Positions 1-64,000 of a DNA stretch of 64,000 bases are shown here, in pieces. The position numbers were made by a program, and so were the translations under genes. A model generated the notes under the pieces. It had not been told where the DNA came from and ran no database searches. It worked only from the letters and a program-made list of their open reading frames with translations. Numbering within the stretch: the first letter of the stretch is position 1; each line of letters starts with the position of its first letter. Source of the stretch: Paralichthys olivaceus (Eukaryota; Chordata; Actinopteri; Pleuronectiformes; Paralichthyidae); the NCBI RefSeq assembly GCF_024713975.1, contig NC_091102.1, forward strand, positions 10,173,001 through 10,237,000, in the 5' to 3' direction.

Positions 1-393
1 CTGCATACATAATAAAGCAAATTGCCATATACCATATGTTGAATGTCATTATTCCTAGTTGCTTTTATATCACATACATGTATTTTCCTAAGGCAAGCTG
101 GTAGCATTTAATACAAAATGGCTTGACCACAAATGTAACTTAGTCTTAATGTTTCCTTCATGTCATCAGTGACGTTTATATAACCACAACCACAGCCAGT
201 GCAACCTTACACTACTCTCCAAAACTGCTCAAGTGAATGACACGCGTGAAAAAGGGGAATTTAGCATCAATATATTCCAATACAATTTAAGAATAGTGAA
301 AAGGGTGAATATAAACTGTCAATCTATCATAATTACAGCTGAAACTATGAACACAATCTAGACTGTGTCGCTGATTTCTGATTTACTTTTCAG

Positions 394-5147
<4,754 letters not shown>

Positions 5148-5544
5148 GAGGAGCTACATCCAGCTCCGCTCTGTTTTTCCACCCTGGTGGCCGCAGTCAG
5201 ATCTTTTCCTCTGACCTCCAAAGGCCAGGATGAAGTCTCCCAGAAAGGTCTCCATCGCTCATTTGCTTGAAGCAAATCCTGGCCCTACTTAATGTCTGTT
5301 TTTAGGCTAGCGCACCACCAGAGGGTCCCATTCAGGACAGTCAGTGGCCAGCCTGTGAGCTGCCACCATGACTGCCAACTACTGTAAGATGTCCCTTCTC
5401 AATACCTCCTCCACAAAGGCTTTATTTTAAGGGTGGTGTTTGCTATCTTTTCTGCAAGGACTCTTTGATTTCTTTTTTTTTTGGTGAGTTTGTGGGTTTT
5501 CACAAAGGTTTACACTCTGGAGAAAGTTCCTTGCTTAATTAATA

Positions 5545-5572
5545 GTGTGTGTGTGTGTGTGTGTGTGTGTGG
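5545..5572. repeat. (TG)14 microsatellite
   Basis: Uninterrupted TG dinucleotides in the stk24 3' UTR. Confidence 0.95.
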
Positions 5573-8028
5573 CTGTGAGAGATATCCTGCAGTGAAGAGT
5601 GTGGAGTGGGCTGAAGCGTTCTATTGAAAACTCAGGTATCCTGCTTTAAGTGGATTGGGTCCTCTGGGAGATGGAAAGAGCTCTATAGGGTGGTTGTACA
5701 AACTTGTACATAAGCACATTTCTACAGATTCATGAAAAAATAATGGAGCGTTTGTAATGGAACCACTGTGTACAAATGGCCAAATGCGACTGTAGATACT
5801 GGTTGTGAGGTAAATATTTTGAGAGACTAAAATGGCCATATATGAGATTGCCTTGCCTTTGTACTTGTTCTTTTGTGTATCAATCTTTGATTTCTAAGTA
5901 CTCATCCAGTGAATGAAAATGGCTGCCCTCTATCATGTTTAGATTTATTATATATTTCTTAATTCTCTTTAATTGTTTGGTTTCATACTCTGTCTGTGGC
6001 TGTCATAATGAATGAGAATGTAAGTGGCTGGATCATGTAAGCCCACGCCAGTTTTCACACTGGATGCTCTGTTTCCAGTCCTGATTTCATAAGGCCTTGA
6101 GTTGGTTTTTTGGACTTTGCCTCATTCCCATCTTTTTTGCTGTGCGCTTTTGATTGATCAGATAAACTGAGGTTTTGTCCATTCATTCAATTAACAGGGC
6201 GGCGCCATCATGTATTGTATCACTCATAAAGACTCTGTTAGTCTTCCTAGGAGCTGCAGTGGTACTATCTCCTCAGCGTACCTACATCTTTAATTGCACT
6301 TCAAGTATAAAATGCCTTTTACTATAAACAAAGTAGCCATAAAACAGTAGCAGGAGACCTAGAGTATTTTGCAGGTATGCACCAAACTACCTGGGACACA
6401 AAGGTCCACCTGAAGTCTCACAGCTTGGACTCTGGAGTTGGTGATGCAGTGTAATTTGCCTGGCTGTGTCTTTCCATTTGGGACGTGTGAGAGTTTTTTT
6501 AGTTGTACAGTAGATGCATATAGACACAGACTTCTCACACAGTAGACGACACTGCTCTCAGATGTACATATTAAAGCCAGGAGGTGCTCAGAGACCAGCG
6601 GCATTGCTACTACTTCTGACTCGTTAAAAATGAATGTGCATGATGGAGCCCGTTGGTCGGCCTGAGCAGTATGCGTTGTAGCATACTTTTACAGCACTGG
6701 AGTAATGTCGATTCCTAAACAGAGCTGACGCAGCCTTAGAGTATTTGTTGTGAATGGAATGAATAGTGTCAGCTTTAAAGTGTTAGATCAAATGTTTTTG
6801 TTGTGATTTCTTTTTTTGCCCTCTGGTATTAAAATGCGGCAATACCTAAAAAGACAAATGAGAAAAGATCAAAAATTGTCAGAACAGAGATGCATCTTGT
6901 GGGGTCAGATAAATAATTATTTTTACTACATGGCACAAGTTAAAGAAGCTTTAGACATCAATGGGAAACGCATGTATTCACTTTGAAGCTGAGAATTAGA
7001 TGAGAATATTAACACCACTGTCACAGCTGTCCATCATTTTATATATATAATGGTCACCTGTACACCTGCTGTTGTATATAATAATAATAATGATTTATTG
7101 AATTTCTAATCACGTCAACAGAACCTGAACATAATGAGTTTCATGAAGATTTTATGGCAGTGCTGTTGTATCCATTAACATGACTGACTTTCTGTTGGTA
7201 GCCTGGCAACTGCTCAATAACAGCTGATAGGAAAGAGTAAGACTAGCTATTTCCGCCATTCCAGTATTATGCTAAGCTAAGACAACTGGCTGCCCTCTTT
7301 AGTTTGATATTTACTGTGAAGTCAATCTCCTCATCTCACTCTCAGCCCCCAAAATATAACGAATCAACGTTTCGATAGCAATTCTGTCAATGAATTTCCA
7401 AGTACACATGAATCTAATTGTGGAATTACAGTTAAATGAGTTAATGGTCAAATAAGTAAAATATAAAATCAAGAAGAAGGTAACAGACTCAATCATTTTC
7501 TTCTATATTTGATTTTGTTTTTAAATGACTCTTTGTTCAAACCTCTTATATGAAATGTGCCATGTTTGCCCTACTCCCCAATCTGAGACACAAAATCACC
7601 ATCGTTTGCACCTTTTACGTTCGAGGTCTGAAATGATTCTTATCTTTTATGTGTTGCACTTTGTAGAACTCTTCTTTATCACGGTACTTAACAAGGCTTC
7701 AATATGTTGCAGTTCCACCTGCTCCTTGTTTGTTGTATGGCAGTTTAAAGCAGTGTGATGGTGAGAAGTCATTTCTTCTTAGCACAAGTAGGCATATATT
7801 CTATTGAACTATTTTTATAACCCAAGAGAAGCAGTATTATGTAATAGAGGGAGTCGACGTTTGGTTCTGTGATGTGTTCGAGTTTCACTAAACACTGGAT
7901 AGCAATCACTTAAAAGGTACATTTCATTCTGTGTGACTCTGCTGACCGTTTATAATCCAGTATACATGTTAATGCTAATCGGGCCAGTGCTGTTGGGTTT
8001 TATTGGAAGTTGTCAAATGGTTGAGGAT

Positions 8029-8034
8029 AATAAA
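8029..8034 (+). terminator. stk24: Candidate poly(A) signal of stk24 (AATAAA)
   Basis: Canonical AATAAA in GGATAATAAAAATTC. T-rich sequence follows about 20 nt later (ACAGTTTTGCCTTTATTTG). It is the last plausible signal before the convergent ino80d transcript. Confidence 0.5.
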
Positions 8035-8050
8035 AATTCAATACAAATGT

Positions 8051-9640
8051 ATACAGTTTTGCCTTTATTTGACCAAGTCCCACATCTTTGACCCTGTTTG
8101 AAATGTGTTTGCCTGTGATTCAGAGCAGGCTCAATGTAAACGTATGTGTCAACCTACAGTGTCTTGAAAATATCACCCTTGCTGATTCCTCTACTCGGTC
8201 CAGTCCCAGTGACACTGCACAAACTGAAGGCTCCAAACTCCTTTCGAATGTCTGAGTTCTCTTCTGTTTGGATCTAAAAACAGATGTAACAGTTATAGAC
8301 CAGGGGCGTGTACAGATATTTCGAGGGGCAGGGTCTTAAGTGAGGACAAGGTGCACTTCTCAATCATTTATTTAAAAGAAATAAACGGTTAAATATAGTA
8401 GCACATCTCTGACTAACTAACCAATTTATTCTAATACACTCACATACTTGTTAAATACTCAACAGTTCACACAGAGACAATGGACTCCTTTAGTTTCACT
8501 TGGTTTATCACAAGAACCCCATGAAACCATGTTTTTCTATGCTACTAGTTCTAGTTTATATTCCTTGATTTACTGCACTGTTGAGTTTAGTTGTTCGGGT
8601 GATTACTCTGAATATGTAAAGCTACACACTTATTGTGACTTACTGTTCACGATCTGAGGAGAAACAAGAGTGTGGGTGTTTTGCCTAATGTGGCCACATT
8701 ACTTAGCAACAGCATCATAGAGCTGGAAGTGAGACTGATTTAGCTTTAAGAACAAAGGAGCAGAAAACCAAACAGCTTCAAGTAGAGGAGAAAAACGCCA
8801 AATTCCTGATGTTAACAGCTGTCAGTCATTTCTGTGAATAACTAAAACAATTTCTGTATTGCTGAAAAGTATAATTTGTGTTCAATATTAATTCCGAAGT
8901 GTTAAAATAACTATAATTATCTTGCAGCTTAATGTTTTTTTAGAGGGTGTCATTATATTAAATAAAACACCTACACCAGCAGGATCTCAGACGGGGGTTT
9001 TAAATTCCATGTGAATAATCCTCACACACATAAACCTACATTTTCGAAGTTCATGAACCGTGTCAGTATTTTTGTGGGATGTAATCTGGATAATTGGCTC
9101 TTTCCACCAAAAGTTGATGCCAAAATATTTGTTTGCATTTAGTTAGTTGGAATGTTGTTTTGCTGTAGATTAAACCAAGCTAGCTGGCACTAATTGACCA
9201 AAGTATCTTACAGCAAGGTCCATGTAGTTGCAGCTGTTCTGCAGCTTTTGATTATGACATGATTTTTTTCATCAGCAGAGTTTGATAGTTGCCATTAAAA
9301 CAGATTGAATTTGCCTTTTTTTCTGAGCACTTAAACTTACCTCTCTTCCATGTTTGTTAAGCAGTCGAGGTTCAGTGTTTCAGGCCTAAAAATCTAAAAA
9401 TACATTTTATTTTTTTATTTCGTATGTAAAATATCAGAGGCTAGTGACACAAAGTGATCAGAAAAGGTTATGAGAAAGTAAATGCTACTAATGCAGCATA
9501 ACAGTTGATTTGTGATGTTAAAACAGTTTGGGATGTTTCTGGGACACAAATGTGACACTGGGAATCAACATTGTCAATGTTTAGTGGAAATGATTTGTGT
9601 CTGATAAGAAAAAAAAAGAAAACACATTAAACTGTGTCAG
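8051..9640. other. Intergenic spacer between stk24 and ino80d (convergent genes)
   Basis: AT-rich sequence with no exon-like ORF. Around 8295-8345 (CCAGGGGCGTGTACAG, then CGAGGGGCAGGG) there is a fragment resembling a dispersed fish repeat. Otherwise nothing is recognised. Confidence 0.5.
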
Positions 9641-12099
9641 CAAATACCTCACAGCAAGTTTTATTTATACATCCAAAAACAGAAGATCAAATTTCTCACA
9701 CTATATACAGATATTACATACAGTGTTTGTACACATATTACATAATTTGTACACAAGAAAAATATACATAAAAATGTAAACCTTTGTATACAAAAAATAC
9801 CTTAGACAAATTAAACAAGGACCAATAACAAAAGGTGACTAGATTAGCTCATCCTATCTTTAAAAACAGTAATACAGTACATTCAATGAGTATAGGAATT
9901 TGTCAGCCATCTCTGAATTCAAGCAGTTACATGTGCCTATGAGCCCTGTGAATTTTGTTCTACGTGGTTGTTGGGAGAGTGAACTGGTGTAGCGACTAAT
10001 CTCATGTAATGTGGATACAACAGTATTGCCTTGCAAAACAATTTTTTTTTTTCCTTCCAACCTGATTGTGAGAAACACTGCAGTCACTAAGAAGCCCCAT
10101 TGTCTCTGGTGAAGCTACAGGTTTACACTTGGTAATGTGTGTTTTCTCTTTGGAAGGGAAGAGACAGAACTGGGCCTTCTCACAGCTGGAAACAGGTGGG
10201 GGGGGGGGGGCGGTCTGGTGCAGGCTGAAAGCTGGTAATGATGGCACCTGTTTGTTTAATAAGCGGAGAGGAATAAAAAATAAAAAAAGGGAAAAGACTG
10301 ACACGGGACATGTGAAACAACCACCGGCCTCATCCACTCCTGTGCAAATCTATATAGAAAAAAAGCAACATACTGTACGTTGATCTGTTTTTCTCCACAT
10401 AATGACATGAAAAGGCGATGCATATATTCCACTGTTTCAAACAACCATGATCTAATATTGATATTATAGTCCTCTCACACAAAATGTCACAGCCCCGTGC
10501 AATCTCAAACTTCATTCTGGAGTTTAATAGCTATCAAAAAACAGATTCTCCATCGGAACATTATTTTAAAACATAATGACGGTGTACACAGCATAGAAAC
10601 GTTGATCCCTCAGACTTAAAACTGAACTTACGTCCATTTTGATAGCCATTAAAAAACAAGAGACTCATTCTACAAGACACATTCCACTGGATACGTTGCA
10701 AAATAACAATTTCAATCCATTGCTACTCAATAATTCACCAACAAACCCCAAGATAGAGACTGCTACTCTATATACTTAATACTCAACAGTGTCTGACAGT
10801 TCTGTCAAATGTCTAATATGCCATCAAACGCCATGGTTATACTGCTGTATGAGTCCTTCACAGACAGATAGCCGAGTCCTTGTTATTATAAAAAATCTAA
10901 TCCAGGTTTGCATCATTTAGCTTCAAAACTCCAGATTTGCTCGACAACACATCTGTGTATATCATCACACTACACCGAGCTAATGAGTAAAATGTCAATT
11001 TCCAATGCCAATTCACGGCCTTGACGTCTTATAGTTGGAGTCCTTTTACAAGACATGCAAGTCACTAAAGACCATTGTGTGTGTGGATCAGAGAGCACCT
11101 TTGATAGTAGACACTTAAATCCCTGGATTACCCGTCATTACCCATGCTATAACACTGAAACTCATTTATTAGCCTCACAAGTCCACAAGACGTTAGGCCG
11201 ACCTGATCGTGGGTCTGTGAAAAGAGGCCAAATGTTCTTGATGCAGTCCCGATTCCTCAAGTGAAGCTACATGTAATGAGACCAATAAAATATCTTACAA
11301 TGCTAGAGTTATGTTAATGTGTTTATTGCTTTAAGAAACTATGTTTTTCTTCAAGTGTCTACTAGGCCACTCGGAGTCCCACAACCAAAGGTGAGGTCAG
11401 AGATTTTGACGTCTGAGCAAACCAATAAATGAGCACATATATAGTATACACAATATAAAAACAGCTGTTTAAAAGTATTTTTGGTAAATTCACATGACTG
11501 TGAAATCTGACTCAGTAAGATTCTATATCATGATAACAGTTAAATAGCTTGAAACATGATGGGTCACAAATGTCACAACTTGTACTGTTCTCAGGGAGGT
11601 GGCAGAAGCGGTGTATGAAAAAGGTGGAGAAATAAAAACAACGCAATGGCCATCTGAGCAAGGCAGGGTACAGTTGATTATCATTTTAAGACAGGACTTA
11701 AACTGGCAAAGCAAAACGAAACTGACCACCGACTGAAGCTTCAATGATTCTGAGCACTGTGACACAGATAATCTCTGCAGGTCCTTCTGCCAATTTTCAC
11801 CCGTTTATATTCATCACAAAATCTGGTCAATCTGACTCTAACCTGCTGCTGACGAAACCACAAGGCATCAAACGAGTGGACTCACGCTGACTTAAAATCC
11901 AAAGGAACCGCCTGGCTACAGAGTAAACAATGGAAATAGAGGACAATTTGAGATTGTGCAAATTCATAATCAAATAGTGCACTAGAACCACATTGCACAC
12001 ATGTAGCAGATGAAGAGAGGTGGTCAATCTGAAGCCAGTCGGCTGGATTGTAAGTGACTGAGTCCAGAGCGTCGTCCTGCAGCTGCGGGCCGCCTGCTC
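9641..12099 (-). other. ino80d: ino80d 3' UTR
   Basis: About 2.4 kb lie between the ino80d stop and a minus-strand AATAAA at 9660-9665. No ORF here looks like protein. A 13-nt G run lies at 10198-10210 on the plus strand (C run in the mRNA). Confidence 0.6.
9660..9665 (-). terminator. ino80d: Candidate poly(A) signal of ino80d
   Basis: Reads AATAAA on the minus strand (TTTATT on plus), about 2.4 kb past the ino80d stop. Confidence 0.5.
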
Positions 12100-15000
12100 T
12101 CATTTACTTTGCGTGAAGGGTGGTGTGGCGCTGTTGGCACTTGCAGCAGTGGCACTAACTATTGAGAAGCCAGCAGGAGGCGCTGTGGAGCTGTGGCTGG
12201 GCTGCACGTCTTTTGGGATGCCACTGTGGGAGGCCAATTGATGGCCAAAGGCCGCGCTGAACTGAGGGAGCTGTTGCTTGGGCTGTGTGGAGGTCAGAAG
12301 ATCGTGTGAGGACGATGGGAGGGAGGACGAGGGGGCGGGGGGAGTTGTTAGACCTGTCAAACCGCTCTGAGGCATCGCTGAGAGCGCAGCCATGGGCTGC
12401 AGCGTCACGGAGTGGGTGGTGGTGGCGGGGGGAGTGGACAGGGAGGTGGATATGAGATGAGTCTCTGATCCTATGAGATTGCCAAACTGTGTAGGGTCAG
12501 TGAGGGGAAGAGGGAGATTATTCCATGATGAGCGTGGGGGTCCCGGTACCCCGCTGAGAGGGACTTCCAGCAGAAGAGGGGAGTCAGTCTGGAAAGAGGT
12601 GGCATGGGGAGAGGATATGTGGTCACTGTATGGGGATGGCACATGCTCACTGCTGTAGTGGCTGCCTTGGGGAGACGACGTGGGCCCATCCGACTTGGCC
12701 AGGACGTGGGATGTGTGTGTCCGAGAAAACGTTCGCTCTGTTATGGAGGTCTGAGTGAGCAGTGAGGTGGTGGGGGGGGCTACTGTGGAGGAAGATGAGG
12801 TCAGGTTGGAGCATGACGTTGGGGGCTGGTTAGCAGGCTGAGACGGCGGTGAGGGCGGAAAGTGTCCCCCGGTCGACTGCAGTATGTTTTCCTCCAGCTC
12901 AAGACTGGTGAAATTCTCTGTAGGGATGCGGTTGCTGAGCAGATCCCCCATGGTCCCCGGCTGGACCGGACCTGGGAACACGGTCATGGCTCGGTGGTCC
13001 ACTCCTTCAGATGGGGCCAGGTCTCCCAGGGAGGTCAGGCACACTAAAGAGTCTGGATAGGACCCCATAGCCTGCAGTGCACGCACCAGCTCCTCAGCCT
13101 CCTCTGTGGTGGGCAGGAGCTCCCCGTTCTTACCTTCACACAAACACACAAGCTACAATTATGATTTGAAATCACAGAGAAGGGGACTTGTTATTATACA
13201 CACAACAAGCACAGTGATGCACAAGCATGAGCTGTAAGAACCTTCAAACAAGTCAAAGTCCTGCAGGTCTTCAGGTAGTCTAGGTAACACATCGGAGAAA
13301 TCCTCCTGGTTCAGCTCAAGGTCATTTGGAATGTCTGCCATTTCATTGGTGATATCATCAGGAAGCTCCTCTGCACTTAGGTCTGGAGTTGAAGGGCTCC
13401 TGCAACAACAAGGAAGAGATGATGAAACAAATATTTACATACAACAAACAATGTAGTGAGAGGAAATTCTACTGGAATGTGGATCTCCAACACTTTAACC
13501 CAAAAGTGTAGAGAGAACAGCTGAAGCGCACCTGATGTTGGCCTGTGAGGGCATCGCTAGGCTTGTAGAAGGCATTCCCAGGTTCCCCTGTGGCAACGCT
13601 GGAGGGATGGGTTTCTGAGGCCTCCGTGGTCCTCTCCTCCTCTTCTTCTTGTGTTTTTTGGTGAGCGCCGCGGGTTTGGTCTTTTTACGTGGCTTTCGCT
13701 GTTGCTGCTGGTGGTGCTGCACTCGTCGGTTTCCATCTCCACGCAGGAAGTTATCCTGTGCGGAAAGAATTGTGGGGCACTGTGAGTTATCTTGACATGG
13801 AGATATTATTAAATCAAAACATTCACAATCAAGAAAAAAGGAAAATTACATTTAGGGATATAAGATTACTCGTTTTCAGTCCAGGGTTAGATCAGATGAC
13901 TGAAATCTTTCTCATGTATGCAATGTAATTAAACTAGCATGTGCCTTTAGCTTATTAGCACCTTCCAGCATCTCTATACTTCCCTCATTAACAGAGTCAG
14001 ACTTTTTCTTGTTTAGAACCAGTAACTTCCTGGAGTCTCAGCTGTATTACTGAATACAAGATGCTTGTTAATCAGTGAGCTTAACATGTGCTGGTTGACA
14101 GATTGTGTTACCTTTGGACCAAGCCATCTGTTTTCCCGTTTCCAGTTCTAAGTGAAAAGGCCCAAAGAATTTTTCCTACACACACTGAACTCACCATCTT
14201 TTTGGCATGTTCTTCACAGAGGGGCGTCTGGTGCGTGATATCGAACACCGGGATGGAGCACTGCTGTCCATCTGCAAATTTGGCTGTGCAACTAGCAAAG
14301 AGCTGCTGGGAACGATTCAACAGAATGTCTACAGAGAACAGTAAAGGAAATAACATAGTATGCTAGAGAGAGGACATGTGATCATGCCACTCCATCAAGC
14401 CAGGATATTGTACATAACAGCATACACAGAAAAAAAACCTGTAAAAGTGATGTCAGTGTGCCACCAGCTGTGGTGTGGCACAGTGAAGGATACGCTGAAA
14501 GCAGTGCTGAGTGAAAGGCAGCGCTCTGTTGTTGCAGGCCTGGCCCTTAGTGCTGCCCGTACAGGTCCCTGTGTTCGTGTTCTCCTGCTTTATTGGAGCC
14601 ACACTGTGAAGACAAACAGCAGGACTGAGAAAACTGACAACGCTTCACATTTGTCATGTTTTGTGCATTTAAAATAGTAATCAAAGATACAATAATTATA
14701 AAATAGCATAATTAACTAATATGACATTAGTACCTTGAAGAGCATCGAGAGGCACCACCAAAGTCCTGGATCAGCTGCCCAGCACAGTCTGGGTTTTTAC
14801 TGGCAGCATGCAGCAAGGCTTTGCGGAAGGCATAGCGGTACCTCTTCTGGCGGATACTTGCCCTCTCCTGCCTGCACATGTGCTTGTATTTCTCCCGCAG
14901 GTACGAGCAAAGCCGAAGTAACCGTGTTCTCCGAGAGGAACCGCAGTCGTCTTCCAACCTATTTGGGAAACATTTGAAAGCAGTCAAAAAATGTATCAGG

Positions 15001-16344
15001 TTAAAGTTCATGCTGCAAGGTGAAGTATTGATACCAACCTATTCTGTGGTCTCCATGAGGTCTGAAAAGGAACAAATCTCTCTGCCTCCTCTTCCTCATC
15101 ATCCTCTTCATCAGCACTATCTTCTGACCAGTCCAAGCCTGAAAATGCAACTTGTTAGAGCAACTCATCTATTTGTTATATAAGGACGAACAGAGAGAGT
15201 TGGAAAACTGTAAATACATTTAAATATATACCTAGATGTGGAAAGAGGTCTCCATGCTCCCGGTGTCTCTTGGCACAGAGCTGCACCAGATGTTGCAACC
15301 TGGCTAAACAGCTGGCAGATGGTGAGAAGGCAGCAGGACGCATGACAACCACTTGCCGCTGATTGCTACTGACACTGTCCTTGCAACTGACCGGCAAGTG
15401 AGTAGCAGCGAAAGGCATTTTCCTGCTAAGTGATGGCCCAGACAGTTGCACTGGACTGGGTGCTGCATTTGCGGGCATCCCTGGAGGCAGAAAGTTGACT
15501 GACTGAGGTGGTGGTGGATTGCATAATAAACCCTGCTGCTGTCCTGGGAAGATGAAGGATGTTGCGCTGGAGTGCTGGGGTGGCTGGAGAAGACCTGACT
15601 GCTGCCGTGGGAGATGAGTGTTGAGCGGTGAGGAGGGGTGGACCCGGGGGACGGGGGAGGGACTAAAGTGCTCAGGAGGTGGCTGGAAGAGGTCCTTGTC
15701 ATGGCAGAGTTTCTGGTTGAGAACCAGACGACTCTGTAATTTCTTCTTGATGGCGTTGCCCTTCCGAGGAGTACCCACCTCCTCCCCATCAGTGTCGTCC
15801 TCATAAAAGGCAAAAGGGTCCGGGAGTTCCCCATCACCGAGGGGTAACAGACGTGAACATGGGGGAGATGGTGGAAGTTCATCTAGACCATTGGGAGCTT
15901 TCAGAGCTAGAGAGGGCACAGTTATGTTGAGAGCCACGGACTCCAGGTGAGCCCGTGAGCGCATTTCCTCTAAAGCATCGTGTTTCTTTTTCCGCTCCTT
16001 CTTGGGGATAAAGCCGAGGACCTGCAGGTGACTGTTACAGTACCTGGAAAACAAGAACACGTCTTCAGCACACAGTGCACACATGTAACATATGGGATCT
16101 CTCACACATTCACACATCATACAGACCTGCGGTCCTCAGACTTGGGGATGGGGTTGGTACATCGTTGGCTATTGTACTTAGCCACATATTCACATTGCTT
16201 GAAGGGGGCTGTCTTGTCCTCCAGAACGTGCCGTATACAGAAAGCATAGCCGTTCAGTCTGCGCTGCTTGCAGAGCTTTGGGCTGTACGAGCACAACGGC
16301 TTATTGTCCACCTCTGAGAAGTGTATGTGTTTGCCTTCGTACAT
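12100..16344 (-). CDS. ino80d: INO80 complex subunit D
   Basis: Regulatory subunit of the nuclear INO80 ATP-dependent chromatin remodeller. Exons in transcript order: 16344-16127, 16043-15232, 15138-15039, 14958-14734, 14603-14494, 14328-14195, 13755-13532, 13399-13242, 13133-12100. They total 3015 nt and 1004 residues plus stop (human about 1027), and every phase fits. The start MYEGKHIHFSEVDNKPLCSY matches the known family N-terminus. There are two Cys/His clusters of the C3Hc3H (KANL2-type) class: near the N-terminus (CSYSPKLCKQRRLNGYAFCI to YCNSHLQVLGF) and in the middle (VAPIKQENTNTGTC to PLCEEHAKKM). A very basic stretch follows (RKPRKKTKPAALTKKHKKKR), a likely nuclear localisation signal, then an acidic DLELNQEDFSDVLPRLPEDL. 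The Ser/Pro-rich tail keeps SEHVPSPYSDHISSPH and KQQLPQFSAAFGHQL. Confidence 0.97.
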
Positions 16345-18230
16345 CACGTGACTCTTGTCCTTGACAACATCAGCTGATGGGATAAAGTCAGGGAAAACCA
16401 AGAATTACATCACAAACATTTCACACCAAAGAGGTTACCATGCATGCACATGCAGAGTTATGAGGCAGGGATATCATCACCTCTACAGGTGATTGCTTTT
16501 TCAATAAATTGCTAATTAATATCAGTCTCTAATCAGATTAAAAGTTCAGAAAGCAAAGATGATTATGAAATATTTACTGCTCAAACATGTTTTGTAAAGT
16601 CAGAACTTAAATGACATTCAAAGACTTGTGGCTGATTGAATTCATTGTTGCTAGTTCAGTTTGCTCTGAAACTGTAGAACTTTGTTATGCCAAAGTTTCC
16701 TATTGAGAAACTGCTAGTAACCAGAGAGTGTTTTGATTCTAACACCAACAGGACAACAAGACGGTGGTGAAACACGTTTGTATGACATCAGTCTGCCAGA
16801 CACAGTTAAGAACCAAAAACAAACCACTCACTACTGTGCAGACATCGCTACAGGTCAGCTGACCACAGGCGTTTCTCTACTTTGAAAGCCTCCTTCCTCC
16901 AGTGAACCAACGAGGAACACACAATCTGTTTTCACGTCATAAGAAACAGCCGCACAGTCAGACTGCTCTTGTTTTATCACAACACACCGTGATCCCAGTT
17001 GTAGTTTGAGTTGCTCAGCTCCAGTTGTAGCTTTGCTGCTGCCTGGTAACTTTGTGTTTTTAAGTTGGTTCAGCTGCGTGTTGGACACATTTGAGTCGTT
17101 GATACTAACCCGATTATCTTAAAGTAAAATCTTTGGTCAAATAAGGAGAACCGGATGGGCAACATACTAACGCCCGCTAGCGTAACTACCGTTTGAGTCT
17201 GGGGAGTTAGCTTGCCAGCGTTAGCTTGGAGCCGATAGACATATACTAATATTTGTAGTATATTAATACAAACATATCTACGTGTAACATATATATGAGT
17301 CCATTAAACACAAATGAATCCATCTCCAGGCAGAAATAACTTGTTGTCGACACACAACATACGCTAATAGTCAAATGATCCGTGTTAGCTCGCACGCTAG
17401 CGAAGCTAAAAACATAAATTAGTAGGCGGTAGCTAACCAGGAAACGGAAACATAAGCATATTGTAACACTGTAAAGGACAATTTTCTGTCATGATTTATT
17501 TAAAAAATGTTGCTGAAATCATCAGACGGAAACAGTACACTGTCGCCATTCATCGTGGGGTTTTAATGTACGCAAACATTATAGTAAAATACTTTCAAAC
17601 AAAGGGTCTACATAGGCTTCAGGCCTGTCATCGAAGGCCTCGGTAATAATCGATATGAACCATAGCCACATAATGTTACGTTAAAAGGCTAAAAGACATA
17701 AAACTGCCACCACTGCACAACTCCACACATCCTCTTAAAGTACTGGGTCGATTGGTTTGACCACAACTTATAAAATAACGAAGTCATAGCTGAGAGGCCT
17801 GTTAGCTTGGGTAGCACAGCGGCCTCTCGTTGAGCAGCTGGCCGACTGAAGCCTCTGCGAAACGGTACTACCAGAAATCGAGACCGAGGCTGGATAGGAT
17901 TTCGCTTACCTTGAATTGGTATGGGCTGTGTAAGGTATTCGCTCCAGATAGTCGGCCGAAATGTCTATTCGAATCAGCTAGGCTATTCCGTGCATCGATA
18001 TTCGCGACAGGAGAGGAACAGTTATCTTCATCGAGCTCGGTGTATCTTGAAATAAGGATGCATGGAAATATTCGCTATCCGGAGCGAATTACAAGCAGTA
18101 GGTAGGCTGCTGAGGATTTTAGCTGGAGCCACAGCAGACTCCTCACAGCACCACTACAGGCACCGCGGGGACATGACAACAAGCCGCTCAACAACAACAA
18201 CCTCTCCTACCATATTGGAAATTCAACTTT
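16345..18230 (-). other. ino80d: ino80d 5' UTR exons, first intron and promoter region
   Basis: The first coding exon extends 29 nt upstream of the ATG to an acceptor (exon edge 16373). A strong minus-strand donor (CAAG|GTAAGC, exon edge 17910) marks a likely noncoding first exon at about 17910-18230. The intervening intron contains only an unexplained minus-strand ORF at 17088-16855. The TSS is not determinable. Confidence 0.5.
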
Positions 18231-18635
18231 GTTAAAAGCCTCCGCAGAGTACAAGTGTTGTTTTCGTCGTGTCACGGGGGGAATGAGTCTGTGTGCAGGG
18301 TGCTGTTTGTTTGGATGAGCCACACTTTGAGTCACTGGGTGTGAAACACTGAGGGAGAGATCCAGTGATGTGTTGCGGTGTGAAATCCACCTGGACCCCG
18401 GCTATCATCCTCCATATGAAGGACTTATCAGCCCTGCTGCTGCCACACTGTTGCTGTTCACTGGTGATGGACCACGTGCCATCCCGGAGCTCCACACTTG
18501 AGAAGTGTCAAAACATGCAGACATGCCCTATGGTAGCGGTGCAACATTTTTAATACTTTTACATTCATTTTAAATAGTAGCAACAGTTAAATAGGCGGTT
18601 TACAAAGATTAATTAGGCTTACTACAGAAAACGGA

Positions 18636-18641
18636 TTTATT
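18636..18641 (-). terminator. ndufs1: Candidate poly(A) signal of ndufs1
   Basis: Minus-strand AATAAA about 0.4 kb beyond the ndufs1 stop. It implies a 3' UTR of roughly 18615-19048. Confidence 0.5.
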
Positions 18642-19048
18642 AAATATCACATTTACAAATAGCTACACTTGCAATACTAAAACTCATATCTTTTAGAAAA
18701 ATATAAATGTAACACTTTTAAATTTAAAGGGAGACAAGACTCTAGATTAAACTTTGGAGGATAAAGATTTTAAACCTTTGGTCGCGACTACTTGAGTTAG
18801 AATGTCCATAAATGTGCAAACATAAACTGAATATCTGGAGATTTGTCAAACGTAAGCTTGAATTTCCACTTTGCATAAGACATGATACTGCAGGTAAGTA
18901 AAGTGCGGGATAAACGAGGCATCTGCTATGGTAAAACACCTACTACAGTAAAACACAAGTGCAAATAAATATGTTCCTAGGGATGTGCAAATAGAGTAGT
19001 TGTGCGTATATTTTTTTCAAAGAACTGGATGACTATCCATTGTGCGCA

Positions 19049-24197
<5,149 letters not shown>

Positions 24198-24870
24198 GCT
24201 GGAGGCAGAGAGGCGACATCGTGTGTGAGCTCCAGCGGGTCTGACAACACGTTTAAAGTTGGTGCGTAATGATTCACACACGCTCCAACACCACAACACA
24301 GCAGAAGTAGCTGTTAGCTAGCTGTTGGCTGAAGGAGCGGCTAATTCCTAAATAAAGCACACGTCTATGCGACCCACTGTGCTTTACGTCGGGTGTTGAC
24401 AGCCCGTAAAAGGTTGCAAACGTCGTTAGATATCAACATAAACTCTGCGTAACGTCACTCGCTAATCTGTGTGTTAACGTGAGCAAATGTTGCTGTAGCC
24501 GCTTCATATTCTAACGTTACTTACTGAGAGTGCGTGAAACTGTTTCAACCAATACACACGCTAAACCCACTACTTAGCATGGTTGCTAAAAACAAGCTAC
24601 AGTGACAAACGTCAACAGGATAACCTCACTAGCTAACTCGTGCCACATAGAACTATAACATCCAGGTTATCAACGTTATTCAGCAGATACAGATTATTGC
24701 GGTGCCACTTACTTGCCGGTGTCCTCGGGAGACTGTGTGCTACGCAGATTGCGCACTGTGTTGCTATTCTGCTGCGTCACAGATTAAGTAATCCAGTGTG
24801 CCGTAATCCACGCAGGAGGGCTGCGTCACTCTGTAACTACACCATCAGTACTGAGCGGGTGAAGTAATGT
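24198..24870 (-). other. ndufs1: ndufs1 5' UTR: noncoding exon 1, intron 1 and promoter
   Basis: The acceptor CTCTCTGCCTCCAG|C sits one base before the ATG. A strong minus-strand donor (GGCAA|GTAAGTG) has its exon edge at 24713, so a noncoding first exon at about 24713-24870 is likely. The start codon thus lies one nucleotide inside exon 2. Confidence 0.6.
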
Positions 24871-25420
24871 AGCATCTCCCCAGCAGATTCTCATCTACAC
24901 CCTAACTGTGACAGTCTGTGGTGATGTGGCAGCAACTGCAGGGATTTTATCCTCTGATTCACTATTTGCTTTGAATACAAAGGTGGATTATCCTCACTCC
25001 TAAATGTGCCATTTATTCACAGCAACAACAAAGAGGGTCAGAGGTTCTGATGTTCAGTCCGTGAAGTGACACAAGGCCTTCGCTTCCCTGTTGAAGATCA
25101 GGGTGAAATATGCCTCCTGTGCCATTTTTCACACTTGTCACCACAACAGGATGTCTCTGTGTGCCTCTACAGTGAGTAATCCTCACAAATCAGTGTTCAC
25201 CGGGGATGAATAACAGGACACGAGCCACTTTGTAAACAGACACTGAGGAAAATGCGGAAGGAAATGCAACATCTGGACGTTCCTCAGGCTTGTGCATAGT
25301 TGTGAGTAGTGTGTAAGTTCTGCTGGAAACCTGGAGTGTGTGTGTTAAACTTCAAAGCCTTATCATGAGGTAACCAGGATGACATCAAGTCAAATAATAT
25401 AAAACAGTACGGTGTGTGTG
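24871..25420. other. Spacer between ndufs1 and cmklr2
   Basis: No exon or RNA gene seen. In human, EEF1B2 lies between NDUFS1 and CMKLR2; no EEF1B2 coding exon is visible here. Confidence 0.5.
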
Positions 25421-26164
25421 CTCAGAGGAGCAATTTTATTGACATATATGCTATTTACTTGTAATATATTAGAATAAAACATTTGTACAACTCTCAACTA
25501 GTTAAACAAACAATACATTAATAGATGACTGTAGTATCAAACTGTATAAAAACATAATCATGTTAAACTACTATCAGATATATGCACATCTGTAACAGCC
25601 TATCAAGCAGTGATGAGCAGAGGAGTACAATCCAAATGTGTGAGATCCATGACTCATGATTTTCCCAAAAATGTTTGAAAAATAGTTTAAAAAGAATGTC
25701 CATCACATTTTCCAAAGCCTGAAGACACATCTGCAAATTGCTTGTTTTTCTGACCAGCTGTCCAACACACAAGGATATGCAGTTTATTATCACAGAATAC
25801 AAGGGAAAGCAGCAAATCCTCACAGTGGAGAAGCTGGACCCAGAGAGAAGCCAGGATTTGTATTTGTCTACTGACTAATTGAGATAGATTTTGATCTTGC
25901 CTGTTTCTCTAGAGATCTCTTGCAAATGAAAAATATATGCAAAGATGCTAACTATGTGCACATTATACCGTTTCCCTCAGTTTTTCCATTTGGAGTAATA
26001 GCTGAAGTAGGTGTAACTCCATCCAAATGAAACACAACAGGGAAAATCTGAACATTACAGCTGGAAAGAATGGGCGTGATAATCCTCCTCCACTGCGCTT
26101 AAGTAACAGTCAGCCACCCTCATATTTTTCATGGTCTGCTACAAGAGGCTGAGGACGATTGCGA
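25421..26164 (-). other. cmklr2: cmklr2 3' UTR with poly(A) signal at 25435-25440
   Basis: A minus-strand AATAAA (TTTATT at 25435-25440) lies about 0.73 kb past the stop. The ORFs inside have no protein-like character. Confidence 0.5.
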
Positions 26165-27244
26165 TCATAGAGTTGATGACTCCACAGGCTCCTCTGGGAC
26201 ACTGACTTGATGATGTTCTGGCACAGACTCCATCTCAGTGGCAGACACTGACTGGCTGAGCTCTCTTAGTGAACTCTTGGTTATGTTCAGACATGCGCGC
26301 TTCAGGATGTGACGAACCTTTTTACCCAGGAGCATATACAGCAGGGGGTTAATGCAGCTGTTGAAAAAACCTAAGCTGGTGGCAAGGGGAAATCCAGCTT
26401 TAAGCATGTGTTGTAGGTTCACTGAGGAATGTATTGATAACTCCATTAAGCTAAAGGCATGAAAAGGTGCCCAGCATAAAAAGAAGGCCAGGATTACAGC
26501 AGAGACTGTTTTGGAGAACCTAGATAGGCGGAACGAGCTCTGAGATCGATTCAGTTTGACTGTGAGAAGTATGCCTGTCACACAAATAGCGGTAAACGGC
26601 AGGAGGAAGCCCACAGTGGTGCGGATGGCCACTATTACAATGTGTCTCATGGCTGCTGTGTGTGAGTCCTGTGTGTGGAAGTTGTTGAAGCACACCACCT
26701 TGTCGTGCAAGCGCAAGGTGTCACGGAAAATCAGCGCAGGGCAGCTCATGGCGCCGGCTAGCACCCATATGCAGCAACACATGACCCAGGCTCTTTTTAC
26801 AGTTCGATGTCTCTGAGACCAGTTGAGGTGGACCAGTGACACATACCTGTCTATGCTGAGCACCGTGAGGAAGAGCACGCTGGCGTACATGTTCATCACG
26901 GACACAAATGAGTTGAGCTTACACATGGCCACACCAAAGTCCCAGTGGAAGTCTCGCAGAATGTAATCGATGTAGAGGGGCAAGAAAAGCACAAACACAA
27001 AGTCCGCCATGGCAAGATTGAGCAGCCACACGCTGTTGACAGTCTTTTTGCTTTTGAATGCCGTCACCCAAATAACAATCCCGTTTCCAATCAGACCAAG
27101 CACAAAGGAAATAATATAGATCACCACTGAGATGATGTGCATAGTTTCCCTTTGCCTGTGATCAACTTTAAGCTCTTCTAAGTCGCCATACTCCAGGTAA
27201 TATTCATAACTGTAGTTTCCATAGTCCTCGCTATAGTCAGCCAT
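26165..27244 (-). CDS. cmklr2: Chemerin-like receptor 2 (GPR1), class A GPCR
   Basis: Seven-transmembrane receptor of the chemerin/chemoattractant group, acting at the plasma membrane. The single coding exon gives 359 residues. The start MADYSEDYGNYSYEYY is chosen because an acceptor (CTTCTCACAG, exon edge 27263) excludes the upstream in-frame Met. Features: tyrosine- and acid-rich N-terminus with an NYS glycosylation sequon at Asn10, TM1 at about 37-61 with GNGIVIW, LNLAMADFVF in TM2, SIDRYVSLVH (intact DRY) after TM3, extracellular Cys pair (MCKLNSF and VCFNNFH), FFLCWAPFHAF in TM6 and NSCINPLLYMLLGKK in TM7, then a Ser-rich tail. PALIFRDT and CFNNFH favour GPR1/CMKLR2 over CMKLR1. The neighbours ndufs1 and adam23 agree with the human 2q33 order. 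Confidence 0.92.
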   Translation of the reverse strand: MADYSEDYGNYSYEYYLEYGDLEELKVDHRQRETMHIISVVIYIISFVLGLIGNGIVIWVTAFKSKKTVNSVWLLNLAMADFVFVLFLPLYIDYILRDFHWDFGVAMCKLNSFVSVMNMYASVLFLTVLSIDRYVSLVHLNWSQRHRTVKRAWVMCCCIWVLAGAMSCPALIFRDTLRLHDKVVCFNNFHTQDSHTAAMRHIVIVAIRTTVGFLLPFTAICVTGILLTVKLNRSQSSFRLSRFSKTVSAVILAFFLCWAPFHAFSLMELSIHSSVNLQHMLKAGFPLATSLGFFNSCINPLLYMLLGKKVRHILKRACLNITKSSLRELSQSVSATEMESVPEHHQVSVPEEPVESSTL

Positions 27245-27263
27245 TACTGCAATGATTGATTTT

Positions 27264-28800
27264 CTGTGAGAAGACAAAAAAATGTTATGATCAGATTTAT
27301 TTTCTATATGGTGATGCAGTATCTTAAAGAATCCCTCTTTGTTCTTACCTCACACCCTTTAGGATATATGCTCCTCAAAAGGACCCAGTTGTGTATCCCG
27401 CCCCTCTTTTCCAATCACTCAGCTCCTGCGTGTTGAGGCTGGGACAGGGTGTGTCCCGAGAAACCCTGGAACACAGAGTCAACATCCATCTAGATCAACA
27501 AATCAGGACATTGCAATGCCGCACAGATGAGGCTCAAAGAACCCTCGTAGTGTGATTCATGATGTTTGTTCTGTAAGTAAACATGGAAGAGCTGACACAC
27601 ACTTTATTGTTACATAATTTATGAATGCAGGGGCACAATGTTATTGTCTGGGTGATAATAAAAATTAAAAAAAAAAACACAAAAAAAACCACATGTATCT
27701 CATTGTTTATATTCCCCAGGGACGAAATCAGAAAAAAACAGAGCAAAGAGTCATATTTTTGCACATATCTGAAATACCAGTATCATCATCAAGGCCAAAA
27801 CAGAGCTCATCACCACCACAATTCTACTCCAGTCTTTATCTTCTATCTCTACTCTACACTACAATTACATTGAAAAGGAATGTCATGAAAAGAACATCTA
27901 CAAATGCAGAGGAATAGCTGCAAAGATAAAAACTGACAAACTGTTAAAGACTACATGGACACAATGTTAAATGCAACAATCAGTGCAATCGACAAAAAAT
28001 GGAAGATGTCCGTTTATAGGATTTAGAATAGGATTTCAATAAGATAAGATTACAGTATTTATTGTCTTGGTAGGAAACTTGCCATGTACATAACAGAGCC
28101 TGCAGTATTTAGGTACATTAAGTACATTCATCCATCAAATATTTTATTTATGAGTAGGTTTGTGTATTCTTTAAGTAGCACCTCTAAATTTGTTGTCCTG
28201 CTTTGTTTTGTACAATGACAATAAATACTTTCTATTCTATTGTACTCAATTTCTATTCATCTATATAGATCAAATTGACTTATATACTGTGCAATGTCAA
28301 ACTGATAAATAGGAGGAAAAAAACCTTAAAAGAGAAAACGTATACAACAACACATTTATGGTGAATGGAACCAATAGACTTTAGAAAAAGAGCTACTTTA
28401 GAGACTTGAAAACAAACAAACAGATAAAAAAAGTAGCGCCTATACTATCAAAACAACAGCATCTGTATTTAATAATCAGTTAACACCACAGGAACAGACA
28501 TAGTTCACCAGTCACTCGGTGCCACATATGCACAGTTTGAATACTAATGGGATAAACATGAAGAGCTTTCTCACCTAAAAGTTGGAGCGCCCCCTTTTCT
28601 GAAACCACTTTTCCGGATCAACACACGGCTGCTTAGCCTCTGTTAGCTCCGGTGAGCTGGGCCTGGTCTTATCCGTGACTTCTCCTCTCGGTGTCTGTGT
28701 TGCATGTGCAGTCCTCATCCAGACTGAGCCGTGAACTGTGGTTCCAGGGCTGGAGGAGCGGCGCGGTGCAGTGGGCGCGCCAGGCTGACGCGTCAGACAC
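27264..28800 (-). other. cmklr2: cmklr2 5' noncoding exons and introns
   Basis: Two minus-strand donors suggest noncoding exons: GTGAG|GTAAGAAC (exon edge 27349, with a possible acceptor near 27467) and TTTTAG|GTGAGAAAG (exon edge 28573). The second lies in a CpG-rich stretch (28600-28900) with a minus-strand CCAAT at about 28826, consistent with a promoter. Exon limits are inferred. Confidence 0.4.
28035..28250. mobile_element. Non-LTR-element 3'-end-like fragments
   Basis: AAATTTGTTGTCCTG..TTTTGTACAATGACAATAAATACTTTC followed by TTCTATTCTATTGT resembles fish LINE/SINE 3' ends with a pentamer tail. The AAGATAAGATTACAGTATTTATTG part at 28040 looks like the start of a second fragment. Confidence 0.4.
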
Positions 28801-29281
28801 GGACCAACGGAATGAAGAGAACTTATTGGTCCTCGGCTCGGAGCAGAAGAAAGCTTTCATTCAGAGAAGCTGTCGAGTAGAAGCCGATCCAGATTACTCT
28901 GTGAGTAAACTGTTTTCAGTGTTGCAGGTTTTGTTGTTGACAGCCCCACCCCCCCAAAAACAGAAACTTCATCTGCTTCCTTTCCCACCAGCCACTTTCT
29001 GAACTCGTTCATTCAGCACTTTGCTGCTCATTAAACCTGAGTAAACTCGTGGCAGGCCTCCGTGCTTTGAATGTGGATGTGCAGACGAGCTTGATTACAC
29101 TATAAAACGTTTGCTGGATTTACTGGATTTCCAATGAATTCCCCTAACCTTGGTTGACTTGTAAAATGCTGATTAAAACATTGTATGTGGAGATTTAGTC
29201 CTTGGTATAAGTCTGTCATGTCAAATGCGTAAATATGTAAAATTCAAAGTCAAGTTATTTATTTATTTATTATTTCTTCCT

Positions 29282-29395
29282 GCCTTCTCCATGTTAATAG
29301 ACCTGTACTGCAGCCGTGCACTAGGTGGCGATCCACGCACTTTGGTTTCACTTTTGGGGCGCTGTCACGCAGTCCATCTTTACATACAGGCTATG
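29282..29395. mobile_element. Fragment of a fish MITE (relative of the element at 47881-48166)
   Basis: GTGCACTAGGTGGCGATC and AGTCCATCTTTACATACAGGCTATG match the 3' half of the element at 47881-48166 with several changes. Confidence 0.5.
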
Positions 29396-30744
29396 ATGTT
29401 TTCATATTTAATTAATTGATTTTACAGATGCTTTTTTTTTTCCAAACTGATGCAGGATGATGTAAGAAAGACACGCGTGGACGCTGCTGCTCACCCATCC
29501 CTCGTCTCAATCTCCAGCGACCCCATAGTGACCATCCAATCTCTCTGTGGATCATTCAGTTCTGTGGGGGGGGGGGGGGTGACATCCCTCAATAGCTCAG
29601 CTGCTTGTGCACGTCTGTCTGCGTGTGTTCTGCGTAGCCTTTACTCATGCCGACAAGTCATGACAAGCACTGATTATAAACTCTGGCCACTGTGACACAA
29701 CACAGTCTATCATGGAGATATGCTGTTTTGTCAGAAAGACACGAACGCTGTCACAATCATCATCCCTTGTCCAACATCACTCATGCTTTTCCTCACGTAA
29801 TGTCTCAACACACTATGTTCCTATCCATGAATCACTCACTTCCTTTTTTATTCTACGCCTAAACACATTACTTTATGCACGGGTTGGAAGTTACATACAC
29901 CACTGCTATAAAAGTTTTCAAATGATTGTGCAAGGAATTATCATTATAATTACCACATTTGTTTTATATTCATTTTATAAGATTATCATATTCAGTTTGA
30001 GCCACTGATGATGCTCCAGTCCACATTGTCAATATGACATTCTGATTTGTGCCTAAGCAACATTAACAATGATTTAAATTCCTGTTCCCCTTAATAAGCC
30101 ATTATTTTCAAATTGGAACAGTCGAGCAAATGTAACGTAGAACATTGCATTCCTGCCATTCTTCATATAACAATTGATCTGCACATGGTTAGAATTCATG
30201 AACCTTACCTTACCATCAAAATAATAGAAACTCTGGGATGGAGTTGGCCTTTTAATACATAATGTAGGTCTTTTTTAGCACACGAATGCTAATCCTATAT
30301 TCTGAGGTGAATGATGTCCTTAAATTAAGGGTCAATAGGTCAACATTGACCAGATATACTCTGAAGGTCTTTTTCACAGATGTAAGCACAGAGGGAAATA
30401 CTAAAATTAATGGTGGGTGAATTGTGTTTAGCTGCTCTAGTTTCATTTTCATTATGCATGCTCCCTTGTGACGTGTGTTTTTTGTCCTGTGTTTTTAATA
30501 AATTTAAAGGACCTGTATATTTATGCAAGTATTTCTATTTAATGCAAATTTTGCTTCACTACATTTTAGAAGGAATTATTATACATTTTACTCTTTCATG
30601 GCTCAGTTTTGCATCAGCTTCCACATGTTGTTTTCAGTTAAACCGCTGATGCTTAAATATTAATCTGATAAATAGCTCATGACTTCCTGTACCTTCAGTA
30701 CTCAGTTTTTCTCCGTTAGTTTTTTTGCTAATGTATTAATGTAA

Positions 30745-30798
30745 GTGGTGAGTAGATAATGAGTGAATTTTCATTTTTGGGTGAACTATCCCTTTAAA
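30745..30798. mobile_element. MITE terminus-like sequence
   Basis: TTTTTGGGTGAACTATCCCTTTAA is the widely dispersed teleost DNA-transposon-derived terminus. A partner end was not found by eye. Confidence 0.5.
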
Positions 30799-31019
30799 AA
30801 TAAAATAAATAATAATTTGACATTTACATTTATCATGGTAAATATCGATTGTGTCTTAATCTGTAGCATATAGCATCTATAATTTCTGGCCATATCCCCT
30901 ATATTAGGCTCCTATAATAAAAACAATGTTTTATTGTTTTTTAATAAGTCATCCCTGTAGTTTTTTTGTGTTGTGGGAATTGAATGATGTTTCTGATGTC
31001 ACATGTTTTTTTTTTGTCA

Positions 31020-31398
31020 GTATGTTTGTTTGTGTGCGCGCGCTCCTGTCAGCTTGTTGTGATCTGCAGACCATGCCTGTGATCTGTGGAAGTCACCTGA
31101 AGGGGAGGGAGGACATGTTTGGTGTGTTCGAGGAGGAGCCTGCAGCTTGACTTCCAGTAGCTGTGACTGGCCGCCGCCTTCTCTCTGCCTCTCCCCCCAC
31201 CCATCGTCCATCCTCCTCCTCCTCCTCCTCCTTCTTCTCCTCTTCCTCAGCAGCTACTGCAGCAGCAGCATCCCGGTGCCTCCCGGATCCATGAAGAACT
31301 CCCTCCTGCACGGCTCCCTCCCCGCCGCGATGGGCCGCAAGCCTTCCACTGCGTTGCTGTGTTGATATCGAGATATTCCACTTATTCAAATATGAATC
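31020..31398 (+). promoter_or_regulatory. adam23: adam23 promoter/5' UTR with upstream ORFs
   Basis: GC- and pyrimidine-rich leader (CGCGCGC at 31038, a TCC repeat at 31208-31232). An upstream ORF of 24 codons runs 31290-31364 (MKNSLLHG...STALLC). A second ATG at 31392 overlaps the main start out of frame by seven bases. An in-frame TGA at 31393-31395 confirms that 31399 is the first possible Met of the adam23 frame. The TSS is unknown. Confidence 0.5.
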
Positions 31399-34300
31399 AT
31401 GCATTTGATATTTCTGGCCACTTTGCTCGTCAGCGTCCTCTCGCCTTGGCTTCATCCATCTCTAGCGTCATCCGGTACGTACTGGCCGCGTCCTGCTGCC
31501 TTTTTGTCACTTTGATGTCAGGGAATAGCCTCCACCCTCCACTTTGACTTAAACACTGACTGACGGTGGACTGCAGGTGCATCGCTTTGTGTTTCCGCTC
31601 CACGATAAAACGCAGGGCTGTGCAATGTTGAATATGCGGTGTTCTCGAACATGATGGTGCATTGAGGCACACCACAGCATTCCAGCAGCTCTTGTTCAGC
31701 CTGATATGAAACAGTGCTCTCTATTATGTATGATCTTCACATCTGAATGAACAACCACTGCAAACCAGTTTTTTCCATCCGTGCATAATATAATCTGCTG
31801 TTGTTGTCTGGGGCTTTTTGGATTCATATTGCATAACAGGAACTGCATTCATCCGTCTGGTGCAGAGTTTTCCACTTCTAGCACATCAAAAGTAGATTTC
31901 CGTGAATTAAAGCATCTTATTTTCCTCATTCTCAGTCGGCCTAACAGCCATTTGTGGTTGTCACTATGTTATTATTCAATGTGCAACCTTACTGAAGTGT
32001 GTCCTGAGGAATCGCAATGAAGCTGGGGCCACTTGCCTCAGTGTTATCAATGCGTTTCATGAATAAAGGATGATAGCTGGCTCTTTGAATACTCTGTGTG
32101 TGTGTGCATGTGTGTGTGTGTGCATTTCTCACATCGGTGCAACGGGATTTCTCTTTGCAGTTTCTCAAGGAGTAGAGGACAAGGTTGAGAGGGATGCGGT
32201 GCCAGTGCTGCTGAAGCAACAGGCAACTGCAGCACCTGCCACAGACAACACAACACACCATGCAGCAGAGCATGAGATCACCTACCCCTCGCGGCTGATC
32301 TACTACCTGAACGAGGACTCAGAGAGCACCTACCATGACCTGGACACGCGAGTCAAGAGTCAGGCCGCAGAGGGCCAGGTAAGCCAAGACAGGTGATCCC
32401 AGGATGTGGTGGGAAGATATTTTATGTCAAGTGTCCGGCCCCTTAACAGCCTGCTGTCTGGTGGAGGTTCTGAAGTTGTAAGTCCTTAATTGAGCCTGTG
32501 TAAATCTGGCTTGGAGGCCATTTTGCTGCACAGACACACACACAGCACATTCACAGACATGCTTTGTGTGCATCACGTCAGAGCGATCATGCTGAAGGAA
32601 GCATTTCTCCCACTGTACTTTACCATCTGTCCTTTATCCACCACTTCTCTTTGCACGCTGTACTGTAGATGATGTGACATAATCGATCCTCTACCCTGAA
32701 GTCGCCATCATCCTCTGCAGTGACCACTCTCTTCTTCATTAACAGGCGGTCCACCTTGCCCAGGCCAGTTTCCAGTTAGAGGCGTTTGGTTCCAGATTTG
32801 TCCTGGATCTAAAGTTGAACAAGTAGGTCCTTCCTCGCCTTATCTAACTAACCAACGACGGTAATTCATTAAAACTAAAACGATTGATTTCAGAGCTCAA
32901 AGCCGCTGTGGTCGTTAATTGTAACAAACTGCTTGACTGTGGTTTAACTTCCTGTGAGAGGGATTTGGATGTGTAGTTCAGCAGTGTCCTCTGTCAGGGT
33001 CGTGATGTAATGTTTTATTGTACAGATGGTTGAAAATGGCAGAACGTCAGCAGCTGTATTCATCTTAGGGTTAAGACCTCAAACTCTGTCTGAACATCCA
33101 TGCGACAACAGGCCCACACTGATACTGAAGATGTTATAGAAAACACTCTGTGATAAGCTATGATATGGAATTTATTTTTTAATTCAGGGCTTTTAAAAAA
33201 TCTACAATACAATTAAAATAAATATTGGATTTAGAGGAAAAAAATGGGTCACTGGATATGAAGAAGTGATAATTAGTTATGTGGGTAATTTAATAATCAT
33301 GCAAAATATGATCAAGATCATAGTGAGACTCAAAATCAGAGCATTAATGTTCACGTTGAAAACATCAAATCCCGTGAAGCCGACAGTGGTTGTCTGACCT
33401 TAGGCGCCAACATGACCAAGATCAACCTTGGGTGTTTCTGGGCAAGATACTTATGAGCAAGCATGTGATTCCTGTCTGTGGGTGACTGCTGTTTGTAACT
33501 GATATGTGTTATTATATGTCAGATTAGTCATTAACGCAGCGTCAGTCTAAGAGAAGGTATTCAGGGAAGCTGTAACTAAATAGGGCAGACTACTGGTTCA
33601 GGAATCCTGCAAATGTTAAGAGTCGTCTTAGTTCGGCTGCCAGTTTACACACAAGGACAAACTGTTTTTTTGGAAAATCATTCTGAAAAAGCAGAGTCTG
33701 TATCTTTAATTGGTTTTCATCATAAAGGAGCAGAGTGGCAGATATGCTATGCTCTGTGATCACTGTCCATTCAGAGACACGAGGCTCTGGACACTCAATA
33801 ATATTGATTTACTCCCCTCACAAAGTAGCTGGTCTACATATGCGAAGGCTTAATGTGCATGTGTACAAGGATTTCAAAATCCTGATTGAATTTCAGGCCC
33901 TTCAGTTGGATTTTAAACTGGATTGTGGATTCTGCAGTCAAATGTTGTAATTTTATATTGCACACGTCTGAGTGCTGTTAGATGTTGAGATGGATAAAGT
34001 GTTTTTGAGTCATCAAGGAGGAAATGTCATAAATATATCTTACTGTCTACTTTCATATTGCAAAAATGCTGCCATTCCACATTCAATGCATAATTTTATG
34101 ACTCAAGCTAAAAAACTAATTATGAAAAGATTTCCACATTCAGTTGAGAGCATTTTCATTTTGGTTTGATAGCTGCTGACACAGTCATTAAACTGAATTA
34201 TGTTGCAAATGTAACTCCACCATCTTTGTAGTATTTTGAGTTTGTAGCATATTTCAGTGCCAACATAGAGGCTGGCACTGAATAACTTATACACTTATAA

Positions 34301-36540
34301 ATCTATATAAATCTATAAATATAAATATAATATAAATACAATTTACATGGTACAGATTCCATCTATGTTGAATTTGTTTTGTAGAAGCCACATATGTGAA
34401 GTGAGCGGCTGATGCTCGAGGCCCAACGGGAGACGGGAGTGTGACCTTGATTCCCAGCTGTTTGGCTGCACTGTAGGTCATCTGTGAGATACATGAGCCA
34501 ACTTCACTTCCCTGTGTTCCTCTCTTTTCATGTGAGAACAGGGGGTTTGAATTCTGCTTGGTGTTGTAGCTGCGACAGTGCGGGTCTAAATATAGATGGG
34601 TCTGCAACCTGCCAATGGGCGCTTCTTTATCTCCTCGCCGCTCACTGTACCTGTGATTGTAAACTGAGGAAACTGGTTTTCCCACTGGAGGACGTATATT
34701 GATTTAAAACACATCCTTTTTCATGTAGTGCATCAGGAATGGGACCAGTAGCTTCCCTGTAATGGACCTCAGTTCTTTTTTAGATATCCTGTTGTGAATA
34801 TCTTTTCCGCTGCTGACTCTTCCTTGGAGTGTCTTCATCTTTTAGGACACGTATCAGATTCATTCTATTTGTTGAGAGTTTAAACATTGTGATATGATGG
34901 AGCTGTGCGTCACGTCAGGATTCAGAGCTGTATTTCATGTGGTGCCAGACACAAGAACATTTTGATTTTATGTCTCTGCCTTGCTTCTGTCTCGCTTTCC
35001 TGTGCTGCTGCTGCTGCTGCATTGAGGCACTCAGTTGCCTCTGGACTAGAGTAACCTTAGGGCAGGCTAGTGCTGCCTCCACACACAGATTCAAAGATCT
35101 CTCACACACACACACTCACTCACACACACACATCTTGAAACACTAATGCTTTACCCCTCCATACTTTGCGGAGCTCCCCACCACCCACACACACTAACAC
35201 ATCCGTATACACTCTTACTCTCTTATGTCCAACTAAAAATAGGCCCCTCACTCAGGAATCTCTTTCACACGCTGCCCCTGCCTCGACTCTTCCCCTCATC
35301 CCAGTGCACTTCCTGCCCGAGCATCACTTAACGGCGTCACGCTGCCGGTGTCACAAGACTTCCTCACTTGCATCTCTTTTTCTAAAAAAATGTTTTTCTT
35401 TTTTATGCCGCAACACCACCACATCTTTACAGTGAGGAGGGTGTGTTTTTTGATTTGCTAGGTTACTCAGAAGAAGAAAAGCGCAGTTGTGGCAAAAATG
35501 GCAGCCTCTTGAAATCAGATGTCAGCTAACAGATTGAGTGTGTGTAACGGTGAGGGATGCTGACTCAAACAGAGGGAACTTGACCGCTGTGTTCAAGGTG
35601 AAGCCGAGGCAGATTTCAGACATAGTTACTTGTTTCGGTTCCTATCACTTGTGCTGTTTCTCAACCAGTGATCTAAATGTGGTAAAATTGAGGAAGAAGC
35701 ATATTCGTGAGAGCAATGTTTTACAATTTCTTTAAAATCACTTGAATTACTGTAAATCCACTTTTAGAATGAGTGCGTAACTGTGTGTGAGTCTATTTTT
35801 AACATCTTATTATAACAGAATGTGCATGTTTTTGAAAGATTGGTCATTTTATCCAATACAGTCTTGTTTGTGCAGCCGCTCACAAGTAAAGTGCATCCTA
35901 ATTTTTCCCAGAGGGCAGGGGACATTTAACATCTGCGGTGCTCTTTTGAGATGCCATGAGCCATGTCATGTTTGTGCAGACTAATCCAGGCACTGTGGTT
36001 ATGAGTGTTCTTGTTTAAACTCCAACCAAAGCAGCGCTCACCGCTCGTTTGAAACCACACTACTGTGTGAGTCAGAGAAAGCAAACATAGACAGACTGTT
36101 GTGTTGTTTTTACTGTCGCTGCATCATATCCTTCCGATTTAACCAACTTCAATCCCTGTTTTTTTTTTTTCAGTGGCTTGCTGTCTTCAGATTATGTTGA
36201 AATCCATTATGAAGGGGGCAAACCTGTTCTATCAAAGGTAACATCTTCTGTAGTTTTGACACAAATGTTAAAATACACGTTATCTTCTTTTGTTGCTGGA
36301 GTGTGGTTGTCTGTTTCCTTTAGTCAGTCTTGTATATTGTTGGTAAAGCTAAAGGCTCACCCTTTTGAAATTAAAGACAGATGTGTGTTGACGGCCTGTG
36401 AATTAGTTTGCTTTTGTGTTTTATTGCTAACCCCTCTGCAAAACTGTCACCAAATTAACACTGCAACTGTCACATGTCAACCAAAAAACTGGACATATAT
36501 TTAGACTGAGAAAAAGAACACAATGTACAAGACAAGGCTC

Positions 36541-36589
<49 letters not shown>

Positions 36590-36932
36590 TTTGAACGTGA
36601 AAAGAGAAGGACAGCGTATGGATAGATGGATCAATGCATGTAGATGGATGGATCATAGATTGTGGAACATGGGAGTACATGATGTTTATAAAATCGAAGG
36701 AGAGTGGATAACCATGTTCCAGATGGATGGATAGAGGAACATGGAAGTATATAATTTTATAAAACAGGAGGACAGAACAGATCGATATATAGATAGATTT
36801 TTGAAGTGCATGATTTTTACAAGGCAGAAATAAAGAGCAGATAAATAGAAAGATAAAAAGGTAAAAAGAAAGATAAGAGCATATAGACAGAGGTAGAGAA
36901 GAAAAGAGGTTAGGAATGAGAGCTGGCTCCTG

Positions 36933-36967
<35 letters not shown>

Positions 36968-39900
36968 GCTGCTGCTGCTGCTGCTGATTCAGGCAGAGGG
37001 CTGGGCTGGGCGTACTGTAGCTGAATCAGCAGGGTTTCGCTCCCCTGCAGCCTCCTGCTGTAGCTCTGGTCATGTGACGAGGGAGAGAGTGCACTCTGCA
37101 GTAGCAGTGCAGCGTGGGATGGATGAAGTGTGAGGGAGGGGGAGAGAGGGAGAGGGTGGGAGGGTGTCCTCTGTTCACCCCATGTCTGACAGCTGAGTCA
37201 CAGATAGTACCACCTTAATGTTTTAACACACACACATGTGAACAAGAATAGATGGAAATGCAGGAATGAACCGCATGAAGGCCGAACCCAACATCTGTGA
37301 GACAGGCTGTTCCATCGTCTGAAATGCTCAAGATAATTAAGTAGGAAAGTGACACATTCACCGTGTAATGAACGGTACACGCAGTTTTGTGCGTTGTATG
37401 GCTGCTTTATTTATAGCCCTGGTTTGCTGTGATGTTTCTTTAGCGCTGTGTTGTCTTCCCCTCAGGGCGGTGAGCACTGTTACTACCACGGCCAGTTGAG
37501 AGGGAACGATAACTCCCACGTGGCCTTATCTACCTGCAACGGGCTGCAGTAAGTGAACAGCAGGGTTGTGTGCACTCCTCGCTGTGTGTGTGAGAATATC
37601 TGTGGATGCACTCGTCTCTGCTCCTCGCCTCCTATTGACTAAGTATCGAATGGCTTCTCTCCCTTTTCTTCTCTCTCTGGACGGCAGCGGGATGTTTGAC
37701 GATGGAGTCTATGTGTATCTAATTGAGCCCTTAGAACAGACTCATTCAATCGTAAGTTATTCCCTTCACCTTGAACCCAAATATGTATCACTCAGATGTT
37801 GTTTTTTTGTTACTTTCTGCTCATGTAGCATCACCACACGCAGCTGAGAGACGAGATAAGTACATTACATACCTCTGCCAAGGCCCAACAGTTCATCAAA
37901 ATTCAATCAAGCTTCCCCAACTTGCACACACTCATAGATATCAGTTATTCAGGCTCAGCTGTCAATTATGAATTTTCACCCTGTTTATTTCGCATCAAAT
38001 GACCAAACCTATTATGCAACATTTATTGGAACTTATATCAGTGTGATAACAACTACGTAAAATCATCAGAAAATGAATTTGATGCATACTATGATTTTTT
38101 AAATTATTTTAGTTTGGTCCATCTCCCATCCACTAACGTGGAGCAAGCACGGTTCATGACCAATACTGCCTCCAGCCACCAGGCGGCGATTGAGATGTTT
38201 GGCTTTACTTTAGGGGGCTCAAGTCGTCCATCTTTATTTACAGTCTATGGGTAAACATACCTGCTAAACCTTAGCATGTGAACATTGTCATTGTAATTTG
38301 GAGCATAGACATTTGTAGCACAAATGTGTCTCAACAAAACTATACTGTTTTTTTTTACTTTTAATGTTGAATTAGCCTTCAGGCCTCATTAGCAGTGTTG
38401 CTGTCATCACTGTTGTTTTTCTACCTCATCATGTGTGGCACAACCTTCATGTTTGAATCTTACTTAACAGTGTCTGTGAACAGTTTCTGTCTCCAGCTCC
38501 TCTTCAGTCTTGTAACACTTGTGTGCCTCACCCCTGCAGGATACAGCTGCAAGGCCTCACAAACTAAGAAGAGCAGCCTCCCTTCACTGGAACAATGATA
38601 CAGAGGAGCAGGGTAAGGGTTTTCATCACTCTCTGTCATGATCTCTCATGACTTCCTCCATCAATCCTCCTCCCTTGAACTATCACCACACCCCTGCTCC
38701 ATCCCGTAGTTACATTTCCCTTAGAAAGTCAGTGTTCAGCACACAACATGCATGTACACAAAGATTCTTTAATACGTTTTTCAATTTTTTAACATGCCTC
38801 CGGGGCATCATGTTTTCAAGTAGTCTGTATGTCTGTATGGGCCATTCTTGTGAATGTGGTATCTCAAGAAAGTCTGGCTAGGATTTGGTGCTCAAATGAC
38901 ATTGTAACTTCAAAAAGCAAATTTATTTTGCCTTGTAAACATAACAGCCCAAGAATGCCTGGAGTTGAAGTTTTGTAGCAATAATTAACTGTTGTCATTG
39001 TTGTGGTCAAAGTTCAAGGTCATATGGCCTCACAGAACATGTTTTTGGCCAGTTGATCATGATATCTCAAGTCTGCCTGTGGAGAATTTATTTTCTGACC
39101 AGTTGGCACATGGATTCAAAGATTAACGGATTCGATTTCACTGGTCAAAGGTCATGGTAACCTCATGAGCCTGGACAAAATATGTTTGTAGACCGAAACT
39201 GCAGTGGTGGCTGGAGCAGTGCGATCTCAGGCCGGTAATCCTAGTTTTTTTTAGTCTGTTATGATTAGTGGTATGATGGTATGGCTGAGTAGATCAATGA
39301 CAATGACAAATGTGCTGAACAGAAAAATGTACACAGGGAAGGGCTGACCCATAACAAAGGGAAACTATGAAAGCAAGGGTGTGGAAGGAACAGGGAGAAT
39401 CCAGGGGGCACAGAGCAAAAAGAGGGTTCGAAGGGATCCAGGGGATTTCCAGAGAATCCAGAAGGGTGGTTTATCTGAGGAAGTGGCTGAGCGTGAGTAG
39501 GTCATCCTGGCACACGGACAAGAAGGCAATGCATTCAATTATCATACTAGCAAGCAAGAGTCAGCCAAGGAGTGACTATGCGTTCACATGATTCTTAGAA
39601 GGTCCCATTTCTCTTGCTCTGAAATTCTTGTTCCAAATTTTTGTGGGCTCATGTGCCTTGAAGCCAGAATGTGGAAAAAAACATGTGTTGTATTTATGTG
39701 GTAAGGGCATTTAAAAAACATTCTGACACGTTTTTTTAATATTTGCATGACAGAACAACAAAGAGCCAAAGAAAAATATTCAGGTCTGATAATAATTATA
39801 AAAAGAATTATTAATGCACATTAATCATGAAAACGTCTACATTGTCTGAAAAGCCTGGTGTCACATGCTTTTGAGAGATGGACGTGCAGTTTAAGTGACA

Positions 39901-40493
39901 AAAGTTCACATTAGAATCTACTATTTAGAGCTGTAAGTAAAATATGTTAATTGGTTTACAAGTTATGACAACAGCAACTCATGTACCAACATGTTATCAG
40001 ACTTTCTGAGTTGTTGTTCTGACTTAAAATGCAGATCACGTGAATTATCCCAGTCTGGGACTAATTTCTCCAATTATTCCGACACCACATGAACCAAGTA
40101 CCACGATATTCTGGCAAGGAGGTAGTGATCCAACCAGACATTATATACTGCTGTCAGGGGTGGTGTGGGTTAGCAGATGGGGCACAGACAGGGAGAGGAG
40201 CCAATACGACGACAGGGCAAACACACATACATGCCCAGAACCAGTAGGTGTCTAGAAACCAATCACCGTCCTTATATAGGACAAAAGTGTTAACACCTGA
40301 AAGTGTTAGAAATGGATGTTGTTAAAAAACAGACCAGCTCATTTTAGCATTAGATGTTATGTTGCTCCTGCTTTTACCATTATGCCAAGTTTCTTATCTC
40401 TCTTGAATTTCAAGAGGTAAATCAGAAAAACATGTTGCATATTGAACGTCCAAACTTGTAAAAATGCTTAATATGTGTGTTGTCACTCTTTCC

Positions 40494-40566
<73 letters not shown>

Positions 40567-43500
40567 CGCAGTGGAGGAGGGGCAGCTCTTCTCGGAGCTG
40601 GATGACTTGTCCTGGCTGAAGCGTAGGAAAAAGCGAGCTGTAAGTCTCTGATCTCACTTAATGCAACAAATGTCAGTTCCACCACCCTTGACTTGCTGTA
40701 CACCCAGTTTACTATAAAACAAACTTTACAATATGTAGGTTTATGCTTGAAGTGGACTAATTATTGCCGCTTGTCTCTGGTTTTGATTTGCAGATGCCTC
40801 GCAGTGTGTTTGAGGAGATCAAATATTTAGAGATCATGATTGTCAGTGACCACAGTATGGTATGTATATTACCATTAAATGCAATAACAACAATAACAAA
40901 TGTTAGTTTATCATATATATCTTCAAACTAATTCATATTTTACATCCTCACTGCTTTTGTCCCATAACGGGGAGCAGTGTCATGCTATGTTATGTTTGCA
41001 TTAAAGAATCACTCATTTATCTCTTCCTCATCGTTGTGTCTGCAGTATAAACGACACAAAACCAAGCAGCACACGAAGACTTTTGCCAAGTCGGTTGTGA
41101 ATCTTGTGGATGCTGTGAGTAAATGCTTAAGTTACATATTGAGAAATGTGTCTCCGATCTTTAAAACAGATCTAGATTCCATTTCATCTACACAATCAAC
41201 AGTCCCTATTGTTCCTGCATCCCTGCATCTGTCCTGCTCCGACAGTTCAGATCAAAATTCTCATCCTCCTCCTGTGCTGTCACTTCTGTCTCTCTGCCTC
41301 TCTCTCCCTCCCTCTCTGTCTTTCTGTATTCCTTTCATTCACGGCGTGCTTCAATGGCAGATATTTAAAGAGCAGCTACATACACGTGTGGTGCTCGTTG
41401 CCGTGGAGATCTGGACAGACAAGGATCAGATCCCCATCAGCGTGAGGCCGCTGGAAATGTTGCGAGATTTCTCCAAGTACCGGCAGCAGAGCATCAAGCA
41501 TCACGCAGACACTGTGCACCTCTTCTCGTAAGTGAAACAATACACACTTATTACGATTTTCAGTGCATTTAGTTATATTTAGAATATTATTTAGAATATA
41601 AAAAGGCATGTAAAGGGAATAATATGAAAACATACATGGCGAAGAACTGTTAAAGCCATCCATCCACCCACACATACATACATACATACATCCATACATA
41701 CATCAATCTATCCAGAAAACCCACGCAGACACGGGGAGAACATGCAAACCCCACACAGAAAGACCCAAGCCGAACCCTAACCTCCTTGTTATGAAGGAGG
41801 TTGATGTTTTTCCTGGGTACCATTGTCTTGGCATAATAGTGTTGTTCATACTTCACTCTCAGCGTAACATGGCCTGATCCACACTTTGATCACATAGTAT
41901 TCTCTTTGTTTGTCTTTGTAAGTCTGTCTGTCTGTGCTCACTGCAGCTACTTGTACATCAACCAGTGCTGTCTGCATGCATGGGTATTTACCTCTGCCAA
42001 GGAGGTTATGTTTTCATCACTGTTTGTTTGAAACTACTCAACGGATTATCTTGAAACTTGAAGAGTGGGGTATGCGCAAAGGACGGACACTTAAAAATAT
42101 AATATACATAAAATATGTTGATCCAGTTTTTTAGGGGGGTTATTTGTATTCAGTTAGTATTCCTTTCAACTATATTAAATGCATTAAATGTAAACAGTTT
42201 GTGGAAAAAATATCTGGTTCCATGGTATTATGGAATTTTCATAGACACTGTCTCTCGTCCTCTCTGGGGCAGAGTGCAACAGGCTAATGTGCTTGGAAAG
42301 TGCGAGAGCTTGGCAAAGGTCAAAGCCAAACTCCCTAGACATCGCAGATATGAGACTGCATAAGCAGCAATACTGTTTCCATAACTAGTAAATACATTTG
42401 ATTGTTTAGGAACGAGCACACCATTAGATTAAATGATCTGTTGGGGTTTAAAGTGTGACTGCAGGAAAGCAGACGTCAGAATATGAGAGAGCATCATGCA
42501 CAGATGTTGTATGGATGAATTCTCTCCTTGGCCAAGTTTCAATAAATGTTTCAGCGTAAGACGTCAAAGGGCTCCTGAATGCTTTCTTCATTGATGAGTT
42601 GACCATTGATCAGCAGATTTTCCACAACACATGGTGTATATATAATATATGTATATACAATATAGTGATAAAGTGACCACCCTCTAAGTTCCCATTTAGT
42701 TATGTTACATATTGAGTTAAGCTTTTTTCAACTGATCTGATTCTCTGTGATGTTTTTCTTTCTTTTCTTTCGTCTGTTGTTCACATCTTTCTGTTGTTCT
42801 TGCAGAAATGTGACCTTCCACTACCGCAGAAGCAGCGCGGCGTACTTCGGGGGCACCTGCTCTATGAGCCGTGGAGTCGGCGTCAATGAGGTCAGATTTG
42901 CTGCCTTAAAGTCCGGTATCACAGCGTGTGACTACGAGTGAATAATCTCCAGGTCTCTGTTGTGTGTGTCCACAGTACGGCACCACCTGGTCCATGGCAG
43001 TGTCTCTGTGCCAGAGCCTGGCGCAGAATCTGGGCATCCAGTGGGACCCAGTATCCCGGAGAAGTATACATGAAATAGACACTGTTATCTAGTATATGTG
43101 AGCCAGGGAGGGTGTCTGTTCAGAGCCAACATCACAAGGTTCAGGTCCCTCAAATTCCAAAACGAATCCCCTCACCTTAACTTTGGACTCATCCAGGAGA
43201 TGCTCGTCTTTCTCCTTCATCCACTGTGGTGGAATGAACTCTAGTCCTCTATTAGTCCTTGATAACATAGTTCTTGAATTCACTTATTTTATGTTGTTTT
43301 GGCCAAAATTCTCTGCCATTGACTGTTATATAATTTCCTGAGGTTTTGAGATAAACGTCTCTGAGGTTTCTATTGTTTTTTTCCCCATATTTTTAAAAAT
43401 CCAGTATAAAGTATTTCTCTAATTGTCCGCAAGAGGTTTGTGGTTAGATCTGTTTAATCGGAGACATGGTTGTTTAAAGAGGAATGTTTCTTCAGACTTT

Positions 43501-44136
43501 ATTAGCTCTGGTCTGTTCATTCGATTAGCTTCCATTGTATTGGTGTGACGGCAAATATCTCAAAACTTCAGCAAACAAACAAAAATTGCTGATGTGGTTA
43601 GATACATACCAACTCAAATGAGGGATTGATATATATTTAAAGTTCAGACATTTCAATGTCTTGAGGCATTCACAACAGCAGATGGCGCCTGTAAAACATA
43701 AAAGGTGCGTCTTCACAGCTGAATGCCAGGAGTGACAGATGGAGAGATGCACTGATTGTCCTTGAAGAAGTGGTCCTGGAGTTAGACGAAGTTGAGTCAG
43801 GATTTATTTATGTCAGCTTTTAAGATCAAAGTGTTCATTGAGGCAGTGTCGTCAAACAGATGCCATGTAGGAAATTCTTGACTGGAAAGTATTAGAAAAG
43901 AAATGATCTTCACGGAAAGCTGCATAAATCAAGTGCTGAATTTAGCTCATGCTGATTCTCTATTAGTGGAAATATAATAATTTCAATATACTTTATTTCA
44001 GTGTTCAATCTTTAATATAATTTTTTTGTGCTCAATCTCCGTCTCTGTGGTTTTTAACTGTTCTGTCGTTCGTATTCGCAGAGGAATGTGGTTGTGCTGA
44101 CCAATGGACGGGCTGCATAATGGAGGATACTGGGTA

Positions 44137-44168
<32 letters not shown>

Positions 44169-47100
44169 TCATTAGTTTAGTCTGGAGTGTGGGAATGATG
44201 TTATCAGACTGTAAAACTGAAGAAGTGGTAGATAAATGTATTGACATATTTTTAGAAACACTGCACATGGTCACCCTTGTTGTTTTGCAGTGTTATAAAC
44301 AGATGAAGTAGTTTAAGGATCCAGTGAGCAAACAAACATGTAAACCAGTGAATTGATATGTACAGTATCACTGTTTTAAGACATGAACTCCGGTTCGGAC
44401 TTTCTGCAGAATTTGCCTTTCACACATTATTAACAGCAGCAGGAGATTCTGCATTCACTCACGTCCACAACAACTCTGGAGCGTTTGGGTGAGGGGTGGT
44501 GCATCAGGCAGAGGCAGGATAAACGGACACACCTACGCTCTTCTTGGTGTCTTCTACTTGTAAAGCCCCTCTTTTTCATGATGTTTCTTTTTTGGTTGTT
44601 TTTTTCATCCCGTCGTGGGTAAGAAATATCATCAACACACCCACCCACTCGCCGTGAATCCTGTTGAGGATTTCCTGCAGTTTTTTCTCACATCGGCTTC
44701 TTTGGACTTTCTGCTGAGTTTTTATGAGGGGGCCTGGCGGGAGAAAGTACGCAGAAGGTCCAGAGCCACTCGGACATTTGCCTTCACACATACAAGTTCT
44801 CTGGAGAATGTCAGGAGATTATCAGTGCATTTCTGAAAGCTGCTTATGTTTACACCAGGTATAGATAGGATCAGTCCAACACAAAAAACGGAATCTTTAA
44901 ACTTCCTGGTACATGAAGGCATTAAATTGCTCTATCAAATTGTATTTATTTGAGGTTGTCTTTAATTAATTAGTTTCCTCTGTACACACATACTGTTCTG
45001 GTTAATGATCACCTGATATTCTCTCTCAGTGTCCAACAACCACGGAGATTCTCCAAATGCAGTATTTCAGACTACAAGGAGTTCCTCTTGAAAGGTGGAG
45101 GCTCTTGTCTGTTTAACAGGCCGACAAAGGTCAGAGGCTGCACTTCTCTGCTCCTTTCTTCACGTGTCACATGACATAAATCTCACCTTTTTCTTTCTGT
45201 ATCCTCCAAACGCTCTCGTCTCGCCTTGTGCAGCTGTTTGAGACAACAGAGTGTGGGAATGGATTTGTCGAGGTGGGAGAGGAGTGTGACTGCGGAGGCA
45301 GAGCGGTGAGTGTTTTTTTACTTCAGCGACTCACGTCTGTTTGCTGTCATCGTGTTTGCTCAGATGGTTGAAGCTTGTTCCCTGTTTATTTGCAGGAGTG
45401 CTACAAGGAATGCTGCAAGAAGTGTTCTCTCGCCAACGGGGCTCACTGCAGCGATGGCCCCTGCTGCAATAACACATGCCTGGTATAAGCTTTGCATTTT
45501 CTCAGAGATCTGAAGCACAAAATATGTTTTTCTAAAACATGAATTTAGGGTTATCTTATCTTTTCTTGCCAGTTCTATCCACGAGGTTACAGTTGCCGCT
45601 ACGCTGTGAACGACTGTGATATCTCAGAGACGTGCTCTGGAGACTCTGGACAGGTGTTCTTATGTAGCACTCTCACATTTCTTTATTTCAGTTCATCTCC
45701 GTAATTCTTTGCATTTTTTACATTAATGTGCATGGTTAAAAAGTCACTTGTTTATCCCTTTTTTTTCCAGTGCCCTCCCAACCTACATAAACAGGATGGT
45801 TACCTCTGCCAGGTCAACCAGGTACGCAGACTGATGGAGCTTTTTACTTTATCCAAACAAGAGCCCCCATGTACCAGAATAGCAGTTTGGAAGCAGCAGA
45901 CAGAAAATTTAAATAATTCATTTCATTTCTCCTCTAACCATCTGAAGGGTCGCTGCTACAACGGAGAGTGCAAGACCAGAGAGAACCAGTGTAAATACAT
46001 CTGGGGGTCAAGTAAGATTAACACTTCACTTTAGGTCAGTATCACTGGTGGGGTCGGGGGTCGCGCAGCAGTTCAGCCCTCTTCTCTGTTCCTCAGAGGC
46101 CGGAGGCTCGGAGAAGTTCTGCTACGAGAAGCTCAACACGGAGGGCACAGAGAAGGGCAACTGTGGGAAAGATGGAGAGAAATGGACCCAGTGTAGCAAA
46201 CAGTGAGTTTCAAAGAAAGATCAAATTACCTTAATGACTATGATATGATATTTTATTAGTAACAAGTGAGGAGAGAAGTTGTTTTGAAATCAACCAGTAG
46301 AGGGCAACAGGGAGAATGAAAGATGTTCATCTAAATGTTTTCCCTCCTACAGTTTTCTTTTAATGTCACCTAGTAATACAAGTATTCAGCCTCTCACTGT
46401 TACTATATACGTATTTGTCCTTATTATGCCTATGTGTGCTGTATCATGTACAGTATTATTATGTCCTCATATTGAGCATTCTTATTTAATATTATGGTAT
46501 TCTTTATATATATTATTATTGTTATTATTATTTCTTGTATTACTTACTACTTGAATGTTTGAATGCAAATGTACATTAATGCTGAACCTGCAGGCCCGGA
46601 CCAAAGAGTTTACATTGTTACTATCTTCACACATATGATACTGCAGCTGGAGCAGTATTGTGTTGTATGTTATGTTTTTGACAGCAGAAGTGATTCTGGT
46701 TCGGTTTACCATGAAGGGACCATCCAGTAAAAGTAGTCCATTTTGTACATGTAGCATATTTACTTACAGCAAATGTTGAAATACAAAGACGTGTAACATT
46801 AAATAAAATGATTAAAATGAAAATAAATAGCTGTATCAAAGTTAAATATGATAATGTTGTTTATTTATATTGACCATTCCAAATGACAGGAATAGTGCTT
46901 TAAGATGTAGTATATAAAAAGTGAAATTTCAAATCAGAGAACCATAAAAATAAAGTATAGCTAGATGTTTTTTAATTAGAGAGCTGATTGTACAAAGATG
47001 GGTCTTAACACAGAATTTAAAAGTGGCAACAGAGGGATAAAAACCTGACAAGTCATAATTTATACAAAGTGGAACACCGTTATCAATACAGATGTATGTT

Positions 47101-50100
47101 TGCTTGTCTCTTGCAGTGACGTGTTCTGCGGATACCTTTTGTGTACAAACACTGGCCGCAACCCACGCATCGGAATGATGAAAGGGGAAATAACCACCAC
47201 TTTCTTTAACCATAAAAATGGGCAGATAGATTGCAGGTAAACTTATCTTTACTTTATCACCAAAGCTGTTCATGTACTTGAAATTCCTTTCACAACTCTC
47301 CTCCGTCCTTCTCCCTATTTCCTTCTCTCCCTCCTCTCGTAGTGGTGGCCACGTCCTTCTGGACGATGACACTGATTTAGGCTACGTGGAGGATGGGACT
47401 CCCTGTGGTCCGTCAATGATGTGCCTTGATCGCAAGTGTCTGCCCATCCAGTCACTCAACATGAGCACCTGCCCCAGTGGACCTAATGGACAGGTGTGCT
47501 CTGCCCATGGGGTGAGTCCCAGTTTACACGCTGCACCCACTGTGGTCTGATGGCAGATGTTCTGCAGATGACAAATTTACTCTAAACTACCCCAAAGTCT
47601 TCAAAATAGATAATTGGCACAGTGATTTGTCCCATCATCAGTCAGTTCTGTATCTAACCTTCCACAGCTCATTTGTATTGTCCTTACTCACAGCTGACAT
47701 TTTAACATTTGATCAAACAGGATGTTAAGATAACTGCGACTTCCTGACAGACTGAGTTTCTGCACCATCAGCCAATCACAGTTTGTACACCTAGTGAAAG
47801 GTGATGTGGGAAATATTAACTCCATAGTAGCTCTCAGTTGGCTAACTCGCCACACATCTTGATCTTGTACTGTTGGTTAAGACCATGGACTTTATATAAA
47901 AATAGACGACACGTCTCCACTTCCTCACTCTATCCAGAAATGAAGCCAAAATATCCCAGATATGAAGGCTGCCATCTTGTCTTCGCAGTATCGAGGTCCT
48001 GCACTCGACGATCACGAGTCAGTCTCAGCTGTCGTTCATAATGTTTCACCGTGTGTGTAAAGCATCAAATTACTAATTACAACCAAGAGTGGAGGTTTAC
48101 GACCTTTACTGCAGCTTTCCTTTTAGGGGGCCGTCATGTCATCCATCTTTATATACAGTCTATGGTTATACGTGTGTATGTGGAGGCATGTGTTAACTGT
48201 GGATGAACGAAAACCTAAACATGTCCAGTGTTAAGACAGCTCCTGGGGTTTGTGTGTCAGCAACTTTATTTAAAGCTCTTGCATCCCGTCATCACCTCAT
48301 CTGTTTCTGTTCCATTTGTACAGGTGTGCAACAATGAAGCCACGTGCACGTGCGACACCACCTGGGCAGGGACAGACTGTAGCATGCCTGACCCGCCTAA
48401 AGAGCCTCAGTCCTCTCAGGACGAAACGCCCAAGGGTCGGTTTCCACCTCTTTCAACCTCTGACATCTGATAGAATAATGAATAACACAAAAGTTCATAT
48501 GCACTCATTTAATTCAGCGAAGATTCACCCTGACATATGAGTAAATACTGTATATTTTGTCCTCCTCAGTCACACGGCTAGAGCCGAGTCAGCACAGATT
48601 CCTAGATGTGTGAGTTTCTCAGGTGAACTCGAGACTTTACATGTAACGTAGCAGCCGAAGGTGAATATGAAAGCAGTGTTGCATTTGACTAGTTTGACCC
48701 AGATGATGACAAAACACACAATTCAGCTGTACACCTGATGGTTTGCTTACAGGGGGAGACGGGAGGTGGTTAAGGGGGTGGGACGTGTCACCGAGGGGAA
48801 CCGTTTCACTTCATCCTTGCCTCTGAAGCAGAAGCCTGCTGTTTGTTTTTGACAGGGTGGTAATAATTGCTCCTTTTCCCCTCTGCACAGTGAGCGTGGC
48901 CACTAACAGGCTGATAGGGGCAGTAGCAGGGACCATTCTGGCCCTGGGGGTGATTTTTGGAGGCACAGGGTGGGGAATAGAGTAAGCATCTTTAACCCTT
49001 TCACAGCTCTTCCTCTCATAGTGGTGCCTCAGTGTGCGGGCGGTCTCGTGAGCCGGCCTGAGCCTGTGTGTGCGTCCCGGTGGCTTTGTGTTTTTCTTGT
49101 GTGTTGGTGATGACCATATAATTGTCATGTAATTGGATGTTTTCAATGTTGTGTGATTGATTGATGGATTCCCCCTCCTGCCTCCTCCTCCTCCTCCTCC
49201 TCCTCTCCTACCACTTCCTGTCGTTCCCCATTACTACAAGCCTCTCTCTCATCCTCCTTCCTCCTCTTCTTATCCCGTTTCTTTCTCTTCTTCTTAGTCG
49301 TTATGTGGTTGCTCCTGTGATCCTCTCCTTTCTGGGGCATGTGGGGCATTTAAGTGGAAAACAGTCCCGAGAAGTGTCCAGTTAGTGACCTGGCTTGTCA
49401 GTCAGTGGTAGGCTGTGTGGTGACTGGGACCCCTAAAAACATTTTTCTACTGCCACACATACACAGCACCTGCCGATCTCTGCTTAAATACACCTCTACA
49501 GTGATGGATACCCAGGATCTAGTCTCCTGCACAACCTCAACAAACAGACCACTGATAATCCCTATGTCAACTGACACCTGATAGATGTAAAATAATCCCA
49601 GCGCCTCTAACTTCATTATCTTCAAGATAAAAGGGGTCTGAAAAGCATGCAACAAACAATTCTTCAGACTCAAGTCATGTTACTGTGATAGTATACTTCT
49701 GGTTATGTTTTCTGTTCCATGTGAAATCGTCATTGTACAGTTACGTGTTATTGATACAGTAAGTGAGTGCAGAAACTCATGTCTTTTTCCCCATAACCCT
49801 TTACAGGTCCTAGTGCCACCAATCTAATAATAGGCTCCATCGCCGGAGCCATCCTTGTGGCTGCCATAGTGCTGGGGGGGACTGGATGGGGCTTTAAGTA
49901 AGCAACACGCCGCATGCCTCTCCTGCTCTAACTCTAGCATCCCTGCTGCTTCTAGACACCAGGGTTTGAGCTTCTGCTATTGAATATGGACACCCGGGTG
50001 GACAACGCAAAAGCATTTTGTATTGAATAATATTTCCTAAAAGTGTGAAAGCACTGAGACGAACATGTTTGACATGTTTCTGATCATGTTTCTTCATCCA

Positions 50101-51932
50101 GCGTAAACTCCTGGTGTTTTTCCTGAAGAGGGCGGGGTATCGACGTGTACATTTGGAGAGATACTAGGTGTCGTCTGTGCATCTGTAGCAGAACCTCAAA
50201 CTGATTGGACGGGCAGAGCTCAATGCTTGACGTGCATGTTCAGTGAAGGAACTAATAACAGAGATGAAGGGGGAGTAATATTGTTAACAGCTAATGGGTT
50301 AAAAAAGATTGTGTATGAGAGTATTAAATAATTAAGTAAAAATTGTACTTCCCCTCTTAAATGCAACAGTAGGTCTAACATATCTCTGTGTAGCTAGGAT
50401 TTGTACTTAATTGTACAATAGATTATGTTCAATAAGTTCCAATCTACCAATTATTAGCCTGATGTCTTGAGCAACAGGGGTGTTACACATTTTAATTATA
50501 AAAAGGCCAAAGGAGTAAAAGAGAAATATAATCATGCAGCCACCAAAGCATGCCAGGTAGCAAAGCATCATGTTTGACACAAAAAAAAAAGACGAAGAAA
50601 CAAAACATTTCTGCATGTTGACTTGTTGACTCGGAGGAGGTCAGTTCATTGCACAAAGGCTGAGCCAAACCCACAGTGATTTGGTCCAGGGTTGTCGTGC
50701 TCTCATCACTTCCATGATCTTTTCCTCAGTCCGTTACTGTTTGAGGGTGAGACTTTAAATGGAGTGGTGAGAGCGACAGAGGGAGAGAGAGAGAGAGAGA
50801 GAGAGACACTCACACAGAGAGAAGCCAGGACGTTTTTGTTGGTCGCAGCCTTTGTGCCATGGCTAGCCACACCCACCTGGAGGGCCAGGCTGCACCCCTA
50901 GAGCAGAGCAGGACCTCTCTCGGACCCGCCCACACCGGCTGCCATTGCTGCCTGCTTCACAGACCTGGTACAGACACAGCGCATCGCACTGCATGAACCA
51001 CGCACAGCAATAGTGCCACCCTCAACTGGCCTACTATTGGAACTGGTGCATGACAGAGTGATAGAAGCCCCACAACAAGCCACAGTACGGGGAGGTTATA
51101 CATCACTCCTGTTGTCGTATTCGTTGTCGTTCCACTGTTGTGGTAGTAGTTATTGTTGCTTCTGCTGCTGTGGTTGTCGTTTATGTGGTTGTCTCCTCTT
51201 TCCCTCCTTTTATAGAGTATATTTTATGTTAGCTCTATCCTCCCAGATGGTTATGTTTTTTGCGTGGAACTAATGTCTTTCCCATCAAAAGTGGTGATGA
51301 GACATGTCGCCGACACTTCTTCACCTTGTAACCTGATGTTGCACGCACGAGCCAGGCAGCACTTGTCTACCAGAGGGCAACAAAGGATATTTATCTTCAC
51401 GAAGCTTCAATATTCAAAGTTCAGATTCATTTCGATCTCACTAAATTGAGTGGAGGTTTTTATGTAGGTTACTTCTATTCATTGTTTGAACAGAAGAATT
51501 GGATCCTAGCCTGATATAATCTCTTGGTCTTCAGCGTGGTTTTGCAATATAAAGAGAAAACCATACAAAGTTTGTGAATGTAAATACCTTTGTCCGTCTC
51601 TGCAGTCAAGGTCGAACTGGCCAACGTGGACCAGCCTTTCCTCACTTCAGTGTCTTCAGCATCTTGATCTTGGAAGTCCTCAAAAAAGAAATTGCATAGA
51701 ATAGATAACAACAGTGAATGTTGTCATCTCATTTCACTGAATGTAACAGAAATGTTTAAAGCATTTGCTTGTGAGTACGACTGTGAACTGAAGAGATGAG
51801 TGCGGTTGCTTGTCCAGGTTGCACTAGCTGTGTTGACAGATGTGACCATCGCACGCACTGACTCCTGTTTCTTGTCTCCCAATAAGAAATGTGAAGAAAC
51901 GGAGGTACGACCCCAACGCCTCAGCCATTTAA
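31399..51932 (+). CDS. adam23: ADAM23, non-catalytic ADAM of neuronal membranes
   Basis: Type I membrane protein; in known homologues it is a receptor for LGI proteins and an integrin ligand at synapses. Exons: 31399-31474, 32161-32378, 32746-32822, 36174-36237, 37466-37548, 37688-37751, 38540-38612, 40572-40639, 40794-40859, 41046-41114, 41361-41527, 42806-42890, 42976-43063, 44082-44133, 45030-45129, 45234-45305, 45396-45482, 45573-45653, 45771-45821, 45948-46011, 46097-46202, 47117-47236, 47343-47511, 48324-48435, 49807-49897 (or 48891-48981), 51887-51932; 782 residues, all phases fit. Order: signal peptide [20 protein letters not shown], prodomain, furin site RRKKR near 236-240, metalloprotease-like domain with [12 protein letters not shown] in place of HExxHxxGxxH (inactive), disintegrin domain ([15 protein letters not shown]), Cys-rich region, EGF-like [20 protein letters not shown] helix, short tail [14 protein letters not shown]. 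The weakest join is 37751 to 38540. Confidence 0.95.
36541..36900. repeat. (AGAT)n microsatellite with degenerate flank
   Basis: A pure AGAT array at 36541-36589 (about 12 units) decays into GGAT/AGAT-rich sequence up to about 36900, in adam23 intron 4. Confidence 0.9.
36926..36985. repeat. (CTCCTG)n(CTG)n compound repeat
   Basis: Hexamer CTCCTG units pass into pure CTG units on the transcribed strand of adam23 intron 4. Confidence 0.9.
38125..38250. mobile_element. Fragment of the same MITE family as 47881-48166
   Basis: CAGCCACCAGGCGGCGATTG and CGTCCATCTTTATTTACAGTCTATGG match the right half of the complete element. The left end was not found. Confidence 0.55.
38790..39245. repeat. Teleost interspersed repeat in adam23 intron 7
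   Basis: Phrases GGGGCATCATGTTTTC, TTCTTGTGAATGTGGTATCTC, AAAGTTCAAGGTCA and GGTCAAAGGTCATGGTAACC are typical of a widespread fish repeat, here diverged. Confidence 0.55.
40495..40564. repeat. (TG)35 tract abutting the adam23 exon 8 acceptor
   Basis: TG dinucleotides run to within seven bases of the acceptor AG (TTCGCAG ends at 40571). See findings. Confidence 0.95.
41640..41790. repeat. (CATA)n and adjoining dispersed-repeat fragment
   Basis: CATACATACATACATACATC is followed by ACACGGGGAGAACATGCAAA, a phrase found in a common fish repeat. Located in adam23 intron 11. Confidence 0.5.
41985..42085. repeat. Fish interspersed repeat fragment
   Basis: TTTACCTCTGCCAAGGAGGT and AAACTACTCAACGGATTATC are hallmark phrases of a common percomorph repeat. 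Located in adam23 intron 11. Confidence 0.55.
44138..44167. repeat. (AC)15 tract just after the adam23 exon 14 donor
   Basis: The tract starts four bases inside the intron after donor GTAATAC. Confidence 0.9.
47881..48166. mobile_element. MITE with about 30-bp terminal inverted repeats
   Basis: The left end ACCATGGACTTTATATAAA and the right end TTTATATACAGTCTATGGT are inverted copies with a few mismatches. The element is about 285 bp, has no ORF, and lies in adam23 intron 23. Clear target-site duplications are not seen. The superfamily is not assigned. Confidence 0.65.
48891..48981 (+). other. adam23: Alternative transmembrane exon of adam23
   Basis: 91 nt with acceptor CTCTGCACAG and donor GTAAGC, the same entry and exit phase as the exon at 49807-49897. 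It encodes a second TM segment ([20 protein letters not shown]) ending GGTGWG. About 15 of 31 residues match the other copy. ADAM23 isoforms differing in the TM segment are known in mammals. Coding if used in place of 49807-49897. Confidence 0.85.
49181..49204. repeat. (CTC)8-like tract
   Basis: CCT trinucleotides in the intron between the two alternative adam23 TM exons. Confidence 0.85.
50783..50806. repeat. (GA)12 microsatellite
   Basis: GA dinucleotides in the last adam23 intron. Confidence 0.9.
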
Positions 51933-52529
51933 CCCAGGGAGAGATGGCTATCACTGACGGACTGCTCCAAGGCTTCCTTAGTTGGCTACCTGACAGCTGG
52001 ACTGCACTTACTGCTGCTGATCTTTGGCATTAGATTTACTTGAACCAGACATAGTGGACATTTGAACAAATTCCATCGTAGTGACATAAGAAACGCAGCC
52101 TTTTTCGACATCACCTCACTCATGTAACGACCCCACCCACCCACCCAACCACCCACCCTGATCTCTAGAGTGACAGAGCTCCTCTTCCATCCTTTTAGTG
52201 CCAGTGCACAGGCGTTCAGGCGGAATCCACACCACTCTCTCACCTGGCATGACTATCCGCACAAAGTGTGCTGCTTGCTGGCCCCCCCGGCATGAAGAGT
52301 CCTTTTTACAGGGCTCTGCATGGCTACGAAAGCTACGAATATACTGCAAAAAAACAACAAAAAAACATACAAAGAGAAAAAAATCCAACAGAGGAGATAG
52401 CCTCGTTAAAAACCAAACTCAGTGGAAGGCTGGTCGAAGCTCCTATAGTTCACTAGGTGCTGTAGATGAATAAAGAAAGCTGCATGTGTGGACCTATAAG
52501 GGCAGTGCAGACCACATAGTGAGTAAATG

Positions 52530-52563
<34 letters not shown>

Positions 52564-53579
52564 ATATTGTACATAAATAAGGAGTTCAGGTTTGGAATTA
52601 TCAGCATATTTTCAAAGGACATCAATTGCTTCTGTTTTTATCTTAGCATGTTGTATAGCGGGTGTTTTTGGCAATGTTACAGAAAAAAGAAAAGAAAAAC
52701 TGCGCTTATGATTTGGGCTTAAAGTTTTCGCTGCACAGCCTGCTGGGATTGTCTGGGATGAGGTCAAAGGTCAGATCACACCTCAGTGGACAAAGCGGCT
52801 GTGGTGTGGAGGAGAAGCATGTCAGTTCTAGAGGGATTTGGACTGAGATCACGATCATGAGATTCCCCTCCCCCTCCCCCCCCCCCCCTCAAGTATCTTC
52901 AACAGTGTCTCAAAAGCCAAAGATCCAATCACCTGAACATATGGATGTTGTTGCACACAGAGCACTTTCCCCTCTCTGTCTGCAGCCAGCGGTGCCTCTC
53001 CTACTGCTGAGGGCATGAAGTCTGTCCACGCAGGCGCTCACCTGTCCAGCCAGGTCTTACTTAACAGTCCTCATCAACACCCACTATACTGGCTTAGCCT
53101 TTCGCTCTCATTAACTCTTAATAGAAGATCAAGATCCGCTCTACTGGTAACGCTGCATGCAATCACTATAGTGGGCTTATAATTCTATATGGGAGTCCCC
53201 AAAATCTGCAACAAAAATATGCTACAAAAAAGTAGGTGCATGTCAACAACAGAAAACATTTAACTTTTATTTACTATGCAAAGAGAGATATTGCACAAAA
53301 AGTATGGGTAATAATGATATTGATGTAGACATGGAATTACAAGAAAACGTCTGCTAATCAGCTACTATCTTTTGTATCTGGCCCCTCCCACACGTCTTGT
53401 TTCATTTCGCTTCAACATACACAATGAATGAACAAATAACATTAAAAAAAAAAAAAAGAGAAAAACACTGGAATAATATTTCAAATGATAAACGAGAGAG
53501 CACCCTTTTACATTTGTGGAACTGAAAAATCATTTTTGTGTGTTTTTCATTCAGTCTGATGTTTTTAATCACACACGTG

Positions 53580-53639
<60 letters not shown>

Positions 53640-53850
53640 ACACACTGTATGGTGCCTGTACATATCGAGGCCTGAACAGTTTCCTTGTGCAGGGCTATTA
53701 TTTCCCTTCCAGCTGATGGTTGGTGTGTTCCAGGTGCTGCCATAGCACTGGCATCGTTGTAATCCTCCATGTTACTCATTGTCTGGTGTCCCTCTCTCAC
53801 TGCATCATGTACAGTTGGACCGATGAATAAACGACTGACAAATTTTATCT
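51933..53850 (+). other. adam23: adam23 3' UTR
   Basis: Two candidate AATAAA signals occur, at 52469-52474 (about 0.54 kb past the stop) and 53826-53831 (about 1.9 kb). The stretch contains CA-rich sequence near 52529-52562, a C-rich tract at 52865-52888 and (AC)24 at 53581-53629. Which signal is used cannot be told. Confidence 0.45.
53581..53629. repeat. (AC)24 microsatellite
   Basis: Uninterrupted AC dinucleotides. They account for the long His/Thr and Val/Cys ORFs in this place. Confidence 0.95.
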
Positions 53851-56252
53851 GAGCTTCGCTTTCTTTCTCCGTCAAATTTCCACTGACATGATTTCATCTG
53901 CTGGAGTCGCACTGCTGTGACACATGACAAACACGATCCAAGCTGAAGACAGAAACCTGCAGCAGAATTGATACAATTCATGATCTTCGCAAAGTTATAG
54001 ATTAGGTTTATTACTATATTTATGATCTCCTTTTTCAAAAATTTAGAGATGATTCCAAAAACACTCAGTTGATGTATAATAACATAAACTATAAGATGCC
54101 TACAGGCTAAAGATGATCCATTAAATGTATTGATTTCTGGAATAGTTTTGAAAATAAAATTAAAAGGAGTGATATGTTACATTTTTACATTAAAAAAGAA
54201 AATTACATTAGAATTTAAAATGTTTAATAAATATATGAACACATGAAATTTGTTAGGGGGCTATAATACACAGCAATATAACAATTTATATATCCAGGGA
54301 TTAAATCAAAAGGGACTTCAAAACAATTAATCTAACAAGTTAAGAGTAATAAGATTGAAGCTTTGCTCTACACCTTTTCTTTGCTTCCAAAACCAAAAGG
54401 ACTCATAACCAAGATTAATAAAATAAATAAAGTGAATAAGTGTATTTGAGTTGTACTCCCCAACAATTACCAAAATAAAGTAATCTTAATTTACAGACAC
54501 ATTATTTGACACAGTATATATTACTGCATTGTTCATGGCTCAGTCAGGGCCGATACCTTTCAGACTTGTATCCACAGAGACACTGTCCTAGCTGCACTAG
54601 AGAATACATCAACTGATCATTTGCAGATAAAATGGCAGGTAAATCAACAAGTGGAGGAGACCAAACCAGTGATAAAAAGAAAGTGAATGTTTTCTGAGCG
54701 TCTATGGGATTATTATTTCAGCAATTTAGCTTTAAACTTGGAAAACCAATTTGAACTTTTTATCGTCTTTTTTTATCTCAACTGATAATCCTGTACGCTT
54801 AGATAATGCTTATTATTTTTATATTAAGCACTGTTTCAAATTATTAATACCCCTGGTTGGTACTGATATGACCTATTGGAGTGTAGAGAAAAGATTGCCC
54901 ATCTTTGAAATGTTTTTTCATCCATAACATCCTCTGAACAATAATAATTTCAAATTTCTCTCATTTAATCACAATAATTTGTACCTTAATGCCTCACTTC
55001 CTGTCCAGAGACTTCCTAGCATTACATTTTATGTCTCAATATGAAAATGGTTTTTCTTTTAAAGTTATAATTTAGGCCTTGTAGCAGAAATTGTGAATGA
55101 CTGCATAAGAAACCCACCCTGTACATTTAGCGTCAGCCCCCCACTGCTTAGGTAATTATATTTGAGATCAACTATGCATGTGACATTTCAGTAAAAGCAT
55201 AGAAATGTAACTTGTGCACTGTTCTCTGGAACACCATCCATCACTGAGCTTGTTTTTACAGACAGGAGACCTGTGCAAGTTTCTGGGGTCCGACTGCTTA
55301 TGTTTTGTGCTTGTTCTTCATCCTGAACTGAAAATGTAAGTCCTTACGTTAAGCTCAACATAACACATTGCATTAAACCTCTGAATAAAGACTGTAATAA
55401 TACTTCAAAAGAACAGCAGATCTTGGTGGAGGATGCAGTCATAAAAAGGACATTTGTTCTTTATTTGAGTCAAATTAAATTTGTCCAGCACAGACTGGAG
55501 AAGACATAAATGTGAAGTCTGGAAAGCATTTTGCACAGAATACAGAGGATTTTGTTCCCCATGTCAGAGGAGCTGCAAGTGATCTCTGAGAAGACAATGT
55601 GAAGATGATGAACCACTAAAATTAACTGGCTATCTTATTAATCGATAACAACAAATCAAACGGAAACTATTTTTGTAATTGATCCTCATTTAAATCATCT
55701 ACAAGTGTCCAGAAAGTGACGACTTACTGATTGTCCTTTTCTTACATAACAAACTTCTTTGGTATTTAGGCTGTCGGCCGGTAATAAAAAGAAACCTGAA
55801 GATTAGGTTAGGTGAATAGGAATTAGGTGAATAGGGATTAGCACATTTTCATTGTAAAGATTGTTGTAAAGAACAACAAATAGATTAATGAAGAAAATAA
55901 CCAGCAAAATAATTATGTTATTAAAATAAGCATTAGTTAAAGCCCTATTCATCCTTTGAATCAAGAGTTTATCTTTGTGGCATCAAAATTAGTCCAGAAA
56001 GTAAAACACAATTTGTCTTAGTGAGCAGGATCTGAAAAACTAGAATCCCCCAATTTCTTGTTTTTGTTTTTTCATTGTGTGCAGAACGAACCTTAGAAAT
56101 GTGCATCCCATTACAACAAGTGCATTCATTACGATCCTGTGATTAACTGGTATATTTCTCTGTGAATGAAATGCAACAAAAACATGACAAGGACTGAGAC
56201 GTAATATAAGTGCAGTAGCTTATCAAACCAGTGAGTGAAAGCACGGAGCAGC
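53851..56252. other. AT-rich intergenic region between adam23 and fam237a
   Basis: No exon, RNA gene or recognisable repeat was found on either strand. The ORFs are all short. Confidence 0.5.
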
Positions 56253-56361
56253 ATTGTTACACTAACTCTGCGCAAAGGAGGGAGGCACTGACGTCAATTA
56301 ACAGCCAACAGATATTTACCAAACTCCAATCAACATTATAGTGTGGTCAGTGCGCCCAGCT
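56253..56361 (+). repeat. Left arm of a perfect 109-bp inverted repeat flanking fam237a
   Basis: This arm is the exact reverse complement of 59737-59845, with no mismatch in 109 positions on base-by-base comparison. It holds a palindromic CRE (56289-56296), a CCAATCA box (56326-56332) and ends six bases before a strong splice donor at 56368. It therefore probably overlaps the fam237a promoter and/or first exon. Confidence 0.95.
56289..56296. promoter_or_regulatory. Full palindromic CRE (TGACGTCA)
   Basis: Exact consensus site for CREB/ATF dimers, about 340 bp upstream of the fam237a ATG and inside the inverted-repeat arm. Activity is inferred. Confidence 0.6.
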
Positions 56362-56367
56362 TTAGTG
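56340..56367 (+). other. fam237a: Candidate noncoding first exon end of fam237a
   Basis: TTTAGTG|GTAAGTAC is a near-perfect donor at 56368. It pairs with the acceptor GTGTCCAG directly before the ATG at 56638, giving a 270-nt 5' UTR intron. The exon start is not determinable. Confidence 0.45.
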
Positions 56368-56637
56368 GTAAGTACAGTATTTTATTATAAAAAACTAGTT
56401 ACTGCTTTTTATTAAGGTACATTGTATTGTTTGTATTTAGGTATAATCTGCACATTATTGCCTTTAAAAGGAATTGAGATAAAGAAATGTCAAAAGTTTT
56501 CACTCTTAAAAAACTATTTACAAGTGATGTATGTGATATTTTGAGTGTTTTGTGAAGAATCAAACCTGATCAATTATCTGCATGCTGCTCAATATTAAAG
56601 TGAACTTCCAGAGAGATCTGACCTGCGTTGTGTCCAG

Positions 56638-57025
56638 ATGGTCCCTGTGCTCCTGAACGCACCGTTGGCCGCAGTGTTTATACTGAGCTCCATGTGTGCC
56701 GTGCCGCTCCGGGGTCAGAAGCCGGGTCAGGTGGACCCTCTGGCGGCCCATCGCTCCAACCCGCAGTGCTGGGACTCCTCCTCGGCGCTGGTGCTGGAGA
56801 TGCGCTCCCCGAGGATCGCAGACACGGTGCCCGCCTTCTGGGACCTGATGGTGTTCCTCAGGGCGTCAGACAAGAGCAAACACACGGATCTCTTCTGGGA
56901 CCTGGCCCGGGTCTTCTGGGACATCTACGTGGACTGTGTGCTGTCCAGGAGCCACGGCCTGGGCCGGAGACACGTCACCGCCGTGCACTCCCTCATCACT
57001 GACAGTGAGTGACACACACACACAC

Positions 57026-57115
<90 letters not shown>

Positions 57116-58259
57116 CTTTTTACTTTGCTTTATTCTACATTTATTTCACAGTGGAGTTCTATTAATCATCCGTGTATTAGTATTAATTATTAAATCTTTC
57201 ATTTAACCCTGTTACAAACGTATGAAATATAAAATGAATTGTCCCAACAGGAAAGGCTGACATAGATTTCAATAATATAATTATATAGGAAAATATAATG
57301 TACATGAAATACAATGTAATGTGTATTATTTTCCATTATTTCCCATGTTTATTCTGGTTCTGCACTTTAACTTAATCGTGGGATCTGGTCTCCCATCACA
57401 GGTTGTGGAGAGAATACAAGGGAGATTATTTGGTTCAGTAAATTGCAAAATGTAAATTGTAAACTTGTTTAAATCTTTTTATGTATTTTTTATCTTTCTC
57501 AATACCTAGAAGTCGTTCATGTTGAAGAAAGCAAATATTTTGGCTGATTTCTTCCATATTCTTCAATCCTAATGACCTAAAATTAAAATATTATTATAAT
57601 ATATTTGCTACAAATTCTTTAATCAAACTTTCAGATTTACACCTGTAACATACATACAGGACATTAATGCAATGATAGAAGACATATCCATACAAAATAT
57701 ACTTCTTCTTCAATATGAATGGTTTTACACTAATGAAACCTTTTTTTAATTATGTATCTAATGCTATTAAATCAGAATTCTGCTTTTAATTTGGCGGCAA
57801 ACAAGAAGAAAAGGTCAGAAAACCTACCAGCCACACCTGTCTGTCAGATTACCTGCATTTACCCATGCAGCACTGAGGTTATGGACATAATCCTTGGTTT
57901 GGTTCAAGAGACCAAAGTATAACAGGTCCAGTTTCCTTGGTTCAATGTATACTTCAGTTCTGTTATAACTGTGGGTCTGGAGCTGCTCTCTCAGTCTGAC
58001 GCTCAAAAGGGTTGAGGAGGGAGAATTATCTGGGACTTCATGCTGCATTGACGAGTCCTCTGGTCACACGATGGATCTCACCAGTTGAAGAATTCATCCC
58101 TGAAGTACGATTCATGATGGTGGTACAGCTGAGATGTTGCATGAATGTATATAGTCTATATCAAAAAGGTTTCTGCAGATGTTTTCATAAAAGATGTGGT
58201 CAACTGGAAAAATGCTGTTTTCCAATGAATGGTGTTTCATGCTTTGTTTTTTTCTGTGT

Positions 58260-58334
<75 letters not shown>

Positions 58335-58469
58335 TCCTCCACAGAGTCCTTCAGGTTCAACAGCTCGGGGCTGAACTCTCGGGCGTGGCTCAGCGTCAGA
58401 GTAAGACACAGAGGACACACGAAGACCCTGAAGACCAAACCCAAATCAAACAAACACTACCACAAATAA
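56638..58469 (+). CDS. fam237a: FAM237A / neurosecretory protein GL precursor
   Basis: Small secreted neuropeptide precursor. In birds and mammals NPGL is hypothalamic and affects feeding and fat storage, and FAM237A has been reported to activate GPR83. Exons 56638-57004 and 58345-58469; 163 residues. A signal peptide (MVPVLLNAPLAAVFILSSMC) is followed by a conserved mature region with Cys44 (NPQCWDSSSALVLEM) and Cys100 (FWDIYVDCVLSR), presumably disulphide-bonded. It ends SHGLGRR: Leu108 would be amidated using Gly109 after dibasic cleavage at Arg110-Arg111. This GL-amide end separates it from the paralogue NPGM/FAM237B. The C-terminal propeptide is basic (KTLKTKPKSNKHYHK). The position next to adam23 matches the human order. 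Confidence 0.93.
57012..57113. repeat. (CA)n tract immediately after the fam237a exon donor
   Basis: About 100 nt of CA with one CG interruption, starting seven bases after the donor GT at 57005. Confidence 0.95.
58255..58333. repeat. (TG)n tract immediately before the fam237a exon 2 acceptor
   Basis: About 79 nt of TG with one TC interruption, ending 11 bases before the exon border (TCTCCTCCACAG). Confidence 0.95.
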
Positions 58470-58633
58470 TTCACCAGGTTTTTAACGTTTACAATCTTCA
58501 TCAATATTTTCTTTCCTTCTGAACATCATCTATCCTTGAGGACAAATCAAGATCTTTACTGTCCCACACAGCCAGAATGCAGTCATTATGTATATTTTTT
58601 CCTTTATTTATTTTTATTTAATGTGCAATTTAA

Positions 58634-58639
58634 AATAAA
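58634..58639 (+). terminator. fam237a: Candidate poly(A) signal of fam237a
   Basis: AATAAA 165 bases past the stop, in TTTAAAATAAATGG. Confidence 0.6.
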
Positions 58640-59736
58640 TGGTTGTCATACACAGTGCAACCCCACTCTAAACTAAAAACAAATGGTGGAGCGAACAAAA
58701 GCCAAAATTAGGCTCGCAAGTTCAAGTTCTCTCCAGCTGTTTCCTGATATAAATATATCAGTTTTAATTCATTAATGTATTGATGATGTAGAAATTAGGC
58801 AGCAGCTAAATCCAGTCTTGTCTAGCATAGAAAAGTAGCAGTAGTTAACTTTGTCTCAAGTGGAATTTGAAATTACATCTCTAAATGTTTTAAAATATAA
58901 ATAACAAGTTTTTTAATACATCCATGCTTCACCCCCCCATGTCTTTCTGTAACGTAACATTGTTTACAATAATGATTTTTTGACACACAATAATATTTTC
59001 ATTATGTCACTGCACAATTACCTTATATTTATTCTGTATTAAGAAAACAGTAGGTTAAGTTGATGTTGTTGTCCTTTCTTATAGCTTGTGTTATGTACTT
59101 CCTCTCATTTCTGTGTATTAATGGTGATACTCCACGAATAACAGGATTGTTGCTATGGTTACCTGCACACCACTGTGCCCTAACATTTAATTTTTTGTGC
59201 TTTATTTATTACTTTTTTACATGTTTTTGTTCTTGAGATTAACCCTAATCAAGCCAATGCAACAGTGTATGAACAATAGTGGATTCTTGTCAAAACTATC
59301 AGAAGATTACCAATGTTTCTAATCAATTTATGTGCATTTTATGTGCAATAAAAGAATGTATCATAAGTGCAGGTGGTTTATCCTTGAATGTACTTATGCA
59401 GGGAAGCGCAAGAAGAACAACTAGAACCGCTCCTGCCTGCTGCTCAGCACAAGGCCTTAATGGGGGCTTGTTTCCCTCCCCTTGACATTTTATAACAAAT
59501 TGAAAATACATATAAATCTAAAGGTAAGAAACTACATAAAATGAAAAGAATAATGGATCAAAATAATAAAAAATAAGACAAGTTAAATAATCAACTAAAT
59601 AACATAAATCAATTTAACATTATTTAATTAAGTAACTATTTAATTAACTCAACTTACTTTATTTTATGACATTTTTATTTTTTTAAATAGAAAAAAGTAA
59701 TAATATAAGATTATTATACATTCTTGCTCACTGGTT
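58640..59736. other. Intergenic region downstream of fam237a
   Basis: AT-rich, no supported gene. Ends at the right inverted-repeat arm. Confidence 0.5.
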
Positions 59737-59845
59737 AGCTGGGCGCACTGACCACACTATAATGTTGATTGGAGTTTGGTAAATATCTGTTGGCTGTTAA
59801 TTGACGTCAGTGCCTCCCTCCTTTGCGCAGAGTTAGTGTAACAAT
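59737..59845 (-). repeat. Right arm of the perfect 109-bp inverted repeat
   Basis: Exact reverse complement of 56253-56361, including the CRE at 59802-59809. If it has promoter activity, its orientation points it back across fam237a on the minus strand. Confidence 0.95.
59802..59809. promoter_or_regulatory. Second full CRE (TGACGTCA)
   Basis: Copy of the palindromic CRE within the right arm, about 1.1 kb upstream of the caspase-like start codon and 1.3 kb downstream of the fam237a stop. Confidence 0.5.
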
Positions 59846-60923
59846 ATGGTCTTGTGTGTACTGAGGGGTCATCCAGACCAGAGAAGCACTTTATAAACAC
59901 AGAACATCCAGCATCAACCTGCTGGGTCACTGGGGAAAATACAGATCCAGTCAGAAATCAACTGTGTGTTTGTGCTGAGTGATTCAAACTGAGCTCAAAG
60001 TTGGACCTCAGTGAACCCACGTGCTTTTTGACGTTTCACCAGATGTTCCTGATCCTGACGTCACGACCTGCTCAGGACCCCGCCCTCAGATGTCCCCCGA
60101 AGAAACATGATCCGGGCTCTGCCACAGGAACCTTAGTCTTAAAATCACAAAAGTATCGTACACGTTCATTTGAATTCTATATTGATAATTGTAACTTCAA
60201 CATAGTCTCTGAATTCTGAAATGATCTATATTTGAACGCTGTTTGTAGAACAGGGCGTGACAGTCTCGCAAAAATACGATAATAATCCTGTAACTTTCTT
60301 TTACTTTCGGTTTGAACTTGCTCATTCGACTCGAGCTGCGCTGAGGTCTGTGTCCGGAAGTAATCTATCATAGAAGTTTTCTACTTCTACGACGATTATA
60401 TTGAAGTGGACTTTAAATAACTTTAATCAGACTTTGTGAAAACTCCTCCAGACAGGTGGGTATCACTGAGAGACATCATTTAATCAAACTTGTTCTACTT
60501 CCTGATTCATACAGTGATCAACAGCTCACAGAGTTATACTACAACTACAGCTCTCTGAAGGTGTTTCTCCTTTTTATGTAAGTGGAAGAAGGCTGTCATA
60601 TGGATTTATGTGGGAGTGAAAGTCATAATCAGATAATATTCTTCTGAGGTGTTGATTACCAACTACCATAAGTACTGTAACATAAGACAAGGTGGTAATT
60701 ATAAGGTCTTCCTTACAGGTCATCCCGGCCTTTATATCTTAAAATTAACTGGTGCGAAAACTTTAAGGGATTCACACAACCTCCTCCAGAATGCCATCAC
60801 ATGTTATGGTTATTATCTGTGATAAAACTGTGGATTTAATGTATATAAAGATGAAATTGTGACAGGCATTATGTTAGAGAAGAAAACAGACGTCTGAGTG
60901 AGTTTGCCTCGTGTTTAATACAG
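59846..60923 (+). other. 5' region of the caspase-like gene: presumed noncoding exon 1 and intron 1
   Basis: GACAG|GTGGG at 60455/60456 is a plausible donor of a noncoding first exon (start near 60300-60400). The matching acceptor TTTAATACAG is at 60914-60923. Between 59846 and 60300 nothing else is recognised. Confidence 0.4.
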
Positions 60924-60926
60924 GGA

Positions 60927-63161
60927 ATGGATTTCCAGAAGCTCCTGTTAGATGTGGGGAAGGCCCTGGGTACGGACGAGGTAAAAGCTCTAATATTTCT
61001 TTGCACCGACATCCTGGACCGAAATCCAACCTCTGTGAAGTCAGCCAATGACCTCTTCTCTCGTCTGGCGGAACGAGACCATCTCTCGCATGAGCGACGA
61101 GACCTGCTGACTGAGCTTCTGCGCACCATACAACGCCTCGACCTAGTCAGTGCCTTCAATCTCAACGACAGAGAACCTACAACCACTAGCCTCATCTCTC
61201 CCTACAGGTGGGCTGCTCACATTTTACTGCTTTTAAGTAAATCATCCAATAATTATTGTTACAGGAAATTATTTGAAGACGCTCACGCTAAATGGATGCA
61301 CCTTCTTCATACAAAGCATAGGATCAGTATCAGAGACATGAACCTGATGAACATTGATGACTAGATGTTTAGAAATGTTTCCAGAGTAAACTTCCTTATA
61401 TAGAAGGAATTCAGGTTTTGGATGTCATTTATTGTTTGATTATGTTTTATATTAGTGGTCTCTGAAAAGTCATAAAATAGAAATATAAGAAAAATCCCAT
61501 AGCAATTTCTTGGAGTCTGGGGTCACCCCTCTCTTGTTTTGTCCAAACATCTGTCATATATCATAAATGTATCATATATATCATTGAAATCTATGGAAAA
61601 CTGCAATTTCTCATTGCTTAAAATGGTAGTGGTGTCAGAATACTAACATACGACGGTGATACATGTCAAGAATGTCCAGTCCAATACCAGGCCAACTGAG
61701 AAAACTCTTGGGTTGTACTGTTTTATTTTAGGAAGCTGCTCTACAACCTGTACGAGGAGATGACTCGAGAGGACTTGGAAGAAGTGAAGTTTTTGTTGTA
61801 CAAAACGGTCCCACGTAGAAAACTGGAGGACAATTATGTGAGTTGTGTCAGCGTTTGAATCCTGTGGTTTGAGGAGACAAGAGACAATCAGTTCTAAACA
61901 TGCAAACTATAAATACTGCAGTGCTACAACTTTGTGCATTGATTGGTTAACAATACATGGACGGCAGTGTCTCAGGAGGTGGAGTTGGTCATCCGCTAAC
62001 CAGAAAGTCGTTGGTTTTGTCCTCGACTCTGCCTCTAAGTATGCCAAAGTGTCCTTGGGTAACATACTGAACACCAAATTACCTTGCAATGCGTGATGAT
62101 GAGTGATTGTAAAAAAAAGCATAAAATACTGTTAGTGTTGTAAGAATGTGAATGTGGCTGTAAAGTGCTTTGAGTGGTCGAAGTCCTGCATAAACACAGT
62201 TCTATAAATACATTTCTATAAAATAAAAGTGTAAATTTGCTCAACTTTTCAGTCGTTGCTGGACGTCTTCCTGAAGATGGAGCACATGGACATCCTGAGT
62301 GACACTAACCTAAGTGAACTGGAGACGATCATTTACTCAGTCTGTCCCAAGATGAGAGGACAGATCAACCAGTTCAAGACACAGCAGGGTAAGCTACAGA
62401 AAACACTCTCTCCCGTCAAAGAGTTTCTTTCAGTGGTTAGCTGGGCTGGTTCTGAAGTCAACACATCAAAGCAGGAGGAGCAAGAGCAATTATGAAAAAA
62501 TGATTCTACTTTATTATACATGCATACATATGATATATATATTATACTTAATTTAGACTTTTCCCACTCTGAAACATGTCTTATTATATTGTTGTAAATT
62601 TGATACATATGTAAACATCTGCTGTTTCATTTCAATCAATTTAATGCAAAGTTATAACGCAAAATCATTTGTTCTCATTCTTAGAAGCCCTCCAGTCATC
62701 TACCCTGGTAAGAAAATACAGAATCACTTATATGACGATGAAACCGATTTATTTTGTCTTGTGGTGTATTTTATTTTTAATTTCTCTTGTGTCCCGCAGT
62801 ATTCCGTTGATTCTTCCAGCACTGTTCTGAGTGAGTTCTGTTTTGGATTTGATGTTTAACAGAAACTTTTTTCCATTTCATAAGCAGAATTTTTTTCAAA
62901 ATCCTTTTTTATGACTTTTCCAGATTCTTCAGAATCACACTTAAGCAGTGAAATGAGCAGCCTTTCCTTCTCAGAACATTGTTGTAAGTCTTTTCCACAG
63001 TGATGAGCTTTATGAACCGAACATGACAGAATTATCTTTGTGGAAAATGACGACACTGTTCTTCCACTGCATTCGTCTGTCTCACAGTGAACAGTGATAC
63101 TGTTTCGGCGTCTCAAGAAAGCAGGAGCCTCCCTGAAAATCAGACATCTACAAACAGTGAG
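60927..63161 (+). CDS. Caspase-8/-10-like initiator caspase, tandem DED part; continues beyond the window
   Basis: Initiator caspase recruited by FADD to death-receptor complexes in the cytosol. Exons: 60927-61207, 61732-61837, 62253-62388, 62685-62707, 62800-62830, 62924-62983, 63088-63161. They give 237 residues in one continuous frame, with the next donor GTGTGT at 63162. DED1 spans about 1-80 (MDFQKLLLDVGKALGTDEVK, with RLDL near its end). DED2 spans about 94-172 (KLLYNLYEEM, EEVKFLLYKTVPRRKLEDNY, LLDVFLKMEHMDILSDTNL). A Ser/Glu/Thr-rich linker follows, built from very small exons. The MDF start and tandem DEDs suggest caspase-8, but caspase-10 and CFLAR share this layout. The catalytic QACxG region would decide and is not in the window, so no symbol is given. 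Confidence 0.85.
61957..62225 (+). mobile_element. SINE-like dispersed element in a caspase-like gene intron
   Basis: ACGGCAGTGTCTCAGGAGGT, CCGCTAACCAGAAAGTCGTT, GTCCTTGGGTAACATACTGA and AAAGTGCTTTGAGTGG are consecutive blocks of a very common percomorph short element. It is nearly full length in the intron between the two DED2 exons. Confidence 0.6.
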
Positions 63162-64000
63162 GTGTGTGATTTATTTCCTCTCAGTTATACAAGTTCATGA
63201 GTTCAAGGCTGAATTACTGCCACGGTAAAATGGTCAACTGCCCCAGTCACAGACCTTCAGGGGCTTTGAAACCCCCGGCATCACATCACTTGATTAACAT
63301 TTATTATGTTTGGCCAAAAAAGCAAATGTAGAAAATAAACTGGCTCCTGCATTGTCAGCTTATGTTAAGGCCCTTTCTTGTTGAGGGGTGCTGTGTGAAT
63401 ATCTGTGTTTGATTCATATGTCAGTATTATTCTCACACTGTGGGAATTAGAAGATCTAGAGTACTAGACTGGATATGGGCTCTACAGCAAATTTTAACAT
63501 AAGGGCACTTACACACCTACCTTGTTTGGTCTGGAACTTTTAGTCTGAACCAAAATAAAAGGTGTAAAAGGTTCCTCGGACAACCATCCAGAACAATATA
63601 GCAAAATTTGGTGTGGACCGAAGAGGTGGTCTCGGTCCGGATCAAACAAACCTATGGTTTGGATCATTTACAGTGTGGGACCACTTTTTTGGACAGTTTG
63701 GACTTTCAGACCAATTGCAGGAAGTTGAGACACAACAGAAGATGAAAAAGAAGATGTATTTGTAGTCTGCACTGCAGACAGTATAATGACTGAATGACGA
63801 GGACGTTAATTTGAACTTGCATTGGGTACTGAGTCTGAAGTTGGGGATGCTGGTGCTAATAAAGATAATACAACGGCAAAGAAACAAAGATTAGACATTT
63901 CCTAATTTCAGACTGAAAGACCCGGCGAACTGACAATATGCCGATGTCAGACACACGCCTGTTTACAAACCAGTTAATATCAAGTACAGGTAGATGCAGC
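63162..64000 (+). other. Intron of the caspase-like gene, with a MITE-like repeat
   Basis: From about 63495 to 63740 the phrases TTGTTTGGTCTGGAACTTTT, AAAAGGTTCCTCGGAC and GGTCTCGGTCCGGATCAAAC belong to a fish DNA-element-like repeat. No further exon of the gene is recognised before the window ends. Confidence 0.5.

Follow-up and report, generated by a model that had tools for sequence, protein, structure and literature searches.

The window analysed here, a stretch of 64,000 nucleotides (positions 10173001-10237000 of the 26.5-Mb contig C10), retains a vertebrate gene block consisting of an NDUFS1-like gene, a rhodopsin-type receptor gene, ADAM23-like exons, fam237a and a DED-domain gene (Table 1). 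The two coding exons of fam237a specify a product of 163 amino acids; the name is a putative one taken from our reading of the protein, Pfam giving no match for the first coding exon, and we take the product to be the precursor of neurosecretory protein GL. FAM237A, ADAM23, GPR1 and NDUFS1 are listed together for goat, strands not being given in the available part of that source (PMC9902602). A search of the literature for the FAM237A promoter or the strand of the gene yielded nothing usable, including in the accessible portions of PMC9902602, PMC12519442 and PMC10583716.

The coding intron of fam237a (57005-58344) carries an (AC)51 tract seven bases past its first base and a (TG)39.5 tract eleven bases before its end. 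AC/GT repeats that bridge the ends of introns are found in teleosts, and a predicted RNA fold, made without a shuffle control at this length, would pair the two tracts and draw the splice sites of the intron together. A (TG)35.5 tract at 40495-40575, just 5' of an acceptor-like TTCGCAG in the ADAM23-like region, resembles them in its placement.

Table 1. Features of the window, in window coordinates.
Feature	Position	Strand	Remarks
NDUFS1-like gene		-	Pfam Molybdopterin oxidoreductase; gene name from our own reading
Rhodopsin-type receptor gene		-	
ADAM23-like exons		+	ADAM_CR below cut-off; name from our own reading
AACCAGTGAG, first copy	56226..56235	+	17 bases upstream of left arm; sole plus-strand copy in window
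Left arm	56253..56361	+	109 bases, probable source; 109/109 identity, 2 genome matches
TGACGTCA of left arm	56289..56296	+	
CCAAT of left arm	56326..56330	+	
fam237a coding exon, first part	56638..57004	+	
fam237a coding exon, second part	58345..58469	+	includes stop
AACCAGTGAG, second copy	59727..59736	-	abuts inner edge of right arm; sole minus-strand copy in window
Right arm	59737..59845	-	109 bases, inverted, probable copy; 109/109 identity, 2 genome matches
CCAAT of right arm	59768..59772	-	reads ATTGG on plus
TGACGTCA of right arm	59802..59809	-	
Dispersed SINE-like repeat fragment	59862..59907	+	16 bases outside right arm; six further genome matches, 85-89%
DED-domain (caspase-like) gene	start codon 60927	+	DED, E 1.9e-18

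An exact inverted repeat around fam237a

Direct comparison of the left arm with the reverse complement of the right arm gives agreement at 109 of 109 positions, and the identity ends sharply at both edges of the unit, the flanking bases differing at once. This bears out the perfect 109-bp inverted repeat of the preliminary description, together with its placing of the fam237a gene between the arms, both coding exons being enclosed, and its assignment of a CRE (TGACGTCA) and a CCAAT box to each arm. A chance origin is excluded for an identity of 109 bases. The doubling of TGACGTCA and CCAAT would follow from their presence in the copied piece; base composition predicts 0.86 occurrences of TGACGTCA in the window, and a third copy stands outside the arms at 60056-60063, about 0.87 kb 5' of the DED-domain start codon. 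With 0 differences in 109 positions, at most 2.7% divergence is permitted at 95%, and the duplication is therefore recent, as had been suggested, unless the arms are held identical by conversion or constraint.

The presumed donor GTAAGT starts at 56368, six bases past the end of the left arm, just as had been described, and TATA-like words stand on either side of this arm, upstream at 56205 and downstream at 56386. The left arm may represent either a promoter element, as its motifs suggest, or the greater part of a 5' UTR exon.

Copy number in the window and the genome

A search of the 588-Mb genome (25 contigs; match counts are lower bounds for repeats) returned two matches to the arm (2 candidates, 2 scored), both being the arms described here. 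The earlier suggestion of a duplication in opposite orientation is upheld and the event is confined to this locus; a repeat family, named at the time as a finding that would remove a gene-specific interpretation, is ruled out by the presence of only two copies. Within the window, arm words of at least 13 bases have no further occurrence, and among the 25 longest of the 176 inverted pairs 24 are CA/TG microsatellites, the remaining one being the arm pair. The same pair is the sole survivor of a BLAST self-comparison of the window (at least 40 bases, at least 85%, low complexity removed). An 18-base arm pattern had 0 matches in viral contigs, and a search of the window for structured RNA gave no Rfam match. 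A paralogous fam237a as the source was rejected, the exon-1 peptide finding only itself (1 genome match).

Genome-wide searches covered three of the four flanks (55700-56252, 59380-59736 and 59846-60400). The first two gave self-matches only, and the third found itself and at least six other sites over 46-49 bases at 85-89%. Under the same filter as the self-comparison, a background of twenty 10-kb stretches plus the window, which at 264 kb is too small for a rate, contained one other inverted pair (97 bases, 92%, stretch L008); this pair is a repeat, related sequence being present in L021 and L003 and, across 28 bases, in L017. The sampled stretches also hold near-tandem direct repeats (L015:2530-2962 and L021:3903-4191), whose lengths are 111-203 and 114 bases at 85-90%.

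Flanks and joints

Six pairings of the sequences flanking the arms were each scored against 300 Markov-resampled pairs. The observed score was attained by 272/300 resampled pairs for the outer and 144/300 for the inner 150-base flanks, by 249/300 and 46/300 for the outer and inner 600-base flanks, and by 35/300 and 222/300 for the two crossed 150-base pairings. Because no residual homology beyond the arms rises above these controls in the six comparisons (150 and 600 bases), the arms are, judged from their flanks, a bounded unit of 109 bases, and the idea that they are what survives of an older and longer inverted duplication, decayed outside its core, is ruled out on the same grounds. The contrast drawn previously between identical arms and otherwise diverged noncoding DNA holds in its first part, but the flanks are unrelated rather than diverged.

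In the orientation of the fam237a side the right copy reads GACCAT, then the arm, then AACCAGTGAG, and homology at either of its joints is at most 1 base, provided that no base was lost. No target-site duplication above chance was found around it, in agreement with the earlier view that a simple transposon is unsupported: the best candidate, the five-base word CAAGA in a loose frame of 15/25 bases, has a null P of 0.19. The word ACCA is present within 8 bases of the arm on each side, and an A tract is absent at both ends of the right copy. GC content over the 200 bases on the inner side of each arm is 16% at the right arm and 25.5% at the left.

The word AACCAGTGAG that abuts the right arm is shared with the neighbourhood of the left arm (Table 1). 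A word of at least 10 bases that lies within 2 bases of a joint and is common to the source neighbourhood occurs at 0.9% of random joints, and the same kind of sharing of at least 10 bases is seen for 0.8% of random pairs of 80-base flanks; the match was noticed post hoc and may be taken as a clue only.

A dispersed repeat beside the right arm

The repeat fragment outside the right arm is one that, by its look, we take to be SINE-like, and a second, longer piece of a resembling repeat occupies 62040-62180. When the flanks of the right arm were joined and aligned with five repeat copies and the second window repeat, local alignment stopped at the known edge of the repeat, and no SINE-like repeat was seen to run across the joined site in this low-power test. 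The left-flank scores of two repeat copies were attained by few shuffles, 1/200 for L030 and 2/200 for L027; the L030 match is a 12-base A-rich word in the right order, and the L027 match lies elsewhere. An end-anchored extension test found none of five copies significant, the score of the best, L030, being attained by 352/1000 shuffles and 234/1000 random stretches; such a test for an empty site has little power, alignment among the repeat copies themselves being poor over this part.

Origin of the inverted repeat

The observation is real and locus-specific, a recent inverted duplication or an inversion scar, and ordinary in kind. We favour, with a probability of about 0.55, a recent non-tandem inverted duplication through template switching or patch repair. 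Of the two arms, the left is probably the source and the right the copy, because the left lies in the fam237a 5' region and the right has an AT-rich tract on one side and a truncated repeat on the other. We envisage replication or break repair some 3.4 kb downstream of the fam237a 5' region, in which DNA synthesis would have switched to, or a patch would have been copied from, the 109 bases of the left arm; these would then have been laid down inverted at the site of the right arm and joined with at most 1 base of homology per joint. On this model template switching or patch repair would be the mechanism of the duplication, and the right copy would so far be without a selected function.

The exact identity, the restriction to two copies, the sharp ends and the lack of a target-site duplication above chance all speak for such a duplication. 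The 16% GC inside the right arm may be added, since template-switch sites in apes are AT-rich in the available text of PMC7954356; for the direction of copying this argument is weak because the sequence inside the left arm is likewise AT-rich. A two-piece templated insert would account for the abutment of the copy by a 10-base word from near the source, and the 109-base size fits known templated insertions and inverted duplications. Against a duplication, the arms bracket a whole gene, which a plain insertion would do only by accident; the AACCAGTGAG match would be more natural had both places once been neighbours, as under an inversion; and the joined flanks show no SINE-like repeat crossing the site, in a test of low power.

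The main alternative, possible but less likely and absent from the preliminary description, is an earlier inversion of the entire gene block, of which the inverted repeat would be the scar. The 3.4-kb fam237a block would have been flipped by staggered breaks, one breakpoint being staggered by 109 bases, and fill-in would have duplicated these bases in inverted orientation at the ends of the block; had the stagger been at the right-hand break, the former arrangement would have been a head-to-head pair of fam237a and the caspase-8-like gene with the CRE stretch between them. The enclosure of a complete gene is natural for an inverted block, and the observed footprint matches that described for staggered-break inversions in the accessible part of PMC7584159, although the same text allows that such duplications may be repair footprints. 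Before such an inversion the starts of the two AACCAGTGAG words would have been 27 or 136 bases apart, and the frequency of complex direct 10-mers within 60 bases is 0.07% of positions, about five times the arithmetic expectation for unrelated sequence (about 0.015%). The AACCAGTGAG match would be compatible with former adjacency or with a two-piece insert from one source, and may mildly favour one or other of these. Set against an inversion, there is no sign that the block ever stood in the opposite orientation, and recombination between repeats is given as the commoner origin of inversions in vertebrates, staggered breaks being that in invertebrates (PMC11499932, in the portion available).

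It is improbable that the right copy is a selected second regulatory module acting as an antisense promoter, an enhancer or part of the control of the caspase-like gene. This copy retains every base, TGACGTCA and CCAAT included, and is placed about 1.1 kb 5' of the DED-domain reading frame, but a young neutral copy would be equally perfect. Very improbable is a circuit in which the CRE module would be live at both ends, cAMP/CREB signalling would start transcription toward fam237a from each, and the right copy would make antisense RNA, a feedback circuit arising from one recent mutation. An assembly artefact is quite improbable: each copy has its own unrelated flanks inside one 26.5-Mb contig, and we know of no usual artefact by which an inverted copy of 109 bases would come to lie at a distance of 3.4 kb. 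A block set between inverted arms resembles one with terminal repeats, but a mobile element is exceedingly improbable and a transposon or retroposon disfavoured, there being only two genome copies where many would be expected of a DNA transposon or SINE, and neither a target-site duplication above chance nor an Rfam match in the window; comparison of the arm with six copies of the SINE-like repeat likewise gave no clear match (scores 13-23).

The inverted duplication would be a clean, young case in which one copying accident has placed an intact promoter-like stretch, reversed, beyond a gene; if the block proves to be inverted, it would represent an inversion the size of a gene that still bears its scar. 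Either origin would offer a datable test of whether such copies acquire a regulatory effect.

Comparison with known systems

The comparisons that follow are with these systems as set out in the accessible parts of the papers cited. Templated insertions at induced breaks span 73-414 bp and lack target-site duplications (PMC5110952). Class 2 TSIPs of that study are polymorphic, carry neither a target-site duplication nor a poly(A) tract or cryptic poly(A) signal, and have microhomology, small deletions or added bases at their joints. The right copy resembles them as a short exact copy of a unique stretch, of a size within this range, that lacks a tail and shows no target-site duplication above chance; their templates come from distant regions, whereas the source here is just 3.4 kb away. 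Templated and inverted insertions at breaks have also been studied in yeast (PMC11724301), and small inverted triplications have pieces with medians of 148/160/148 bp (PMC13334657). Short-range template switching in great apes (PMC7954356), at sites that are AT-rich, resembles the proposed event at our locus in its inverted copying from nearby and its AT-rich surroundings; here the right arm is an exact inverted copy of a nearby unique stretch, and 109 bases would have been copied over 3.4 kb.

Staggered-break inversions (PMC7584159) leave a block bounded at each end by the same segment in opposite orientation, a pattern that the fam237a block shows. Inverted duplications form the largest class among human inversions outside mobile elements (277/733), with a median of 284 bp and mostly 1-15 bp of microhomology (PMC12350158). 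These are called up to 2 kb from the insertion point, whereas our arms are 3.4 kb apart; in common with them, the right arm would be a short inverted copy near its source, joined with little homology.
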